DNA of 64,000 nt from a virus: positions 1 through 64,000 of the IMG/VR virus record IMGVR_UViG_3300025154_000006. One strand, 5' to 3'. Each line of letters starts with the position of its first letter. Positions within the stretch are counted from its first letter, which is position 1. Position numbers and translations under genes: made by a program. Below the pieces are notes generated by a model that searched no databases, had not been told where the DNA came from, and saw nothing but the letters and a program-made list of their open reading frames with translations. This document shows positions 1 through 64,000 of the stretch, one piece after another.

Positions 1-15
1 ATCATCGAGACTAAA

Positions 16-438
16 ATGAAAAGTTATTCTAAGAAATGGTTATCTTTACTTTATGAACTTGGTAAAGAAATTCGTAAACGTGGAGTAGAAAGACATAAAA
101 ACCATGGTTCATATTGGCGCCTAGTTCTTCCAAATGGCATAATTTTTGATCATGATGATTATAACCATAATGTAATCGTTACTTTTCCAGACGGATCTGA
201 GCTATGGTGGGCAGGAAATTTTGGAGGAGAGGTTGGTAATGCTACTGAATATGATTTACAAATTGCTATTGATGCTATTACCTTGACAAGGTATCCAGAA
301 AACCATGAATATATTACTTCGCTAAAAGAAAAACGCACTCTACTGGCGGCTGAATATTCTCGACAACTTGAACGTCTTACGGAAATTGATCGAAAACTTT
401 CTAAATTAGACGAACTTCTAGATAAAGAGTTGCAGTAA
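16..438 (+). CDS. Hypothetical protein, 140 aa
   Basis: Family not recognised. The product is a soluble 140-residue protein. The first ~100 residues are rich in aromatic residues, with a FDHDDYNH-like stretch near residue 45. The last ~40 residues are charged and look helical, probably a coiled coil. It is the first complete gene in the window and is followed at once by a 15-bp palindrome and a 13-bp hairpin, so the upstream transcription unit probably ends here. Confidence 0.7.
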   Translation: MKSYSKKWLSLLYELGKEIRKRGVERHKNHGSYWRLVLPNGIIFDHDDYNHNVIVTFPDGSELWWAGNFGGEVGNATEYDLQIAIDAITLTRYPENHEYITSLKEKRTLLAAEYSRQLERLTEIDRKLSKLDELLDKELQ

Positions 439-439
439 A

Positions 440-454
440 GTTCGCACTACGAAC
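440..454. repeat. Dispersed palindrome, copy 1
   Basis: GTTCGCACTACGAAC. Intergenic, directly after the stop of the first gene and touching a strong hairpin. One of at least 21 related copies. Confidence 0.85.
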
Positions 455-487
455 CCAGAGGGCGCTTATTTACAAAGCGCCCTCTGG
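455..487 (+). terminator. 13-bp hairpin, probable transcription end
   Basis: A perfect 13-bp stem (455-467 with 475-487) closes a 7-nt loop right after the first gene. There is no T-run, so it may be a factor-assisted terminator or an RNA-stability element rather than a classical intrinsic terminator. The next promoter lies 45 nt downstream. Confidence 0.6.
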
Positions 488-530
488 AAAGGAGATAAAC
501 CAAAATGATAGAAATTCATTTCTAAATCTG

Positions 531-539
531 TGATATAAT
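531..539 (+). promoter_or_regulatory. Extended -10 promoter ahead of GIY-YIG gene
   Basis: TGATATAAT matches the extended -10 consensus TGnTATAAT. There is no clear -35. Transcription would start near 546, the first bases of the long hairpin described at 545-651. Confidence 0.55.
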
Positions 540-544
540 CTAAA

Positions 545-651
545 TATCGAGATTGATTATGCACAGTTTTTCTGTTACAATATATTCAACGTCCGCCGCT
601 ACTATTGCCTCTGTGCATCAGTCTCGATAACTGAGTAGTTGGTGGACGTTG
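545..651 (+). ncRNA. Candidate pseudoknotted RNA or structured leader
   Basis: Positions 545-557 pair with 617-629 (13 bp with one G-U). Positions 561-566 pair with 611-616 (6 bp). The hairpin loop (567-610) contains CAACGTCCGCC at 587-597, which can pair with GGTGGACGTTG at 641-651 (11 bp with one G-U). Together these make a large pseudoknot. A short T-rich tract follows, then the GIY-YIG start codon at 668. It could control endonuclease translation or be a separate small RNA. I could not match it to a known class. Confidence 0.4.
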
Positions 652-667
652 TTTTATTGAGGCTAAA

Positions 668-1354
668 ATGAATTCTGGCATCTATCAAATAAGGAATAAG
701 ATTAACAATTATATATACATTGGATCTGCTGTATCTATAACAGAAAGATGGACTGAACATATTCGTAGACTTAACAAGAATAAGCACCATAGTCGTCATC
801 TTCAATCTGCCTGGAATAAGTATGGTGAAGAAAATTTTGAGTTTTCTATTCTCGAAGAATGCGAGAAAGAGCAACTGGTCGAACGAGAACAGTATTATCT
901 GGATACGCTTTGTCCTGAATATAATGTCTGTAAGATTGCATATAGTCAATTAGGAATGAAGCATACTCCAGAAGCGCGAGAGAAAATGTCTATTTCGCGA
1001 AGAGGAAAAATATGTACGGCGGAAACCCGTAAAAAACTATCAGAAAAAGCGAAGGGAAGAACTTTTTCTCAACAATGGCATGAACTTCAAAGCATATCTC
1101 ATAGAGGCTATAAGCCAACTTAGGAAGCTGTACTTAATATGTCTAAGGCCCAGTTAGGAAGAAAACATTCCCAAGAGACAAAAGATAAACAAGCTCTTTG
1201 GCATAAGGGAAGACCTCGTTCTCCAGAAACTATAATAAAAATGTCTATTGCGAATAAAGGGAAAAAGGCCAGTCCAGAGACTCGCAGAAAAATGTCAGAA
1301 GCGCGTATAAAATACCTTTTATCTTTAAAAAAAGAAAATGAGGAAACTACATGA
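668..1354 (+). pseudogene. GIY-YIG homing endonuclease, broken by an in-frame TAG
   Basis: Residues 1-151 carry the GIY-YIG nuclease domain (GIYQIRN, then YIGSA), followed by NUMOD3-type DNA-binding repeats. A TAG at 1121-1123 interrupts it, and the same frame continues with more NUMOD3 repeats (HSQETKDK, SPETRRKMSEA) to 1354. An intact homologue of 253 residues lies at 59282-60043 on the other strand, which supports one original gene of about 228 codons. The stop codon overlaps the ATG of the next gene. TAG is used as a normal stop elsewhere here, so recoding is unlikely. The N-terminal fragment alone could still be a nuclease with reduced DNA targeting. Confidence 0.8.
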
Positions 1355-2292
1355 GTTTAACGTCACTAATTCGTAATCCAATTATTAGAAAAGAAATACT
1401 AAGCCATTGCGCAATTCCCAAAATAGATAAAATGGAAATGTTGATCCAGAGAAGAACAAACAATCCAAGCGTTCTCGGCACCGCGGTAGATTATGCAATT
1501 CGCTTCTGGCTCGAGAAGAAGCATAGTGGAATTCAAGTCAATCCACTTGTGGCAGAACTTGCGCTTACTCGGGATATTCCCGAATTTACTTTCAACAAGA
1601 AGTCGGAAGCCAGGAAGATTGTAAAACAAGCACTTGAATATATAGAACAAGCAAAGGTGCTTGACGATAGCTTTTGTTACTGGGTGTTCCAGTTGGCAAA
1701 TTTAGATCTCATCTACCGTCAACAGATCATGCCCAAGTCTATTCCAATGATCCCAAGCCAGAACGACATTAGGGAACTCAAAGACCTGGTTGCACTTGCT
1801 ATCAAAAGTTGGCCCGTTCCGCGTAGTTATTGCTTACTCAATCCTACTTTCGGGACCGCAAGTCAAATGGTAGGTGGTGCCGACGCTGACGTAATCCAAG
1901 ATAGCACAATCATTGACATAAAGTGCGTAGCAGAACCGTCTATTTCGGATGTGGTTGTGCAGTTGATTGGCTACACTTCACTTTATTCTGCTGGAACTAT
2001 TGACAAACTACCAATTGGAGAGAATATAGACAAAATTGGCGTCTACTATGCTCGTCATGGGAAGTACCTGTCTTGGGATATTGGAGAGATCTGTTCTTGG
2101 CAAGAAATCAAAGGACTTTATTTGTTTCTTGAGACTATGGTAAAACAAGGAACATTGACCACTGGCAATCGTGGACTTGGTACTGACAATGGCACTATGG
2201 AATATCTTGAAAAGGCTTTCTCGCAAGATGAAAATATTGATGTTGGTAGAATTTTTGAAGATGAAAACAACGGTTTTGATTTTTTGGTTTAA
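1351..2292 (+). CDS. PD-(D/E)XK nuclease (Cas4/RecB-like), 313 aa
   Basis: Likely a metal-dependent DNA exonuclease acting in phage recombination or host DNA breakdown. An early helical motif, GTAVDYAIRFWLE near residue 43, precedes the catalytic core: an aspartate in GGADADV near residue 174, then IDIKC near residue 189, with a downstream Q-containing helix (VVVQLIGYTSLY). This is the order expected for the PD-(D/E)XK fold. Its start overlaps the end of the broken GIY-YIG gene by four bases. A Rad52-like annealing protein at 16268 could be its functional partner, although the two genes are 14 kb apart. Exact subfamily is not determined. Confidence 0.75.
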   Translation: MSLTSLIRNPIIRKEILSHCAIPKIDKMEMLIQRRTNNPSVLGTAVDYAIRFWLEKKHSGIQVNPLVAELALTRDIPEFTFNKKSEARKIVKQALEYIEQAKVLDDSFCYWVFQLANLDLIYRQQIMPKSIPMIPSQNDIRELKDLVALAIKSWPVPRSYCLLNPTFGTASQMVGGADADVIQDSTIIDIKCVAEPSISDVVVQLIGYTSLYSAGTIDKLPIGENIDKIGVYYARHGKYLSWDIGEICSWQEIKGLYLFLETMVKQGTLTTGNRGLGTDNGTMEYLEKAFSQDENIDVGRIFEDENNGFDFLV

Positions 2293-2305
2293 TAGGAGAT
2301 AGGCA

Positions 2306-2593
2306 ATGGAAAAACAAAGTACTGTTCGGTTTTGGGACAACATGGGAAAGAAACGCTCAATGATTGTTCATTTTCCCTCTATAGAAATTGCAGAAGCGTT
2401 TATTGAAACTTATCAAAACTATGGAAGTATTCGACAATTTAGCGCAGATGTTTATGAAAATTACGAGAAATATCCACCTTTGCAAGGAAGTAACAGGCAT
2501 GATGAATTTGTTTATATTCATGGAAAGAACGATCTGCCTACTTTTCTGGCAATTTACAATACTATTCTTTATGATAGCGGAGGCATGATATGA
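2306..2593 (+). CDS. Hypothetical protein, 95 aa
   Basis: Not recognised. A compact soluble protein of mixed alpha/beta character, with no cysteine pairs or membrane segment. It has a good ribosome site (AGGAG) and its stop overlaps the start of the next small gene by four bases, so the two are probably translated together. Confidence 0.65.
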   Translation: MEKQSTVRFWDNMGKKRSMIVHFPSIEIAEAFIETYQNYGSIRQFSADVYENYEKYPPLQGSNRHDEFVYIHGKNDLPTFLAIYNTILYDSGGMI

Positions 2594-2715
2594 AGAAACT
2601 GTATAAAGTCTATGATTTAAAAAGCGATAACTGTACTCGTCAATATCTTACAGAGGCAGAGGTTGTAGAATTAAGGCATAAGGGTTATCGCGTAACCTTG
2701 ATTGAGGAGAGTTAA
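2590..2715 (+). CDS. Hypothetical small protein, 41 aa
   Basis: Reads MKKLYKVYDLKSDN and ends VTLIEES. The start overlaps the preceding stop (ATGA) and the stop sits two bases before the next ATG. The compact spacing supports a real gene. A C-terminal segment (TEAEVVELRHKGYRV) resembles small domains seen in phage proteins of unknown role. Confidence 0.6.
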   Translation: MKKLYKVYDLKSDNCTRQYLTEAEVVELRHKGYRVTLIEES

Positions 2716-2716
2716 T

Positions 2717-2929
2717 ATGGAAACCAGAATTGGTTTTTATGTTGAAATTGAATTTGACGACGAAAGTCAAGATAATCCAGATTCCATTGCCATAATTGCC
2801 GACAACTTAGCAAATGCAATCATTGAAAAAGCCAATGGAGACGGACTGGCGGACGAAGACGAAGATGGTATTACTCTTGCGGTAGATATTTTTAATTCAA
2901 AGTTAGCGCCTGTTCATAAATATGTTTAG
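2717..2929 (+). CDS. Hypothetical acidic protein, 70 aa
   Basis: Start taken at ATG 2717, reading METRIGFYVE, behind a GAGGAG site; an upstream in-frame TTG is less likely. The protein is very acidic in the middle (LADEDEDGI). Small acidic phage proteins often bind host proteins or mimic DNA, but nothing here shows which. Confidence 0.65.
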   Translation: METRIGFYVEIEFDDESQDNPDSIAIIADNLANAIIEKANGDGLADEDEDGITLAVDIFNSKLAPVHKYV

Positions 2930-2939
2930 AGGAACTAAA

Positions 2940-3164
2940 ATGAAAATCATAATCAAAATTGTAATTAATACAGATAGTTCAATATTTAACGTTAACCCGG
3001 GCCAGAAAATAAGCGAAGAGGCAGTTTGGGCGCTTTTGGGCATTACTGGGGATTTGTTAATTTATGATCATATAACTCATTTTGCTGGCTTCAATCCGAT
3101 CAAAGACGAAAACGGAAACAAGATTGGAACAATTTCATTCAATACAAAGGAGATAAAATCATGA
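2940..3164 (+). CDS. Hypothetical protein, 74 aa
   Basis: Start placed at ATG 2940 (MKIIIKIVIN), with a GAGG-type ribosome site just upstream. Strongly beta-like N-terminus; no known motif. The stop overlaps the next start by four bases. Confidence 0.6.
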   Translation: MKIIIKIVINTDSSIFNVNPGQKISEEAVWALLGITGDLLIYDHITHFAGFNPIKDENGNKIGTISFNTKEIKS

Positions 3165-3493
3165 TCTGCCCACATTGCCATAAAGATAATACTGAGTTCG
3201 TAGAAGTAGAAAACCCCGAGTACTGGTGCCAGAATCTGGAATCTAATATTATTCCTGTTGGCACTGCCGTAGAGTGCTTGTCGTGTGGCTTGCGCGGTCC
3301 TGGTTCTTTTGAAGGAAATGACGATGATGATACCCAAGCGGCCATGGAACTTTGGAATAGTTTGGTCATGGTAAATGAAAATAGTCGCCGTAAAATTACA
3401 GAAATGTTTATTCTTACGCCCATTGTGGACAGCACACTAGTTAATTTTGTTTTAGATTTACTTTTCAAAGTTAAGGATACTAAAAATGACTAA
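3161..3493 (+). CDS. Zinc-ribbon protein, Lar-like, 110 aa
   Basis: N-terminal CPHC and a second CLSCG near residue 40 form a four-cysteine zinc ribbon. This is followed by RGPG and, after an acidic spacer, AAMELWNSL. The layout CPxC...CxxCG.xGP...A...WN is the pattern of the Lar restriction-alleviation family, which modulates host type I restriction. The ~50-residue C-terminal extension is not typical. The role is inferred from the pattern only; generic phage zinc-ribbon proteins share part of it. Confidence 0.6.
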   Translation: MICPHCHKDNTEFVEVENPEYWCQNLESNIIPVGTAVECLSCGLRGPGSFEGNDDDDTQAAMELWNSLVMVNENSRRKITEMFILTPIVDSTLVNFVLDLLFKVKDTKND

Positions 3494-3679
3494 AGACCAA
3501 CAGAAAGACTATATTTCAATGAAATTAGAAAACATAAAAAGCGTATTCTTGATGTTATTGAAAACGATGCTATTCCAGAATACTGGACCGGAAGAGAATT
3601 GAGTATATTAGCGCAGCAACTTCTTGATAATGTAACTCAAAACCACGTCAAGGAAGTTCGCAATGCGAACAAAATATAG
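3486..3679 (+). pseudogene. Small gene with a frameshift (~63 codons)
   Basis: Opens at ATG 3486 (MTKDQQK) but hits TGA at 3600. A second frame picks up near 3503 and reads a convincing protein (RKHKKRILDVIEND, WTGRELSILAQQ) to TAG 3677-3679, with no start of its own. The parts fit one gene disrupted by a one-base indel around 3500-3525. The stop region contains a copy of the dispersed palindrome. Programmed frameshifting cannot be excluded, but no classical slippery heptamer is present. Confidence 0.55.
3656..3670. repeat. Dispersed palindrome, copy 2
   Basis: GTTCGCAATGCGAAC, at the 3' end of the frameshifted small gene and about 20 nt ahead of the next start codon. Confidence 0.85.
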
Positions 3680-3689
3680 GAGACAAGAC

Positions 3690-3923
3690 ATGGGTAAAAC
3701 TTCCGGCAATCACATTACCAGGGCAATTGAGGAAATTGATAATGCACTTTGGAATATTAAACCAGAAGATCAGAATTCCGTGCATTTAGCGCGTGCTTAT
3801 CTGATATTCTCTCTTTTCTCAGACGGATACGAACTTTCTACATCCTATCGTGTTATTAAATCTAAGCGCGGTCCAGAACTTTATAAAAAAGCCTTGAAAC
3901 TTATTGAAAAATTGGAGAAATAA
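3690..3923 (+). CDS. Hypothetical helical protein, 77 aa
   Basis: Start taken at ATG 3690 (MGKTSGNH) behind AGGAG; the in-frame codon at 3663 overlaps the palindrome. The sequence looks all-helical and resembles a small two-helix protein. Function unknown. Confidence 0.65.
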   Translation: MGKTSGNHITRAIEEIDNALWNIKPEDQNSVHLARAYLIFSLFSDGYELSTSYRVIKSKRGPELYKKALKLIEKLEK

Positions 3924-3924
3924 A

Positions 3925-4407
3925 ATGCACAACATTCACTATGCACGTATTTACGCAGGATCGCCCGAAGATGCTTGTGGTATGGCCAAGTCTCAAATTG
4001 AAGACTTTGGCGATGAGAACAACTGGCGCCGCATTATAGGATGCGTGGATAAGGCAGGGAACCAATATCATACAAGCGACGATGATAGTCGTTGGGAATT
4101 GCCTAAATCATGGCAGGAAATTGAAGACCAGCTCAAACGGGAACTTGTACCAGACGCCTGGACCAAAGAGAACTTTGACACAAGTATCGCCAAACTTCAA
4201 GGCGGCGAAACGCTTCAAGAAACAGATTGGTACCATATTCGTAAATATGCAGAACACATGGAAGATACGATCTACTTACCAGCATTTTCTCTTGAAGCAA
4301 GAAGTCAGCTACGCGAGTATCAATATGACGAATTTGGACTTACTAATCTTTGCGAAGAAGATGAAAATAGTACTGAATATATTGTTGCCGTGGATATGCA
4401 CAGTTAA
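3925..4407 (+). CDS. Hypothetical protein, 160 aa
   Basis: Start taken at ATG 3925 (MHNIHYARIYAG), one base after the preceding stop and behind GGAG. Soluble and acidic, with several tryptophans, no cysteine pairs and no recognised domain. Followed by a zinc-ribbon gene 12 nt downstream. Confidence 0.65.
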   Translation: MHNIHYARIYAGSPEDACGMAKSQIEDFGDENNWRRIIGCVDKAGNQYHTSDDDSRWELPKSWQEIEDQLKRELVPDAWTKENFDTSIAKLQGGETLQETDWYHIRKYAEHMEDTIYLPAFSLEARSQLREYQYDEFGLTNLCEEDENSTEYIVAVDMHS

Positions 4408-4419
4408 GGAAACTAAATA

Positions 4420-4932
4420 ATGGAAACTAAGTCACTTACGCAAGAAGAGGCAGAGGAATATATTAACTCTGGTGGTATTGACTGTCCATTTTGTGATGTG
4501 AAAAACAGTGTTCGGACAAATGGAATTGATTCCGGTACCGGAGTTGCAGAATCTACTTGTTTATACTGCGAAAAAACCTGGACAGAATTCTGGAAAATGG
4601 TTGGCGTTTGTGATGATGACAATAGAGACAATCCTTTCTATCTCGAAGAACCAAAATGCTTAGTTCGGGTAATTGAAGCGGAAATTCCGCATGGACAAGA
4701 AGTCTATATGGTGTGTATTCTCCTGTCTCCTGACGAGAAAACCAGCGTGGTTCTGTTGGATAGCGACGATCCGCTTAGTTGTATTTCGCCCAGAGACTAT
4801 GATACGTTCTTGTTTAATTGCGAAGAACAAGCGCGATTTTGGAAATGCGAATTGGACATTCGCATAAAGAAAGATGATTATTTTGATCCCAGTTTGCCAG
4901 ACAACGCCTATGAAAACGAAGAGACAAAATGA
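4420..4932 (+). CDS. Zinc-ribbon protein, 170 aa
   Basis: CPFC at residues ~22-25 and CLYC at ~47-50 form a zinc ribbon followed by KTWTEFW. The remaining ~110 residues are acidic and unrecognised, ending in an Asp/Glu-rich tail. The stop overlaps the next start by four bases. Many genes in this block carry such ribbons, possibly because they bind nucleic acid or host transcription proteins. Confidence 0.65.
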   Translation: METKSLTQEEAEEYINSGGIDCPFCDVKNSVRTNGIDSGTGVAESTCLYCEKTWTEFWKMVGVCDDDNRDNPFYLEEPKCLVRVIEAEIPHGQEVYMVCILLSPDEKTSVVLLDSDDPLSCISPRDYDTFLFNCEEQARFWKCELDIRIKKDDYFDPSLPDNAYENEETK

Positions 4933-5192
4933 AAACACTTCAACCTAAATGTCCTGAATGCGAAAAACTATCTGCTGTCCGCGAAAAATCTCAGCCACTT
5001 GGAGAATTCTTAGATTGGTTAGAACGCGAAAGAGGATTAACCCTTGCGGAGTTTGAAGAACACGCTGAACATTATTTTCCCGCAAGAATAGGGACAGAAA
5101 GACTTCTTGCAGAATACTTCAATATTGATCTCGGCGCAGCAGAAAGAGAACGATCTGCATTATTGAAATGGTTACAAGAAGAACAGGAGTAA
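4929..5192 (+). CDS. Conserved phage protein with EFLDWL motif, 87 aa
   Basis: Starts with a CPEC knuckle, then KLSAVREKSQPLGEFLDWL and, near the end, LLAEYFNIDLGAAERERSALL. This combination recurs in small hypothetical proteins of many tailed phages, usually near replication genes. The function is unknown. It overlaps the previous gene by four bases. Confidence 0.7.
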   Translation: MKTLQPKCPECEKLSAVREKSQPLGEFLDWLERERGLTLAEFEEHAEHYFPARIGTERLLAEYFNIDLGAAERERSALLKWLQEEQE

Positions 5193-5194
5193 AT

Positions 5195-5291
5195 ATGAAC
5201 TACAAAACTATTGTTTCAAGATATATTCGGCAAACCATTTATCACAGAGCAAGATAGTCCTGATTTTCCACAAATTTGGAGTACAGAATGA
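5195..5291 (+). pseudogene. Small gene with a frameshift (~32 codons)
   Basis: ATG 5195 begins MNYKT, then stops at a TAG near 5257. The neighbouring frame reads LFQDIFGKPFITEQDSP and ends at TGA 5289-5291, which overlaps the next ATG as a real gene end would. The second frame has no start. A single extra base near 5210 explains both. Confidence 0.45.
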
Positions 5292-5482
5292 CAACGCCAA
5301 TTAACAGACTTGTTGAGGCAGCAAAAACCGCAAGGGACATGCTTGACCAATTGCCCATGGGAATTGATTACGACGCCGACCCAGATGATCAATCGCCAGA
5401 AGATATGGTTGCGCATCTTGGCGGATTGATATATAAAATCCTCAATAAAGCGCTTATTGACTTAGGAGAAAATGACCAATGA
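5288..5482 (+). CDS. Hypothetical protein, 64 aa
   Basis: Start taken at ATG 5288 (MTTPINRLVEAA), overlapping the previous stop. Helical N-terminus, then an acidic DYDADPDDQSPED stretch. Overlaps the next gene by four bases. Function unknown. Confidence 0.65.
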   Translation: MTTPINRLVEAAKTARDMLDQLPMGIDYDADPDDQSPEDMVAHLGGLIYKILNKALIDLGENDQ

Positions 5483-5760
5483 AGCGAGACCGTACTACCA
5501 AAATTGTAAATGTCATGGAAAAGAATAGGAAGTATCCCTTTATGCGCCTTCGCGATAAGTGGCTTGCGGAATTAGGATTTACCGAGGGCGCCACTGCATA
5601 CATAACAATTGTAGGCTCAGATACAATTACAATTTCTTCAAGTCCACCTATGTTGGTTAGACAAGAACTCACGCCGATTGAAATAATCAAAGCAGAATAC
5701 GCCAAACTTGGCATCCCAACTACTGAAAAGAAGAAGTATCAAGTTACTATGGTTTTATAA
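5479..5760 (+). CDS. SymE/AbrB-like protein, 93 aa
   Basis: The segment FMRLRDKWLAELGFTEGATAYITI followed by DTITIS matches the SymE-type swapped-hairpin (SpoVT/AbrB-like) pattern: P-x-L-R-x-K-W-L-x-x-x-G-F-x-x-G. In bacteria SymE is a toxin under antisense-RNA control; family members in phages lack known functions. It may be a DNA-binding or toxin-derived protein. I see no obvious antisense promoter here. Confidence 0.6.
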   Translation: MKRDRTTKIVNVMEKNRKYPFMRLRDKWLAELGFTEGATAYITIVGSDTITISSSPPMLVRQELTPIEIIKAEYAKLGIPTTEKKKYQVTMVL

Positions 5761-5771
5761 GGAGAAACATT

Positions 5772-6098
5772 ATGGATTTCAATAAGTTTATCGAAAATTG
5801 CAATAGATTACGCAAAGAACATCCAGAAGTTGGCAGATATAATGTCGTTTGTTCTTCTGACGAAGAGGGAAATTCATTTGGCGAAGTAACGTACAATCCT
5901 ACTGTCTGTTTTGTTGAAGATGGCGACTGGCAAAGCGTTAATTTTGCGTGGCAACCAGTTGTAAAGGAAGGTCCAAAAGAACAACTTTATTGTTCGCAAT
6001 GCGAACAGCCAGTAGAAGAGATTAATCAGAAAACTGCCGAATGTTACGAGTGCTATCTGGATAATCTGCAAAAAGCAAATAGTGTTTGTGTCAACTAG
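5772..6098 (+). CDS. Conserved phage hypothetical protein, 108 aa
   Basis: The N-terminal part (RKEHPEVGRYNVVCSSDEEGN) is a pattern met in phage proteins of unknown function. A C-terminal CSQC...CYEC pair forms a zinc ribbon. It is followed by a promoter for the HNH endonuclease. Confidence 0.65.
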   Translation: MDFNKFIENCNRLRKEHPEVGRYNVVCSSDEEGNSFGEVTYNPTVCFVEDGDWQSVNFAWQPVVKEGPKEQLYCSQCEQPVEEINQKTAECYECYLDNLQKANSVCVN

Positions 6099-6121
6099 GA
6101 GAATAAACATGATTTGGTTTA

Positions 6122-6130
6122 TGTTATAAT
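6122..6130 (+). promoter_or_regulatory. Extended -10 promoter ahead of HNH gene
   Basis: TGTTATAAT, an extended -10 of the TGnTATAAT type, 19 nt before the HNH start codon. The start point would fall close to the ribosome site (AAGGAGG), so the leader is very short. Confidence 0.5.
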
Positions 6131-6148
6131 AATAAGGAGGTAAACAAT

Positions 6149-6646
6149 ATGAAGAAAACTAACGTATGTAGTAGATGTGGGAAAGGTCCGAAAGTAAACA
6201 GATCTTGGTGCAGAGAATGTTTGCGAATATATGATCAAGAGTATCGAAAGCGAAATGCCAAAAGATTAAAAATTTATCGAAACAAGTATCAATTAACTGT
6301 TTATAAAGAAAAAAAATCGGTATATGACAAGAAACACAAAGCCCAAAATAAAGAACATTATAGAGAAAAATCTAAACAATGGAGTCGTCAACTTAGATTG
6401 GATATATTATCTCATTATGGCGGAAAATGTGTTTGTTGTGGAGAAACAAGAACAGAATTCCTTGCAATGGATCATATAAATGGTGGAGGTAATATACACA
6501 GAAAAAGCATAACCACTACTATATACAGATGGCTAAAAGCAAACAATTACCCCGATACTTTTCAGATATTGTGCCATAATTGTAATGCATCAAAATCTTT
6601 TTATGGGTATTGTCCACATCAAAAGGAAAAAGAAAATGTCAATTAA
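6149..6646 (+). CDS. HNH homing endonuclease, 165 aa
   Basis: An N-terminal zinc knuckle (CSRCGK, WCRECL) and a long basic helical linker are followed by the HNH domain: GGKCVCCGE, then MDHINGGG, then FQILCHNCNASK. The DH, the later H/N residues and both CxxC pairs are present, so the nuclease looks intact. It is free-standing, with its own promoter, and its 3' end overlaps the start of the phosphoesterase gene. This suggests insertion next to, not inside, a functional gene. Confidence 0.85.
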   Translation: MKKTNVCSRCGKGPKVNRSWCRECLRIYDQEYRKRNAKRLKIYRNKYQLTVYKEKKSVYDKKHKAQNKEHYREKSKQWSRQLRLDILSHYGGKCVCCGETRTEFLAMDHINGGGNIHRKSITTTIYRWLKANNYPDTFQILCHNCNASKSFYGYCPHQKEKENVN

Positions 6647-7211
6647 TACCAGAAGTTCAAATTCTAATAATCGTATATTTTTCACTTCTGATCAACACTA
6701 TGGCCATGCCAATATACTTAAGTATGCCACTCGTCTTTTTGAGAATGTTCAAGAAATGGACAGAGAACTAATTCGGCGTCACAACGAACGCGTTCAGCCC
6801 AAAGATACTGTTTATATTGTTGGAGATTTTACGCTGAATGGACATGAATTTGCCGTCAAGATAATGGAACAACTAAACGGCAATCTGGTTTTTCTTCCCG
6901 GAAGCCATGATGGAAGATGGTTTGACAAAGATCTTGGAACCGAAAAAATTCGATGCGTGGACCCAATTTACATTATTGAAAAAGCCGCACCAGTTCCCAT
7001 TATTCTGTGCCACTACGCTATGAGAACTTGGTCAAGGTCGCACTATGCTTCTTGGCATCTTTTTGGCCACTCTCACGGAAAACTTGAACCGTATGGACTT
7101 TCATTTGATATTGGAGTAGATTCGCACAATTACTATCCGTGGTCGCTTGATGAAATTGAGCAAAAGATGACAACTTTGAAGCCAATTGAAAACTATTCTA
7201 AAGGAGAATAA
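6636..7211 (+). CDS. Calcineurin-like metallophosphoesterase, 191 aa
   Basis: Motifs in order: SDQHYGHANIL (D-x-H), VYIVGDF (GD), PGSHDGR (usual GNHD, with Ser in place of Asn), ILCHYAM and FGHSHGKL (GHxH). This is a compact phage-type phosphoesterase; relatives act on phosphodiester or phosphomonoester substrates. Start taken at ATG 6636 (MSINTRS), overlapping the HNH stop by 11 bases. The Asn-to-Ser change affects a metal ligand and could reduce activity. Confidence 0.8.
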   Translation: MSINTRSSNSNNRIFFTSDQHYGHANILKYATRLFENVQEMDRELIRRHNERVQPKDTVYIVGDFTLNGHEFAVKIMEQLNGNLVFLPGSHDGRWFDKDLGTEKIRCVDPIYIIEKAAPVPIILCHYAMRTWSRSHYASWHLFGHSHGKLEPYGLSFDIGVDSHNYYPWSLDEIEQKMTTLKPIENYSKGE

Positions 7212-7212
7212 A

Positions 7213-7479
7213 ATGTATATCTGTGATATTGAAACAAATAACTACGACAACGAAAGCGAAGAATACTGGATGATGCACTTTGCAATTGGCGCATTTCGTT
7301 TTAGCCTAAGATTAAATCGCGCCGATGTTATGCGTTTGTTTGGCATGTTCTTTGTTACTAGGAATAGCTCTTCTTTTGTTATTAATTATATGAATGAACT
7401 ACGAATGCCGACAGAAGGCAGGTCCAGAATAGTAACCGTTAGTCTCAAAACGCTAAACGCAAGAAAACAAGGAGAATAA
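7213..7479 (+). CDS. Hypothetical protein, 88 aa
   Basis: Start taken at ATG 7213 (MYICDIETNNY), directly after the preceding stop and behind AAGGAG. Mixed alpha/beta, no recognised motif. Ends at the base where the next gene starts. Confidence 0.6.
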   Translation: MYICDIETNNYDNESEEYWMMHFAIGAFRFSLRLNRADVMRLFGMFFVTRNSSSFVINYMNELRMPTEGRSRIVTVSLKTLNARKQGE

Positions 7480-7664
7480 TGAATACCATTACAGAAGCGC
7501 TTGGCCATTTGGGCGAAACACTTGCCAAGAAGGGATTTAGCGCATTGGACTTGAATTGCGAAGATGACGAGGATGTAATCATGTACGCATTGACATATAT
7601 GGAAAACCACTTGGATGACATTTTAGAGAGCGTACTTGAAGATCAAGATCGAGAAGCGAAATAA
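7479..7664 (+). CDS. Hypothetical acidic protein, 61 aa
   Basis: Helical, strongly acidic in its second half (CEDDEDV, LEDQDRE). Last gene before a strong terminator. Function unknown. Confidence 0.6.
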   Translation: MNTITEALGHLGETLAKKGFSALDLNCEDDEDVIMYALTYMENHLDDILESVLEDQDREAK

Positions 7665-7698
7665 GATTAGTTTGCGTTGCGACCATTCAAACCACAAG

Positions 7699-7734
7699 AA
7701 TATCGAGGTAATTAAAATTAATTACCTCGATATT
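7699..7734 (+). terminator. Strong intrinsic terminator
   Basis: A 17-bp perfect inverted repeat (7699-7715 with 7718-7734), effectively a 15-bp stem with a 6-nt loop, ends in a T-rich tract (ATTTTATTA). It closes the first plus-strand gene block. Confidence 0.75.
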
Positions 7735-7753
7735 TTATTACCAGGAGGTAGCC

Positions 7754-7936
7754 GTGGGCATTACTATTAAGATACTTGGCATATCGCCATTTGATTGTAT
7801 ACAACTTGCCAGGGATATTGAAAATCGATATGAAGTAGACGAACTTTACTTGATGAACGATTTGGTTCCGCAACCTGTTGTTTTGCCAATGACCAAAATT
7901 TTGATGTACCAGTGTTTCTTGCATTTTCACGTGTAA
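7754..7936 (+). CDS. Hypothetical protein, 60 aa (GTG start)
   Basis: GTG 7754 sits 5 nt after a strong AGGAGGT site, and this ribosome site is the main evidence. The protein reads MGITIKILGISPFD and looks alpha/beta. It is isolated between two hairpins. Confidence 0.45.
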   Translation: MGITIKILGISPFDCIQLARDIENRYEVDELYLMNDLVPQPVVLPMTKILMYQCFLHFHV

Positions 7937-7969
7937 TGTAGTACACTGTACTTGCATCTCCCTCCTCGG

Positions 7970-8022
7970 GACAGACGGCATTCTTCTTTTAGAGTTATTT
8001 TTAGCAAAGAATGCCGTCTGTC
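7970..8022 (+). terminator. 16-bp hairpin between transcription units
   Basis: Perfect 16-bp stem (7970-7985 with 8007-8022) with a 21-nt loop, followed by GCATTTTACAG. Together with the terminator at 7699 it separates the small-gene block from the replication block. It could also be a processing or attenuation structure. Confidence 0.55.
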
Positions 8023-8040
8023 GCATTTTACAGAGAAAAT

Positions 8041-8448
8041 ATGAAACAGAAAATAAATCTAATTATCCCTTTGGGAACACCTCATCCAAATCCCTGTCCG
8101 GATTGTGGGAAAAGACTATTGCTAACGAAATTTGGCGATAAGGGTTGTGGATATGCCTGTGAAGATAGAAACAGAACTGGTTGCCGCGGAAACGCAGGGT
8201 GCCATCCCAATGGCAAGCCACTCGGAAAACCTATCGATCAGGAGGACAGACATTTGAGGGTAATCTTGCATTCTCTTATTGATCCCTACTGGCTAAACAC
8301 CCGAGCGCAAGTTCCCAAAAGAAATGCTATTTATGAATTTTTTAGAAAGAAGATGAAACTTAGCGTATTTCATGTCTCGATCTTGACAAAAGATCAGCTA
8401 AAATGGGCCATTAAGATTGCGCAGACTGATTTGAGGAAGGAGTTTTGA
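8041..8448 (+). CDS. DUF3268-like zinc-finger protein, 135 aa
   Basis: CPDCGK and a second set of cysteines (GYACEDRNRTGC) precede the run GCHPNGKPLGKP, then a conserved helical part with R..LH.LIDPYW and YEFFRKKM. This is the layout of the DUF3268 zinc-finger family found near phage primases and helicases. Start taken at ATG 8041 (MKQKINLI). The stop TGA overlaps the primase start by one base, so coupling with DNA replication is likely. Confidence 0.65.
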   Translation: MKQKINLIIPLGTPHPNPCPDCGKRLLLTKFGDKGCGYACEDRNRTGCRGNAGCHPNGKPLGKPIDQEDRHLRVILHSLIDPYWLNTRAQVPKRNAIYEFFRKKMKLSVFHVSILTKDQLKWAIKIAQTDLRKEF

Positions 8449-9437
8449 TGCAAATAGATTTCAAAACCTCAAAACGTCAATATGATTGCCGAATAGAAAT
8501 TCAAAGAGATTTAGGCAAGCCAAATGGCATTGGCTCAACGTGGATATGGCCGTGTCCGTTTCACAAAGAAAAAACAATTGGAGGATTTCATGTTTATTCT
8601 ACCGGGTTTAAATGTTATTCGTGTGGAAGACATGGAGACATTTACGATTGGTGGGTATTTTGGAGAGATAAGCCATTATCTGATGTACTAATGGCAGATG
8701 GATTAAATATTAATGATATTACTAAACGAACATCCGAAAATGCAGCAAGAATAGAAAAAGAACTCTCGCACAAGATTTCTGAGGCAAAAAGAGCACTGGA
8801 AGAATTACAATCTACCCGGAAATGGGAAATTTATCATTCCGCACTAACGGCACACGCACGCGAAATGTATAAAAAACGCGGAATTCCAGAGTGGTATCAA
8901 GATTGGAGAAAATTTGGTTTTTGTCCTAATTTCAAAGTTTGGTATAATGGCGCAGATTACTTTACGCCAAGTTTAACTATACCAATGTTTCTTACAGGCT
9001 GGACCTGCATAAACATTCGCCATCGTCTTATTAATCCGCCAGACAATACGCCCGGAAATAAATATCGCCCAGAACGTAGCGGACTTGGTACTCAATTGTT
9101 TTTAGCAAACCCAGATAAATCATCTAACCACGAATACAAATTGATCGTAGAGGGAGAATTCAAGGCTAGTGTTTGCTACGTTACATTGGGTTCTGATAAA
9201 TGGCAAGTAGTTGGACTTCCTGGAAAAAACGCAAAGTCTGACATTGCAGAACAGATAAAGGGCGGTCTTTCTGTTGTGTGCCTAGACCCAGACGCCACAA
9301 AAGAAGCCATTACTCTTGCCAAAAAGATTGGAGGACGAATGTTTGCTTTACCAGAGAAAATAGATGACATGATTATCGCAAATAAAATAACACAGATAGA
9401 CCTTAAGAATTTAATTCGTAGTGCGAACAAAGTGTGA
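8448..9437 (+). CDS. DNA primase, CHC2 zinc finger + Toprim, 329 aa
   Basis: DnaG-type primase that makes RNA primers at the fork. The zinc-binding part is CPFHKEKT...FKCYSCGRHGDIYDWW (residues ~36-68). The Toprim part has LIVEGEFKA near residue 235 (catalytic Glu) and VCLDPDA near 281 (acidic pair). It is shorter than bacterial DnaG and has no C-terminal helicase domain; a separate DnaB-like helicase lies downstream. Start taken at ATG 8448, not the in-frame TTG one codon earlier. The last codons contain a copy of the dispersed palindrome. Confidence 0.85.
   Translation: MQIDFKTSKRQYDCRIEIQRDLGKPNGIGSTWIWPCPFHKEKTIGGFHVYSTGFKCYSCGRHGDIYDWWVFWRDKPLSDVLMADGLNINDITKRTSENAARIEKELSHKISEAKRALEELQSTRKWEIYHSALTAHAREMYKKRGIPEWYQDWRKFGFCPNFKVWYNGADYFTPSLTIPMFLTGWTCINIRHRLINPPDNTPGNKYRPERSGLGTQLFLANPDKSSNHEYKLIVEGEFKASVCYVTLGSDKWQVVGLPGKNAKSDIAEQIKGGLSVVCLDPDATKEAITLAKKIGGRMFALPEKIDDMIIANKITQIDLKNLIRSANKV
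9414..9428. repeat. Dispersed palindrome, copy 3
   Basis: ATTCGTAGTGCGAAC, inside the last codons of the primase gene; first base differs from consensus. Confidence 0.75.
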
Positions 9438-9478
9438 AAAACTCATAGAAAACTCGTTACGCACAATGAGGCAAAACG

Positions 9479-9487
9479 TGATATAAA
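9479..9487 (+). promoter_or_regulatory. Possible extended -10 promoter
   Basis: TGATATAAA, one mismatch from TGnTATAAT, in the 69-nt gap after the primase gene. It would serve the 9507 gene and possibly the helicase loader and helicase. Confidence 0.35.
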
Positions 9488-9506
9488 TTCAAGAGAGGAA
9501 ATCACC

Positions 9507-9755
9507 ATGCGTTATTATGAAAAACCCAAGAAACCGTTGAGAAATTGGCAAATGATAAAACGGGTAAAAATTTTCAGGGAGGCACTTTCTGAAATGCCCG
9601 AAGAGTTTAAGCGCGCCATGAATATATTTCGTATCGTTCTTGTTGAACAATTCTGTTCAAGGAACAACCTGTCAGACAGGGAAGACATTTCTGCGTTCTA
9701 CGTAGACGCTGTATTGGCAGAACTTGTTATCAAACAATTACTTAGTTTTGACTAG
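9507..9755 (+). CDS. Hypothetical protein, 82 aa
   Basis: Basic N-terminus (MRYYEKPKKPLRNW) and a helical remainder. Lies between primase and helicase-loader genes, nine nt before the next start. Possibly replication-related by position only. Confidence 0.6.
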   Translation: MRYYEKPKKPLRNWQMIKRVKIFREALSEMPEEFKRAMNIFRIVLVEQFCSRNNLSDREDISAFYVDAVLAELVIKQLLSFD

Positions 9756-9763
9756 GAGAAGAC

Positions 9764-10246
9764 ATGATAATTTATGATCCCAATGACGATCCTGGCGCTT
9801 TTCCCGAGGCCGAGTACGAGGACATTGACGAAAGCGGCAATCCGCCACAGACAAAAGAGCGCAAAAAGACCATGAAAGAAGCGGCGCTTTCGCCAAAGAC
9901 GCCACTACAGCAAAAAGCACTCTACGCTTGCAGAGGGCGTCAGTATTTCGGCACTACGGCGCAGCGCAAATTGTTTCAGAAGATTGAAGCCAAAGCCATT
10001 GGCGCAGATCAACAAAGCCGTCTCTGGGCAGCCTGGATGGATGATCGAATTGGGTGGGCGGCAAAATATCGCTGGAGCATAGAAATGCTTGTGACGGCCA
10101 TTGAAAACAAAGTTAAATATGACGAATGGAAATCTCGACACGCTAGTCTTGTCCTGGCGAGGCCGTCCGTAGAACAACTTGCCGGTGTGGTTGAGAACAG
10201 AATGAAGGAATTAAAACATGACGGATCAGACCAGTCTGACTATTGA
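9764..10246 (+). CDS. Hypothetical protein beside helicase loader, 160 aa
   Basis: An acidic N-terminus (DPNDDPGAFPEAEYEDIDE) is followed by a basic helical core containing WAAWMDDRIGWAAKY. It overlaps the DnaC-like gene by 29 bases. Position between primase and loader suggests a replisome-organising role, comparable to phage O/DnaD-type proteins. This is inference; no such domain is evident. Confidence 0.6.
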   Translation: MIIYDPNDDPGAFPEAEYEDIDESGNPPQTKERKKTMKEAALSPKTPLQQKALYACRGRQYFGTTAQRKLFQKIEAKAIGADQQSRLWAAWMDDRIGWAAKYRWSIEMLVTAIENKVKYDEWKSRHASLVLARPSVEQLAGVVENRMKELKHDGSDQSDY

Positions 10247-11054
10247 TCACGCAGGAACTGCCGCGGCTTGGACATTCTGGATGGGCTATTTTCGGCAGCG
10301 ACAGGGTAAATTTCCTGGCTTCGATGTTCGTAAAGCAACCAAAAAAGACGTGCTTGGTCTTGGGAATGGCGACGAATGTCCCTTTTGCCACGGAACCGAG
10401 ATAATCAAGTTTAGGGAAACGGTTCGCACTACGAACTATAATCTTGATGCGGTTCTATGTGTTTGTTGCCTGATGCGAGTTACGGCAGGATCAAGAGACG
10501 AAGAATCGCCATGGCAATCTAAAACCGTAGCAGAATTGAAAGAACTTGACATTCCAAAAGGGTCTGCGGGGTTTACCAAAATCATAAAACAAGAAACTGC
10601 CAGATTTATTCGCGATCTTGGAATATGGGTTTATCTTAGTGGTACTTACGGTTGTGGGAAAACAGCACTTGCCTATGCGGTAAAGTCAAACCTACGAGGA
10701 ATTTCTACCTATGTCAACGTGGCAGATCTATCAGACAAAATCTATGAGGCTACCGGAAAACATACCCTAAACGACTTAACCGACAGTCTAATTGGCATTC
10801 CGGTGCTTATTGTTGATGATCTTGGAGCAGAACACTCTACGGATTATCTATATTCTGTACTTTATAAGGTCATAAATGGCAGATACGCAAGAGGGTTTGA
10901 TAGGCCGACTTATATAACGTCCAACCTTCCTATAGGCGAACTCAAGGTATCTACCGTTGACAATCTTCGCAGAATTGCCAGTCGTTTATCAGACAACGAA
11001 CTTGTTGTAGAACTCGTATCAAAACAAGCAGATTATCGAGGGATGAAGAAATGA
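10218..11054 (+). CDS. DnaC-like helicase loader ATPase, 278 aa
   Basis: AAA+ ATPase that would load the replicative helicase on DNA. A zinc ribbon (CPFC near residue 55, CVCC near 80) precedes the ATPase: Walker A GTYGCGKTA near residue 143, Walker B VLIVDDLGAE near 194, sensor-1 YITSNLP near 231, and an arginine-finger region RRIASRLSD near 250. The length and order match DnaC/IstB-type loaders. Overlaps the next gene by four bases; the helicase is two genes downstream. A palindrome copy lies in the zinc-ribbon coding part. Confidence 0.85.
   Translation: MTDQTSLTIDHAGTAAAWTFWMGYFRQRQGKFPGFDVRKATKKDVLGLGNGDECPFCHGTEIIKFRETVRTTNYNLDAVLCVCCLMRVTAGSRDEESPWQSKTVAELKELDIPKGSAGFTKIIKQETARFIRDLGIWVYLSGTYGCGKTALAYAVKSNLRGISTYVNVADLSDKIYEATGKHTLNDLTDSLIGIPVLIVDDLGAEHSTDYLYSVLYKVINGRYARGFDRPTYITSNLPIGELKVSTVDNLRRIASRLSDNELVVELVSKQADYRGMKK
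10432..10446. repeat. Dispersed palindrome, copy 4
   Basis: GTTCGCACTACGAAC, within the helicase-loader coding sequence; identical to copy 1. Confidence 0.85.
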
Positions 11055-11455
11055 CAGTAACAAAAGACCAAATTGCAAATTTGTTAAACGAGTACAAGAC
11101 GGATAAATTAGTTGCCATAAACGTATTGGGTATGCAACTTGAAAGTAATCTTGGATTAGCCGGAGGTCATTTTTGGGTTGGCAACGGCGTTCGGTTTGGC
11201 GAAATGAGACAGTGTGATCTATGGAGATTTAGTGACGATTTTTCTTGTGCTTGGGACGTGTTGGAGTTTCTTTCACAGAAGTACGAATGCTCAACCGCCG
11301 TTGGTCGCGAATATCCTTTCAATAGAGGCGTTTACGTAGCGCGAATGGTTGGCGGAAGGTATCAATACAATAACCCAGAATTGAAACTTTATGCCCTTGC
11401 CGAAACCGCGCCACTTGCTATCTGCCGTTTGGCATTACTTACGGTGGCAAAATGA
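11051..11455 (+). CDS. Phage ABA-sandwich-like protein, 134 aa
   Basis: A pattern of paired tryptophans (DLWRFSDDFSCAWDVLEFL) and a conserved end, ETAPLAICRLALLTV, match small phage ABA-sandwich domain proteins. Their function is unknown. It lies between loader and helicase with four-base overlaps on both sides, suggesting coordinated expression. Confidence 0.6.
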   Translation: MTVTKDQIANLLNEYKTDKLVAINVLGMQLESNLGLAGGHFWVGNGVRFGEMRQCDLWRFSDDFSCAWDVLEFLSQKYECSTAVGREYPFNRGVYVARMVGGRYQYNNPELKLYALAETAPLAICRLALLTVAK

Positions 11456-12399
11456 TAAAGAGACTACATGAGATAGTTGAAGAACGCAGACTAGAGTTGA
11501 TCGAGTGGCAGAAGGACCCAGATGAACATCGTCCTATTTCAACTGGAATAACCGCGCTTGATGATCTGTTTGGCGGCTTTCCCAGGTATCCGTTTTACTT
11601 TGCTCTGATAGGAAGAATGAAAAGCGGGAAAAGCACCGTGGGTCTAAACCTAACACTTGCCCTGTGCGCTAATTCCCAAAAGCCCACCATTCTATATACG
11701 CTTGAAGAATCTAATAGAGAGGTTGCCGATAGGGTTATCGCAAAGTCAACAAGTGTTGGTCGTAGTGACATCTTTAATCTTAGGCTTACTTATGAGATGT
11801 TCCAAGAGATGACCCGAGCAGTAGAAGAGTGTAAAGAATTTAGTTATTATGTAAATGATCATTTATCTAACCTAACCGACATTCTTACGGATGCAAAGAA
11901 GAATAAAGTGACCCAGATCATCATTGATAACTTTCAGCTACTTACAGGAGGCAAAGGGCAATCAAAGAGAGAACAGTTAGAGTATTTATCTCAACAGATT
12001 ATGCGCGCCAGGCAGGAAGGCATGACAATATTCCTGGTTAGTCAGGGAAACGACAAGGACGGTTCTTTTGGGTCCGAACAAGTACTAAAAGACGCCAATA
12101 TCGTTGTTGGTATTGATTTAGTTCATATTGACTCAACAGATAAGAATAGTGCTATTCTGGATACCATGAGGCGGCTTACGGTACGGCTTTCTAGGTTTTC
12201 TTCAATGGGCACTCATGCAGATATATTCTTTGATGGAGAACACTCACGCATACTTCAATTAGAAACAGTAATGCCCGATGATATAGACTTCTATATCAGA
12301 ACACTTGATAAACACGGAAGCGCAGAACAGGCAATTGTCGAACCGGCCATACCAGAACCAGAAATGGAAGAGAACCTTCCAATAGTAATAGGAGAATAA
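11452..12399 (+). CDS. DnaB-like replicative helicase, 315 aa
   Basis: RecA-fold motor of the DnaB C-terminal type. Walker A IGRMKSGKST near residue 53; TILYTLEES acidic catalytic region near 82; Walker B QIIIDNFQLL near 160; polar LVSQGND near 198. There is no DnaB N-terminal domain, so it is shorter than bacterial DnaB (~450 residues) and resembles minimal phage helicases. The gene set primase, loader and helicase forms a self-contained priming module. Confidence 0.85.
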   Translation: MIKRLHEIVEERRLELIEWQKDPDEHRPISTGITALDDLFGGFPRYPFYFALIGRMKSGKSTVGLNLTLALCANSQKPTILYTLEESNREVADRVIAKSTSVGRSDIFNLRLTYEMFQEMTRAVEECKEFSYYVNDHLSNLTDILTDAKKNKVTQIIIDNFQLLTGGKGQSKREQLEYLSQQIMRARQEGMTIFLVSQGNDKDGSFGSEQVLKDANIVVGIDLVHIDSTDKNSAILDTMRRLTVRLSRFSSMGTHADIFFDGEHSRILQLETVMPDDIDFYIRTLDKHGSAEQAIVEPAIPEPEMEENLPIVIGE

Positions 12400-12401
12400 A
12401 C

Positions 12402-12731
12402 TTGAACATCTTTTCAATATTCGCGTCATACTTACTTTATAAGTTAGGTGTATTTATGGATCACAGTGCGAATTTCTTTTACCGCAAGGCGCATGTTCGG
12501 GCCACGGTAGGTAGGCAATTGTTTAACTCTCCGCCTACAGATCGCAATCTCTATGTTATTGTTTACAAGAAAGGAGATAGCGCCTTTGTCTCAATGGGAT
12601 ATAATAATGTCTGGGATGAAGAGAAACTGAAACAAAAGTATATGCTTTCCAAGGGAGAAGTTGTATATTTTGAGAGTATTTCTGATTTCCGCAAGAATGG
12701 CCTAAATGCAATCTGGACTAAAAACGAGTAG
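12402..12731 (+). CDS. Hypothetical protein, 109 aa (TTG start)
   Basis: TTG 12402 lies two bases after the helicase stop, with AGGAG about 8 nt upstream. An in-frame ATG at 12456 has no clear ribosome site. With the TTG start the protein has a hydrophobic N-terminal stretch (IFSIFASYLLYKLGVF) that could be a membrane anchor. Function unknown. Confidence 0.55.
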   Translation: MNIFSIFASYLLYKLGVFMDHSANFFYRKAHVRATVGRQLFNSPPTDRNLYVIVYKKGDSAFVSMGYNNVWDEEKLKQKYMLSKGEVVYFESISDFRKNGLNAIWTKNE

Positions 12732-12775
12732 TACCCTGGCAATCCTGCCCAATATATAAATACAAGGAGAATAAA

Positions 12776-12925
12776 ATGTTTGAAATTATCGAAGATGTAA
12801 AAAGGGGCAAACGCAACGCGAGTGATATTTATGGTTTTGCGCTTTGGTGGCCTGGAAAGACATTCTGGATTTGGTTCCTTTTTGCTATTATGGGAACGGT
12901 GCTTGTAGTCTTATTTCACAAGTAG
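12776..12925 (+). CDS. Small membrane protein, 49 aa
   Basis: Reads MFEIIEDVKRGKRNAS and then a single membrane segment (FWIWFLFAIMGTVLVVLF). AAGGAG precedes the ATG at good spacing. Probably inserted with the charged N-terminus in the cytoplasm. Function unknown. Confidence 0.6.
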   Translation: MFEIIEDVKRGKRNASDIYGFALWWPGKTFWIWFLFAIMGTVLVVLFHK

Positions 12926-12980
12926 TTAATATCATCTTCTCAACCGACCACCTCCGCTTCGGCAAATGTGCAAATGTAGA

Positions 12981-13019
12981 ACCTGAATGATTACAGGTGC
13001 GGTCCATAGAATTATGGAC
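12981..13019 (+). promoter_or_regulatory. Two hairpins in the leader of the HTH genes
   Basis: ACCTG 12981-12985 pairs with CAGGT 12994-12998, and GTCCATA 13002-13008 pairs with TATGGAC 13013-13019. Both lie in the 145-nt gap between the small membrane gene and the HTH gene at 13071, so they may control expression of the regulators. Confidence 0.4.
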
Positions 13020-13070
13020 TTAGGTTGTCTAATGGGCGTAAAGCCGTCCAACTTTTCAAAAGGAGATAAT

Positions 13071-13277
13071 ATGGGACTGCGTGGACCAAAACGATCTGAA
13101 AAACACAAGAAAGTTATGGAACTTATTAAAACGAAATCTGCATCAGAGATTTCTCGCATTCTTGGAATATCAAGAGAGCGCGTAAGACAAATCATTTACG
13201 CCAATGGCGGATATGCCGAAGAGTATGTTGTGCATCCGTTTGGCAAGCATAACCAAAAGAGGAAACATGCTTCTTAG
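13071..13277 (+). CDS. Small HTH DNA-binding protein (sigma-region-4-like), 68 aa
   Basis: Start taken at ATG 13071 (MGLRGPKRSEKH) behind AAGGAG. The core ASEISRILGISRERVRQIIY is a helix-turn-helix of the sigma-70 region 4 type. A candidate transcription regulator and one possible reader of the dispersed palindrome, although nothing directly links the two. Overlaps the next regulator gene. Confidence 0.75.
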   Translation: MGLRGPKRSEKHKKVMELIKTKSASEISRILGISRERVRQIIYANGGYAEEYVVHPFGKHNQKRKHAS

Positions 13278-13512
13278 CGATAAACAGTTACTACTTCTAT
13301 TATGCGTTTCAGAAAAGAGGAAGATTGTAGACATTTCTAAAATCATTGGTCGTTCGCAGAGAACTGTACAAGTGCTTCTGGAAGAACTAGAGAAGCTTGG
13401 CTATCTTGAGAATACTTACGGTCCCAACGGTGGCGGCAAAACCGCTGGTAGGCACTTGACGCCAAGTACAATTAAACTCCTGCAACAAACAGGACACAGG
13501 AATATCAAATAG
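13267..13512 (+). CDS. Winged-HTH regulator-like protein, 81 aa
   Basis: Start taken at ATG 13267 (MLLSDKQLLLL), 11 bases inside the previous gene. Residues ~22-48 (IVDISKIIGRSQRTVQVLLEELEKLGYL) form a winged helix-turn-helix of the MarR/DeoR-like type. Two DNA-binding genes in tandem suggest a regulatory pair. Confidence 0.7.
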   Translation: MLLSDKQLLLLLCVSEKRKIVDISKIIGRSQRTVQVLLEELEKLGYLENTYGPNGGGKTAGRHLTPSTIKLLQQTGHRNIK

Positions 13513-13521
13513 GAGAAGAAA

Positions 13522-13917
13522 ATGATCTCCCAACAACTTCAATATTTCATAACTTTCGTTCGGAATGATATAAAGAAGCGCACAGAACAGGAAAACTATG
13601 TTGAAACGGTCACTTCCGACGCCGCAAGAATTACGTTGATTATTGCCATTCGCCAGATTTTCCCAGATACTATCAAAAACCGAGACTTGCGACTTGGTAT
13701 AATCATGGCGCTTACTGGAATTCCCATATCTTCACAGAACGATCTGCCCGCGGCGTGTACATCTTCGTTAATTGGAGCCATAAATGATAATCTTGCCCGA
13801 GATACTACAGGAAGCATTTCCAGAGAACTCCAGGATGCGGTTGAAGGCTTACATTATTTCTACCCGTGGAAAATACTTGAACCCAGGGAGCCCGACATGG
13901 ATTTGTCCCATTTGTAA
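13522..13917 (+). CDS. Hypothetical protein, 131 aa
   Basis: Helical, soluble, no motif recognised. AGGAG precedes the ATG. The last 134 bases overlap the next gene in another frame, an unusually long overlap for this genome; one of the two starts may be wrong. Confidence 0.55.
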   Translation: MISQQLQYFITFVRNDIKKRTEQENYVETVTSDAARITLIIAIRQIFPDTIKNRDLRLGIIMALTGIPISSQNDLPAACTSSLIGAINDNLARDTTGSISRELQDAVEGLHYFYPWKILEPREPDMDLSHL

Positions 13918-14224
13918 TGGAAAAATGGATAAATATATTCCTTTTGATATGCACGAGGCATTAATTTCAAGAGGACAAGTACAAGGAAGTCCATTTGCAT
14001 TCTTAATATACCACCCGTGTAACGTAGTTTTGAGGCACAATAGCATAACAGGTTGCAGGCACGAAGGTGGAGTGGGCGGCAGCGAGATATTTGCTAAGTG
14101 CGCCAAGCAAATTGCACATTATGAAACCAGCGAAAGGGTTACTGGTTATCTTATTGCAATGCAAGAGTACTTTCCGGTCGTGGCCCGCGATGTGCTACAG
14201 CGGTTTCTTTCACTTGGAGAATAA
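13784..14224 (+). CDS. Zinc-binding hypothetical protein, 146 aa
   Basis: CPICNGKMD near residue 41, HPCNVV near 76 and CRHEGG near 90 suggest a zinc site. The start at 13784 has GGAG 9 nt upstream but overlaps the previous gene by 134 bases. A later start at 13835 would reduce the overlap and still keep the cysteines. Function unknown. Confidence 0.55.
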   Translation: MIILPEILQEAFPENSRMRLKAYIISTRGKYLNPGSPTWICPICNGKMDKYIPFDMHEALISRGQVQGSPFAFLIYHPCNVVLRHNSITGCRHEGGVGGSEIFAKCAKQIAHYETSERVTGYLIAMQEYFPVVARDVLQRFLSLGE

Positions 14225-14226
14225 AA

Positions 14227-14427
14227 ATGTCCATTATTCAAACAAATACATGGACTTGCGAAATCTGCGGAAAAGTATCTGTTGACACACATGAGGTTTG
14301 GCTTTATTCCGATCCCGTTGTAAAACCACCAAATGACGAGAATTGGTATCACGTAGGAGAATTCTTCAAAGAAAAACTGGCCTGTCCAAAATGCGTTAAG
14401 AAATATGGAAACCAAGAGGAACAATAA
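14227..14427 (+). CDS. Zinc-ribbon protein, 66 aa
   Basis: CEICGK at residues ~11-16 and CPKCVK near 53 make a four-cysteine ribbon. Stop overlaps the next start by one base. Function unknown. Confidence 0.6.
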   Translation: MSIIQTNTWTCEICGKVSVDTHEVWLYSDPVVKPPNDENWYHVGEFFKEKLACPKCVKKYGNQEEQ

Positions 14428-14579
14428 TGAAACACTATTACAAAAAAGCATTGTACATTGCCACAGAAGAAGCATACGAAAATGAAGTAATTGATACGGC
14501 AATGAAAGATTTGATAATTGGCGAAGACAAAGACTTCGCAGATAAAGAAGATTGGATTACTTGTCATATTTCAGAGTAG
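14427..14579 (+). CDS. Hypothetical small protein, 50 aa
   Basis: Reads MKHYYKKALYIATEEAYE; overlaps the previous stop (TAATG) and ends 25 nt before the next start. Acidic second half. Coding is supported mainly by the compact spacing. Confidence 0.5.
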   Translation: MKHYYKKALYIATEEAYENEVIDTAMKDLIIGEDKDFADKEDWITCHISE

Positions 14580-14604
14580 CTAGAAAAAGCAGAAGAGGAA
14601 GTAA

Positions 14605-15159
14605 ATGCCAGACGGAAAAACCCATCATAAATATTATAAAAGTGTCGGTTGGCCGATAGTTATTGTTCTATCGTTATTTGTTCTAGGATGGACACTTGTA
14701 GTTGATAGGGCTAATGCTGGTTGGTATCTTGAGTTCGCATTCTGGCTTTATCCACACTATCTAAGCGCCGCAGTCTGCGAACCGGACCTAGACTTACTTG
14801 GTGTGTCGTCTAGTGATGGGGTTATGCTTAGAAAACTTGGATGTGTGGGAGTACCGATTTTTGCTTATTGGGCTTTCTATGCCGCTATGATTCGTTATCT
14901 ATCAAAGACTTTTGGATTTGGTGGTATATTTGGCGGACACAGAAGTAAGTTGAGCCATAGTCTATTTCCCGGAACCGTAATCAGAATGGCATTTGTTGAC
15001 TTCCCGTTCTTTGCAGGATACTGGTTATTTTCACGGTTCGCAGTACGAACATTTAGCGTTTCGTTTTGGGATATAACAATTTTTTTGCTGGCACAATTTG
15101 CGGCTTTGGGTGTTAGCGACAGTATACATATATGGCTTGACAAAAATCATGGAGAATAA
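14605..15159 (+). CDS. DUF2227-like membrane metal-binding protein, 184 aa
   Basis: Begins MPDGKTHHKYY with paired histidines, then a membrane segment. CEPDLDLLG follows near residue 58, then HRSKLSHSLFPGT near 112 and DSIHIWLD near the C-terminus, all in the order of the DUF2227/YdjM-like putative metal-dependent hydrolases. Several hydrophobic segments make it an inner-membrane protein. The role in phages is unknown; host envelope alteration is a guess. It contains a palindrome copy. Confidence 0.7.
   Translation: MPDGKTHHKYYKSVGWPIVIVLSLFVLGWTLVVDRANAGWYLEFAFWLYPHYLSAAVCEPDLDLLGVSSSDGVMLRKLGCVGVPIFAYWAFYAAMIRYLSKTFGFGGIFGGHRSKLSHSLFPGTVIRMAFVDFPFFAGYWLFSRFAVRTFSVSFWDITIFLLAQFAALGVSDSIHIWLDKNHGE
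15036..15050. repeat. Dispersed palindrome, copy 5
   Basis: GTTCGCAGTACGAAC, inside the DUF2227-like coding sequence. Confidence 0.85.
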
Positions 15160-15162
15160 GTT

Positions 15163-16212
15163 ATGAATAGTGAAGATATCAGAGAGCTTGGACAGGAAGA
15201 ACAGGAGCGCTTGGCAGAAGCACGGAAGAACTTTTGCTTACTTAGGCCAGAACCAGTACTTGAGGATATTGTATTTGATGAACCCATTTACGTAGAGCCA
15301 ACTTTCAAAGGCGAGTTTGGTCTTCAAAGCGCCTCGATGTGGCTTTCTGTGATTGGGTCCGTGATCGTCTCTGCTCTGACCGTTGGTATCATGTTGTTTA
15401 TTTCGGCAATTAGGACGGATGCCAATCTGCTAAATACTGAATCTGGCGATTGGATTATCTCATTGGCAAAGGTAATGCCAGTAGCCTTTCTGTTTGCTGG
15501 CATGATTGCCTTTGAAGGATATGCTCTATCTCACGGATTGGCGGTTGGCAGAGAGAAGGGAAAAGAAAGCTTTTCTCCGTGGGCGCTGATTGCCTCGTTT
15601 GCAGTAATGTGTTTTGCTGGCCTTATGCGTTCATTTGGACTTGCAGATATGGCAAACGCAAGCGAATTAGTAATGTTTATCTATAATCTTGTTACGGTTC
15701 TGGTTATTATCTCTATGGGCGTAGGTGCGCCGCTAATTGTTTACTTTGGAGCAATCAATATTGGAGCATTTACGTCTAAGTTTGAGGAGAAGAAGAAGCA
15801 CAGTAAAGAAGAATTTCACAAAGAATTGATTACCGCAAAAGAGAAACACCAGCAAGAAAAAGATGATTTTTATGCTAGTTATCAGAAGCGTATCGATAAG
15901 TGGTTTTTGGATTTTGAAAAGTATTATCGTTCGTCCGCAGATCAGTTGTTTGGCGTAGATCGTACCAGGCAACGCGCAACTAAAACAAGTAGCCAGGCCA
16001 GTCGCCACGAAGAGGTTGCAGAGAATGTCAGAGCTAAAGTTAGGGGCTTCCTAAAACAATCGGACATCTTGCCAAGTCAAGTTGGTAAAGAAGGTGTAAT
16101 CTCTGTGGCGCGGATCAACGATGAACTTGGAATTACCGATGCGGTTACGAAGAATAATGTAAGTGTTTATATCAACGGTTTCAAGAACTTAGAACTCACT
16201 GGAAAGTGGTAG
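15163..16212 (+). CDS. Multi-pass membrane protein with coiled-coil tail, 349 aa
   Basis: Four predicted membrane segments (residues ~58-83, ~103-123, ~141-160, ~168-200) are followed by a charged coiled coil (EEKKKHSKEEFHKELITAKEKH) and a C-terminal part resembling a winged-helix (VGKEGVISVARINDELGITD). It could anchor phage DNA or replication to the membrane, but that is inference. It ends 55 nt before the Rad52-like gene and its promoter. Confidence 0.65.
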   Translation: MNSEDIRELGQEEQERLAEARKNFCLLRPEPVLEDIVFDEPIYVEPTFKGEFGLQSASMWLSVIGSVIVSALTVGIMLFISAIRTDANLLNTESGDWIISLAKVMPVAFLFAGMIAFEGYALSHGLAVGREKGKESFSPWALIASFAVMCFAGLMRSFGLADMANASELVMFIYNLVTVLVIISMGVGAPLIVYFGAINIGAFTSKFEEKKKHSKEEFHKELITAKEKHQQEKDDFYASYQKRIDKWFLDFEKYYRSSADQLFGVDRTRQRATKTSSQASRHEEVAENVRAKVRGFLKQSDILPSQVGKEGVISVARINDELGITDAVTKNNVSVYINGFKNLELTGKW

Positions 16213-16213
16213 G

Positions 16214-16240
16214 TTGAATTTATACCTATCGTGATATAAT
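16214..16240 (+). promoter_or_regulatory. Promoter of the Rad52-like gene
   Basis: TTGAAT (16214-16219), 15-bp spacer, TATAAT (16235-16240) preceded by TGA, making an extended -10. This is the best promoter in the plus-strand block. Transcription would start near 16247, 20 nt before the ATG. Confidence 0.65.
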
Positions 16241-16267
16241 AGTTCTATACACAAAAAGGAGAACAAA

Positions 16268-16921
16268 ATGGAAAAAGACATCATCGTTGGTGAGATTATG
16301 GACACTCAGGTTTCGCCCGGGCAACTCAAGGCAATTAGTGCTTTGCGTACCGCGAAGATCCCGAAAGAACACATCAAGAAACATCCTGGCAAAGGAGGCA
16401 AAACTTTTAGTTTTGTTCCTCATACTATTGCCACGGATACTCTGAATAGCGCTTTGGGTATGAATTGGGATTGGGAAATTCTTGACTACAGTCTCTATCC
16501 AGACAATAGTGCCGTCGCCCGCGGGAAACTGACCGTTCATTGGACGGACCGGGACGGCAAAGAGCGAGAACGGAAAGTTACCGAAATGGGCGGCTTTGAT
16601 GGTAAGGGCGATAAGCCCACCGCGGCCTATGTTGTTCTGAGTGCCTGTAGTCGTGCCTTACTTCGCTGTATGCTTCGGATGTTCGGATATGGACGTGAAC
16701 TCTATCCAGACGACGAGGGCGGTCTTACTACTGAGCAAGCCTGGAATACTCTTGAGCAGTATGCCAAGACCAAGAAGGTGTCTAAAGAAGAGTTGGTCGC
16801 GGCTATCAAAACTAGTGGCATTACCAAAGATACTCTAGTTGATCGCTTTGAAGAAGCGTATGCCCTAGTACAGGCTATTCTTGACTCTAAAACCAAATCC
16901 GCCGTACCCTCTACTCTATAA
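16268..16921 (+). CDS. Rad52-like single-strand annealing protein, 217 aa
   Basis: Recombination mediator that pairs complementary single strands. KTFSFVPHTIATDTLNSALGMNWDWEIL near residues 45-70 is the Rad52/22-type beta-sheet core. KPTAAYVVLSACSRALLRC near 118-136 and FGYGRELYPDD near 140 complete the fold. The last ~65 residues are a helical tail. It could act with the PD-(D/E)XK exonuclease at 1351 in double-strand break repair or concatemer formation. It has its own promoter. Confidence 0.8.
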   Translation: MEKDIIVGEIMDTQVSPGQLKAISALRTAKIPKEHIKKHPGKGGKTFSFVPHTIATDTLNSALGMNWDWEILDYSLYPDNSAVARGKLTVHWTDRDGKERERKVTEMGGFDGKGDKPTAAYVVLSACSRALLRCMLRMFGYGRELYPDDEGGLTTEQAWNTLEQYAKTKKVSKEELVAAIKTSGITKDTLVDRFEEAYALVQAILDSKTKSAVPSTL

Positions 16922-16927
16922 TTTTTT

Positions 16928-17006
16928 TAAAGCCTCTTGCATTCGTGACGTTCTATATGATTATGGAACCAGGTCCCAGATGGCTTAGACGATGCAATGG
17001 GCTTTA
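16928..17006 (+). ncRNA. Candidate branched structured RNA
   Basis: TAAAGCC plus TTGCAT (16928-16934, 16937-16942) pair with ATGCAA plus GGCTTTA (16992-16997, 17000-17006) around a 2x2 internal loop. Inside is an 8-bp hairpin (16950-16957 with 16962-16969, loop TGAT) and room for a weaker second hairpin. It lies in the 116-nt gap between the Rad52-like gene and the next gene and is preceded by a T-run. It is not a tRNA: no T-arm is present. Confidence 0.35.
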
Positions 17007-17011
17007 GAACA

Positions 17012-17026
17012 GTTCGTAGTGCGAAC
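17012..17026. repeat. Dispersed palindrome, copy 6
   Basis: GTTCGTAGTGCGAAC, intergenic, overlapping the region just before the ribosome site of the 17038 gene. Confidence 0.85.
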
Positions 17027-17037
17027 ACGGAGACGAT

Positions 17038-17307
17038 ATGACCAATGCGATTGTCAAATGCAAACGGTGCAGCAAGTTTCTTCTGCCCCACACTAAGATG
17101 TGCGGAAATTGCGGTTGGACAAACAATACGCAATGGATGAGTAAAGATGTTACCACATCTGTCCGCATGGGTAAGTCTAGTGGCACATTACACAAGTATG
17201 TTATCAGAGACGGCGAAGTTGTAGAGTTGCTTCCGGCCAGAACGCACAGGCAAAGGCGAAAATTTGTCGCGGATATTAAGAATAGAAAAACTCAAAAAGT
17301 ACACTAA
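17038..17307 (+). CDS. Zinc-ribbon protein, 89 aa
   Basis: CKRCSK (residues ~8-13) and CGNCGW (~22-27) form an N-terminal ribbon; the C-terminus is basic (RTHRQRRKFVADIKNRK), consistent with nucleic-acid binding. Function unknown. Confidence 0.65.
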   Translation: MTNAIVKCKRCSKFLLPHTKMCGNCGWTNNTQWMSKDVTTSVRMGKSSGTLHKYVIRDGEVVELLPARTHRQRRKFVADIKNRKTQKVH

Positions 17308-17316
17308 GGAGAAAAC

Positions 17317-17518
17317 ATGAATATCAAATTGCTTGCAAAACTCAATATGGCCATGGAAAAGTTTGTTAAAACAGAATGCGATTCTAATATGGCAAGAACT
17401 AAATGTATGGAATCCTCCTAATCTCGCTAAGTTTATGGCAGCTGCTGCGGCGGCTGTTTTTGATATAAGTATAGAATCTAGTGACTTTACAGAAAACAAC
17501 CTAAGTATATCTTCTTAG
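17317..17518 (+). pseudogene. Small gene with a frameshift (~66 codons)
   Basis: ATG 17317 (MNIKLLAKLNMAMEKF), behind AAGGAG, stops at TAA 17419-17421. A second frame continues as NVWNPPNLAKFMAAAAAAVF and DISIESSDF to a TAG, without a start of its own. One base gained near 17350-17405 explains this. The stop touches a palindrome copy. Confidence 0.5.
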
Positions 17519-17532
17519 TTCGCATTACGAAC
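17518..17532. repeat. Dispersed palindrome, copy 7
   Basis: GTTCGCATTACGAAC, starting at the last base of the preceding stop codon and 23 nt before the ASCH-like gene. Confidence 0.85.
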
Positions 17533-17554
17533 ACAGCAGATAGGAGAAAGTACC

Positions 17555-17935
17555 ATGCCATTACTTCCAATTATGCACGAGTTCGTTCCGATGATCGAAT
17601 CTGGGAGGAAATTTCATACAATCCGTAAAGAGAGAAAACACCCATTCAAAGTAGGGCAATCTCTCTTCTTGTATACCGATTCTCGTACGCCCAGGGCAAA
17701 ATTCCAGTTCGAGAAGCCACTTAATTACATCTACCGCGTATCGGTTGACCCAGAGTTGCTTACAGTGCTTCTAGAAGGCAATCCCATGTCTATGCGACAA
17801 ATCAAAGACTTGGCTTGGCACGATGGCTTTGATGATCATTTTGCCTTCTTTAGGTTCTTTGAAAGGTATTCTCTAGACATTTGTAAGACAGATTTAAGAT
17901 TATTGTGTTGGGAATTTCCATCTTATCTATTCTAG
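17555..17935 (+). CDS. ASCH-domain-like protein, 126 aa
   Basis: The N-terminus FVPMIESGRKFHTIRKERKHPFKVGQSLFLY is the ASCH beta-barrel pattern (G-x-K-x-x-T-I-R followed by K-x-G). DLAWHDGFDDHFAFFRFF near residue 87 fits the second conserved part. ASCH proteins bind RNA or modified nucleosides. It lies just upstream of an RNA ligase gene, so an RNA-related role is reasonable. Confidence 0.65.
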   Translation: MPLLPIMHEFVPMIESGRKFHTIRKERKHPFKVGQSLFLYTDSRTPRAKFQFEKPLNYIYRVSVDPELLTVLLEGNPMSMRQIKDLAWHDGFDDHFAFFRFFERYSLDICKTDLRLLCWEFPSYLF

Positions 17936-17943
17936 GAGACAAA

Positions 17944-18951
17944 ATGAATAACGTTTGCTATATAGGCCAAATAAAAGAAGTCAAGCCCATTGAACTTGCT
18001 GATCGTCTGGAAAGTGCCGTTGTTTTCTGTGGCGATGGCGGGACATGGGAAGGTGTGGTTGAAAAATGGCGTTGGCAACTCGGAGAAATGTGTGTTGTCT
18101 TTCTTTAAGACGCCCTAGTTCCTGCCATTCCGGGACTTGAGTTCATGGATAAGAGTAAGCGCCGCGTCAAAATGGCTCGTTTCCGCGGTGCGCCAAGCGA
18201 ATGCGTGATCTTCAATTGTATTGCTACTGGCAATGTTGGCGATGAGGTAAGTGAACAACTTGGAGTTACTAAGTACGAGAAGCCTATTCCCGTAGAGATG
18301 CAAGGGCAGGCTAAGGGCAACTTCCCGTTATTTATCCCAAAGACAAGTGAACAAAATTACCAAGCGGCACCAGTCATTGTTGAGTATCTAGGGACCGTTC
18401 CATTCTATGTTACTCTAAAGGTAGATGGGATTAGCGGTACTGCTTATCGTTATTTTGGAGAATTTGGCGTTTGTTCTCGTACTCTGGAACTCAAAGACCA
18501 GTTTCCATTCTGGAAGAAAAATCTTGATTATCCGGGTAATATCTATTGGCGTATGGCTAAAAAGTACGATCTTGAAAACAAGATCCCGGAGGGTTTCGCC
18601 ATTCAGTTTGAAGTCTACGGAGAGGGTATTGGCGTTCCAAAGAACCCGCTTGGGATCAAAGGACATGAGATTATCGTCTTCAATCTCTACAACATTGCCA
18701 AACATGAGTACGAGAGTTATCAGACACTCAAAGATTTCTGTTCGCAGTACGAACTTCCCTTTCCGCAAGAAGTTGATCCGTTGTCTATTCCTCAAATGGA
18801 AACCAATGATGATTGGCGTAAGTTCGTAGAAACCCTCAAATACTCTAATGGCAAACCCGTTGAGGGTATTGTTGTTCGTCCTCTTGTAGAACATAGGGCT
18901 GGAAATCATCGCTGTAGTATGAAGGTACTCAACTTGAGCCATAAGGACTAA
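17944..18951 (+). pseudogene. RNA ligase (DRB0094-like) split by an in-frame TAA
   Basis: The same frame runs from ATG 17944 to 18951, interrupted only by TAA at 18106-18108. The N-terminal 54 residues (IKEVKPIELADRLESAVV, WQLGEMCVVF) form the OB-like start of this ligase family. After the stop the frame continues DALVPAIPGLEFMDKSKRR, then the nucleotidyltransferase motif KVDG near 18420 and GIVVRPLVEHR near 18870. An ATG at 18145 could restart translation to give a 268-residue catalytic part. RNA ligases of this type repair cleaved tRNA. Whether activity survives is unknown. Confidence 0.75.
18740..18754. repeat. Dispersed palindrome, copy 8
   Basis: GTTCGCAGTACGAAC, within the RNA ligase coding frame. 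Confidence 0.85.
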
Positions 18952-18955
18952 TCAA

Positions 18956-19141
18956 ATGCTAAATCAAATTGATAATATTCGTCGTTTCCCGGAAGGTTTT
19001 ATCAAGTTTTGCACTTTTCACTCTATTGTAGAAATAGAGAAATGGGCACAAAAACAAGAATGCTGGTACTTTCAACAGATTGCCTATAAACAAGAGACCT
19101 ATCTTGCGGCAATCAAAACAATTCAGACAACAGGAGAATAA
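18956..19141 (+). CDS. Hypothetical protein, 61 aa
   Basis: Helical, soluble; no motif recognised. Ends two bases before the next start. AGGAG-type site is weak. Confidence 0.5.
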   Translation: MLNQIDNIRRFPEGFIKFCTFHSIVEIEKWAQKQECWYFQQIAYKQETYLAAIKTIQTTGE

Positions 19142-19143
19142 TC

Positions 19144-19503
19144 ATGGACATTAAAGAGATCAAAATCAAGAAGGCCGCTTTTGAAGATTTTGGATTAGAA
19201 TTGTCGAGATTTAGTTCGCGATCCGATTATTTTGGTTTGTTTTATAGAGCAGACTATTCAGGAAGATATTCAAGATTTATCTTCTGTAGAGAAGTTTGGG
19301 AAATTGAACAACTTGTAAAAGTCATCGAAGCACTTACGGACTTTTCGTGGGATCCTGCGAACGCAATGTACGGGAATTACTTTAGACCTGAGCAAGCAAA
19401 GTATTATAGAGAACAGGATCAAAAGCGACTTGATAGGCAAATTGTCAGTAGTGGTAAATGGCAAGGTGACGAAAGAGACGAAACAAGGGCGGTGCGAAAA
19501 TGA
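19144..19503 (+). CDS. Hypothetical protein, 119 aa
   Basis: Rich in Tyr, Phe and Arg (FSSRSDYFGLFYRADYSGRY), then a charged helical tail. Good AGGAG site. Overlaps the following frameshifted gene by four bases. Confidence 0.6.
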   Translation: MDIKEIKIKKAAFEDFGLELSRFSSRSDYFGLFYRADYSGRYSRFIFCREVWEIEQLVKVIEALTDFSWDPANAMYGNYFRPEQAKYYREQDQKRLDRQIVSSGKWQGDERDETRAVRK

Positions 19504-19630
19504 CTATAAATCTAGATTTTGATTTGCTGGCAGACGCTTTTCAGAATGCCAACATTTTGTGATCAATGAAGTAAGCTGTTATCAAGAGGGCTGGATGAAC
19601 GGACAAAAGCGAATTGTGAAGTTGGCATAA
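19500..19630 (+). pseudogene. Small gene with a frameshift (~43 codons)
   Basis: ATG 19500 reads MTINLDFDLLADAFQNAN, then TGA. The neighbouring frame continues HFVINEVSCYQEGWMNGQ to TAA 19628-19630, followed by a normal ribosome site for the next gene. A one-base indel in or near the T-run at about 19555 explains it. Confidence 0.5.
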
Positions 19631-19646
19631 CTAAAGGAGAGATAAC

Positions 19647-19811
19647 ATGGAAGAACAACCGATTTGCGAATGGCACGCTATTGATGTTGTTGGTGGAGAA
19701 GCCTGGGTATGGGCATCTACTCGGGAAGATGCTATTCAACAGGCTAGCGCAGTTCCCGGAATTATAGAAATTGAGTATTGCGAACGGGTATATAATGAAA
19801 AATCCGCTTAG
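19647..19811 (+). CDS. Hypothetical protein, 54 aa
   Basis: Reads MEEQPICEWHAIDVVGGEAW behind AGGAG. A compact beta-like protein with ASTREDAIQQA, a pattern seen in small phage proteins. Its end overlaps the next gene by 17 bases. Confidence 0.55.
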   Translation: MEEQPICEWHAIDVVGGEAWVWASTREDAIQQASAVPGIIEIEYCERVYNEKSA

Positions 19812-20184
19812 ACATTATCACACATGGTCAGAAATAGTGATCGGCCATGGACTTGCTGCAAAGTTACGCATTTGCAAATGTGGCTATCAAGAAACATTTC
19901 TTTTTGACCGAACCAAACACGCCTTTGTATGGACGCCGGGCAATTTCTTAGAAGATTATACAAGTCACATATTTGTTGTTGCTGGAACATACGAAACTTG
20001 GCTAAAATCTGTACAGTTTCTAAATGATACTTTCAAAGATACAGAAGTTCGACGAATAGAAGGAGAATATGATCTCAACGAAATGTTGAAATTGATCGTT
20101 CCAAGGATATATCTTACAGAGGACTGGTTCGAGAGTGATTTAATTTCAAATCCGAAACTTAGGGTCATACTTATGTATCGTTAG
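19795..20184 (+). CDS. Hypothetical protein, 129 aa
   Basis: Start taken at ATG 19795 (MKNPLRHYHTW). A CKCGYQE pair suggests half a zinc site. No family recognised. Confidence 0.55.
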   Translation: MKNPLRHYHTWSEIVIGHGLAAKLRICKCGYQETFLFDRTKHAFVWTPGNFLEDYTSHIFVVAGTYETWLKSVQFLNDTFKDTEVRRIEGEYDLNEMLKLIVPRIYLTEDWFESDLISNPKLRVILMYR

Positions 20185-20196
20185 GAGAGAAAACAA

Positions 20197-20481
20197 ATGA
20201 GAGGCATGCATTATTGCAAGAAACACAAAAGTAATTATTTCGATGGCGACGGTTGTCTAGATTGTTATTTTGAAAGGCTAGATAAAAAGGCCGCCACTAT
20301 GTCGTTGCCAGACCGACTAGAAGACGAAGAACTCTATATCGATGCCGGTGACGAGGCCGCAGTTAAACTTAGACAACACTATGACTTTGTAGACACTATT
20401 CTTGGTCGTGTTTCTGCTGGCGATACGTTTATTCCGTTGTGGGTTTTTCAAAAAGCACAAACATTACAGAAAACGAGGTAA
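20197..20481 (+). CDS. Zinc-knuckle hypothetical protein, 94 aa
   Basis: MHYCKKHK and GCLDCYFERL give a C-x2-H...C-x2-C site at the N-terminus, followed by an acidic helical part. Good AGGAG site. Function unknown. Confidence 0.6.
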   Translation: MRGMHYCKKHKSNYFDGDGCLDCYFERLDKKAATMSLPDRLEDEELYIDAGDEAAVKLRQHYDFVDTILGRVSAGDTFIPLWVFQKAQTLQKTR

Positions 20482-20485
20482 GATA

Positions 20486-20782
20486 ATGGCAGAACAAGTT
20501 TACGGTGCCGAATGGTGGGATAAAAAGAAAAGGCGGTGGGGCAAATCTCTGCGCCTGCAATTTTCTGATGATCTTTTTCGTGGCGATGACGAGTATTGGA
20601 CATGTTTATGCGGCGGAATTGGCGACAAGTGGGGTGTTCAAACATTAAGAAGTTTGGCGCTACTTGGTGCGGCTGTAGTACTTGCGCATGAAGGCGAGAT
20701 AGATTCTGGGATATTGCCACATTGTGTTCCAGCGCATATTCGCAACAAAATCAAAGAATTGTTGCCAGACGAGAAAGAATGA
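20486..20782 (+). CDS. Hypothetical protein, 98 aa
   Basis: Start taken at ATG 20486 (MAEQVYGAEWW). Tryptophan-rich N-terminal half, helical C-terminus. Overlaps the next gene by four bases. Confidence 0.55.
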   Translation: MAEQVYGAEWWDKKKRRWGKSLRLQFSDDLFRGDDEYWTCLCGGIGDKWGVQTLRSLALLGAAVVLAHEGEIDSGILPHCVPAHIRNKIKELLPDEKE

Positions 20783-21030
20783 TCTGCCCAATCTGCAAAG
20801 TTAACAACATCACCAAATCCATTAATCAATTTGGTGGCAGGATACCCATTTGTGGGTCCTGCCACCAGGAGGGATTAGAGTGGGCTACGGAAGATCCGTT
20901 TCTGATGAGAGAACTTGAACACGGATTTTCGCTTGACGAAGCGCTAAAGACTTATCACTGGTCTTTGCCACCAGACAACGATGATGAGTTTGTGAATTTC
21001 GTGTGGCAAATACACTTTGCGATTGATTAG
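20779..21030 (+). CDS. Zinc-ribbon protein, 83 aa
   Basis: Start taken at ATG 20779; CPICKV and CGSCHQ form a ribbon, then an acidic helical part. Last gene of the left plus-strand block; its stop overlaps the stop of the converging exonuclease gene. Confidence 0.6.
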   Translation: MICPICKVNNITKSINQFGGRIPICGSCHQEGLEWATEDPFLMRELEHGFSLDEALKTYHWSLPPDNDDEFVNFVWQIHFAID

Positions 21031-21926
21031 GTTGCTCGTATCGAGACTTTCTTGATATTGCTTTCTTTGGTGGTTCCTCTGCCGGTGGCGCCACAAGAGG
21101 AACACCGAAAACCGCTCCACAAGCCTTGAGGTGTTTGATATTGCACGGACCAAGAAAGATTATCGCTTTCGCATTTCGGACACATATCTTTATCATGCTC
21201 TGTGAAAATGTTGAGATTGGGATGACCTGGTATCCACGGAAGAAATCTTAGATAGACATCCTCAAGCAATGGCGCAACGTCCCGTTTGCAGTATTTGAGC
21301 ATTTTCTCCAACCCGTCTTTACTTCCCTCGGCACAGACGTCCCAATCTTCAATGGTCATCTTTGTTTTTCCACCAATCCCAAGAACGGTCTTTCCTAATT
21401 CGTCTAAGCTATTTGAGGTAAATGCAAACTTCTCTCTCGCAACCTTGAGGGTATCTACGATAGAATAAAATGATGGGGGCGGATAGTTATATTTGAGAAA
21501 CTTTGTGTTTAGGCGCTTAAAATCAAACTCGCGACCATTTTGTGTAATAATTATATCGGCTTGATCCATTAGTTTCCATATTCCGCTAAGTATACTTCCC
21601 TCTTCTCTTGCAATTGCTTCTTTCGGAGTAACAATTTCTCCCATTATTTCTGGTTCAAACAACCACTTTGCCGCCCAACAGAGAATTGACCAGTCTTTGA
21701 CTATACGGTTTGGTTGAATATATTCTGTTTTTAGGCTCCAAATACCGCGTACTTCCATATACAGGGTTTCTATATCAAGCAATAGTATCTTGGCAGTTCT
21801 TGGGTGGCGGGATTCCAGGCTTTGATATTTATGACATTTTGGACACTGATATTGTTCTTTATTGGTTAAATCTCTGGGGTTTCTTCGTTTCCACAACGTT
21901 ATATGTTCGCAGTATTTACACTTCAT
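21027..21926 (-). CDS. DEDD 3'-5' exonuclease (RNase H fold), 299 aa
   Basis: Likely a DNA exonuclease of the DnaQ/YprB type. A CKYC...CPKCHK ribbon is followed by ILLLDIETLYMEV near residue 50 (first D and E), then IITQNGREFDFKRLNTKFL near 126 (second D), and YCKRDVAPLLEDVY near 218 (last D). A second ribbon (CPKCESD, CSSCGATG) is near the C-terminus. No polymerase domain is attached, so it may proofread for a separate polymerase or trim ends. It is the only minus-strand gene left of 22 kb and converges on the plus-strand block. Confidence 0.8.
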   Translation of the reverse strand: MKCKYCEHITLWKRRNPRDLTNKEQYQCPKCHKYQSLESRHPRTAKILLLDIETLYMEVRGIWSLKTEYIQPNRIVKDWSILCWAAKWLFEPEIMGEIVTPKEAIAREEGSILSGIWKLMDQADIIITQNGREFDFKRLNTKFLKYNYPPPSFYSIVDTLKVAREKFAFTSNSLDELGKTVLGIGGKTKMTIEDWDVCAEGSKDGLEKMLKYCKRDVAPLLEDVYLRFLPWIPGHPNLNIFTEHDKDMCPKCESDNLSWSVQYQTPQGLWSGFRCSSCGATGRGTTKESNIKKVSIRAT

Positions 21927-21951
21927 GCTTTCCTCTCTTGTCTACAAAGAA

Positions 21952-21980
21952 ACAGGGATGGTAAAAACTACCATCCCTGT
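21952..21980 (-). terminator. Terminator of the late operon
   Basis: 12-bp perfect stem (21952-21963 with 21969-21980). Read on the minus strand it has a T-rich loop and is followed by TTTCTTTG. It lies between the holin-like gene and the exonuclease and probably ends late transcription. Confidence 0.65.
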
Positions 21981-22020
21981 CAACGATATTGATTTGTGCA
22001 TGATACGGTTCAAGAAACGA

Positions 22021-22392
22021 TTAATCAATGCCGTTTTCGGTAAGCGAATAGCCAAGTAACGGACTATTGGTTTCAATTCCAGCATTGTGCATTGCGGGAC
22101 CTACAAACAATTCGGCGGCCTGGCCCAGAATAATTGTGGCAATGCGCAAAAGCGTTGTCAGCGTTTCGTCCATTATAGGAAAACTTGTAGACGGTGACAG
22201 AAAGAAGAAGATTGAAAAACCGACCATGCCAAGCAGGTTGATGGTACTAGCCCACCGTAAAGAAGTGCCATCTTTAACCAATCCGGGAATACGTTTGAGA
22301 AGATCAACAATTAGCGGGACCAGTACAGGAATTGACGCATTTCCCAGAAACCAGAGAAGAATTGAAAGTAGAAAATTGAGATCGAGTTCCAT
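22021..22392 (-). CDS. Holin-like membrane protein, 123 aa
   Basis: Three hydrophobic segments (residues ~5-30, ~48-66, ~80-100) and a short soluble end. Size, topology and position in the lysis region support a holin that would permeabilise the inner membrane. No family-specific signature, so alternatives remain. Confidence 0.55.
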   Translation of the reverse strand: MELDLNFLLSILLWFLGNASIPVLVPLIVDLLKRIPGLVKDGTSLRWASTINLLGMVGFSIFFFLSPSTSFPIMDETLTTLLRIATIILGQAAELFVGPAMHNAGIETNSPLLGYSLTENGID

Positions 22393-22412
22393 TTGATTAC
22401 TCCTATATTCTG

Positions 22413-22418
22413 ATTATA
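22413..22418 (-). promoter_or_regulatory. Possible -10 element for the holin-like gene
   Basis: TATAAT on the minus strand, 21 nt upstream of the holin-like start. No convincing -35. May give extra late expression of the lysis gene. Confidence 0.3.
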
Positions 22419-22436
22419 CTACACTTTAGGGCAGAT

Positions 22437-22880
22437 TTACTTTGGTATAAAATTTAGATACAGGGTAATTGACAAACCTATACAGTTGAAAATAAAGCCA
22501 ACAATAAACACAATGATACCAACTGTAGTCGCAACTACCCATTGCTGGCGCGTTTGATCAGAAGAGCCGCGAAGAACGCCTCCGCTGGTTGCGCTTAGGA
22601 TTTTGCTTATTTCGTGTATGGCATTATCGTCTCTTTCAATTTTATTTTCAATTTCTTGAATTTTGTTTGAATACATGTTTTGAGAAACGGTTTCGGCCAC
22701 CAAATTGTTATGGTGTTTGTCATATTCCGCTTGGGCATTTTGGGCCTTATCCAACGCCCGCTCTTGTGCGGTAAATCTCTCTGTGTATCGTTTTTCTCTT
22801 TCCGTTTCGAGTTCGCGGAAAATCTCAAACTCGCGGAAAGTAAGATATTCCGTTTTTATATCGTTTTCGTCTTTATTCAT
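22437..22880 (-). CDS. Coiled-coil protein with C-terminal membrane anchor, 147 aa
   Basis: About 100 residues of charged coiled coil (REFEIFRELETEREKRYTER), then one membrane segment (VVATTVGIIVFIVGFIF). This topology is common in phage lysis cassettes and could be a holin partner or spanin-like protein. Function is inferred from position. Confidence 0.5.
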   Translation of the reverse strand: MNKDENDIKTEYLTFREFEIFRELETEREKRYTERFTAQERALDKAQNAQAEYDKHHNNLVAETVSQNMYSNKIQEIENKIERDDNAIHEISKILSATSGGVLRGSSDQTRQQWVVATTVGIIVFIVGFIFNCIGLSITLYLNFIPK

Positions 22881-22894
22881 GGTTTCTGCCTCCG

Positions 22895-22909
22895 GTTCGC
22901 AGTACGAAC
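22895..22909. repeat. Dispersed palindrome, copy 9
   Basis: GTTCGCAGTACGAAC, intergenic, ending one base from the stop of the 22911 gene. Confidence 0.85.
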
Positions 22910-22910
22910 A

Positions 22911-23327
22911 TTATGGTCCTTTGACAAGAACCAGGTTCTTGCTTACCGCAATCCAGAATCCAACCAGGGCAAGGATTACCGTAGTTATTAATGACGGAAG
23001 AATTTTGTCAACGATATACTTTATAACCCCGGTAAACGGGTCCGACCTAATGTCCAGATCTTTCTTTGTGAGCATTTCTTCGCGAAGAGCATTAATGTTT
23101 GATACTGTTTGCCGTTGTTTCCATACAAGTCCGTTTTCCACATCTCCATTACCAATGACTATTTTTTTCAACATAAGAACTGCATTCTCCAGGTCATCAG
23201 ACCTATTCTTTTCAATGTCACAAAACGGGAAGGACTGAATCCTCGAGAATGCTACTGAAATAGCGTCTTCGATCACTTTTGTTAGGCGGGTTTCTTCGTT
23301 GATTTGCTTTTGTGTTAATGCTGCCAT
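22911..23327 (-). CDS. Helical protein with C-terminal membrane anchor, 138 aa
   Basis: Helical body and one membrane segment near the end (ILPSLITTVILALVGFWIAV). Second anchored protein in the lysis region; may act with its neighbours. No family recognised. Confidence 0.5.
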   Translation of the reverse strand: MAALTQKQINEETRLTKVIEDAISVAFSRIQSFPFCDIEKNRSDDLENAVLMLKKIVIGNGDVENGLVWKQRQTVSNINALREEMLTKKDLDIRSDPFTGVIKYIVDKILPSLITTVILALVGFWIAVSKNLVLVKGP

Positions 23328-23330
23328 TTT

Positions 23331-24035
23331 TTACTCCGAGTAGGGAATTATTGCAGAAGTTCTTATTGTATTTATTTTACAGTGAAATCCATCAATTATC
23401 GCCGTTTTGCCACTATTGGAAAATAACGGAGTTCCGAAATTGTAGTCCCATGGACTGGTCGAGCCGTCTGGGTGAACATCCCAAGCGGTGTGCCATAACC
23501 ACCGAGGTAACGCAACTGCGAGAGTTTTTGCTTGCGATATAGTTAACGTAGTAAGATAATCATAATCCAGACACCAAATTTTCAAGCTTTCTTTGCCGTT
23601 AACGTATACCGTTTTTGGATCTGCTATTCTGAAAATGTTTTCGCCAGGACAAGTAACGCCCTCCGAACGCATCGGCTCGGCGGTTATGTTTGTCCCAAGG
23701 ATGAACGATCGCTTCGTAAAGCTTCCAAACTTGTTGGTAAATGCCCCGTTGTCACGCATCTTTGACCGCCAATACGTCAGACTTTCCCCGCTTGCTACAA
23801 ACGATGGGTGACGCCGCGCCCACGACCAATACCATAACCATTCAACGGGTTCAACCAGTGAGTACGCCTCGCCGTTACCGAGCTTTACGACCTCGGGAAC
23901 ATCATCGTTCGGATCGCGTGATTTATATCCATATTCAATACGTTCTCGATCATGCAAACCGATGTAATAGATCTCGGGCGCAGACGGAATTTGATCGGTA
24001 GACACAGAAAGATACAGGTTTATATTGGTAATCAT
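23331..24035 (-). CDS. Hypothetical virion or lysis-region protein, 234 aa
   Basis: Beta-rich and full of aromatic residues (WLWYWSWARRHPSF), with no membrane segment and no recognised domain. Overlaps the end of the endolysin gene by four bases. Could be a minor tail or lysis-accessory protein. Confidence 0.5.
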   Translation of the reverse strand: MITNINLYLSVSTDQIPSAPEIYYIGLHDRERIEYGYKSRDPNDDVPEVVKLGNGEAYSLVEPVEWLWYWSWARRHPSFVASGESLTYWRSKMRDNGAFTNKFGSFTKRSFILGTNITAEPMRSEGVTCPGENIFRIADPKTVYVNGKESLKIWCLDYDYLTTLTISQAKTLAVALPRWLWHTAWDVHPDGSTSPWDYNFGTPLFSNSGKTAIIDGFHCKINTIRTSAIIPYSE

Positions 24036-25129
24036 AGCGGAATCAGGTCAAGCGGCTTGGTCGCGTAATTATCTGCGCCAATTGTAATGTGCAAAATTGG
24101 CAGAGATTGTTCCTCGGCGTTAATGTCCCATTCTTTACGTACATAAGATGTTCCGAGAGAACACCAGCACACGGGACCCGGCAGCGCTAAATCTTTTCCG
24201 GCACGACGTGCTTTCGTAAATCTAATTGACGTTGAAGACTTTTCAACGCCGTAAATAATATCACCGTATCGCAGAAAAGAAGGACCGATAACATTGGTGG
24301 TAGAAGTTAAATCACTTGTGTTACGAACATTCAGAACCGAACTTGCAACAGTGGCAATTGTAATCATAGTTTCTCCTTCGGGCGGGGGCGGAATAACGGG
24401 CGGGGGAAATTGAACACCAAAGATAGATTCAAATTCGCTTACGCGAATTAGATTTGTGTCGATTGCTTTTTTACCGCTTGTAACACCATATTGTGCCGGG
24501 TCTGCACTCCAACTGTTTTGCCAAATTGTCCACGTTTTTCCGCGACTTGTCCACGCAGACGGCACAACGGGTTCATATGAACCCGGCCTAGATAGCCACA
24601 ACGGGAATTGTGAAAAGAATTCTGTATTAAAGCCATTGTCGTTAATATAGTGGTAGTTACTGTATAACAGAAATTTCTGATTAGGTACTAATTTCCAATA
24701 TTCACGAATGACCGCTTCGTGGTCACTTCCTTGTGGGTTGGAATACCCTGGCGTTTCTTCTGCGTCTAGCGCAATGGTAACGCCAGGATAATGTTTCATT
24801 ACCTCCCAGTATTTTGCCGTTTGCGATATTGCGGAAATATTTTTGATTGGATACGGCCACATATACGGAATTGCCGCAATTTTCGACGTCCTGGCGCGCG
24901 CAAATTCCTCTGCGGCAAAAGCCTGAATCAGGGATCCGTTTACAATCTTTAGAATGGCAAATCTGGAACCGTTGGTGTATGCCAAATCGTAATTAATCGG
25001 TGTATAGTTACCGCCATATTCTTTCCAGTCGTAGTGAGCATGATCTGTACCAAACAAGGTTTCGTTGGCAGCATTTAATCGCAAAACATCCTGAACAGCA
25101 AATTTTACAATATCAAATATTTTCTTCAT
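24032..25129 (-). CDS. Endolysin, GH25 lysozyme with C-terminal SH3-like part, 365 aa
   Basis: Peptidoglycan hydrolase for host lysis. FGTDHAHYDW near residue 26 begins the GH25 barrel and holds the first catalytic acidic residue; ALDAEETPG near 119 holds the D-x-E pair; IWQNSW near 217 is a late conserved part. A proline-rich linker (PPPVIPPPPEG) leads to a ~110-residue beta-rich domain beginning VASSVLNVRNTSDL, which is SH3b-like and probably binds the cell wall. Start taken at ATG 25129 (MKKIFDIVKF); longer upstream extensions overlap the fibre gene and lack a ribosome site. Confidence 0.8.
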   Translation of the reverse strand: MKKIFDIVKFAVQDVLRLNAANETLFGTDHAHYDWKEYGGNYTPINYDLAYTNGSRFAILKIVNGSLIQAFAAEEFARARTSKIAAIPYMWPYPIKNISAISQTAKYWEVMKHYPGVTIALDAEETPGYSNPQGSDHEAVIREYWKLVPNQKFLLYSNYHYINDNGFNTEFFSQFPLWLSRPGSYEPVVPSAWTSRGKTWTIWQNSWSADPAQYGVTSGKKAIDTNLIRVSEFESIFGVQFPPPVIPPPPEGETMITIATVASSVLNVRNTSDLTSTTNVIGPSFLRYGDIIYGVEKSSTSIRFTKARRAGKDLALPGPVCWCSLGTSYVRKEWDINAEEQSLPILHITIGADNYATKPLDLIPL

Positions 25130-25136
25130 TTTTCTC

Positions 25137-26234
25137 CTAGAACGGATAGCATCCGTAACCGTACACGCGGCTGGTTGCCGCCAGCGTCCAGACAGACACG
25201 TCTGCTTTTCGGAAGATCGCGTCGGTTGTTGTTTGTGTGCCTGTTCCGACTGGCAACGCGCTCGCGCCAGTATCGCGACAGTTAGCGGGGAATGGGATGT
25301 TGGCAAATAGACTAGCGACTGGCAACGGTATCAAGAAACTGTTGTGTGCCGTTCCGCCGAAACTTGCGCTCACGTCTACCGACCAGTGGCAGATTTCGTT
25401 TGCTGTCCACCACCTGGCAAAATTGATCGTGGACGATGCAATAGTCATGCTTCCGCCGCCCGCGGGAGTCGGCGTGTAATTGAAATAGGTCGGGAAACCC
25501 TCGGGGTTTTCAATGTACGATATAGCCGTGTCGGTCAACGCGCCTGCGGCCATTGCGTAATCGTTGTTGGTGATAAGTGTGATGGTAGTGTTCGGAGCGC
25601 TGTAGGATGATGCGCCGATGACGCCATACTCAAAACCGCCGCCCTGTTTGTATCTGATTTTTGTCCCCTTACGATAGGTGGCGGTCACGTCGCCCGAAGC
25701 CGTGAACGTGTGATCGCCTGTGCGCGTCCAGGTTGTGGATATTTCAAACCAACCATCGCTTATGCTAATTTGTTTCCATACTGCATTTCCGCTGGATTTA
25801 TCCAGCATGATGAATGCTTTGTCGTTTGTCTTATTTAGCCAAATATCTCCAACTAAGTACCCGCCAGTTTCGTCATCATTCACTGTCGGGTTGGTCGTTT
25901 TACCCCCCGTAATATTTGGAAAATACCCATGCAATGAGTTCGCAAGCCCGATAAGCGTGGCGTAGTAATCACCGAGTCCAGGATAGTATAAAGCAAACCG
26001 CTCAGTGGTAATTTCTGACAAGTTGTTAGAGAACTCCATTAATTCTTCCAGACTGCTGCCTCCGGTTGTTTCAACCGTAACCTCTCCTGTGCCATCGTCG
26101 GCGCCGGTGCTGGAAATAAAAATACCGCCGCCAGCTATAATTTTCGTAACAAGCGCGTCTCCAGAATCGGAAATATTAATATTATCTTTAACAACAGTGC
26201 CGTTTTTGATTTGGTTTTTTCCACGAATAGCCAT
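25137..26234 (-). CDS. Tail fibre or receptor-binding protein, 365 aa
   Basis: N-terminal KNQIKNGTVVKDNINISDSG and GIFISSTGADDGTGEVTVE is a pattern common at the start of phage fibres. The rest is beta-rich, with GDIWLNK near residue 130. The C-terminal ~100 residues (MTIASSTINFARWW onward) look like an adhesion head. Likely contacts the host surface. Its DNA is more GC-rich than the fibre's N-terminal part, which could mark exchange of host-range modules. Confidence 0.65.
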   Translation of the reverse strand: MAIRGKNQIKNGTVVKDNINISDSGDALVTKIIAGGGIFISSTGADDGTGEVTVETTGGSSLEELMEFSNNLSEITTERFALYYPGLGDYYATLIGLANSLHGYFPNITGGKTTNPTVNDDETGGYLVGDIWLNKTNDKAFIMLDKSSGNAVWKQISISDGWFEISTTWTRTGDHTFTASGDVTATYRKGTKIRYKQGGGFEYGVIGASSYSAPNTTITLITNNDYAMAAGALTDTAISYIENPEGFPTYFNYTPTPAGGGSMTIASSTINFARWWTANEICHWSVDVSASFGGTAHNSFLIPLPVASLFANIPFPANCRDTGASALPVGTGTQTTTDAIFRKADVSVWTLAATSRVYGYGCYPF

Positions 26235-26245
26235 AATAATTTCTC

Positions 26246-27547
26246 CTAAAGGTTGTATTTTATTCCAAGATAATCATAAGTATCCTGTAAATCAACACCG
26301 CTCTTAATGGCGCCGTAAACTATTATTTCCGCAATATCGCCAAACAGATATTTTCCAGACGATGCGCCATCAACTTCTGGACATCCAATTGTATGAACAG
26401 AATCTCCGGCAGAAAAACCGGCGGCATTTACTCCCTTTGATATTTGATCTAAGAAAAACTCATATCCGGCGCCAGACGATCTTAGCTCAAATAAATGAAG
26501 TCCACTAAGCGGCATGTCTGCTGGATAACTCTCAACCCTAGATGTTCTAAAACAACCAAGATAACCGGAGTTAGACGGAGAATAACGCCACCAACTGTCT
26601 ATATCGGTAGAATGATTATAAAGATTATAATATGTATCGTCAACACTGGCAACTATAAATAGGTGTGCTGATGTAGAAAGTAATGATCCAATACCGATAA
26701 TAGACATTTTGTCTTCACCATCAAAACGAACAACAGGATTCCCGTTAATAATATTCGTTTTCAGAACCGGACGATAAATTCCAGAGGCAGTAACCTCCAG
26801 GGAATTTGGTCCAGAATCAATCCAGGAAGATATGGGGTTTCCGTCGACAAGACCGCTTATTGCATTGGCATCCAGGTGCAAAACTAAATCTGCTTGTGGA
26901 ATAAGCGGCTGTATGATTGGCAATGTATTTTTTAAATACAGAACGGTTATTTCGTCTCCAGACATAGGCGCAAACGCCGTTATAAAACTTGTTTTTGTCG
27001 CACTTAAAATATAATCACTTGGCGTAAGAGCAAGGCCGTTATAAAAGACGATAATTTTATATGCCGCACTACCAATTTCAAATTCTGTATTTGATCCATC
27101 CACCTGGCTTGAAAGATCAACGTAAAATATCGATTTTCCATAAACGCCATATTCTTCAAAGTTAAGATGATAATATTCCGGCGACCCGCCGTCCCCAAAC
27201 AATGTGCCTCCTTGAATGCCGCTTAAATCATTGTGCTTTGTAGTATTTGTTCCCTGTTCAAGAGGAGGGGGGGCTTGAGACGCTTGTGCAGAAGAAGATG
27301 GCGAAGCAACGACAGTACTTATACTTAATTGACTTGTATTTGTATAAACTACCGGGAACCCGCTTTGGTAATTTACGTAAACAGCATCGCCAATTGACGG
27401 GCGTCCGCCAATGTATTTCAGGCCGTGTAGTTTTTCTCCACGGAAACTAAGTCTAACAGAAACATAGTTTCCAAGAACGTCTATTACAGACGCAGGAATT
27501 GTCTTTTGTTTTGTTATTGCGGTTATTGGCGCAAGAAGGCTACTCAT
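26246..27547 (-). CDS. Baseplate/fibre protein with LamG-like C-terminus, 433 aa
   Basis: The N-terminal ~75 residues look like an OB-type baseplate domain (VLGNYVSVRLSFRGEKLHG, SIGDAVYVNYQSGFPVV). A low-complexity Ser/Ala/Pro linker follows. The C-terminal ~210 residues (LVLHLDANAISGLVDGNPI, GNPVVRFDGEDKM) match concanavalin/LamG-type carbohydrate-binding folds. It probably displays a sugar-binding domain on the tail tip. Confidence 0.65.
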   Translation of the reverse strand: MSSLLAPITAITKQKTIPASVIDVLGNYVSVRLSFRGEKLHGLKYIGGRPSIGDAVYVNYQSGFPVVYTNTSQLSISTVVASPSSSAQASQAPPPLEQGTNTTKHNDLSGIQGGTLFGDGGSPEYYHLNFEEYGVYGKSIFYVDLSSQVDGSNTEFEIGSAAYKIIVFYNGLALTPSDYILSATKTSFITAFAPMSGDEITVLYLKNTLPIIQPLIPQADLVLHLDANAISGLVDGNPISSWIDSGPNSLEVTASGIYRPVLKTNIINGNPVVRFDGEDKMSIIGIGSLLSTSAHLFIVASVDDTYYNLYNHSTDIDSWWRYSPSNSGYLGCFRTSRVESYPADMPLSGLHLFELRSSGAGYEFFLDQISKGVNAAGFSAGDSVHTIGCPEVDGASSGKYLFGDIAEIIVYGAIKSGVDLQDTYDYLGIKYNL

Positions 27548-28523
27548 TGTTTCTTCCAGTTACAGACATTCTATAAAGACCGTTTTCTAATTTGACCTGA
27601 ACATCTTCAACTATTATACTTTCGATAATGTGCCTTTGTGTTCCGGTAGAAAAAAGATTGACGTTATAAATATCTCTTGTTTCAAGTCTTGGATCAAAAC
27701 GCGCGTTCACCGTAAACATTTTTCTTCGCTGACGCGCCCTTTTCTGGTAAATTGCAGCGGCCTCTAGGGCGCCAGAATCTAATTCGCTAAGTCTATACAT
27801 TCTGGTAACAATGCCGACGCTTTTTGCCGTTTCCTCGTCAATTGAAATTCCAACATCTGCCGAATAAACAATTCCATCAGAACTTAGTTGAGAATTGTCT
27901 CCGGTACTTTCGGCAATAGATTTTACATAAACAGCGTCAACCGCATCGCGAGTAGCAGAATAGGTAAACTCTAATTCTCTATTGCTAGAGTGCGTTATTT
28001 CTATAGGGCGTTGTTGAATTATCGACTGAATTGCGCTTTCTGTATTAGATTCGTAGTCTACAAAGATAGCTTCTCGTCTATCCTTTAGTTCTGTTCTCTT
28101 AATGTTTTCTACAACAAGCGTGTCTCCTCCGCTTCGGCCAAGAGATATGGTGACTGGACTTGGGTAATTTATATCGGCAAAAACATACGAATAAACCCAC
28201 ATCCCGTTACAATATACTGAGATATAATAATCGTAAAGAAAAACCCGAATTTTATAAACAATAGTCGAGTCGTTTCCAATTAGGTATTTTTGATTATTAA
28301 CAAAAGTAGAGCCAAGTTTTGTTCTTGTATAAATATATTGTTTTCCGCTTTGGTCGCCAACACCAACGTCTTTTGATATATAAATATAAATTTCCTCAAG
28401 AACATCGTTTGATTCCGAAAACGAACTTCGCGCGGTTATATTTGTTGATATAACCAATGCGGTAGCCGCCGATGGCGTAAGGTCAAAATAAATATCGAAA
28501 CCTCCATTTGTTACATTTGTCAT
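27540..28523 (-). CDS. Tail hub-like baseplate protein, 327 aa
   Basis: Beta-rich. The C-terminal part (ARQRRKMFTVNARFDPRLE, RDIYNVNL, MSVTGRNNE) resembles the hub domain at the end of phage tail-tip proteins. Overlaps the next gene by eight bases and shares one base with the stop of the large upstream tail protein. Confidence 0.55.
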   Translation of the reverse strand: MTNVTNGGFDIYFDLTPSAATALVISTNITARSSFSESNDVLEEIYIYISKDVGVGDQSGKQYIYTRTKLGSTFVNNQKYLIGNDSTIVYKIRVFLYDYYISVYCNGMWVYSYVFADINYPSPVTISLGRSGGDTLVVENIKRTELKDRREAIFVDYESNTESAIQSIIQQRPIEITHSSNRELEFTYSATRDAVDAVYVKSIAESTGDNSQLSSDGIVYSADVGISIDEETAKSVGIVTRMYRLSELDSGALEAAAIYQKRARQRRKMFTVNARFDPRLETRDIYNVNLFSTGTQRHIIESIIVEDVQVKLENGLYRMSVTGRNNE

Positions 28524-31500
28524 TAAAGACTTATCTCGCTTTCAGATATATTTGCAACACTAATAATGTTGTCGCCAGGAAACACAGTTGACGTTCCCGC
28601 AATTTTGCACAGCATATCTAATAGTCCCGCTATGGAATAATCGTGATCGCCGCTGATTCCGGTAAAGCCAAAAACATTAACCTTATCGTTATTGTGAAGA
28701 TATACAAACGTGCCCTCTGGATAGAGACCGCTTGCTTTGTTTCCCTTTTGGGGAGCAACTTCTGGTATTGTGTTTGTAATCCAAACCTTATCCAATAAAG
28801 TGCCATTAAAATTTGAATCCAGTTGCCAAAGACCAGCGCCTGTTGGCCAGGTTGTCCTACAGCGTTCCCTAATCCAAATAAGTTCTCCGCTTGTTGTTAT
28901 CCACACCTTCCATTGCATAAAGTTTGCGGGAATATACCAGCCAGAACTTAAGCAGCAGTGATATGTATCGGTATCAACAAAATACATTTGGTTTTCCGTT
29001 GTTCCATCAAGCCACTTGAATAAATAAAACTCTATGCAGCCACCATTTATGTATTCTCTTCCGCCACCACCCGGCGGATCAGAGCTATATGGTGGCTCGA
29101 CAGCTCCTTTTAGGCGCAACTGAAATGGACCAAGCGGCGTCGTGGGCGGAACCGGTTCTCCATAAAGGTATCCGTCTGGAATGCCCACGTGAAATATGCT
29201 ACCGTTGCCACCAACATCAACCCAGGCGCCATAATCAACTACAAAAAACTCCATATCCGTTTTTCCAGTAGCTGGATTTAGGTCTAATGGCAAAACTCCT
29301 ATTTTGTCTTGTGTTACAACAAAGCCAGTAGTCCTAAATTTTGGGGGGTCTATAATTGACCAAATCCCAACATGGAATATGTCGTCGCTAGTTGCAATAC
29401 TTCCATCGTTTTCTTTCCAGGAATAATAAAGTTGAGAACCATGGATTGGCCATGTGGCGGTTGATGTAAGTTTGTATTCGATACCAAACTCTCCATCGCG
29501 GTGCCAAAATCTAAGATCGTAGGTCTTGTTTGTAACCGGCCCGAAGCCGTATTCTTCTAAAATTGTTTTTATCCCATTTCTTACAACGGCCAAGCATATT
29601 TTTCCAACCTCCATATAGCCAACCAAATAGCTGTTTCCATCTACGCCCATACCAACAAGCCCAAGTTTTGAGTAGCTTCCAATTACATTTCCCCTTAAGT
29701 AGCAATCAAAATTCCACGCAGAGTATGGCCTTTGGGAGAAAAAGATTTGCGGAACTCCCTTTGTTGTATTGGCAAGTTTTTTGGGAGATTCTCCCTCTAC
29801 AACCGAGCTGCTATATGTTTCGGAAATTATACTGATCGATATTTTTCCGGTATTTTGGGTTGCGTTATAATAATTTCTCCAAGAGAAACCAAATGGAAGG
29901 GAAGATAGTTCTTTTAGTTTCCCTTTTCTTGTAATGGTTGTAGACCAGGACTGTCCGCTTTGTATTTCCGTGGCATTTGCCTCATAACTTCCAAATGTAG
30001 AATATTCCTCAAAGTCGCTGTGGTCCGGTGGTATATCCCACGCATCTGTATCATTTAAGCAAACAGGATAAACAACCACATTTAGCGGATCGCCTGCTAC
30101 AGCGCCGTTTGTAATTTCCATATCTAATATTATCGTCACTTCCCTTTCTCCAAGCCCATCATCGACGGGAGTAATAATCCAAGCGCAACTCCCAAAAACG
30201 CCAATAGTTAGAAGGTTTGACGTTGTTAGATCATTAATCTCCAATTCATAACTTGTCATTGGGTTGGGGTCAACAGAAATCCCATTCCAGCAATATAATT
30301 TGAACGGAAGCAGATCTGTATTAAGGTTTTCCAATTGCATATTAACGTTTTCTTGAAGTGGAAGAAGCGACACAACAATACCGGGAACCTCTATGCGTTC
30401 GGTATAATAAGTTGTGTTTCCGCTTGGAGATATAACTCGTATTCCAACCTTAATTAATTTTTTTCCCTCTCCTGGATTTGCCATATTATATATAACCGGA
30501 TAAGAACCCGGGCGAACATTTTCCTCGAACCAGGTTTGCTCTGGGTGTTTATATGTACTATCAAGTTCGCCAATTAAAGAAATATAGGTTGTTTGAATGC
30601 CAGAATTGTCCTCAACCAACATAAGAGCATAGAAGTCATCGTTGTTTGTATTGGTTGGCGTGTTATCTACAGGATTTGGGCCGGGTGCGCCAGATGAAAT
30701 ACCCGCCCTGCTCCAGCCATAAAGCCTTATCTCAATAGTTTCCGAATTGTCAAATAACGGATAATCTACACAAAATTCTTTTAGGTCTTTACACCAGTGA
30801 TCGGTTGCGGCTTCTCCGGCATGTGTTTGATAAACAAGTCCGCCGGCATCTATGACTTCTTGGGTCCAAAAATCGCAGGACAAAGACCAGTTTATTCCGG
30901 TTTGGGTTTCGACCCTATAGAGATTATTCAACTCTTGAACCCGATCAAGAATTGCCTGTTTTCCTTGCAGTTCCATGTAAAACGGGTGTGTCATCATCGA
31001 AGTGTGCCACATTGCGTCTGGAACAAAATTTATATTGTATCCGCGACTTCCGTCTTCAAGCGTTGCCCTTATATCCGATATGACAACATCGTGGAACTTG
31101 ACATATTCAGTTCCCTCTGTCGTATTAACTCCGGCTTCAATTTTAGAATATGCGCCAGTGATAAGTAGGGGATTATCTAAATATTCTTCCGACGATGCCT
31201 TTATTTTGACCGACCAACCGGAATTGGGCGAGCCGCTTATGCTATCGATAATAAGACTTACGAATTCCGCACTTTCTCCAATAAGTTGATATGGCTTGGT
31301 TGTGGAATAATATCTATTTGTTGATGAAAAAACGAGGTTATCTCCACAGGAAGCGGCCAGAAACCGAAGATTAATTGTAGAAACAAGGGTTTTTCTGTCG
31401 ATACTAAACGTAATACCGTCTTGGCTCCAAAGTAGAAGCGTATATTTTGTTTCAGAAACAAATTCTTCTTTTCTGTAAAATCTTACGCACATAAAAACAC

Positions 31501-32314
31501 GAGAGTTTTCAACGAACACATTGCCAATTTCGGCAACCGACAAATCTTCTGGAACCGAAACAAAGAAATCTGACCAGGCGCCGTTTAGTCCATCCTCTGC
31601 AAATTCATAACTTGCGCCCTTAATTGATCCTTTGTGTGTTGTACTATAAACAAAAATCTTTTCGCCCAGAAGTGTCGCCCCGGTATACTGGAGTAGCTCT
31701 ACGTCTTCCGTATTAAAGCCGCTATAAACGTGTGTAGGGTTAAAAAGTCGTCCTTGGTGTTTGTGTTCTGATCCGTCCGATGCAATGTAAACGGGCCTAA
31801 TTCCGCCCTCGTCAATATAAAATATAATAGCAGTATTATCTGTTAATGGATGAATTGCTCCTGTTGGTATTGTGGAAAAAACATTTTGGGAAACAATACA
31901 GTTTTCGGTTCCCAAAAGTACAAGATCGGGATTGTATGTGGCCTTATACCAGTTTCCGGAATAAAAGTACCAAAGTAAGTTTTCAAAAATTCCTGGCCTG
32001 CAAATTGGGTCTGCCTCTATTGGCGTACCTGTAATCGCAACGCGAACCGGGGTCGCCTCGCCCTCTATGTGCAACATAACATCGCCATTTGTCTTGATAG
32101 AAATTGTTACGAATTTTTCAAGATCACTGTTATAGCAAATAGCCTCTGGTAAAGGATAACCATTTATCTCTCCCTCCGCAAGAGCATATTCCGGCGCATT
32201 GTCTGTATAGGCGTCAAAGTATACGCGCGATTTATATGCAGTCAGTCTTCCGGTTGCCCTAAGGCTTTCAGGAATAGTTATTGCATCTTCGTATGACTGG
32301 GAACTTGTTCTCAT
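28523..32314 (-). CDS. Large tail-tip protein, 1263 aa
   Basis: Start taken at ATG 32314 (MRTSSQSYED) behind AAGGA; upstream in-frame starts overlap the preceding gene. The first ~400 residues are repeated beta segments with aromatic turns, propeller-like. The middle includes Ig-like beta modules, and ~residues 850-1100 look like a carbohydrate-binding beta-sandwich. By position between the Dit-like protein and the hub-like protein it is the central tail-tip or Tal-type component. No peptidase motif was seen. Confidence 0.6.
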   Translation of the reverse strand: MRTSSQSYEDAITIPESLRATGRLTAYKSRVYFDAYTDNAPEYALAEGEINGYPLPEAICYNSDLEKFVTISIKTNGDVMLHIEGEATPVRVAITGTPIEADPICRPGIFENLLWYFYSGNWYKATYNPDLVLLGTENCIVSQNVFSTIPTGAIHPLTDNTAIIFYIDEGGIRPVYIASDGSEHKHQGRLFNPTHVYSGFNTEDVELLQYTGATLLGEKIFVYSTTHKGSIKGASYEFAEDGLNGAWSDFFVSVPEDLSVAEIGNVFVENSRVFMCVRFYRKEEFVSETKYTLLLWSQDGITFSIDRKTLVSTINLRFLAASCGDNLVFSSTNRYYSTTKPYQLIGESAEFVSLIIDSISGSPNSGWSVKIKASSEEYLDNPLLITGAYSKIEAGVNTTEGTEYVKFHDVVISDIRATLEDGSRGYNINFVPDAMWHTSMMTHPFYMELQGKQAILDRVQELNNLYRVETQTGINWSLSCDFWTQEVIDAGGLVYQTHAGEAATDHWCKDLKEFCVDYPLFDNSETIEIRLYGWSRAGISSGAPGPNPVDNTPTNTNNDDFYALMLVEDNSGIQTTYISLIGELDSTYKHPEQTWFEENVRPGSYPVIYNMANPGEGKKLIKVGIRVISPSGNTTYYTERIEVPGIVVSLLPLQENVNMQLENLNTDLLPFKLYCWNGISVDPNPMTSYELEINDLTTSNLLTIGVFGSCAWIITPVDDGLGEREVTIILDMEITNGAVAGDPLNVVVYPVCLNDTDAWDIPPDHSDFEEYSTFGSYEANATEIQSGQSWSTTITRKGKLKELSSLPFGFSWRNYYNATQNTGKISISIISETYSSSVVEGESPKKLANTTKGVPQIFFSQRPYSAWNFDCYLRGNVIGSYSKLGLVGMGVDGNSYLVGYMEVGKICLAVVRNGIKTILEEYGFGPVTNKTYDLRFWHRDGEFGIEYKLTSTATWPIHGSQLYYSWKENDGSIATSDDIFHVGIWSIIDPPKFRTTGFVVTQDKIGVLPLDLNPATGKTDMEFFVVDYGAWVDVGGNGSIFHVGIPDGYLYGEPVPPTTPLGPFQLRLKGAVEPPYSSDPPGGGGREYINGGCIEFYLFKWLDGTTENQMYFVDTDTYHCCLSSGWYIPANFMQWKVWITTSGELIWIRERCRTTWPTGAGLWQLDSNFNGTLLDKVWITNTIPEVAPQKGNKASGLYPEGTFVYLHNNDKVNVFGFTGISGDHDYSIAGLLDMLCKIAGTSTVFPGDNIISVANISESEISL

Positions 32315-32322
32315 GTTTTTCC

Positions 32323-32760
32323 TTATGAAATATCCAGTGGCGTTGCGCTTAGGCATTGAAACACACACTGTACCAAAGACCAGGCGCTTGGGCCCTCTAC
32401 CATTACACCAAGAAGTTGCTCTGAAAACGAACCAAGCATTACCACATTATATACCTGTTCGCAGTGCGAAACCATGGTCAAAACATTTGACGGAGTTCCG
32501 TTTGGGTTGTTGAACGAAAAGAAGGTTCGTAAATCTTCAAGATTGCCAAAATTTTCTCTATTCTCTTCTTGCCTAACCCGAACAAGATATTCGTCTCTTT
32601 TATAAAGCCCACCGACTGCAATGTCAAGGCTTCCATCAAGGGTTTTGTCGATACTCTGAGACTTTTCGAGAATTGGTCTATATCCAGATAAAAGTACCTG
32701 AAAACGACGCGAAAAACTACCGTCGCTTGTTGTAAGAGTAAAATAATCATTGGTTGCCAT
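32323..32760 (-). CDS. Distal-tail (Dit)-like or baseplate protein, 145 aa
   Basis: Directly downstream of the tape-measure-position gene, where Dit or minor tail proteins usually lie. The core (GSFSRRFQVLLSGYRPILE, DLRTFFSFNNPNGTP) looks like the beta-barrel of small baseplate proteins. A palindrome copy lies inside the gene. Confidence 0.55.
   Translation of the reverse strand: MATNDYFTLTTSDGSFSRRFQVLLSGYRPILEKSQSIDKTLDGSLDIAVGGLYKRDEYLVRVRQEENRENFGNLEDLRTFFSFNNPNGTPSNVLTMVSHCEQVYNVVMLGSFSEQLLGVMVEGPSAWSLVQCVFQCLSATPLDIS
32457..32471. repeat. Dispersed palindrome, copy 10
   Basis: GTTCGCAGTGCGAAA, inside the Dit-like gene; last base differs from consensus. Confidence 0.75.
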
Positions 32761-35700
32761 TATGATCTTAGTTCCTGTGCTACTGCGTCAATAACAAATC
32801 TGGACAGGTGTTCGTTACCAAGATAAATGTTAATTGTTTGCTTTTTATCTTGCTTTACGGCATTGTTCAAGAGGTAGGTAGTGTCATTATACATTGTATC
32901 CTCGGTTTGATTTGACAAATAGGGATAGTTGACCGGAAGAGTATCTTTGGGTTGGCGCGGATCTTGCGGAGCAGGTTGAACAGGCGGCGGATTAGTTCCG
33001 GCCTCGTAAATTAAATTGATTTGATCTAATACTCCGGCAAGTCCGATCCGAAGCTTTTCCATTCCTTCACCAGACAATGTGTTCAATTCGCCACCCATAG
33101 ACATAATGGCAAGTTGCATCTGGAAAACAGCCTCTTCGTGTTCATGTGCGGCCCTGGCCTGTTCTTCTGCAAGAGCAAGCTGTTTTTGTTGTAGGGCGTA
33201 TTGTTCCTTGGCATACCTTCGTTCTTCTGCAACTTGTTCTGCTTGTAACTTTTTCTGCTCTTCGTAATATTTCTTTTGAAGATCAAGTTGCTTTTGTTGC
33301 ATTGCAAGAGATTCGAGCTGTTGTTTCTTTTGAAGATTAAAACGCTCGTCCTCAAGCTTCCAAAGTTCTTCTTGGCGCGCGCGTTGTTTCTCAATCTGGT
33401 CGCCTTCCATATTGTGCATGGTGGTCTCGCGACCCATTTTCCGTTCGGCCAATTTGCGTTGGCGCCCAGTCATAAAACGAGATTCTTCCGCAAAATCTTC
33501 TTGCTTCCATCCCCACTGCATATTGCGAAGTTGATCTTGATAGCCCCAATCTTCCTTGGCCCAGGTGCGCGTGAGGTTCATCTGGGTTTGTTGAATAGTA
33601 TTGCCAATATTGATATTTGCCGCAGATTGGTTTATCTGTTCTTGTTGCAGACCAAACTGTTGTTGCTGATACCAATTTGACAGGGCGATTTGCTTATCCT
33701 GAATCCCCCACATGGTCTGGGTATGAGCCCATCCCGATTGAAGTCCTTGTTGTTGCAACGCAAAGCCTTGTTGTTGGTATCCGTAACTTTGTTGCATCCA
33801 GCTATATTGTTCTCCCTGTATACCGCCAATAGACGTAATTTGGTTGGGTTGACCAGTAGCGGGATTGATGCTTCCTAGCGTAATTGGCTGTGCAAGCTGA
33901 ACGCCATTAACTGCGGCGTTAACAGAACGATTCTGTGTTGTCCCAAAAATATTCTGTCCCATTTGTTGCGAAGACAGACTGCCCATTTCTAAACCTGTTG
34001 TCCCATAAGGAAGTCCAGTTAGACGACCATTATTGGTGTCTGTCATTGCCAGATAGTTGGCATTGATAGTGTTGCCCTGCATGGTTCTGACACCGGGAAG
34101 TTGTCCCAGGTCCATACCGCCCAGGGCCAAGGTTGCCATGGCCATAGGGTCGCCACCAAGAGCACGATTATAGAATTCTGCTTGCCCACCCGTCATTCCA
34201 GTCATTTGTGCATAGATTTTATTTCCGGTACTGGCATTGCCATAAAAGGTGCTTTTATCGTACTGGCTTTGTGCCATTCCGCGCACCTGCTCTGCGGCAA
34301 ATGTAGACGCCGTAGCAGAAGCGGTAAGATTTGCGGCTTCTCGTGGCGACATTAAGGGCGATAATTTTGTTGGATCTACCGCAGTGGTCGATCTTCCAAT
34401 TGCGGCATTTGCCATATATGCTTCTTGTTGTGCGCGAATAACATTTTCGGCAGGAGTACCAACAAATTTCGATAATGTGTCCTCGAATTTGATCAACAGA
34501 TCGTTTATCTCTGTTTCTGTTCTTTGTCTTGCGCCTCCCGCCATTGTTGGACCCATTGGGTGCCCCTGCATATATTTAACGCCAGGCAACGATGTGGCAA
34601 ATTCTGCGCCAGTTGTAATTGCAATTCTTTGTTCTTCTGGAATTTCTTTATCTGAAAGATAACGCGTAAGCGCGTCTGTTCTAAGGCTTCCTTTGCTGTC
34701 TCTTTGCCACGCAAACGTAGCGCCTCTTCCGGCGCCGGACAATATTGACTGGGCCAAATCCTGATCCCTGATCCCAAGATCCATTCCAGAAGCAAGTTTT
34801 TGTGTAAGGCTATTGTTAATTGTCCAATTTGGATTTCGCGCATACATAGCTTGGACGTTAGCAACTGCTTGTTGGGAGTAAATACTCATTCCCGGTTGTT
34901 CCATTAAAAGCCTGGTTCCGCCACTTATGGTTCCGGCCAGGCCGCCAGAACCACGTAGTTGTCTAAGTTGCTCAAATGTTGTACCGCCTTCAATTTGTTT
35001 ACGGGCTTGTTCGTACCACGTTTCTCGTTCTTGATTTAGCGCACCGCGACTTCCGTCTTCAAATGTTCTTTCTCTGGCAAATGGCTTATATTTATAACCA
35101 CCAGAAAACGTTTGCGCCAATACGTCATATGGTGCCAGGAAATATTGCTTTGCTTCGTCAAATTTCGATAAGCGATAAGCAAGCGACTCTTGATCTTCCG
35201 TTTTCTGATATATCTGTGATCCGCCAGATACCACCGCGGTGGCAATTCCTACCGGAAGCGCCGCTTTACCAAAGAATTTTGATGCAGTACTTCCTTTTCT
35301 AAAGGAATCGGCAATCCACTGAGTAGCGCCCCACGCACCTACGCCCGCCATTGCCGTTCCAAAGACATCGCCAAGAACTGGATAATCTGCGGCCATGGTC
35401 TGCGCGGTTATAAGCGGATTGGCATTTGCGCCCATAAGTGCCTGTTTATTTAGCAATGCCATCTGTGGACTGTAGACGGGTTGGCGAATACCAAAAGTTT
35501 GCGCGGCCTGAGCAGAAATGGCCTGATTTAGACCCATCGCCTGTTCTTGTCCCTGGCCCATTCCACCAGTAATGATGTTTCCAATAGAACGGAAATACAT
35601 CAAACCAAAACCACTGAGCATTCGCCTGGCCGCACCGCCCATTGTATTCTCTTCGGCCATTGCCTCTTGCTCGAGCTTTTGCGTCATTCTTGCATTGTCT

Positions 35701-38700
35701 ATTTTCTGCAAACGCCCTTGCAGAGTCCCAAGTTTTGTAACGTCTTCTTGCGTTAGTTGACCAGATGCAAGTTTGGTTTCGCCTTCCGACACTTGCTTTT
35801 TGAGATTTTCGTAGGCCATTTCTTGCCCAAGCCTGCGTTTTTGTTCTTGTACACCGCTTAGGGCTTTTTCTTCATCAACCAGTCCCTTAATGCGGTTTCC
35901 GTGTTTGTCGGATAATTTGCCAAGAAGATCGGCCTCTTCTTTTATTAAGCGGTTGTATTCTGCGCGTTGAGAACTGGTTCCGGTAACAAGTCCACCGCCG
36001 CTACCCTCTTTGAGCATATCGCCGGTTTTTAGTTTGTAAGCGTCTGTCAAATCTGCCAATTCGGTTTGCTGTTGGCCGATCAGATCTGGGCGTTCTTTCT
36101 TTATTTTTGCGGTAATGCCGAGATTTTCTCTTAGTATGGCTTTGTTTTGCGCAGCGGCTATGAACGGTTTCATTCTTTCAAGCCGCTCATCTATGGTTCC
36201 AGTTCTTTCGGGTCCAACAATGCCAGCTTTCGACATTCCAGTAAAGAGTTCCTGGAAAGTATTAGAAGTAACAAGTGCCTCTGACATTTCTGCTATGAAA
36301 GCGTTTTGCGCCATTCCGCTTGCGGTTCTACCGCGGCCAGCATCGCCAAGCTCCGTAATTGCTCTTTTGCCCTTATTGTCAGCATATGACGTGTTGAGAT
36401 TTGCAATGGCGTCGCCCATATCAGGAAAACTTGTTTCTTTGTGTTCTTTTACACCAGAATACGCCAATTGTTGCGCGTCTCTCAATAGACCGGCTTGTCG
36501 TAATGTTGGCCCGTGAATTCTAAGTAACCTATTGGCCTCTGCCGGATTCGTCAACCTTAATTGGTTTATTCTTGCAGAAATATTCCTTGCCTCAAGTGCG
36601 CTTTCTCCCGCATTAAGTTCTGGGAACCCAAGATCGGTTAGAGACTTGTCCAGAGTACTAAAAGTTCCTCTAATCTGTTCAATACTATCCTGGTACATAT
36701 TAGAGAAAGCGGCAAGCGCTTTACGGGCTTTGCTTGGTGAGGAAACAAAGCTTGGATATTTTCCACCACCAGTCGCATCTTTACCGCCACTTCTTCCGCC
36801 AAAAGTACCCTCCGCAATAGCATCTACTGTGCGATCATACCCGATCCACCCCGTAGTGTTCCCTTCTTTGTCTTTAAGCGGAATATCGTGAGGCTTTTCG
36901 CCGCCAGCCAATATGGTTTGCTGTTCTTTTGTCTTCTTTGATGTAAGAACAGATTGTTCTTTGCCAAACGGAATTTCTCTTGCCGACTCAAAATCAAAAT
37001 TAGCGGCAAGGTTTGGATTGATTGCCGTACCAAGTCGTTGTAATTCTGGAATAAGCACATCTTTTTCTTTTTGCGTTAAGTTCGGATCATTGAGTTTCGC
37101 TTCAAGGCGATGCGATTTCTCTACGAGCGTCTCTTTGCCCTCGTTCGCACTGCGAACTGCGGAACTTAGTCTATCAAGCATTTGATTCTCACTAGACTTT
37201 GGATCGTAGCCAAGAATTTGCTGCATCTGTATACTTGTGGTTCCCGGCATTTGTGCGGAAGTTCGCGCTAATCTTCCGGCGCCAGCCGTATCTTCCGAAG
37301 TAACGTATTTGTTCTTTCTTGCAGAATAAACATCTTCTGTTCCAATTGCTTCCCATTGCGAATAAAGCGCATCTGCTTTTGCCTGATCACCACCAGTTAT
37401 TTTCAGCGCGATTGTCTTCGCAAGTTCTTTTTCTTTATTTCCTTCTTTTGAGCCAACGGCACGACCAAAGAAACCAGCAAGAATTGGCATCTTTGTCATC
37501 AGTTCATTGCCCTTTTGCGTACCAAGAGAACGATATGTAGCAGAGATCCGCCTGACGAGGCGCATGCCCCATTGTCCCTTATCTGAAATCGCCTCAAGTT
37601 CAGATCGCAGCACGGCCTCGTCTTCTTCGCTTGTTCCAAACTTGTTTGCTATTGAAGCGGCGGAACGCGTGTAACTTCCATCGGAATATGGCGCAGTAGC
37701 ATCCACGGCGGCCTGTTGCATAAAGTTTTGTAGGCCACCCGTGTCTATATTCTGTTCTTCTTTTCCGCCACCAGAGAACACGCGGTTTACTGGCGACCAT
37801 TCTTTATCCCATCCTTGTGGTTTGGGGCGAGAATATCCAAAGAACTGTTCGCCCTTTTGATTTTCGCCAAATCTTATCGAGGAAAGTGCTTGCGAAAGAT
37901 TGCTATCACCAAGTTCGGCGTAGTCTACACCAGTCATATACGAAGCTTCGTCGCTTACGTTTCCTTTCCTGCCAAGAAACTTATTTGCCGTAGCAAGAGT
38001 AAGCCCTACACTATATTCTTTACCAATGTGTTCAACTGGCATAGACTTACCAACTGCCTGTTTCCAAACCTCGTTGTAGGGAAGAGTTGCCCGTTTTGCT
38101 ATATTCTTTGCTGTTGGATCGACATTTCTAATCGCGTCTCTGGCGCTTTGAACGTAAGAGTTGAACCGATTTGCTGTGTTTAAACTTGGAAACTTTGCCG
38201 CTTCTTTGCCACGAATAAATGCTACTTGGTCTTTTGGAAGAATATTATCGCCAAATGTCTTTAATATTTCTGGACCAAAAGTATCAAAGAAGAACTTTTG
38301 GTATTCTGTATCGTAATCTTTATCTCCCAACTGCCCTCTTCCTATGGCGCTACTTCCATAAATACCATATTGCGCTTCCATTTCTGGTCGTATTCTGTTC
38401 CAAACTTCTTTTCCGAGAAGAGTTCGCATTTCCCTAAACGGGATATTTATACCTGGCATAGGAGATTCGCCCGGGGCGGCAGGATCTCTTTGCGATGCCG
38501 TAACAATGCGTTTTTCTCTTAGAAATCTACTTACTTCTCTTTGCTGTACTTCTAAAGTACCTGCGGCGCGACGCGTCATGGGTTGCAGTAGTTTTTGCGT
38601 AGCATAACTTGTTCCTGGCGCTAGAAATGGCGCAGGATAGTCGCCACCGCGAATTGATAGCGGATCTTCTCTCTCCTGGGACTTTTTGATTAGCCCTTGA

Positions 38701-41405
38701 TCTAGTCCGCGAATATGTTGCCACAATGCGTTTTGAGAACCAGACATGCGCCTTGTGTTTTGTGTATTTGTTCCAGGTTGCAACATTGATGTAGCAAGTT
38801 CCATAACAGCATTTGAGTAGCGACCGCCAATGCCACCAACGGGATTACCTTCAATGTCCAGATATTGTTCGTTTTCAACTGCGTTTGGATTTGGAACATA
38901 ATCTTTTCCAAATCTTGGCATGGTGTTGACGTCTTCTGGGCCCAAACCAAGAATACTCCGCATTTTTCCGGGAAACTCTTCTGGCGGAATTTCCTGACCC
39001 TTAAGTGCAAAAAGCGCGGCGGCCTGGTCTTGCGTAACGTCAAGTGCGCTTGGATGCTGAACGGTTTCTTTGTCGTCGCGAATATCTTTTTGATATGCAA
39101 CATAACTCAAAAGTCCTATGGCAGAAGCCTGACCGCGGGTAACTTTTCCTTTTTCGGATGGATCAAGTCCAACTCTTTTGGCAAGTGCGGGATCAAGTGC
39201 AGTCAAACCCTGTTGAAAGATAAGACTTGCGGTATGTTTTGCAGTTATATTGCTCATAATATGCGGAATTGCAGCGCGGGAGAGTAGTCCGCCAGGAAAG
39301 TGTTCTGTAAGAATTGGCGTTAATCCGGCTTTCTTTTTGCCATACGTGTAGCGCTTATTGAAAACCTCTTCTATTTGCTCTTCCGACATACCGTCTTCAA
39401 GTCCAGCGCGTTTCCAGTCGTCTTTCAATAGCTTGAACTCGCCCGGGTGCATGGGCGTAACATCAAGATCGCGCGGTCCCAAATAGCCCATACCACCAAG
39501 ATCAAGATTTGCTTGATTAACTATTTCCTCGTCTTTATTTGCCAGGATTTGTTCGTCTACAAGTTTCGTGGCAAATCCAGAAGCGTCTAGATTGTATGCA
39601 CCTGCACTTGCCAGTTTATCAAAATCAACCTGCACTGCCTTTCGATTTGCCCCAGAAGACATTTGCCTATCGAATTCTGCAAGAGAAGCCGCGGCCATCT
39701 GTGCTTCTTTTGGATCTTGACGCGAGGCCGTCCACGCTTCGAGCAAATATCTTTGCTGTTGGTTTGTTTTGGCTTCCAGCAGACTAAGATTTAACCTGGG
39801 TGCTTTTGCTTCACTTGTATATAAATCGATATTTACATCTTGTCCACCAAGCCTGGCCCGATTGATCATTCCTGTAGGCGCTTCAAGTCCTTTCCATCCG
39901 TGTCCGCGTCCACGATCAGACGCTATAGAGGTTGCTTCAAGCGAAACCATTGGCATTTCCACAGAGCCGATGGAATAAAGCATGTCTCTATTTGTATTTC
40001 TAAGTTGTTGGGCAAGTGCCGCCGTAGATTCGGCGCCCTCATCGCCGGGTTGCGCCCACTGTTTGGTATTCGGATTCCACGCTTCTGGAATTGTCATACG
40101 CAACTTATTTCCAGCAGTAAAGAGTGGATTTTGTCCTTTCTGCGCCCTAAGGTCTATTGCCTCTTCTCCGAATTGCATTGTTCCCAAAGAGACTTCGCCA
40201 GCACCAAACTCAAACTCGGTTTGCTTTGTTCTGTTAAATCTTAGAGAATCACCGAGCAGCGCCTCTGGCGTAATTCTGTTTGACAGTTTGGTTTTTAGAA
40301 ATTTGTCTGTTTCGCCACGTGCATCAACACGACTTCTGGAAGGATTGTAGAATCTGTAGGACGCGCCTGGTATTCCAGGCGCATCGCCAAATAGAACAGT
40401 TTCCATTTCCATTGGCTGTGTCTGTCCGCCATAACCAACTACGTTTGGAATACCATATTGTGGAAATGGATTATCTTCTGTGACGAATTCAGGTTTCCAC
40501 TTTTCGTATCTAATACCATTTTCGTTTTGTACTCTACGAAGTGGTTGCGCCAGCGGACTTGCGCCACGCACAAGAGACGGTTTATAGATTGCACCTTTCA
40601 TTCCCTCAATAAGAGAAACATCGTATCCGGTTGTAAATTGACCCTTTTTATTTATGCCCAGATGTCCAGCAACCGGCGCCAGGCTTCTATCTTTTGTTGG
40701 AAAATAAAGTCCGGTAAGAAGAGTGCCGAAGAACTTTTGTTGTGTTTCCGATTGTACTGGCAACTCGCCAAGAATTGTTCTGCGTATTGCATCAAATGTC
40801 TTTTCTTGACTAAATTTATCTGCTTTGGTTACAACGTCTACGGTTCGGATAAGAGATTCTCGGAACGCTAACGGCGAGTTCTTTGTAGGTCTTACGCCAC
40901 TGGCAACGTGCGCCTGGCTAATGTCGCTTGCAAGTGTACGAAAAGTACTTGCCCACTCTTTGTTTTCCGAGGCGGCAATGTCCGCAGACGATCTAAGTCC
41001 TTCTCCTAGTCTTTGTGTCGAGGACAGACCAGCGACAATGAATTTTTCTCTTTGTGCTTTTTGGAAATTTCTTTGTGCATCGTAACCAGCATCGCGCTCT
41101 GGAATATGCGATGCAAAAACGCCATGTCTGAATATAATACCATTAGTTCTTGCGTCTGGAACTTTACCCTGGATACCGCCAACTTCCCAAACAGAACCAA
41201 GGTCGGAAACGTTATGATGGATATTTACGTCCAAAAGGAGTCTGTTGTCTTTTGGCGCGCGTTCATAATTGGCAGTTACACTTAGTTTTCTTCCCTCGTA
41301 TCCATTGACCCAATCCGCGTTGAAGTCTTGTCCTAGAGACTCTCGTAAAGACCCTAGAACATCCGAGTTATATTGTTTGTTCCATTGGCTTCCAGAAGTA
41401 GCCAT
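32760..41405 (-). CDS. Tape measure protein with RNA-polymerase-like N-terminal half (candidate), 2881 aa
   Basis: Position between tail assembly chaperones and baseplate genes, and great length, identify the tape measure protein. Residues ~2090-2140 contain a transmembrane-like region and the last ~400 residues are Gln-rich coiled coil with repeated Tyr/Trp (WGYQDQLRNMQWGWKQED). The first ~1,100 residues are not repetitive. They contain GRGHGWKG (499-506), then VNIDLYTSEAKAPRLNLSLLE, then LIKKSQEREDPLSIRGG (~905-920), then GDKDYDTE (1027-1034). These resemble, in order, the beta-type barrel (GRHGxKG, then VDIVLNPxGVPSRMN), the KRVDxSGR segment and the beta-prime DxDGD motif of two-barrel RNA polymerases. 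The Gly of DxDGD is Tyr here. It may be a virion polymerase fused to a tape measure; this remains a hypothesis. Confidence 0.75.
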   Translation of the reverse strand: MATSGSQWNKQYNSDVLGSLRESLGQDFNADWVNGYEGRKLSVTANYERAPKDNRLLLDVNIHHNVSDLGSVWEVGGIQGKVPDARTNGIIFRHGVFASHIPERDAGYDAQRNFQKAQREKFIVAGLSSTQRLGEGLRSSADIAASENKEWASTFRTLASDISQAHVASGVRPTKNSPLAFRESLIRTVDVVTKADKFSQEKTFDAIRRTILGELPVQSETQQKFFGTLLTGLYFPTKDRSLAPVAGHLGINKKGQFTTGYDVSLIEGMKGAIYKPSLVRGASPLAQPLRRVQNENGIRYEKWKPEFVTEDNPFPQYGIPNVVGYGGQTQPMEMETVLFGDAPGIPGASYRFYNPSRSRVDARGETDKFLKTKLSNRITPEALLGDSLRFNRTKQTEFEFGAGEVSLGTMQFGEEAIDLRAQKGQNPLFTAGNKLRMTIPEAWNPNTKQWAQPGDEGAESTAALAQQLRNTNRDMLYSIGSVEMPMVSLEATSIASDRGRGHGWKGLEAPTGMINRARLGGQDVNIDLYTSEAKAPRLNLSLLEAKTNQQQRYLLEAWTASRQDPKEAQMAAASLAEFDRQMSSGANRKAVQVDFDKLASAGAYNLDASGFATKLVDEQILANKDEEIVNQANLDLGGMGYLGPRDLDVTPMHPGEFKLLKDDWKRAGLEDGMSEEQIEEVFNKRYTYGKKKAGLTPILTEHFPGGLLSRAAIPHIMSNITAKHTASLIFQQGLTALDPALAKRVGLDPSEKGKVTRGQASAIGLLSYVAYQKDIRDDKETVQHPSALDVTQDQAAALFALKGQEIPPEEFPGKMRSILGLGPEDVNTMPRFGKDYVPNPNAVENEQYLDIEGNPVGGIGGRYSNAVMELATSMLQPGTNTQNTRRMSGSQNALWQHIRGLDQGLIKKSQEREDPLSIRGGDYPAPFLAPGTSYATQKLLQPMTRRAAGTLEVQQREVSRFLREKRIVTASQRDPAAPGESPMPGINIPFREMRTLLGKEVWNRIRPEMEAQYGIYGSSAIGRGQLGDKDYDTEYQKFFFDTFGPEILKTFGDNILPKDQVAFIRGKEAAKFPSLNTANRFNSYVQSARDAIRNVDPTAKNIAKRATLPYNEVWKQAVGKSMPVEHIGKEYSVGLTLATANKFLGRKGNVSDEASYMTGVDYAELGDSNLSQALSSIRFGENQKGEQFFGYSRPKPQGWDKEWSPVNRVFSGGGKEEQNIDTGGLQNFMQQAAVDATAPYSDGSYTRSAASIANKFGTSEEDEAVLRSELEAISDKGQWGMRLVRRISATYRSLGTQKGNELMTKMPILAGFFGRAVGSKEGNKEKELAKTIALKITGGDQAKADALYSQWEAIGTEDVYSARKNKYVTSEDTAGAGRLARTSAQMPGTTSIQMQQILGYDPKSSENQMLDRLSSAVRSANEGKETLVEKSHRLEAKLNDPNLTQKEKDVLIPELQRLGTAINPNLAANFDFESAREIPFGKEQSVLTSKKTKEQQTILAGGEKPHDIPLKDKEGNTTGWIGYDRTVDAIAEGTFGGRSGGKDATGGGKYPSFVSSPSKARKALAAFSNMYQDSIEQIRGTFSTLDKSLTDLGFPELNAGESALEARNISARINQLRLTNPAEANRLLRIHGPTLRQAGLLRDAQQLAYSGVKEHKETSFPDMGDAIANLNTSYADNKGKRAITELGDAGRGRTASGMAQNAFIAEMSEALVTSNTFQELFTGMSKAGIVGPERTGTIDERLERMKPFIAAAQNKAILRENLGITAKIKKERPDLIGQQQTELADLTDAYKLKTGDMLKEGSGGGLVTGTSSQRAEYNRLIKEEADLLGKLSDKHGNRIKGLVDEEKALSGVQEQKRRLGQEMAYENLKKQVSEGETKLASGQLTQEDVTKLGTLQGRLQKIDNARMTQKLEQEAMAEENTMGGAARRMLSGFGLMYFRSIGNIITGGMGQGQEQAMGLNQAISAQAAQTFGIRQPVYSPQMALLNKQALMGANANPLITAQTMAADYPVLGDVFGTAMAGVGAWGATQWIADSFRKGSTASKFFGKAALPVGIATAVVSGGSQIYQKTEDQESLAYRLSKFDEAKQYFLAPYDVLAQTFSGGYKYKPFARERTFEDGSRGALNQERETWYEQARKQIEGGTTFEQLRQLRGSGGLAGTISGGTRLLMEQPGMSIYSQQAVANVQAMYARNPNWTINNSLTQKLASGMDLGIRDQDLAQSILSGAGRGATFAWQRDSKGSLRTDALTRYLSDKEIPEEQRIAITTGAEFATSLPGVKYMQGHPMGPTMAGGARQRTETEINDLLIKFEDTLSKFVGTPAENVIRAQQEAYMANAAIGRSTTAVDPTKLSPLMSPREAANLTASATASTFAAEQVRGMAQSQYDKSTFYGNASTGNKIYAQMTGMTGGQAEFYNRALGGDPMAMATLALGGMDLGQLPGVRTMQGNTINANYLAMTDTNNGRLTGLPYGTTGLEMGSLSSQQMGQNIFGTTQNRSVNAAVNGVQLAQPITLGSINPATGQPNQITSIGGIQGEQYSWMQQSYGYQQQGFALQQQGLQSGWAHTQTMWGIQDKQIALSNWYQQQQFGLQQEQINQSAANINIGNTIQQTQMNLTRTWAKEDWGYQDQLRNMQWGWKQEDFAEESRFMTGRQRKLAERKMGRETTMHNMEGDQIEKQRARQEELWKLEDERFNLQKKQQLESLAMQQKQLDLQKKYYEEQKKLQAEQVAEERRYAKEQYALQQKQLALAEEQARAAHEHEEAVFQMQLAIMSMGGELNTLSGEGMEKLRIGLAGVLDQINLIYEAGTNPPPVQPAPQDPRQPKDTLPVNYPYLSNQTEDTMYNDTTYLLNNAVKQDKKQTINIYLGNEHLSRFVIDAVAQELRS
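37143..37157. repeat. Dispersed palindrome, copy 11
   Basis: GTTCGCACTGCGAAC, a perfect inverted repeat apart from the centre, inside the tape-measure-position gene. Confidence 0.85.
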
Positions 41406-41415
41406 TTATCTTCCT

Positions 41416-41838
41416 TTATCCAAGTCTGATCCATTGTGGATTTGCTTGCAAAACACATTCGATTATCTCGTCCGCAATAGGCAATGGCAACATTCCAAAA
41501 GCAAGATTAAATTCGCGTTCTGTCATTGAAATGCGGTTATTGTCAAAGACAAAAATTGGCTTATCGTTTTGATCTGCCAGGTTGCAATCTGCAAGTACTA
41601 GAAATACCTCTTTCCTGCGAATGTCATCTATAGAAATTGGCGAAGTAAACTTCACAACATCATCGTCATAGTTTTGTTCTTTGACAACAAGAGAAAACAT
41701 GTGGTTTCTTGTGTCAGCCTCGCCCTTTAGCGCAACACGGACAGATGCCCTAGACGGTTCGCCTTCATTTTCAAATATTTCATCTGATTTTGAAAGAACG
41801 AACTCTTCTACTTGCGCCGGTCCAATTTTAATAGGCAT
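41416..41838 (-). CDS. Tail assembly chaperone-like protein, paralogue B, 140 aa
   Basis: Shares a clear pattern with the protein at 42114: DDIRRKEVFL-x-LA-x-CN, then D-x-N-x-K-x-x-F-x-F-x-N, and a C-terminal IADEIIECVLQANPQW. These are tandem paralogues. Located just before the tape-measure-position gene, as tail chaperones are. Whether both copies chaperone the tape measure or one has a new role is unknown. Confidence 0.65.
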   Translation of the reverse strand: MPIKIGPAQVEEFVLSKSDEIFENEGEPSRASVRVALKGEADTRNHMFSLVVKEQNYDDDVVKFTSPISIDDIRRKEVFLVLADCNLADQNDKPIFVFDNNRISMTEREFNLAFGMLPLPIADEIIECVLQANPQWIRLG

Positions 41839-41853
41839 TGTTGATTTCCTTGT

Positions 41854-42150
41854 TTATCTTGATCGATTGGCATTGTCTAGCGCTTCATAAAGCGCTACTT
41901 CCTGGCTTATTGCCTCAAAGATGGCTATCCAGATGTACGGCTGATCCATTAGGCCACCAGCAAGCAACGACAGACCAGAGCTTTTTACTGCTTCATACAC
42001 TCTTAGTCTGTTTGGCTTGTATGGCATACTGGACCGTATACCTGCTTTTATTTCATTCATTGCGCCAAAATACTCGCGCAATTCAGTCCTGGTTTCCTCT
42101 AGTATTTCCCCAATTAGGCTTCCCCCACTTTTTGCCAGACCACATTGCAT
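41854..42150 (-). CDS. Frameshift extension of tail assembly chaperone (gpT-like), up to 98 aa
   Basis: This frame is -1 relative to the 42114 gene and overlaps its last 37 bases. It has no ribosome site, and its apparent ATG lies inside the upstream frame. Slippage on the A-run (42129-42133) or G-run (42121-42126) would fuse it to the upstream protein, in the G/GT manner known from lambda-like tails. The C-terminal ~85 residues are helical and hydrophobic in part. Confidence 0.6.
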   Translation of the reverse strand: MQCGLAKSGGSLIGEILEETRTELREYFGAMNEIKAGIRSSMPYKPNRLRVYEAVKSSGLSLLAGGLMDQPYIWIAIFEAISQEVALYEALDNANRSR

Positions 42151-42530
42151 TCTAGAATCTTCTCGTGGATTTCATTGGCAATAAATGGGTAAAGTTGATC
42201 CCAGGCCTTCTTGAAAGATACCTCGTCAACAAGGTGGTCGTTCTGGAAGGTAAACAGCAGTTTTCCGTTTTCATCTTCAATATTGCAGGACGCCAGGGTC
42301 AAGAATACCTCTTTCCTGCGAATGTCATCAAACGATAGGCGCTGATGGATAATTGTCTTTGCGCCCTCGACTTCTCGAATGTACTCTGACCAAAGTTCAT
42401 TGCGGGCTTCAACTGCGCCCTGGGTGGCGAGATGAACTTCGATCATCGTAGGTGTCTCTGACTTGAACTCTTCATCGCTTTTATCAAGTCGGTATGATGT
42501 CTTTGTGGCTGGTTGTAATTTCAATGGCAT
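42114..42530 (-). CDS. Tail assembly chaperone (gpG-like), paralogue A, 138 aa
   Basis: Lies between the tail tube and tape-measure-position genes, the standard chaperone position. Motif DDIRRKEVFLTLASCN near residue 68 is shared with the 41416 paralogue. Its end holds slippery A and G runs that allow a -1 shift into the 41854 frame, giving a short and a long form. Follows a hairpin after the tube gene. Confidence 0.65.
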   Translation of the reverse strand: MPLKLQPATKTSYRLDKSDEEFKSETPTMIEVHLATQGAVEARNELWSEYIREVEGAKTIIHQRLSFDDIRRKEVFLTLASCNIEDENGKLLFTFQNDHLVDEVSFKKAWDQLYPFIANEIHEKILECNVVWQKVGEA

Positions 42531-42551
42531 TTTCGTTTTTCTCCTAGATTA

Positions 42552-42566
42552 GTTCGCATTGCGAAC
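42552..42566. repeat. Dispersed palindrome, copy 12
   Basis: GTTCGCATTGCGAAC, intergenic between tail tube and chaperone genes, 10 nt from the 42576 hairpin. Confidence 0.85.
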
Positions 42567-42575
42567 CGTAGATGT

Positions 42576-42605
42576 CCGAGGGGAGTTTTTGTTTCCTCCC
42601 CTCGG
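42576..42605 (-). terminator. Hairpin after the tail tube gene
   Basis: 10-bp perfect GC-rich stem (42576-42585 with 42596-42605) with a 10-nt loop that is A-rich on the minus strand. No T-run follows in that direction. Probably a partial terminator or an RNA-stability element that keeps tube expression above chaperone and tape measure expression. Confidence 0.55.
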
Positions 42606-42621
42606 TTGAAACAACTAAGAA

Positions 42622-43686
42622 CTAGACGGGCCAGACGTAACTTGCAACCTTGTTGCGAAGCTTCATGGTCGCATAAGTTCCGGTACCCTCGATGATCGTT
42701 CCCTGGAACCTCATCATCACGGCTTGTCCAGCGGCCAAGCGGATACCACCAACCTGAGTCATCATGGCGTCTGCGGCTTCAACTTGCAGGGAATAGGGTT
42801 CAGCCAAAGACGGCATATTCTTTGCAGAAACCATTTTCGCATCGAATGAACCAACCATTGGCTCGCCACTCCAGACAGTACCAGACGAAGAACCAGTTAG
42901 AACTTCGCGATAAAGATCAGGATCGTTGTACTTCACGATAATGTCGAAGGCCAACTGCCGCGAAAGAATGGTCACATCGTCCAGGGCAGGAGAACCATAA
43001 ACGCGCTCGGCACGAGGATCGAGAGGCTGATTAGTCCAGGCAAACGAAGCGCCAGCGATAGGCAGGGTAACTCCGCCAATCTTGAGGTGGCCACCAGTCA
43101 TACAGGCCACAGGAATAGACTGCCAATCCTCGAATGTGTTAGCATAGCTAAACAAAGTAGGATCGGTATCAAGCTCGAAAGTACGGCCAATCACGTCCAC
43201 GCGAGCGGTTAGGGGCGCATCGGTGGGCATTTGGAAACCAAGACCAAGAACTTTACAGTCTGTATAGGTTTCGCCAAGATCGGTAGTGGCAACGCCATCT
43301 TTGCGAGGAATAACTTTGCGGAACGTCATCCACGGAACATACGATGCGTCAGTACTCAACATCTCGAAAGTATGTTCGTAAATGCCAGAATCGGACGGAT
43401 CATCATCTGCGACGCTAGTACACTTTCCCATAGCGCCATACAGAAGCCATCCGAAAGTATCTTGCAGGCGAGGCTGTAAAACAGCGCCTCCGCCTATGAT
43501 GTAACCAGCCTTATAGGGAAAGGTTGGCACAGGGACGCCGCCAACTTCGAGTTGACCCAACCGAACATCGTCATTGATGCTCAGGTCAATGTCAACCGCG
43601 CGATGGCGATAGAACGTAGTAGCGGTAACTCCCTTAGCGGTTTGAGGACCGAATGAGAGGATCCCGGCGGCACTCGTGAGGGCCAT
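42622..43686 (-). CDS. Major tail tube protein, 354 aa
   Basis: Beta-rich with GVTATTFYRHRAVDIDLS at the N-terminus, then LTARVDVIGRTFELD near residue 160, features of phage tail tube proteins of the large, multi-domain type. The gene order head-tail connectors, tube, chaperones, tape measure supports it. Starts 68 nt from the preceding gene and has a strong ribosome site. Confidence 0.75.
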   Translation of the reverse strand: MALTSAAGILSFGPQTAKGVTATTFYRHRAVDIDLSINDDVRLGQLEVGGVPVPTFPYKAGYIIGGGAVLQPRLQDTFGWLLYGAMGKCTSVADDDPSDSGIYEHTFEMLSTDASYVPWMTFRKVIPRKDGVATTDLGETYTDCKVLGLGFQMPTDAPLTARVDVIGRTFELDTDPTLFSYANTFEDWQSIPVACMTGGHLKIGGVTLPIAGASFAWTNQPLDPRAERVYGSPALDDVTILSRQLAFDIIVKYNDPDLYREVLTGSSSGTVWSGEPMVGSFDAKMVSAKNMPSLAEPYSLQVEAADAMMTQVGGIRLAAGQAVMMRFQGTIIEGTGTYATMKLRNKVASYVWPV

Positions 43687-43738
43687 TAAGAACTCCTTCT
43701 GTCATAAGACAGAGAATAAAGAACGAATAATTGCAGAG

Positions 43739-43753
43739 GTTCGTAGTGCGAAC
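43739..43753. repeat. Dispersed palindrome, copy 13
   Basis: GTTCGTAGTGCGAAC, intergenic, directly next to the stop of the 43754 gene. Confidence 0.85.
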
Positions 43754-44299
43754 TCATGGTCGCTCCGTGAAGACTACCCAGAACACCTTCCCGCGGAAGA
43801 TGTAACTGTTTGGAGGTCCGCCCGTCTCAAAGTAGGTATTTGCATAGCAGTGTGGATTTCCAACAGCCAACTCGCCATAGTCATCCGAACCCATATTCTC
43901 AAGTGGAGTAGATTCGATATTTGACATTACACGGCCAAGCAGGTCATAACCATACTGGTGAGCAGTCACCTCATTGATTTGCTTATGAAGAAAGAACGCA
44001 TCTACTTTTACTACGCCACGCCTCATCCACGTTTGGCCGCCGCCTATTTCTCGGGCAGGAAAGACCATAGAAAGGTTTGGCAGTTTTTCGAGAGTAACAA
44101 TACCGTCTTGCTGGTCGGGTAATTCGTGGTCGCCGCCCTGAACACCGATTTGGATGTTCTGACGGGTTTTGTTTTCCACAAGCAAACCCATCTTTACCAG
44201 ACTGGCGCGAACTGGATCATCTGTAGCGACGTTAGTGATCAACGTTTCGGTAAGATGAGTAACCAGTGCGTCTATAACCATGTAGACGATTTGCGACAT
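43754..44299 (-). CDS. Tail completion/neck protein, 181 aa
   Basis: Mixed alpha/beta with a helical start (MVIDALVTHLTETL). Position after the head-tail connector and before the tube fits a tail terminator or neck protein. Overlaps the connector gene by one base. Identity is by position. Confidence 0.55.
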   Translation of the reverse strand: MSQIVYMVIDALVTHLTETLITNVATDDPVRASLVKMGLLVENKTRQNIQIGVQGGDHELPDQQDGIVTLEKLPNLSMVFPAREIGGGQTWMRRGVVKVDAFFLHKQINEVTAHQYGYDLLGRVMSNIESTPLENMGSDDYGELAVGNPHCYANTYFETGGPPNSYIFRGKVFWVVFTERP

Positions 44300-44967
44300 T
44301 AATTCCTCGTTTGCATAGGCAGAGAATTAAGTTCATTCTCAAAACGGGCAAGAAAGAAGTTTGAGAGATCCTTTGCAGGAAGATCAACGGGTTGCCCGGA
44401 GTCGACTTTCGTTTTGTACTGTGCAATATCACCTTGCTCCACTGCTGATTTCAGCAGACAATAGGAGGCGGCAAACAATGTCACAGCCGTAATAGTCATT
44501 TCCGGGCACTCCAAGGTTTCATCGTCGTCTTCTGGAAGTTCCCAGTGCGCAAGATAGTAGACTTTTGCTCCATCTGCCGCTAGTTCGTTCACAAAAGTAA
44601 TTCCATTCGGGTAATTGATCCAGGCGTTTGCGTTGGTCATAGACGTGGATAACACCTGACCTGTCTGGAAACCGATACGAGGGATGAACATTGACGTTTC
44701 GTTCTCAAAAACTCCTTCGACATCCAAGAGATCAGAGGGTAGAGAAAAGTTCGTACCTGCCTCCTCGATCTCGTAGATAGTCGTTTTCCAAATGCGACTT
44801 GAAATTCGCTTCAATGCGGCATGAACGGCATCTTTCAAGATGTCGGCATCGTAGATACCGCCACCCACGGGAGATGGATTGGATGGGTCATCATCTTCCA
44901 CTACGGCAACAATGTCGCCAAGTAGACGAAGAACCTTCAACTTTACATCATAGAAAGAAGCCGTCAT
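44299..44967 (-). CDS. Head-tail connector protein, 222 aa
   Basis: Helical N-terminus (FYDVKLKVLRLLGDI, LKDAVHAALKRISSRIW) and a beta-rich middle, like adaptor proteins of siphoviruses. Lies directly after the major capsid gene. Identity is by position and general shape. Confidence 0.55.
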   Translation of the reverse strand: MTASFYDVKLKVLRLLGDIVAVVEDDDPSNPSPVGGGIYDADILKDAVHAALKRISSRIWKTTIYEIEEAGTNFSLPSDLLDVEGVFENETSMFIPRIGFQTGQVLSTSMTNANAWINYPNGITFVNELAADGAKVYYLAHWELPEDDDETLECPEMTITAVTLFAASYCLLKSAVEQGDIAQYKTKVDSGQPVDLPAKDLSNFFLARFENELNSLPMQTRN

Positions 44968-44983
44968 GCTACACCTTTACGAA

Positions 44984-47147
44984 TTAGGGCGCGGGCGGTT
45001 CGATCACGCCACCGGGTTTAGCCAGAGAGACGCCAACAAAGTGCAACTCGAAACTATTGGGTTCCCAAACCGAGATACCGCCAACGAAATCCCAAGTAAA
45101 GCGATACACCGAGTTGAAGTCATCCACAGGAACCGGTTCGTAGAACTCAAGAGGCTTATTGACGTTGCCCTTCAAGCCACCACCGGAACCAAGTGCCAGA
45201 CAGAAACCTACATGCGTACCCTTGGTGACATAAGCATACACGCCACTAGTAAGTTCAGTGGTGTAGTTGCTCATAATCGGACGATCAAACGATAAGCGAT
45301 AGTAACCGCTTGAAGGATCTTCATCGCGATCAATGGCAACAATGCGCCGAACGATAGTCTTGCCAGAACGGAAATTCACACCATTCGTAACACCGTAATC
45401 AGAAGTACGCAGGGTATGAATAGTAACCTGATCGTTGACGGCAAAGTCGCTTGCGCCAAACGCAGAACAGGAGATATAGTGCGTAGCATCTTTCTGACCA
45501 ACGTACCAGGTACCGTCAACGGCAGTAGTTTCGGGATCAGGAGAACCAGCGCCAGCCGCGATAGGAGAAGTAACCGTGACCTGTTTGGCAATCTTGCCGC
45601 AGTTATAGAGAACCGCAGGATTTTGACCATAGTTGTCATTCGGCGCTTCAACAAAGCGGACGTTCTTGTAAGTCGTTTTTGTTACTTTCTGTTATAATAA
45701 GGTCGGTATTTATTTGACAACCACATTCTCAAGGAGTAAAACATGTTTGAAAATATAAGTCCTATTTGGAAAGCAGAATTTCGAGGATTTTTTCTTGCAG
45801 ACGGATGTGCAATTCTTTTGATGGATCATCATTCAAGATACAAAAGCATTCCTCTTATTCGACCATTGTTAGTAATTGGACTTAGATACGACGATAAGAG
45901 CGTTATTGATGATTTCAAATCTACACTGGGCATTGGTTCCATTTCTTTTGTTGAATACTCAAAATATTCAAATACAAATAGTAGAGACCAATTTCGTTGG
46001 TATACAAAAAGCGCTAAACACGTTTTGGCTATTATTGACGAAATCCTATCACCGTCATTATTGCCAGCAAAGAAACAGGTTGATATTTCTTTGGTTAGAG
46101 ATTTCTGTATACTTAGACTTAGTATGCCATATCGTTATGGCGAAATTCATCGTCGTAGTTTACTAGATTTTTATGAGAATGTTTTTAAGGTTCGAGTTGC
46201 CAAAAGAAAACCGGTGGCTTCTTATAAAGAAGATCAAGTCATTTCTGCTTGACTCTGCAACTTCTTATTAGTTGCAGACCAGACTATCGTTTCACTTTTC
46301 AGTGTCTCTTCGCTTAGTCGTTGCTGCTGCACAGGATTTTTCCTTGCTTGCATCGGGTTGCCATCACAGGTTTTCCCGTTATTCAGAAGAGATTTTTAGT
46401 CGGCAGTTAGTTTAGGTACTGTTTACCGACTTCGTAGCGCAAGGGAGCGCCACCATAGGTCTTGGCGTCTCGCCACAACGCAGCCTCGTTCTGAGAAGCT
46501 GCCGCCAGCGATTGCTGGAAGTCGTAGATACAACCAGGCGGGATAATGACGATTTTTTCGGTCATCAAGCCACCAGGAACCACCGGAGTACCAGTCTGAC
46601 CCAGACGCAAGTTCCATTCGTTCACGATGTCAAGAGAGAACTTGCTAGTACTACCCAAACCAAGGAAATTGGTAGCGCTACCGCCATAGGTCCAGAATGT
46701 CGAGGGGGTCTGGAAGAACGCATTGCGAGAAACACCTTCAATTTTGCGACGCACGTTGTTCGACAGGACAGCCTTCATAATGGGGCGCCAGTCACGGCCA
46801 CCACTCATCTGCCACTGTTGAAAATACGAACTGACTTTATGAACCTGGATTTTGTCGCCGTAGCGCGCCATCGAGGTCGTCCGGAAACGCGAGTCAACGG
46901 TCAGCGGTTCCGGGATATACATCGCATCATACGCGATGGTGTCGGTATTCACGTCAGCATCTAACATGTCTGTAAAGATGGTGGCGTCTGCTCCGGTCTG
47001 GCGACTGCGATCCATCCACTCTACAAGCGGCGTATAGATCACGGGCGCGGTCTGGAAGTTCATAACAACTTGCGCTACGCGATCATCCCAAGTATTTTGG
47101 TCAATCACGGCTACCGGGTTGTTATTGTAATAATCTTCAAGGGCCAT
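44984..47147 (-). CDS. Major capsid protein (N4-gp56-like), two exons, 470 aa
   Basis: Exon 1 is 47147-46425 (241 codons) and exon 2 is 45673-44984 (229 codons plus stop). They are separated by a 751-nt group I intron. The predicted joint reads RYEVG-TYKNVRFVEAPND, a smooth join at a place where N4-gp56 capsid proteins have (G)-x-x-x-R-F-V-E. Exon 1 alone stops after five intron-coded codons (KQYLN). Exon 2 has only an internal GTG and could not be made well by itself. The scaffold and portal genes lie upstream. Product forms the icosahedral shell. Confidence 0.85.
45690..45698 (+). promoter_or_regulatory. Extended -10 promoter of the intron endonuclease
   Basis: TGTTATAAT on the plus strand inside the intron, 45 nt before the LAGLIDADG start codon. 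Same form as the promoters ahead of the other free homing endonucleases. Confidence 0.55.
45743..46252 (+). CDS. LAGLIDADG-type homing endonuclease in the intron, antisense, 169 aa
   Basis: The motif FRGFFLADGCAILL near residue 13 is a LAGLIDADG helix with its Asp. One motif is seen clearly, so the protein probably acts as a dimer. GIGSISFVEYSKY near 65 and FRWYTKSAKHVLAII near 83 match the family core. AAGGAG precedes the ATG. It would cut intron-less capsid genes and spread the intron. Being antisense, it cannot be made from the capsid messenger. Confidence 0.8.
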   Translation: MFENISPIWKAEFRGFFLADGCAILLMDHHSRYKSIPLIRPLLVIGLRYDDKSVIDDFKSTLGIGSISFVEYSKYSNTNSRDQFRWYTKSAKHVLAIIDEILSPSLLPAKKQVDISLVRDFCILRLSMPYRYGEIHRRSLLDFYENVFKVRVAKRKPVASYKEDQVISA

Positions 47148-47209
47148 TTCAAACTCCTATGAAAAACTGAATAATTGCAGGATTTGGAGGCCCACTAAAC
47201 AACTTTGGT

Positions 47210-47845
47210 TTAATTCTTTGCTTTTAGATATGCTTCAAATTTCTCGTTGTAGCCCTTTTGGTCGCCTTTCAACATGGCGGCATTGGCTTCTTTGAGAAGA
47301 CTTGTGGCAGTTACCTCGGCAGTAGCGTTTGCCGAACTGTCCAAAGCGCTTGCGCCAGCAACGGCTGTCTGTCTAATTTGAGCATTCGTTGTTGCCAGTT
47401 TCTCGCTGATGGCTTTCAGGGCAACTTCCAACTTATCTTCTGGGAGATCGGGCAGTAAGCCGTCTGCTTCCCATTGGGCAAGATTTGGATATTTACCCAT
47501 AACCAACTGATTGCGCGCTAACTTGCGAGTCGCGGCTTGCAGTTGTTCGTCAAGCGATGTCTTTGCCTCAAGAATTGCCTTTGATCCAGTTTCCAAAGCA
47601 GCAAACTGATCGGTCAAAGACTTAATCTGAGTCTGGGCGGTAAGAAGTTCACCTTTGGTTGCTTTGTGAGCAAGGGTTTCTTTCTCGTGTGTCTGTTGAA
47701 GCCCAGTGTAAACAGCTTTTGTGAAAAACTCACCGGAGTTTATTTTTCCCATTAGTTCTGTGTACAATGATTGGTAATCTGGACTGTTACCGGTTCCGCC
47801 CGTTGGGGTGGTTACGGCAACATTAAGATCATCGGTAGGCGGCAT
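47210..47845 (-). CDS. Capsid scaffold protein, 211 aa
   Basis: Long charged helices with heptad character (LLTAQTQIKSLTDQFAALE, AKTSLDEQLQAATRKLA), a short N-terminal Thr/Gly region and an Ala-rich tail: typical of phage scaffolds. Lies between portal and capsid genes with one-base spacing from the portal stop. Confidence 0.7.
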   Translation of the reverse strand: MPPTDDLNVAVTTPTGGTGNSPDYQSLYTELMGKINSGEFFTKAVYTGLQQTHEKETLAHKATKGELLTAQTQIKSLTDQFAALETGSKAILEAKTSLDEQLQAATRKLARNQLVMGKYPNLAQWEADGLLPDLPEDKLEVALKAISEKLATTNAQIRQTAVAGASALDSSANATAEVTATSLLKEANAAMLKGDQKGYNEKFEAYLKAKN

Positions 47846-47846
47846 T

Positions 47847-49418
47847 TTATTTTTCTCCTGTCTTATCGCGGTTCTGCGCTTGAGGTTCTTCTACATCAGT
47901 CGCAGATTGGTCGGAGGTGGCCTTTGTCTTGGCGGCCATTAGGTCTTTCTCTCGTTCTGCCTCCGCGTCGGCTTCGGCGTTGATCTCTTTTAGCTCTTCT
48001 TCTACATTGTCAACGTCCTGGAACATATCTAGCAAGTGGCGCCGCGAACCTAAATGGTTCTTTGATCGGATAGCCACCTCGTTCACAAGCGCCTCTCTGT
48101 CAACCGGAAGCATTGGCGCCCATTTCACAATCAACTTTTCTTTCAGGTCTTCTTCGGTAATTCCATTGATGCCCTTTACCTGGCAAATCTTTAGGATGAT
48201 TTCTGCTAATGCGATCATTCCCACGGTCCAGTTGATACGCTCCAACTTAATGTGTGTAACCAACGGGAACATGCGAGTAGTAAGCGTCAGGGAGGACCTC
48301 TGTGACCCTTCGTCTTCACCATCTGCTACGGCGGGATGCCTTGCCTCTCGCCTGTAGATTGCTTCAAGTCGTTCTGTTATGGTCAACATGGGCGCAGACG
48401 TACTGTCGGTTCGCACTGCGAACAAATCCGGTTGCGTGTCGTTTGGCGATAGGCCAGCGGAAGCGCCAATGTCAATAGCAATGCGCCCATTTGGAAGTTC
48501 TACTTTCTTGATACCAGTTCGCACACCACGGACTGCCAACGTTCCGTGACTATCGTCTGAAACGGCATCGCCCAGATCGGCATATCGCAAATTCATCTCA
48601 AGGATAACGCCCTTGATGGTCTCTGTGATCATTGAATGACCCCAGAAACCAGAAGTACGAATATGTGGAATATAAACAAACGGGACAATACCAAATGGAT
48701 TAGCGCCCTCTAGCGGAACGCCATCCATGGTCAGCGTCTTTTCGTTCACAGAAATCTTGTAAGTGTCTTTTGTCCAATGCTCGATGTAGTAATACTTTAT
48801 GTTGGTATCTTGAGGATCTTCAACATAATAACCATAACTTTGAGCGTCTGATGCGTTTATCTCACGAACAAACCAGCACTCCCGTAAGCGCCACAGATTA
48901 GTACCATCTGGAATTCCATAAAATTCTGTTGGTTCTGGTGCAATCGCTTGTATTTTCTGTATTGGATCATTTGGCTTGAAAGTGACTCCCCACACACAAC
49001 CACCGAGATATTGAGAGAGAACGGCATTGCTTGAGAAAAGTGCGCCACCGCCACCGCTAATCAGTGCGTCCGTAATGGCATCTACGATAATACTACTTCT
49101 TTTGCTATCGGTTTTTCGCAGTGCGAACTTTATAGGAACGCCACTATCCCTAATGCTTTCGATGGTATTTCCAAGTAAAACAGTTGCGTGACGCTCGCAG
49201 GAGTTCGGAATCGGATTGATCTTTAGCGGATACTTATCAATGGTGGTCCCAGATGTCTTGTCTTGGATTGTTTCTTGTAGCGGAACACTACCGTACCAGT
49301 CGCTTAACTCTAAGTAAGCCTCCTGCATAGTATTCCATTGGGTATATGGAAACCTAGGAATGCTCTGTAAAGTAAAAGGAGAGGTGGCGATTAATGATCC
49401 AAATAAGGTTTTTAGCAT
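47847..49418 (-). CDS. Portal protein, 523 aa
   Basis: Length and position next to the terminase and scaffold genes fit a portal. The middle (PFVYIPHIRTSGFWGHSMITETIKG) is typical of portals, and the end is a charged coiled coil (EEELKEINAEADAEAERE). Start taken at ATG 49418 (MLKTLFGS); a GTG at 49445 is also possible. Neither has a clear ribosome site. A palindrome copy lies at 48409 and another at 49114. Confidence 0.75.
   Translation of the reverse strand: MLKTLFGSLIATSPFTLQSIPRFPYTQWNTMQEAYLELSDWYGSVPLQETIQDKTSGTTIDKYPLKINPIPNSCERHATVLLGNTIESIRDSGVPIKFALRKTDSKRSSIIVDAITDALISGGGGALFSSNAVLSQYLGGCVWGVTFKPNDPIQKIQAIAPEPTEFYGIPDGTNLWRLRECWFVREINASDAQSYGYYVEDPQDTNIKYYYIEHWTKDTYKISVNEKTLTMDGVPLEGANPFGIVPFVYIPHIRTSGFWGHSMITETIKGVILEMNLRYADLGDAVSDDSHGTLAVRGVRTGIKKVELPNGRIAIDIGASAGLSPNDTQPDLFAVRTDSTSAPMLTITERLEAIYRREARHPAVADGEDEGSQRSSLTLTTRMFPLVTHIKLERINWTVGMIALAEIILKICQVKGINGITEEDLKEKLIVKWAPMLPVDREALVNEVAIRSKNHLGSRRHLLDMFQDVDNVEEELKEINAEADAEAEREKDLMAAKTKATSDQSATDVEEPQAQNRDKTGEK
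48409..48423. repeat. Dispersed palindrome, copy 14
   Basis: GTTCGCACTGCGAAC, within the portal gene; identical to copy 11. Confidence 0.85.
49114..49128. repeat. Dispersed palindrome, copy 15
   Basis: TTTCGCAGTGCGAAC, within the portal gene; first base differs from consensus. Confidence 0.75.
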
Positions 49419-49511
49419 ATTTTTAGACAAAAAAATAGCAGGCACAATGGCATATGTCTGCGTATCGTACGGGTATATTTCGTATATGTCTATGCGTACT
49501 TAAAAAGCATA

Positions 49512-49736
49512 CTACTCTTTTTGAATCTCGTCAAGTATCTTAGATGCAATAAGTGTCAATTTGTCTGCATTTGAAGCGTCTTCGTAACTAATTCCGGTAT
49601 ATTCCTCAAGATCAACGATGTGTCCGCATTGTTCGCATTCCCATTCGGTGATCTGGCACGTAGGGGCATAATACACATCGTCATCGTGAAAACCGCATTC
49701 CGGACAGGTTATTTCAAGAAAAAAACGCTCTCCCAT
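49512..49736 (-). CDS. Zinc-ribbon protein, 74 aa
   Basis: CPECGF and CEQCGH form a ribbon. The rest is acidic and helical. Lies between terminase and portal. Good GGGAGA ribosome site. May regulate or assist packaging, by position only. Confidence 0.65.
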   Translation of the reverse strand: MGERFFLEITCPECGFHDDDVYYAPTCQITEWECEQCGHIVDLEEYTGISYEDASNADKLTLIASKILDEIQKE

Positions 49737-49774
49737 ATTATCTCCCGTATCTTTTATCTCTTGTTGTAGAGCGA

Positions 49775-51388
49775 CTAGCGTGTGTTCTTGGCGCGGTTGG
49801 TGGAACGAGCAACGGATCCACGAGACGAGTAAGGTAAACGCTGAACGCTTCCTGTACTTTTTGCGGCATCCTCTTCTTCGAGCGATGGATATAACGCGCG
49901 AGAAACATAACAGCCCATAGCCAAAGTCGCAACAAGGTCTTGTGGAATTTTTGCAGATTTAGAGTTATCCAAGATTGGGTCATAAGATTTGAACTGGGAG
50001 CCTATTCCAGTGGCAGTTATGGGCCAGAACCATAAATTTGCAGAGATGGCAAGCCTGGCGCTTACTAGATAACTATACTTCCCAGAACCAGAGAAGTCAA
50101 GTCCATTGATGCGTTCTACGGAATAGTTATTTCCAGTGACATATTGAACATTGAATAGTTCCGCAGAATACTTCTGGGTAGACGTTGAGTCTACGCCCAC
50201 AAAGACAGGTTGATATATCTTCATAAACTCAAGTAGGTGGTTTACCCATGGCATAATTGAGCCGCCGCCATTGCCCCACCATAAAGCAGAAACAACATTA
50301 ACTTTTGGCGCATTGGTAACGTCATGTACCATGATTACTGGCGCGTTCCTGCTTGGCGCCGCGCCTGTTCCGGGATCGGTGGTAATAATATAGGTGTGCA
50401 TAGGGTCCCTGGGAAAACGATAATGCCAGTAGCCCATAGCAGGATGACTTTCTCCATGAAAACCCGGAACGCCCGCGGCAATTCCCTCTCGAAGTTGCGC
50501 TGCAAGACTTTCGCTTTCACAGGCTTCAACTACCGTTCTTGAGAAGTAACTACCACGTCCTTCTGGTCGCTTTCCGGTAAGATAAAAACCACGTTCTTCT
50601 TCTGGGATATTGCGTAGCTGTGTAGCAATTTGCTCGGGAGTGTTGTTTAGGTTCTGTTCCGAGTCTATTAGGAATACTGCCCAGTGTTCTGGGTCCGCCT
50701 TGGCGTTGTCAAATAAAGCCCAAAGCTGTGGATTGTCCAATGGATTCGAGATAATACTAAGCCTACCCATAAATGGGCGGCCAGATGCTGTAGCGCCAGT
50801 TCCGCGAGTGGTTAGGCGCATAATCAGCGTGGATAGGTCGTCAAAACGCCACGCCTCTTCAATATTGAACCAATCGCCACGCTGAGAGAATAGATTGCTT
50901 GCATCAGACAGCTCGCCCGCGGAATAGAAGTGCATTACAGAAGAAAACAGGATGTTTCCAACATAGAAATTGAAATTGATTTTAGGATGTGGACTAGACG
51001 GACTTCCCGATATAAGTTTCTCTAAACGGGTATTCTTGGCATATTTCAGGATTAGATCATACATAATCCTGGCTTGATCTAGGTCCTTGCCAATATTGTA
51101 GAACTCAAATTCCTGGGTAATGGTTGCGTGAAAGCAAGCACCAAGGCCCACGGCCAAGGTTTTGCCCGCGCTGATTCCGCAGATTGCCAGCACGCCCTCT
51201 TGCTTTGCCATAATAGCGTCAACTTGCCACTTTCCTTCTTCTGTGAAATTGTAATCAAACTGGAACGGCCTATCTTGTCCCTCTTTTTGTAACCAATATC
51301 TAGCCCACAGATTCGGATCACTCTCGCTGGCTTTCATAAGTTCTACTTCTGCCAATGAGAGTTTATATAGTTTCTCCAACTTTGCCAT
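49775..51388 (-). CDS. Terminase large subunit, 537 aa
   Basis: DNA packaging motor. ATPase: Walker A AICGISAGKTLA near residue 70 and Walker B WFNIEEAW near 175. Nuclease of RNase H fold: ITTDPGTG near 340, VGVDSTS near 405, and a later YDPILDNSK-x-x-KIPQDLVATL near 485, giving the expected acidic residues. Length is normal. Overlaps the DUF5662 gene by one base. A small subunit was not recognised. Confidence 0.9.
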   Translation of the reverse strand: MAKLEKLYKLSLAEVELMKASESDPNLWARYWLQKEGQDRPFQFDYNFTEEGKWQVDAIMAKQEGVLAICGISAGKTLAVGLGACFHATITQEFEFYNIGKDLDQARIMYDLILKYAKNTRLEKLISGSPSSPHPKINFNFYVGNILFSSVMHFYSAGELSDASNLFSQRGDWFNIEEAWRFDDLSTLIMRLTTRGTGATASGRPFMGRLSIISNPLDNPQLWALFDNAKADPEHWAVFLIDSEQNLNNTPEQIATQLRNIPEEERGFYLTGKRPEGRGSYFSRTVVEACESESLAAQLREGIAAGVPGFHGESHPAMGYWHYRFPRDPMHTYIITTDPGTGAAPSRNAPVIMVHDVTNAPKVNVVSALWWGNGGGSIMPWVNHLLEFMKIYQPVFVGVDSTSTQKYSAELFNVQYVTGNNYSVERINGLDFSGSGKYSYLVSARLAISANLWFWPITATGIGSQFKSYDPILDNSKSAKIPQDLVATLAMGCYVSRALYPSLEEEDAAKSTGSVQRLPYSSRGSVARSTNRAKNTR

Positions 51389-51858
51389 TATTTATTTAAC
51401 TCCGCGGAAGTCCATACCATTTCGCGGATAGTATTTTCCAGAATTTCAATAAGTTGATCTGATATTTGAAAACGCTCTTTATTGATCCTCAAAGACTCAA
51501 AAATGTCTCCGTTTGCATGGCGTAAACTTGCGGCTTTCCAGTCTGCAAGCATTTCAATCAGGTCAAGCAAACTCATTCCGCTAATTCCATTAAACCAATG
51601 TTCGGGATGGTGAGAATTATTGTCGTAGTGATGTTGTAGTGCCGTTCCCATTTGTATTAAGAAACCACGATATTCATCACTTCCGTATGTTGACGCTTTT
51701 AACTTAGGAGTATATTCGTCATGCATACTCTTTTCTGGTTCTATTAATTTGCTCGCATCATGCGCCATTTGACGCAACATTAGATTTCCTCTAACTTCTT
51801 CGATTAATCCGCGAACGGTTTTTATGTGTGCCTTTATAGCATCTGTACTATCGTACAT
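51388..51858 (-). CDS. DUF5662-family protein, 156 aa
   Basis: H-x-x-x-V near the start, then AHDASKLIEPEKSMHDEY, GSDEYRGFL, NNSHHPEHWFNG and MSLLDLIEMLADWKAAS. The repeated His/Asp residues form an HD-like metal site, as in DUF5662 proteins found in many large phages near terminase. A nucleotide-phosphohydrolase-like activity is possible but not shown. Confidence 0.75.
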   Translation of the reverse strand: MYDSTDAIKAHIKTVRGLIEEVRGNLMLRQMAHDASKLIEPEKSMHDEYTPKLKASTYGSDEYRGFLIQMGTALQHHYDNNSHHPEHWFNGISGMSLLDLIEMLADWKAASLRHANGDIFESLRINKERFQISDQLIEILENTIREMVWTSAELNK

Positions 51859-51870
51859 TTTTGACCTATT

Positions 51871-52224
51871 TTATGACCGCGGACGGTTCATAGACCGCAT
51901 CATAGCAAGTTCTTGGTTCCAGTTGCGCTTGGCCCGTATTTCCATGATGTAATAGTCCATAAATGACTTTGGCAGAAAACTTGCCGGAGTATCTTCTGGA
52001 AGAGAACCAACAAGAGCAAGCGAAATGAGTTGATATTTCGGCAACGCCTCATCTTCATAGAACAACATTTTGAGTTTTGTTCCATTGGTAATACAACTAA
52101 GCGGCTGTATACCCTGGGCCTGGATACCAATTACGATTTCCAGATCATCAAGATCAATGACTTTTCGGCCCTCTTCCAGTTCTCGATATTTGGTTTGTAC
52201 ATGAAAATTATTGTCAAAGGTCAT
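51871..52224 (-). CDS. Hypothetical protein upstream of terminase, 117 aa
   Basis: Beta-rich N-terminal part, helical C-terminus (MDYYIMEIRAKRNWNQELAMM). Position two genes before the large terminase makes a packaging role possible, but it lacks a recognisable DNA-binding domain. Overlaps the next gene by four bases. Confidence 0.55.
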   Translation of the reverse strand: MTFDNNFHVQTKYRELEEGRKVIDLDDLEIVIGIQAQGIQPLSCITNGTKLKMLFYEDEALPKYQLISLALVGSLPEDTPASFLPKSFMDYYIMEIRAKRNWNQELAMMRSMNRPRS

Positions 52225-52913
52225 TCTTTTTCTCCGTGTTCGTTGATTTTTCCCAAGATGTGCGCCTTAGTCTCGGAGTATTTCTTCACCGGTTGCGGAC
52301 GCAGACGAAAATTAGACGATGGTTTGTATTCTTCTTCATCATCTTCGTCTATGATACTTTTAGAAACTGGTTTATAGGAAGAGGTTGGCGAAACTCGTTT
52401 TTCTGCCTCAATAATCGACCTGTACTCTTTCGCAGATAGAGACAGACCATCAAGTACCCAACCGAGAACTTCTTCAACAAATACAAGCAGGGCCATGCCA
52501 AGCCAGCCAATAAGGCGATAGATCGGAACGTTGGAAGACAAGTCTGCAACAACGTTCTTTTCAAACCACAAAATGTTAGTGGCGCCATCGACAATCGCGC
52601 AGATAACAAACATAGAAATGGAAATATTGTTAGTAGTAAGCCACTTAGGAAAACCGTCTTGTAAGATACGGTTTGATCCAAAGCGCTTACGAAGATACAG
52701 CGCGGCGTTCTGCCCATATTGGAACAATAAACCAAGCAGAATTGGCAAATAAATACCAATCCACAAAGTTGGATCGGCCCAGGCCGCAAACGCCTGGATG
52801 GTTTGCGTTAATGATGCATAACTAAGTCCAAGCAGCGCCACGAGTACGACCATAAGCGCCAGGACATTGATTAGTGCAAGATATTTATGTTTTGAGATAA
52901 CGTTTGATTCCAC
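52221..52913 (-). CDS. Four-helix membrane protein with acidic cytoplasmic tail, 230 aa
   Basis: Four membrane segments (residues ~12-32, ~46-68, ~95-112, ~130-150) and an acidic C-terminal tail (SIIDEDDEEEYKPSS). No family recognised. Starts the block of envelope-related minus-strand genes. Confidence 0.6.
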   Translation of the reverse strand: MESNVISKHKYLALINVLALMVVLVALLGLSYASLTQTIQAFAAWADPTLWIGIYLPILLGLLFQYGQNAALYLRKRFGSNRILQDGFPKWLTTNNISISMFVICAIVDGATNILWFEKNVVADLSSNVPIYRLIGWLGMALLVFVEEVLGWVLDGLSLSAKEYRSIIEAEKRVSPTSSYKPVSKSIIDEDDEEEYKPSSNFRLRPQPVKKYSETKAHILGKINEHGEKE

Positions 52914-52917
52914 TTTT

Positions 52918-53829
52918 CTATTCTCCTATTTTTTTCTTGAAATTTTGTATGCCACTGTTTTGTGAAAAACACACCCAACCACCATCTTTAATCTTGGCCC
53001 ACGAAAAACCGTCGATTTCTGGAATAATTTCTTCAAATTCGTATTGCGAACCATCAACGTGGGTATTGGCAATCATTCCAGAAGCCATGGACGGACCTTC
53101 TCTAACCGCTACCGAGCGTGTTGCGATATAAATATTCGCAATGGCATTCTCGGGTTGGGCTTTCTTTAGCGTTACCTCTTTGAGTACGGGCAGGTTCAGG
53201 TCGCGCAAGGAGAAGAATGACCAGAAAATGGTTTCCGGAACATATTCTTTATATTCGCCAAGCAAGTATGGCAGGTTGATCTTACTTTCGGTAGTAAGTG
53301 ATACGATTAGTGGTTTTGGGTTTTTCAATTCGGTCTTGAATAACGAGAATATTTCTTCCAGTGGCGTTTTTTCGTCATTGATAATTGGAACCGGGAACAA
53401 ATTGGGGGCAATTGCCAACAGTTCTTTGCATTTTTCTAGCCAGCAATAGTGCGAAGCCAATATGCCAACCCGAAGTTTCGGGTTCTTTTCCAGAAAAGCA
53501 CCAATTAATCGCTTTTCTGTCTCAAGACTATCCGGGAAGTTGGTATCGGGTTCAATGTAGATTTCATCAAAACTTCCAAGAGACAAAACATTATCAACCA
53601 GTTTTGTGATCACTTTCTGGTCATTCTTTATAATTGCTCTTGGAAGAAATGGAGATATGGTGGATAGACCAAAGTTCGCACCGTCCTCAATAAGTATTTC
53701 CATCTTTTCCGTTCCGCGTCCATGGAACGGAAAATACAGAAGACCATGCGAAATTCCGGTTTCGGTAATTAGTTTGTGATTTCCGTCCCCTGTTGAAAAT
53801 ATGTCTCTTAGAAGAATTGCTAGTTTCAT
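52918..53829 (-). CDS. SH3b-domain protein, 303 aa
   Basis: The first ~225 residues look like an alpha/beta barrel (DEIYIEPDTNFPDSLETEK, LRVGILASHYCWLEK). The C-terminal ~70 (SVAVREGPSMASGMIAN, FSWAKIKDGGWVCF) match bacterial SH3b wall-binding domains. Could be a second wall-active enzyme or a virion protein. No catalytic residues identified. A palindrome copy is in the SH3b coding part. Confidence 0.55.
   Translation of the reverse strand: MKLAILLRDIFSTGDGNHKLITETGISHGLLYFPFHGRGTEKMEILIEDGANFGLSTISPFLPRAIIKNDQKVITKLVDNVLSLGSFDEIYIEPDTNFPDSLETEKRLIGAFLEKNPKLRVGILASHYCWLEKCKELLAIAPNLFPVPIINDEKTPLEEIFSLFKTELKNPKPLIVSLTTESKINLPYLLGEYKEYVPETIFWSFFSLRDLNLPVLKEVTLKKAQPENAIANIYIATRSVAVREGPSMASGMIANTHVDGSQYEFEEIIPEIDGFSWAKIKDGGWVCFSQNSGIQNFKKKIGE
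53037..53051. repeat. Dispersed palindrome, copy 16
   Basis: ATTCGTATTGCGAAC, inside the SH3b-domain gene; two bases differ from the main consensus. Confidence 0.65.
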
Positions 53830-53853
53830 TTTTGTATACCTCTTATTTGCAGT

Positions 53854-54804
53854 TTACACCATATTTGCATTTACGTCTATGTATTGTTTTACAATCTTGA
53901 TAAAGTTGGTAGGAGAAAATGGGTCTCCAATCATTCGTTCTCGCCAGGAGGAAACGTCTTCTCTTGGCTTGCAGGCAGATTGCATTGTGTCCCAAAGATT
54001 GCCAACCGCAGAATCAAGTGGATATTCCATAATGTCCCTATACTTATCCCACGACTTTACGTAATCGAAATTATCTTGTGAGTTTCCAATCCTTGGCGGG
54101 ACATTCTCTGCCATCATTAGGGTTGGTTTTCCGCGGGCAATCGCAAGATAGGCATAAGTTTCTGTGCCAATTACCAAGTCCGCTGTATCTATTTCTTTAA
54201 AGGACTGATCTGGTAAACCAAGTACATACTTGACATTGGAAATCCTGTGTAGTCCACAACTGTCCAGTGAGCGAAGGTATCTAACCGTAATGTCAAAAGA
54301 GTGTGCTTTTTGTGCCTCCAAAAGACGATCCATTATTTTGTGATTAATCTCCTGGTTGACCGGAGCGTTCCAACCATTTGTATTTGCATGAATTGGAGCA
54401 AATGTTACTTTTCGTATTATTTTGGATACTGGCGCAAATTCTCTCTGGTCGCAGAACGACCAGCCAACAATGTGTACTGGTTTTGTAACTCCAATGCGAT
54501 CTAGTACTTGTTTATGTCCTATAGACGGAACGAAAATAGCAGTCGTTTTGGGATGTGGATGACATTCTCTAAAATCATACCAAAGCGGCGGCCTTGCCGT
54601 GTGCCCAAACAGAAAAATTAGACAACTCTCGGGCATTTTATTAATTCTGTCTATTCGCCATTTTGTTACGTCGCTATCAAAAAGGGCAACCGTTGGATTT
54701 TGGGTATAGTCGGCTGGTTTCCAGCCAGCATTTCGCATGGCCTGTTCGTATGCCTGGCCCTTCTCTTGATGATCGCGAATAAAGAAAGTTGTCTTATCTG
54801 TCAT
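53854..54804 (-). CDS. GT-B-like glycosyltransferase, paralogue 1, 316 aa
   Basis: C-terminal VIGTETYAYLAIARGKPTLMM-type pattern (residues ~233-253) is the nucleotide-sugar side of GT-B enzymes such as CDP-glycerol or polysaccharide transferases. VTFAPIHANTNGWN near 150 is shared with the paralogue at 57726 (LFAPMHTMGP). Likely modifies a surface polysaccharide or virion protein. Overlaps the methyltransferase gene by 11 bases. Confidence 0.6.
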   Translation of the reverse strand: MTDKTTFFIRDHQEKGQAYEQAMRNAGWKPADYTQNPTVALFDSDVTKWRIDRINKMPESCLIFLFGHTARPPLWYDFRECHPHPKTTAIFVPSIGHKQVLDRIGVTKPVHIVGWSFCDQREFAPVSKIIRKVTFAPIHANTNGWNAPVNQEINHKIMDRLLEAQKAHSFDITVRYLRSLDSCGLHRISNVKYVLGLPDQSFKEIDTADLVIGTETYAYLAIARGKPTLMMAENVPPRIGNSQDNFDYVKSWDKYRDIMEYPLDSAVGNLWDTMQSACKPREDVSSWRERMIGDPFSPTNFIKIVKQYIDVNANMV

Positions 54805-55435
54805 TGCGCTTCCGTAGCGTCCAGATGAATTCCCACTCCTGCTTCGGGCCGGTAATACTTTCTATGATTTCAAGCCCGGCGTTCTGGAATATCTTTTCCC
54901 AAGTAGGGCGAAATAGATGCCATTCATATTGGCGATTTCGCGAAGCAAGTTGCCGAAACCCCTCTTCGTGAATACTGTTTCTGTAACTTATGCAGTTGGG
55001 GGCCTCTATGTAAAGAATGCCATTTGGCGACATAAACCTGCCAATTGCGGCTAGACTTGCTTTATGATCTATGTCTTCCGGGTCCAGATGTTCGATTACA
55101 CCCAATAGAACAACTACATCAAAGGTATGTCCAAAGTCGGTATCTTCGATCAGACCACAACGAATATCTGCTTCCGGTACTTTCTTTTTGGCAAGTTCGC
55201 AGGCAACGGGAGAAAAGTCAAGTCCGGCATACCGCGCGGTTTTACCCCACCTATCTGCAAAGTAACGCAGTAAATGTCCGTTTCCGCACCCAAGATCCAG
55301 GATGTTCTCGATATTTTGGTGTGATCGCACGGCACTGAAACAAAATTCGTCTCGTTCGTCACCAGACCATTTTTCGGGGTCGGCAATATAATACTCGTTA
55401 TATTTCTTGATCAGAGCGCTATTTGAAATATCCAT
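54794..55435 (-). CDS. Class I SAM methyltransferase, 213 aa
   Basis: ILDLGCGNGHLL near residue 45 is the SAM-binding loop, GLDFSPVA near 70 the second acidic strand, and VVLLGVIEHLDPED near 110 the UbiE/BioC-like motif. Substrate unknown, but its position among glycosyltransferase genes suggests a sugar. Confidence 0.75.
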   Translation of the reverse strand: MDISNSALIKKYNEYYIADPEKWSGDERDEFCFSAVRSHQNIENILDLGCGNGHLLRYFADRWGKTARYAGLDFSPVACELAKKKVPEADIRCGLIEDTDFGHTFDVVVLLGVIEHLDPEDIDHKASLAAIGRFMSPNGILYIEAPNCISYRNSIHEEGFRQLASRNRQYEWHLFRPTWEKIFQNAGLEIIESITGPKQEWEFIWTLRKRNDR

Positions 55436-55454
55436 GCAGTTTTATCCTTTGTTT

Positions 55455-55673
55455 TTAAAAGTCGGACAGTTTGCCAGTCATAATAATTTTTTCAACCGCG
55501 GCAATGGCGGCGGCTTCGTCTATCGCATTAACGGTATGCCCAAAGTTGTCAATAACAACCATGTTCCCATCTCCAAACATCCCTCCTTCCATAATCTGCG
55601 CAATCATGTTGCCATTCCTTGTGACAATCATATAATTCTCTGCCCCTTTTTTGTACCGGATCATATCTTCCAT
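55455..55673 (-). CDS. Hypothetical protein, 72 aa
   Basis: Small alpha/beta protein with an Ala-rich helix (DEAAAIAAVEKIIM). No family recognised. Function unknown. Confidence 0.5.
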   Translation of the reverse strand: MEDMIRYKKGAENYMIVTRNGNMIAQIMEGGMFGDGNMVVIDNFGHTVNAIDEAAAIAAVEKIIMTGKLSDF

Positions 55674-55696
55674 ATTTTCTCCTTTTATTGTCTATT

Positions 55697-55711
55697 TTTC
55701 GCGGTGCGAAC
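55697..55711. repeat. Dispersed palindrome, copy 17
   Basis: TTTCGCGGTGCGAAC, intergenic, directly next to the stop of the 55712 gene, as for copy 13. Confidence 0.65.
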
Positions 55712-56344
55712 TTATTCTACGTTTGTTATAGTACCACTTATAACAGTTGGGTCAAAGGGGTGGACATCGCCACCGCGAATTATTGCGGCCTTACTCGCCT
55801 CTCTTGCGTATACGCCCGTAGTAGATACCTGGGCAAGCGCCGCAATTAGCAAGGGATTGGCCTCTATTGGCGCATCTAGTTTGAAAGTTTGCCCGGTTGT
55901 AAGCATGGTAATAAAATGGTTTCCGCTAATTGTTTTCATAGTAAACGCCGGGAATGTTCGGGTATTCTCGTCCATGTGAATAAGGCAAGCCTCTAGTTGC
56001 GCCCTGGCCACTCGCGCTTGTCCAAGTCCAATTACTGTCTCTTTCGTAACCCATCCGCCGCCAAGCGCAATAACACATAAGGCGATCCCGATAGAATAAA
56101 CCACGAAATTAGCAACTTTCTTAATGGCAATGACCATGTGGTCGAATAAATCATTCCAACGGGCATCTTCGATTGCTTTCTGCTCTGCGGCTTTTTCATT
56201 CGCAGCGCGAACCTGTTCATCAAAAAGCGCCCGCTGATCGGTTTCTACAACTATTTGATAAGCTTTGGCCTCGTCCACGACTGCTTTGTTCCCACAGCCA
56301 ACTAGAAAAAGCGCAAATAAAACAAAAGAATATATTTTTTTCAT
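55712..56344 (-). CDS. Phage lipoprotein with membrane segment, 210 aa
   Basis: Start taken at ATG 56344: MKKIYSFVLFALFLVGCGN has a signal peptide and lipobox LVGC. A helical region follows, then a second membrane segment (FVVYSIGIALCVIALGG). Possibly a superinfection-exclusion or envelope protein. A palindrome copy is in the coding sequence. Confidence 0.6.
   Translation of the reverse strand: MKKIYSFVLFALFLVGCGNKAVVDEAKAYQIVVETDQRALFDEQVRAANEKAAEQKAIEDARWNDLFDHMVIAIKKVANFVVYSIGIALCVIALGGGWVTKETVIGLGQARVARAQLEACLIHMDENTRTFPAFTMKTISGNHFITMLTTGQTFKLDAPIEANPLLIAALAQVSTTGVYAREASKAAIIRGGDVHPFDPTVISGTITNVE
56198..56212. repeat. Dispersed palindrome, copy 18
   Basis: ATTCGCAGCGCGAAC, inside the lipoprotein gene; first and central-flank bases differ. 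Confidence 0.65.
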
Positions 56345-56380
56345 TTTAGTTTCTTCTCTGCAATATACCATGTTTTGGGG

Positions 56381-57016
56381 TTATTTGACGATTTTGGCAT
56401 ACGTCATGCAGACTGAAACACTTGGAACAATTGTTTTCACTATGGCCAACAGTTCGTCTATATTGCCACCACCAAAAGCCTCGTGGAACTCGCCACGGAA
56501 TATCTCTATTCCCTTAAGTGGCTCTAGGTCTTTGAGGATCTCAAATTCTGCGCCTTCGCAATCCATAATCATTACTTTGGGCGGCTTGTCGAATTTACAC
56601 ATCTTTAGAGCATCTTTTAGTGTCTTTGATTTCACAATTGGACCAGCCTTGCTACCATAAATCCTATGCGCGCCCGAGTTCTTTGTCATGTGCATTCTAA
56701 TGTCTCTGCCATCTCCAGTAATGGCAAAGTTAAAAACCTTGATTAGATCGCCAAGTCTATTCGTTTTGATATTTGCCATTAGTCTACTGTAGTTGAGCGG
56801 TGACGGTTCAAAGACGAATACCCTGGCGCCGTACTTCTTTGCCAGAGTCATACTTACTTCGCCAGTATGTCCGCCGATTTCTATTACGGTATCGCCTGGT
56901 TGCAGATTCCACGTATCGGGCCGGTACTCGGTCTGGATTTCGTCCATGATAAAATTTTCCTCCCACGAAGAATCGCAGAAAACTAGTCCGAGCGGATTAT
57001 TCATAACATTTTGCAT
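56381..57016 (-). CDS. FkbM-type methyltransferase, 211 aa
   Basis: VIEIGGHTGEVSMTLAKKYG and VFVFEPSPLNYSRL are the SAM-binding core of FkbM enzymes, and KVMIMDCEGAEFEILKDL near residue 148 is the family signature. Such enzymes O-methylate sugars. Overlaps the GT8-like gene by one base. Confidence 0.8.
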   Translation of the reverse strand: MQNVMNNPLGLVFCDSSWEENFIMDEIQTEYRPDTWNLQPGDTVIEIGGHTGEVSMTLAKKYGARVFVFEPSPLNYSRLMANIKTNRLGDLIKVFNFAITGDGRDIRMHMTKNSGAHRIYGSKAGPIVKSKTLKDALKMCKFDKPPKVMIMDCEGAEFEILKDLEPLKGIEIFRGEFHEAFGGGNIDELLAIVKTIVPSVSVCMTYAKIVK

Positions 57017-57729
57017 TATTGTCCTCGTGCTTTCTTTTTACCCATTCGATGAAGTATTATAGTGCTACTACTTTCGTATTTTTGGTTCCAAATTGGGTCA
57101 AGTAGTTTTACTTTTACGTCTGGACAATGGCACATAGTTCGGTGCCACGCCATTTGCTCGTCCCAGTCGCCAAATACTTGCCATTCTTGATACCATGTCT
57201 CAAAGAACATCTGCGTATTTTCATTAGTGCGAAAGAAGATTACGCCGGTATTTATAAACGGCATTCTCTTGTCGCCAATCATTGCCTGCGTTATCTCTCG
57301 CTCCATGATACTATTTTTGCTAATGGGAGGCGACAAAAGCGGATCTGCGAATATCTCGTCAACATACCACGGATCGCCGTTTTGCCTAACGTGATACGAA
57401 ACACAAATATCGTGATCTTTCAGATAGTCAAATCCAGTTGTCAAGTCTTTCTTGACGGCTGTATCCGCATCAAGATACAGAGTTTTCTGAAATGGACTAA
57501 GATGGTAAAGAAACGGCTTTACTTTTCCGGCAAGAAACCCAAGTTCGCCGTCTTTGCGCCGCGGATTAAGTCCGTTCCATTCTATAAATGCGGTTCCGTT
57601 AACCTGTATATCGCCAACGGTGGCAATTGGAATGTTTATATTTAGTTTCTTTATAGAGGCGACGCTTTTGCCTGCCACCTCTTTTGCCTTTTCTCCAAAG
57701 GCCATATACAGAAAGCCCTTATCGTTCAT
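57016..57729 (-). CDS. GT8-like glycosyltransferase, 237 aa
   Basis: GT-A fold. LYLDADTAV near residue 86 is the D-x-D metal motif; PFINTGVIFFR near 158 and the C-terminal IWNQKY...H fit GT8-type sugar transferases. Donor sugar unknown. Overlaps the neighbouring glycosyltransferase gene by four bases. Confidence 0.7.
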   Translation of the reverse strand: MNDKGFLYMAFGEKAKEVAGKSVASIKKLNINIPIATVGDIQVNGTAFIEWNGLNPRRKDGELGFLAGKVKPFLYHLSPFQKTLYLDADTAVKKDLTTGFDYLKDHDICVSYHVRQNGDPWYVDEIFADPLLSPPISKNSIMEREITQAMIGDKRMPFINTGVIFFRTNENTQMFFETWYQEWQVFGDWDEQMAWHRTMCHCPDVKVKLLDPIWNQKYESSSTIILHRMGKKKARGQ

Positions 57730-58646
57730 TTTACATACTCCCGAACTATAGACAAGAACCTGTTTGCGTTAAACGTACTGCCAATATTTACTTTTTTCCA
57801 CCGTTCTACGTTTGGGTCTTGTCGCACCGCAAACTGCATGATCATGTTGTCTGACATCCCATCAAGTTGGACAGGATAGTCTATCCATTTGTAGAGACTG
57901 TAGTGCTTAACGGTCATTCCGTCTTCTCGTGGCGGCTGTCCTTGTGATCCATAGAATATCGTTGGTTTTCCTCTGGCAACCGCTAAATGGGCTAGTGTTC
58001 CAGCAGATATTACTATATTATGCCTACCAATACTCGCAAGCGCATCTTTTGTTTTCAGATTGGCTTGCTCAAACGTCACATTTGGTATTTGTGGATCATA
58101 CATGCCGCTTGCAGAAAACGTTTTGCCATATCTAATAGTTACTTTTTTGAATAGTGGCGCCAACTCAAATACTCGCTCAAGCGCTTTTCTGTTTAGTTCA
58201 AAACTTGCTGGAGAACGAAGAAAATCCTGTCCAGCAGGTCCCATTGTGTGCATTGGCGCAAATAGCAACGTCTTTTCCCGCATTGGTTTCCAATTGATTA
58301 CTTCTCCACAAGAAAAGCCACACGGTTCTATTCTTGACCTATATCCATAAGAGATCATGGCGTTCTTGATCTCCCTGGTAAATACAAAGTTGCAACTTAC
58401 TGGAAACTCTTTGTGAAAACCGTCCCAGAAGTACCAGGAATTTGCAGAATGTGGATAGACAAAAATCGGTCTATTTGTTTTCGCAAATTCATTTAGAATC
58501 GGCCTATAGTGATCTTGTTCCAAGTCATATAACAAAAAACTCGCCTCGTCTGGATCGACGGTTTTTCTATAGTTCGCATCAAGTAGTGCTTTTCTGAACG
58601 GACGCGACATATCCCTGCGTTCCAACACATAATATTTTCTTGTCAT
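57726..58646 (-). CDS. GT-B-like glycosyltransferase, paralogue 2, 306 aa
   Basis: Related to the 53854 gene: LFAPMHTMGP and NIVISAGTLAHLAVARGKPTIFYG with the same spacing. Likely transfers a sugar or sugar phosphate. With the GT8-like and two methyltransferase genes it forms a surface-glycan module. Confidence 0.6.
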   Translation of the reverse strand: MTRKYYVLERRDMSRPFRKALLDANYRKTVDPDEASFLLYDLEQDHYRPILNEFAKTNRPIFVYPHSANSWYFWDGFHKEFPVSCNFVFTREIKNAMISYGYRSRIEPCGFSCGEVINWKPMREKTLLFAPMHTMGPAGQDFLRSPASFELNRKALERVFELAPLFKKVTIRYGKTFSASGMYDPQIPNVTFEQANLKTKDALASIGRHNIVISAGTLAHLAVARGKPTIFYGSQGQPPREDGMTVKHYSLYKWIDYPVQLDGMSDNMIMQFAVRQDPNVERWKKVNIGSTFNANRFLSIVREYVK

Positions 58647-58958
58647 TTATAGCGACTCCGCCAATGCTTTTAGGTTTTTTAACAATCTGTTGTTTTTGCT
58701 TTCCAGCGGTTCGTCTTTTATGTCAACAAGGCGCCTTATCGAGCCAAGTCTGCTTTTTACATTCTCTAAATCGTCTGGATGAAAAATTACGCATTTTGGA
58801 TTGCTGTTTGTTTCCTTAAGAAGATATATTGTGCCACGATCTGTATATTTATTTAATGCGTAATGTAGTGTCGGAAAAAGCAGATCGATTGCCTTTTGAA
58901 AACTATCGAGAGTCAGTTCTGTAGCCTCGTTTGAACATGCGGTGCAATATTGTGTCAT
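58647..58958 (-). CDS. Hypothetical protein with Cys pair, 103 aa
   Basis: CTACSNEA at the N-terminus gives half of a zinc site. The rest is helical and charged. Stop touches the next gene. Function unknown. Confidence 0.55.
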   Translation of the reverse strand: MTQYCTACSNEATELTLDSFQKAIDLLFPTLHYALNKYTDRGTIYLLKETNSNPKCVIFHPDDLENVKSRLGSIRRLVDIKDEPLESKNNRLLKNLKALAESL

Positions 58959-58983
58959 TTTGCGATGTATCTCCGGCGATATG

Positions 58984-59295
58984 TCAGTATGTGCGATAAT
59001 TGCACTTGGTATTCTCGCACCAAATGTCTTTTCCGTTGGTTGTCAACTTGTTCACAAGGCCGATCTTCTGACATTTAGGACATATTTTGTCAAGATACCA
59101 ACAGGTTTTTGCTGAGTTCGCACTGCGAAGCGGATTAAATATCTTTTCTCTGCATTCCTCGCAAAGCGGAACAAAAATGCCTAAATTGCTTTGCTCCATT
59201 ATGGCGTCTTTTTTGAAGATCGCTTTCTTGCAAACGGTGCAAATAACCGGAGAATGATCAATTAGAAATTGTACAAATTTATTAATCGGGTTCAT
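58984..59295 (-). CDS. Double zinc-ribbon protein, 103 aa
   Basis: Start taken at ATG 59295 (MNPINKFVQFL), overlapping the end of the GIY-YIG gene by 14 bases. CTVCKK with CEECRE and, later, CPKCQK with CENTKC form two zinc sites. A palindrome copy is inside. Function unknown. Confidence 0.65.
   Translation of the reverse strand: MNPINKFVQFLIDHSPVICTVCKKAIFKKDAIMEQSNLGIFVPLCEECREKIFNPLRSANSAKTCWYLDKICPKCQKIGLVNKLTTNGKDIWCENTKCNYRTY
59116..59130. repeat. Dispersed palindrome, copy 19
   Basis: GTTCGCACTGCGAAG, inside the double zinc-ribbon gene; last base differs. Confidence 0.75.
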
Positions 59296-60043
59296 TTTCG
59301 ACAACCTCCACCAACATATTTTCTGCCATCGGAACCAACGCGAGTCTTTTGGCGGCATATTTTTTCTTAAGAGTTAGAGATATTTTATCACGGGTTTCTT
59401 GAGAAACAATTTTTCCTTTTTGTGCCCTAGATATCTTCAGGCGCGCCTCGAGTGATACGGTTTTGCCTTTTTGCGCCAATGACATCTTGGCGCGCGCTTC
59501 TTCGGAAGCGCGTTTTTCATTATGGTTTTTATTCCCAGTTAAAGCAAGAGACATTTTCATACAGGTTTCTTCCGAGTGATGTTTTCCAAGCATACCTCTT
59601 TTATGTCCTTTTAGCGCCCGCGATATTTTCTCGCGGGTTTCGACGGATACGTTTTTCCTTGCGAGAGACATTTTCTCGCGGGTTTCAAAAGACAAATGTT
59701 TTCCAATATTCGCAAGAGACATCTTTAAGCGAGATTCTTCTGTGTGTCTTGTTCCTAGTTTGCTATATGCTTTTTTGCAAATATTGTATTCTGGACAAAC
59801 ACTGTCTATATAATACTGTTCTCGTTCGACCAGTTGCTCTTTCTCGCATTCTTCGAGAATAGAAAACTCAAAATTTTCTTCACCATACTTATTCCAGGCA
59901 GATTGAAGATGACGACTATGGTGTTTTGTTCTTTTTAAGAGAGAAACATGCTCATTCCACCGTCTATCAATATTAATGGCAGATCCGATATATATTTTTT
60001 CGTTAATCACATTCCTTATTTGATAGATGCCTATAAGAATCAT
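59282..60043 (-). CDS. GIY-YIG homing endonuclease, intact, 253 aa
   Basis: GIYQIRN and YIGSAINI form the nuclease core with Arg (RRWNEH) and a Glu in REQYYID. At least six NUMOD3-type repeats follow (EESRLKMSLA, SFETREKMSLA, SVETREKISRA and so on), which bind DNA. It is free-standing between two genes and overlaps both by a few bases. It shares an identical 114-nt stretch with the broken copy at 668. Confidence 0.85.
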   Translation of the reverse strand: MILIGIYQIRNVINEKIYIGSAINIDRRWNEHVSLLKRTKHHSRHLQSAWNKYGEENFEFSILEECEKEQLVEREQYYIDSVCPEYNICKKAYSKLGTRHTEESRLKMSLANIGKHLSFETREKMSLARKNVSVETREKISRALKGHKRGMLGKHHSEETCMKMSLALTGNKNHNEKRASEEARAKMSLAQKGKTVSLEARLKISRAQKGKIVSQETRDKISLTLKKKYAAKRLALVPMAENMLVEVVENEPD

Positions 60044-60348
60044 TTTTTGGTCTTATTCCGAGACAGCTCTTTGAGCAGAAGAGAAGTATCCATTCCCATA
60101 TCTTTAAGCACATTGTAAATTGCCACTTCAAGAACGGACAGTTCTTCGTGGGTAATGTTGATTTGGCAATGATACTTTATCGCCTCTAGTATCTCGTGGA
60201 TCACGGTAGATTCTTGTGATTGTACGTGCTGTTCTGGCGAAATAAGAATAATCTGGCTCATTGGATTCATTTGCCCAGAATTGTCGGTCCCGCCAAGTTT
60301 TTTGGCGGGAGAATAGATCAGTTCGTAGTCATAAGCCAATATCTTCAT
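60040..60348 (-). CDS. HExxx metallopeptidase-like protein, 102 aa
   Basis: VIHEILEAIKYHCQIN near residue 49 has HE followed by a helix and a second His, similar to ImmA/IrrE-type or phage HEIxEA proteins. Reduced compared with known peptidases, so activity is uncertain. First gene of the minus-strand operon here; its promoter is probably the element at 60386. Confidence 0.55.
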   Translation of the reverse strand: MKILAYDYELIYSPAKKLGGTDNSGQMNPMSQIILISPEQHVQSQESTVIHEILEAIKYHCQINITHEELSVLEVAIYNVLKDMGMDTSLLLKELSRNKTKK

Positions 60349-60687
60349 GTTTTATCTCCTTTGATTGTTGACACACAACATAGTCAATATATCACAAAAT
60401 CCAGCCTTTTTGTACCAGAATACCCATTATCTCCATGGAGAATAATGCCCAAAACCTATACGCGACAACCTTCTCGTGTATAGATTTCCAAGAAAACCGA
60501 TTTTCCGAAAAAGGGAGAGTTTTTATAAGGAGACTATTAAGAAGGGTATAGAGATGGTGCATGAACAGGGGGGGGGTCGCTTATATAGGACTCTTCTTTG
60601 TTCATCCCCCGTTCCCCCTTCCCCCCTCGGCTCGTGGCTTTTCGTGACGCCCCTGCCCCCCTCTCCCCCTACCCCAAGGAGGTAGCA
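60349..60687. other. Divergent intergenic region
   Basis: About 340 nt without a convincing gene between the divergent minus- and plus-strand blocks. It holds a candidate minus-strand promoter at 60386-60394, a G8-like run near 60566-60575, and several C-runs between 60603 and 60674 ending in the ribosome site of the next gene. No clear plus-strand promoter was found. A regulatory or DNA-end function is possible. Confidence 0.6.
60386..60394 (-). promoter_or_regulatory. Candidate promoter of the minus-strand operon
   Basis: On the minus strand, TGATATATT is one mismatch from the extended -10 TGnTATAAT, about 40 nt before the ATG at 60348. Confidence 0.4.
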
Positions 60688-60939
60688 ATGTCTAAACGAA
60701 ACGCTTGTATCTTGTTGGCCGTACTAATGCTCGCCCTCTCCTCCATTGCTTGCGACGATGGCGGGATTGTTGATAACGATTGCGCTACGTGTGGCGGTCC
60801 CGAAACTGGCGGCCAGGTTATGAATCCCGACAACGTTGTTCAGCAGGGATATAGCGCACTGGAAGTGGTATGGTGTAACGACCCGGGGTACAAGGACTAC
60901 AACTCGTGGCACTGCAACGATGTTCGGAGCGGAAAATGA
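60688..60939 (+). CDS. Small lipoprotein, 83 aa
   Basis: Start taken at ATG 60688 (MSKRNACILLAVLMLALSSIAC) behind a strong AAGGAGG. The lipobox LSSIAC predicts lipid anchoring at Cys-22. The mature part has four more cysteines (DCATCGG, WCND, WHCND). May sit on the outer or inner membrane and block other phages; that is a guess. Confidence 0.65.
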   Translation: MSKRNACILLAVLMLALSSIACDDGGIVDNDCATCGGPETGGQVMNPDNVVQQGYSALEVVWCNDPGYKDYNSWHCNDVRSGK

Positions 60940-61034
60940 CCATCCTTCCCGTTGATGTTGGCGCCGTTATCTTTGGCGTGATCATGTCCATCGTCATTCC
61001 CGCGGGCGTGATTGTAGACTCGGTCGTGTTCTAG
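60936..61034 (+). CDS. Small membrane protein, 32 aa
   Basis: Reads MTILPVDVGAVIFGVIMSIV; overlaps the lipoprotein stop by four bases. A single hydrophobic helix with no charged ends. Coding is likely because of the coupled start. Confidence 0.5.
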   Translation: MTILPVDVGAVIFGVIMSIVIPAGVIVDSVVF

Positions 61035-61050
61035 CAAGTCCCAACTTCCA

Positions 61051-61079
61051 AGTAGTCCTCTCTCTACAAGAGGACTACT
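61051..61079 (+). terminator. 11-bp hairpin after the small membrane gene
   Basis: AGTAGTCCTCT (61051-61061) pairs with AGAGGACTACT (61069-61079). No T-run. Could end transcription partly or separate two transcripts. Confidence 0.45.
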
Positions 61080-61101
61080 ACAGTTGTGCGCTTGTACAAC
61101 A

Positions 61102-61155
61102 AGGTACTGCCTAACCTATCTCAATAGGCACACACTAAGGAGGTTGCGATGCCTG
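61102..61155 (+). repeat. 54-nt direct repeat, copy 1 (leader and start region)
   Basis: Identical to 61804-61857. It contains a TGCCTA/TAGGCA hairpin (61108-61130), an AAGGAGG ribosome site and ATGCCTG. In this copy the reading frame from the ATG is only three codons (Met-Pro-Ala) before TAG; in the other it opens a 77-residue gene. Confidence 0.85.
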
Positions 61156-61164
61156 CTTAGGCAT
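61149..61164 (+). promoter_or_regulatory. GCTT-loop leader hairpin, copy 1
   Basis: ATGCCT-GCTT-AGGCAT, a 6-bp stem with a GCTT loop, 37 nt ahead of the 61202 gene. The core CCTGCTTAGG is shared with copies at 61472 and 62468. Here the stem holds a start codon. Confidence 0.6.
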
Positions 61165-61201
61165 AAGCCGCAAGTCTCTTACTTGCATAAAGGAGGTTAC
61201 G

Positions 61202-61435
61202 ATGTTCGCGCTTGGTTTGCTTGTTGGCCTAAGTATTGGTTTGGTTATCGGTGCCATTGGTTTGGTTGCAATGGTGCTGAAAGACGAACGCAATATGGAC
61301 GAATCCATGAAGTCGCCCGTGGTACTTGATTGTATGGGCGAATATTGGTGTCAGTTGCATGAATGCTCTGCTTATGAGTGCGCGTGTGACTGGTCGCATC
61401 AAGACTACCTCGCAATGGTTCATTGCGAGGACTAG
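61202..61435 (+). CDS. Small membrane protein with Cys-rich end, 77 aa
   Basis: One hydrophobic segment (residues ~3-26, with a GxxxG-like pattern) and a C-terminal part with six cysteines and histidines (WCQLHECSAYECACDW). Strong AAGGAGG site. Function unknown. Confidence 0.6.
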   Translation: MFALGLLVGLSIGLVIGAIGLVAMVLKDERNMDESMKSPVVLDCMGEYWCQLHECSAYECACDWSHQDYLAMVHCED

Positions 61436-61471
61436 GCATGTGTGTTCTGCCTATAGGGGGAAAGGCAGAGC

Positions 61472-61487
61472 AGACCTGCTTAGGTCT
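61472..61487 (+). promoter_or_regulatory. GCTT-loop leader hairpin, copy 2
   Basis: AGACCT-GCTT-AGGTCT. The outer pairs differ from copy 1 but remain paired. An upstream hairpin at 61445-61470 has a 10-nt loop. Downstream is the 61541 gene. Confidence 0.6.
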
Positions 61488-61540
61488 AGTGCCGATAAGT
61501 CCTTACTCGCAAGAGAAGGCACAGGCAAAGGAGATGTACG

Positions 61541-61726
61541 ATGGATACCAATACCAGTTTCATGCAGATCGTGCGCGAGGACGGCGTCCGTGACTTGGCC
61601 ATGACTATTCGCGTCAAGTTCGGCCACGCCTTGGAGATGGAACGCCTGGGCAATGACGCCCAGGCCAGCATCTTCCTTGCTGAGGCCATTGAGGCCGAAG
61701 TCAAGGTCAAGGCCGAAACCAAGTAA
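61541..61726 (+). CDS. Hypothetical helical protein, 61 aa
   Basis: Reads MDTNTSFMQIVREDG, soluble, ending in a Lys/Ala-rich helix (EAEVKVKAETK). AAGGAG site 8 nt upstream. Function unknown. Confidence 0.55.
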   Translation: MDTNTSFMQIVREDGVRDLAMTIRVKFGHALEMERLGNDAQASIFLAEAIEAEVKVKAETK

Positions 61727-61803
61727 TAACAACACGGTCGCCATGCTGTCTACAAGGGTGGTAGTAGACAGCATTGGACTGTGCTTGTTGGTGTTAAGCA
61801 CAC

Positions 61804-61857
61804 AGGTACTGCCTAACCTATCTCAATAGGCACACACTAAGGAGGTTGCGATGCCTG
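61804..61857 (+). repeat. 54-nt direct repeat, copy 2
   Basis: Identical to 61102-61155; supplies the leader hairpin, ribosome site and first three codons (ATG CCT G..) of the 61851 gene. Confidence 0.85.
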
Positions 61858-62084
61858 TAGCACAGGTGTTCACATCCGTAAGTGCTGCTCTTCAAGCCGT
61901 CGAGAAGATGGCTGTCGGTCAGCGTATCGTAGTCATGGGCAGAAACGCCCATGTTGTCAACGGCATTGGTTGCAAGACTGTCCAGTATGATAAACAGTCT
62001 TTGTCCGCAACCGCGCGCCCTGTCGATGGGCGCGCGTTCAACCGCGTTAACAACGGACTTGTGTCCATGAAGGAGGCAGAATGA
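61851..62084 (+). CDS. Hypothetical protein, 77 aa
   Basis: Reads MPVAQVFTSVSAALQAVEKM, then a beta-rich part (QRIVVMGRNAHVVNGIG). Starts inside the repeat. Overlaps the next gene by four bases. Function unknown. Confidence 0.6.
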   Translation: MPVAQVFTSVSAALQAVEKMAVGQRIVVMGRNAHVVNGIGCKTVQYDKQSLSATARPVDGRAFNRVNNGLVSMKEAE

Positions 62085-62269
62085 CCGTTATGCAAGCCTG
62101 GCAATGGATTACCTCTAGGTGGTGTGCGACTACCTGGACACCCATTGACCCAGATGTCCGTACGATCCTGCGCCTACCCGCGCTTCTGGGCATGGCGCAC
62201 GGCATGTTGGTTACAAGGGCTGGCGCGAATGGCTCACAAGAGTTCATTAAGCGCATAAACACGAGGTGA
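62081..62269 (+). CDS. Hypothetical protein, 62 aa
   Basis: Reads MTVMQAWQWITSRWCATTW; Trp-rich, then helical. Start overlaps the previous stop. Function unknown. Confidence 0.5.
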   Translation: MTVMQAWQWITSRWCATTWTPIDPDVRTILRLPALLGMAHGMLVTRAGANGSQEFIKRINTR

Positions 62270-62272
62270 AGA

Positions 62273-62422
62273 ATGTTTGCGATCTACGAACCGATCATGC
62301 GTTTACTTGTCTCGCTTATTGTGTTGGCTGGAAATGCCCGATGTCCCGGACATGGCAATCTGGACTACATGGTAAGGCGGGTACTGGCAGACGCCAAAAA
62401 CCGTCTACAACAGCAAGCCTAA
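62273..62422 (+). CDS. Small protein with hydrophobic N-terminus, 49 aa
   Basis: Reads MFAIYEPIMRLLVSLIVLAG, then a charged end (VRRVLADAKNRLQQQ). Three bases after the previous stop, with a GAGG site. A longer frame from GTG 62266 was judged spurious. Probably membrane-associated. Confidence 0.45.
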   Translation: MFAIYEPIMRLLVSLIVLAGNARCPGHGNLDYMVRRVLADAKNRLQQQA

Positions 62423-62432
62423 GTCGTTGCGT

Positions 62433-62464
62433 CTGTGCTTATCCGAACAGAGAGATAAGCACAG
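62433..62464 (+). promoter_or_regulatory. 11-bp hairpin with 10-nt loop, leader of the 62525 gene
   Basis: 62433-62443 pairs perfectly with 62454-62464. It is the upstream partner of the GCTT-loop hairpin at 62468, as in the other two leaders. Confidence 0.55.
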
Positions 62465-62467
62465 AAC

Positions 62468-62483
62468 CGACCTGCTTAGGTCG
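62468..62483 (+). promoter_or_regulatory. GCTT-loop leader hairpin, copy 3
   Basis: CGACCT-GCTT-AGGTCG. Outer pairs again changed on both sides. Four nt after the 62433 hairpin and about 40 nt before the start codon. Confidence 0.6.
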
Positions 62484-62498
62484 CTACTCTGGTGCGGA

Positions 62499-62513
62499 GT
62501 TCGCACTGCGAAA
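62499..62513. repeat. Dispersed palindrome, copy 20
   Basis: GTTCGCACTGCGAAA, in the leader of the 62525 gene, next to its AAAGGAG ribosome site. Confidence 0.75.
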
Positions 62514-62524
62514 AAAGGAGAGAA

Positions 62525-62800
62525 ATGGCTACCCTTCGTATTCCCAAGTCCACAAATGGCGAGAAGTCGTTACTTCCTCGTCGCTCGACTCAATGGTTGC
62601 TAGACGCCATGGGCGAGATGTTCAATGACAACTGTACCGACGCCGAGATACTTGGCGTTACTCGTGTTCAGGTCATGCGCGGCCTGGCCACGGCAGGCGT
62701 TCCTAACGACGAGATCAGGGAAATCTGGCAGGGGCAGTTCGCGTTGAAGAGCGCCCAGGAGAGGTATGACCTACTCTCCTACTTCGTGTATGGCGAATAG
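62525..62800 (+). CDS. HTH-like hypothetical protein, 91 aa
   Basis: Start taken at ATG 62525 (MATLRIPKSTNGEK). Residues ~37-62 (TDAEILGVTRVQVMRGLATAGVPNDE) look like a helix-turn-helix. Possibly a small DNA-binding protein. Good ribosome site. Confidence 0.5.
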   Translation: MATLRIPKSTNGEKSLLPRRSTQWLLDAMGEMFNDNCTDAEILGVTRVQVMRGLATAGVPNDEIREIWQGQFALKSAQERYDLLSYFVYGE

Positions 62801-62837
62801 GACTACCGGAGCCCTACGCACCGCCAACGATTTCACT

Positions 62838-62873
62838 ATATAAGTCCTATATAGGGAAATGTAGGACTTATAT
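62838..62873 (+). terminator. 12-bp hairpin between small genes
   Basis: ATATAAGTCCTA (62838-62849) pairs with TAGGACTTATAT (62862-62873) around a 12-nt loop. No T-run. Lies 38 nt after the 62525 gene and may be a terminator or processing site. Confidence 0.45.
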
Positions 62874-62901
62874 CGTCCATCCAAAGAAAGGAGATAACCC
62901 T

Positions 62902-62982
62902 ATGGCCCTTGATCGTGTAGTGTTCTGGTCGTTTGCCGCATTTGCGCTATTTGGCGCCATCGCTATCCTGTTGTTCGCCTAG
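62902..62982 (+). CDS. Very small membrane protein, 26 aa
   Basis: Reads MALDRVVFWSFAAFALFGAI; one hydrophobic helix. AAGGAG at good distance and the next gene 16 nt downstream support a real gene despite the length. Confidence 0.5.
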   Translation: MALDRVVFWSFAAFALFGAIAILLFA

Positions 62983-62998
62983 ACACAAGGAGTTCAAA

Positions 62999-63496
62999 AT
63001 GTCTCAGAACCAAAAAACCGTAATCACGCTTGCCAATCTTGGAAGCGCCGTCGAGGTTCGCCTGGACCCCGAAATCGTCTTCGCCATTGCTACCGAGTTC
63101 AGTGATAACCCGCTTGTCCAGAAGTCTGACGAACTGGCGGCCCTGGAAGCGGAACTTGCCGTTGCGCAGGCTGGCGTTGACGGTTTTCGCACTGCGAACC
63201 AGAGGATAGGCGATCTTGCTATCCGGAAAGTTCACCTGGAACATGCCGCTCGCGCCATTCTGCTGGAAAAGAAAGGCGTCAAGAACATGGCGGAGTTGCC
63301 ATTGGCAATCCGCGGCGTGGTTGAGAAATATCGCCAACAAATCCTCGCACTGGATACCACGTACCAGGATACTTGCAAAGAACTGGCAGAAATGCGCCAG
63401 AAACTTGAAATGTCCGAGTTCAATGCCCATTTGACCGCAAAGGTCAATATCGAAGCGGCGATCTCCGCCATCATCAAGGAGGCCAACGGTGGCTAA
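62999..63496 (+). CDS. Hypothetical helical protein, 165 aa
   Basis: Start taken at ATG 62999 (MSQNQKTVITLANLG) behind AAGGAG. Heptad-like helices (DELAALEAELAVAQAG, YQDTCKELAEMRQKLE) suggest a coiled coil. A palindrome copy is in the coding sequence. Function unknown. Confidence 0.6.
   Translation: MSQNQKTVITLANLGSAVEVRLDPEIVFAIATEFSDNPLVQKSDELAALEAELAVAQAGVDGFRTANQRIGDLAIRKVHLEHAARAILLEKKGVKNMAELPLAIRGVVEKYRQQILALDTTYQDTCKELAEMRQKLEMSEFNAHLTAKVNIEAAISAIIKEANGG
63185..63199. repeat. Dispersed palindrome, copy 21
   Basis: TTTCGCACTGCGAAC, inside the 62999 gene; first base differs. Confidence 0.75.
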
Positions 63497-63557
63497 GAAG
63501 TCCGTATTACCCGTTTCAAACGGTGTCAATTCAATCATCAACAACGAGGAGACCAAA

Positions 63558-64000
63558 ATGTCCAAGAAGAATTCCGCCAAATCCATCAATGCCATATCTG
63601 ATCAGCCACTTGCCGCGCCGTTTACTTTTCAGCCCGCCAATGGTCGCAACGACCTGGCTCTGCTGCGCGTAGACGGCGACGAAGACAAGGCTCCGTTCTA
63701 CATCGACGCGCCCGACCGTGTTCACGGTATTTGCAATGCCGCGACCCATGTCTGGGTTGGCACATATCCAGTGTTTGAACCCGGAAAGTTCTACTTCCGC
63801 ATGTCCCGGGACGACGTCAAGAAAGAATTTGGTGTCGAAAGCATGGGCTATATCCGCGGTAGTGCAGAGTTGCAACAGGCTGTTACAGAGGGTAAGTATG
63901 CCCACACCAAGCCGATTGTTGAGGATGCCTGGTATCGCGTGTCCTGGAACGGTCATCGCTTCACCCTCAAGGTTGTTGAATGGCGCAATTACGAGAAGGA
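63558..64000 (+). CDS. Hypothetical protein, 5' part (147 codons, runs off the end)
   Basis: Opens at ATG 63558 (MSKKNSAKSINA) behind GAGGAG. A GTG at 63489, also with AAGGAGG and overlapping the previous stop, would add 23 residues in frame. The frame is open to the window end. Beta-rich, with FYIDAPDRVHGICNAATHVW. No family recognised. Confidence 0.6.
   Translation, partial: MSKKNSAKSINAISDQPLAAPFTFQPANGRNDLALLRVDGDEDKAPFYIDAPDRVHGICNAATHVWVGTYPVFEPGKFYFRMSRDDVKKEFGVESMGYIRGSAELQQAVTEGKYAHTKPIVEDAWYRVSWNGHRFTLKVVEWRNYEK

Follow-up and report, generated by a model that had tools for sequence, protein, structure and literature searches.

A probable mobile group I intron, carrying a LAGLIDADG gene in antisense, in a tailed-phage major capsid gene

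The 64-kb stretch of DNA analysed here, hereafter the window, comes from a virus record of 83,468 bases. Structural genes occupy the minus strand between about 60 and 21 kb and encode, in turn, terminase-like, portal (PHROG 64), scaffold-like, capsid, connector and tail proteins. Note that the terminase and scaffold names are based on position only. The capsid gene, downstream of the portal gene, is in two parts, and the DNA between them carries an open reading frame on the opposite strand. The features are as follows.

46425-47147, minus strand: exon 1 of the major capsid gene, an open reading frame of 241 codons
45674-46424, minus strand: group I intron, 751 nt, with a terminal G (RF00028, 30.0 bits; covariation; conserved 3' element)
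44984-45673, minus strand: exon 2 of the major capsid gene, 229 codons plus stop, in frame after joining
46399-46430, minus strand: P1, in which the internal guide GCCGAC (46404-46399) pairs with exon GUCGGU (46430-46425), from the sequence; the 5' splice site has a U.G pair
46255-46392, minus strand: catalytic core P3-P9, from the Rfam alignment and two-sided changes
46392-46386/46311-46305, minus strand: P3
46378-46375/46357-46354, minus strand: P4
46319-46315/46286-46282, minus strand: P7
46304-46293, minus strand: P8
46277-46255, minus strand: P9
46235-46254, minus strand: P9.1 hairpin AGTCAAGCAGAAATGACTTG, an exact 20-mer family, with a complement that encodes the end of the endonuclease (Q V I S A, TGA)
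45674-45686, minus strand: 3'-terminal element AGTAACAA (45686-45679), then AAACG at the 3' splice site, common to BAKA and most relatives
45743-46252, plus strand: homing endonuclease gene (HEG), 169 aa, single LAGLIDADG motif (PF00961, PHROG 33155)
45731-45736, plus strand: Shine-Dalgarno sequence AAGGAG of the HEG, from the sequence, 6 nt before the ATG
45690-45698, plus strand: extended -10 box TGTTATAAT of the HEG, an exact TGNTATAAT site, overlapping the 3' strand of a putative P9.2
45702-45712, plus strand: operator-like GTCGGTATTTA, 10/11 identical to the joined-exon insertion site GTCGGT-ACTTA

The original prediction was that the capsid frame stops after exon 1 and resumes 751 nt later. 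Both coordinates and junction proved exact. The joined exons encode 470 aa without a stop, and the junction reads RYEVG-TYKNVRFVE. If unspliced, the exon 1 frame meets a TAA within the intron, giving a 246-aa product. No ATG lies close to the 5' end of exon 2, and its first methionine is far inside, at RPIM. Comparison of the joined protein with N4-gp56 capsid proteins had been suggested as a check. It matched TIGR04387, the N4-gp56 major capsid family, with an E-value of 6.8e-4 and 19 bits, below the family cut-off of 60. The match, over aa 192-253, runs across the junction (241/242). Neither exon 1 alone nor exon 2 alone matched a capsid family in the profile search. Since the joined protein scores below the cut-off, the capsid name rests on this match together with gene order. 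Close relatives of the HEG, capsid and terminase were found neither in IMG/VR nor among GenBank phages, the portal had no close homologue in GenBank phages, and comparison of the capsid with the PDB gave chance matches only. These searches of the two collections thus revealed no near relation of the phage.

We searched the whole window against all Rfam models. Intron_gpI matched positions 46508-46255 of the minus strand (30.0 bits, E 0.00098) and was the sole match with an E-value below 0.8, the next best being 0.84. Note that the gathering cut-off for RF00028 is 50 bits, a curation threshold rather than a biological feature, and the intron falls below it. However, with the same model, the RT-PCR-verified introns of LittleE and BAKA score 30.7 and 28.6 bits. 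Hence, missing the cut-off is not decisive. The P1 pairing of GTCGGT with GCCGAC, and its U-G splice pair, can be read in the sequence as predicted. The 3' splice site follows the G at 45674, and P10 is weak (3 pairs). A group II intron and an intein were set aside, since the RNA is group I and stops interrupt the intervening frame. In addition, ACCGAC at 45703-45708 (minus strand), near the intron 3' end, could form a perfect pairing with the exon 1 end GUCGGU. This sequence, the complement of the operator-like stretch, could compete with the guide GCCGAC.

Support for the core comes from alignment with three related introns (L142, L156 and L158). Two-sided changes are present in 15 of 32 core pairs, pairing is seen in 90.6% of cells, and six helices (P3, P4, P7, P8, P9 and P9.1) each have at least one two-sided change. 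None of 500 shuffles reached these values, and six slid controls were likewise far off. Note that there are four sequences and that the structure is from the window's own sequence; this biases control (b) on percentage paired and does not explain the compensatory counts. P4- and P7-like strands had been noted earlier; P4 and P7 are present in the Rfam alignment, and covary. The closest cores, over the full length, are those of L142 and L156.

Among annotated phages, the intron is matched best by 54 nt shared by the LittleE capsid intron and BAKA-type tail introns. These 54 nt contain the hairpin after P9, AGTCARGCAGAAATGACYTG. We found exact matches to the P9.1 hairpin in 32 viral stretches and 19 genome stretches. 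Across 49 distinct sequences, the R-Y position is G-C in 40, A-T in 8, G-T in 1 and A-C in none. Ahead of P9.1, 47 of these 49 have a P9 stem with 5 or more pairs (mostly 7), and the sequences have, altogether, 27 different P9 5' strands. The 3'-terminal element is also shared. In family members lacking an HEG, AGTAACAA comes after a small hairpin, 13-43 nt past P9.1, near the 3' splice site. In HEG-bearing members the distance from P9.1 is 328-700 nt. The published BAKA splice site is GGAGTAACAAACCG followed by AAA (PMC3706429), and that of the window intron reads AAAGTAACAAAAACG followed by ACT. This shared element backs, independently, the 3' splice site chosen in the original prediction. 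Where the HEG borders the rest of the intron, a putative P9.2 pairing has marginal significance in the window (p 0.05). Introns with the same P9.1 and 3' elements are also present in bacterial contigs (L165-L183), where the 3' flank is often 23S rRNA-like (TGTCGGTCCCTATC). Hence, the P9.1 family seems to be common to phage and rRNA introns.

The plus strand frame, between P9.1 and the 3' element, is opposite to the capsid gene. As predicted, its product resembles LAGLIDADG proteins, matching PF00961 with an E-value of 0.0016 (19.8 bits, under the curated cut-off of 23.1) and PHROG 33155 with an E-value of 8e-5. Alignment to I-CpaMI and I-OnuI is weak, and an AlphaFold model made without an alignment was uninformative (pLDDT 38). 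Position and motif suggest that the protein is likely a LAGLIDADG endonuclease. The frame stops 2 nt short of P9 and overlaps P9.1 only. The last five residues and stop (QVISA-stop) are encoded by the complement of P9.1.

An extended -10 promoter had been proposed for the HEG. The box, TGTTATAAT, is indeed in place about 45 nt upstream of the start, along with the Shine-Dalgarno sequence. The window has six exact TGNTATAAT sites, all on the plus strand, at 531, 6122, 8940, 13695, 16232 and 45690; 2 of 100 shuffles had as many. Aside from the HEG site, four of the five are upstream of plus strand ORFs. Hence, the HEG promoter resembles a class belonging to plus strand, probably early, genes, and the six boxes may mark early promoters of the phage. 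A sigma-70 two-hexamer scan near the HEG found no more sites than in shuffles, so the case for a promoter cites the extended -10 motif alone. The stretch GTCGGTATTTA could be an operator for HEG autorepression. This is suggestive only, since 36 of 1666 other stretches (about 2%) have an equally good junction-spanning match to the insertion site.

Besides the intron enzyme, the phage has three GIY-YIG homing endonuclease genes, at 668-1123 (plus), 59282-60043 (minus) and 80931-81179 of the full record, and an HNH gene at 6149-6646. The HNH gene and the GIY-YIG gene at 668-1123 are each preceded by a TGNTATAAT box. Separately, a near-perfect inverted repeat at 7970-8022 is probably a terminator-like hairpin; a microRNA hairpin model hits both of its strands.

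Intron endonucleases had been said usually to follow the direction of the host gene. To place the window in this context, we surveyed 50 phage or virus records, mostly collected with an unrelated core pattern, and found group I introns in 39. The 90 intron places, including that of the window, were compared with four endonuclease families. All endonuclease matches within 1 kb of an intron were sense, except those of the window and LittleE, in a sample that is small and pattern-biased, and in which one match (G005) is probably outside the intron. The first core pattern tried had found one contig. One record, G036 (also the source of L039), is a contig of 20 kb with twelve matches to group I introns.

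Antisense endonuclease ORFs that end with QVISA-stop also occur in LittleE (PF14528), in L137 and L163 (LAGLIDADG_3-like and LittleE-related) and in L151 (HNH_repeat, E 2.7e-30). The L151 intron, judging by its flanks, appears to interrupt a DNA polymerase III gene. Thus, the P9.1 boundary is common to three unlike enzyme types: LAGLIDADG_1-like in the window, LAGLIDADG_3 and HNH-repeat. With three independent cases, sharing of the QVISA-stop frame could be due to chance (about 1 in 9). Long QVISA-frame ORFs in the GC-rich L141 and L147, and a short one in L138, look like exon shadows and were not counted as HEGs. Together, the survey and the recurrent ending indicate that antisense genes are rare overall but recurrent in the P9.1 intron family. 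Use of the P9.1 complement as a C-terminus and stop, also by antisense endonucleases of two other families, is apparently undescribed. Note that the L151 intron, with its endonuclease, spans 1040-2535 and that two more group I introns are within 4.2 kb.

The same spot can also hold a sense gene. In L153, an endonuclease 51% identical to LittleE gp14 is in the same place, in an HK97-type capsid gene, but in the sense direction. Hence, genes at the P9.1-adjacent spot turn round or come in either direction. The sense LAGLIDADG gene of L153 (IMGVR_UViG_3300028792_000013, about 600-1335) has a possible ATG within P9.1 (AGAAATGACC), mirroring the antisense stop at this hairpin.

The closest known system is the major-capsid intron of mycobacteriophage LittleE (JF937101), published with an antisense endonuclease gene and proven to splice by RT-PCR and protein sequencing (PMC3706429). 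Like the window intron, it is a group I intron in a capsid gene with an opposite-strand LAGLIDADG ORF (gp14) between P9.1 and AGTAACAA; the ORF ends QVISA-stop inside P9.1 and the Rfam scores are near-equal. However, the capsid family differs, being N4-gp56 in the window and, in the LittleE-side relatives L138 and L153, HK97-type kin, and the insertion site is another. The LittleE endonuclease belongs to PF14528 and has a zinc-finger-like tail, while that of the window is PF00961-like; they are 20% identical. The BAKA and Optimus minor-tail introns share the P7-P9-P9.1 region (79% over 53 nt) and the 3' element, but have no HEG and interrupt a tail gene; splicing of the BAKA intron was shown by RT-PCR (PMC3706429). 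Of the IMG/VR introns, L142 also has an N4-gp56 capsid gene as host (E 2e-10). Unlike the window intron, L142 and L156 are inserted near the capsid 5' end and have a sense ORF upstream of the core, HNH-type by reading of the frames.

More distant parallels exist. The Didymium squamulosum L2066 rDNA intron has an antisense HEG at the P9.2 position, with a proposed promoter of its own, but is a group IE intron in eukaryotic nuclear rDNA that encodes a His-Cys endonuclease and has a spliceosomal intron in the HEG (PMC9548176). The T4 td intron is a phage intron with an HEG, for I-TevI, transcribed from its own promoter. The possible homing-site-like operator at the HEG promoter of the window would parallel that of I-TevI. 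However, I-TevI is a GIY-YIG enzyme encoded in the sense direction, and repression, shown for I-TevI, is only suggested in the window (PMC2988022). In view of LittleE and Didymium, the antisense HEG orientation is unusual but not new. Since LittleE has the same design, the window intron is a further lineage of a known arrangement.

Other explanations must be weighed. The insertion could be a broken element, an intron remnant that no longer splices, leaving capsid only as the 246-aa exon 1 product. The Rfam score below the cut-off, and the weak P10, would fit. Yet verified introns score alike, all of the core helices are intact and covary, the exon frame is open over 470 codons and the HEG frame is intact, with promoter and Shine-Dalgarno sequence. 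Loss of an essential gene would also be implied, and we regard a dead intron as very improbable. Less probable still, and barely credible, is that the locus has two separate genes, one for a short, 246-aa capsid and one for a protein downstream, which flank an unrelated LAGLIDADG gene. While the stop after exon 1 is what two genes would give, the match to the N4-gp56 profile needs the joined protein and crosses the junction; no start lies near the 5' end of exon 2, and the P1 guide pairs exactly with the end of exon 1.

A further proposal, compatible with the intron reading, is that the antisense HEG transcript pairs with the intron core and regulates capsid splicing. Complementarity to the core was part of the original prediction. 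For the reading frame this did not hold, since it ends outside P9 and includes P9.1 only; only a read-through transcript would cover P3-P9. We found no strong plus strand terminator between the HEG stop and the core. Hence, read-through RNA would be the complement of P3-P9 and of exon 1. Conversely, with an early-type promoter, the HEG would be transcribed at a different time from the late capsid gene. An antisense effect on splicing, possible only via read-through past the HEG stop, is speculation, and we consider such regulation unlikely.

We conclude that the major capsid gene of this tailed phage is very probably interrupted by a mobile group I intron carrying an antisense LAGLIDADG gene with its own promoter. 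The intron reading is supported by the junction-spanning capsid profile, the covariation, the 3' terminus in common with relatives and the matching layout of a verified phage intron. Sequence anatomy, covariation and restoration of the frame are directly evident, as is an architecture in common with verified introns. From these we infer splicing, enzyme activity, early timing and homing. Briefly, the capsid pre-mRNA, made from the minus strand with those of other late structural genes, would fold into P1-P9.1. Guanosine would attack after GUCGGU, with the terminal G at 45674 setting the 3' splice site. The predicted spliced RNA has the junction GAAGTCGGT-ACTTACAAG (GUCGGU-ACUUAC), and would encode a 470-aa N4-gp56-type capsid protein. 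The LAGLIDADG gene, in the periphery (P9.2 position) and on the opposite strand, would be transcribed from the extended -10 promoter. With its own promoter and Shine-Dalgarno sequence there, the HEG could be expressed early, independently of late transcription. Capsid genes that lack the intron would be cut by the enzyme at the insertion site and would gain the intron by copying during repair.

Tentatively, with the odds somewhat against it, RNA and antisense gene ends may be functionally shared. The P9.1 complement would be a ready-made QVISA-stop for three endonuclease families, and the P9.2 position would take genes either way. The promoter, overlapping the P9.2 3' strand and the operator, would give an early, self-limited enzyme.

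For genome annotation, capsid genes of this type would appear as two broken genes. More broadly, the LittleE arrangement is not a one-off, but belongs to a widespread intron family with endonuclease genes facing both ways at one spot, and a conserved intron RNA hairpin doubles as protein-coding sequence on the opposite strand. This allows tests of how an endonuclease is expressed from an intron in an essential late gene, without disturbing splicing, and of how such genes reverse.
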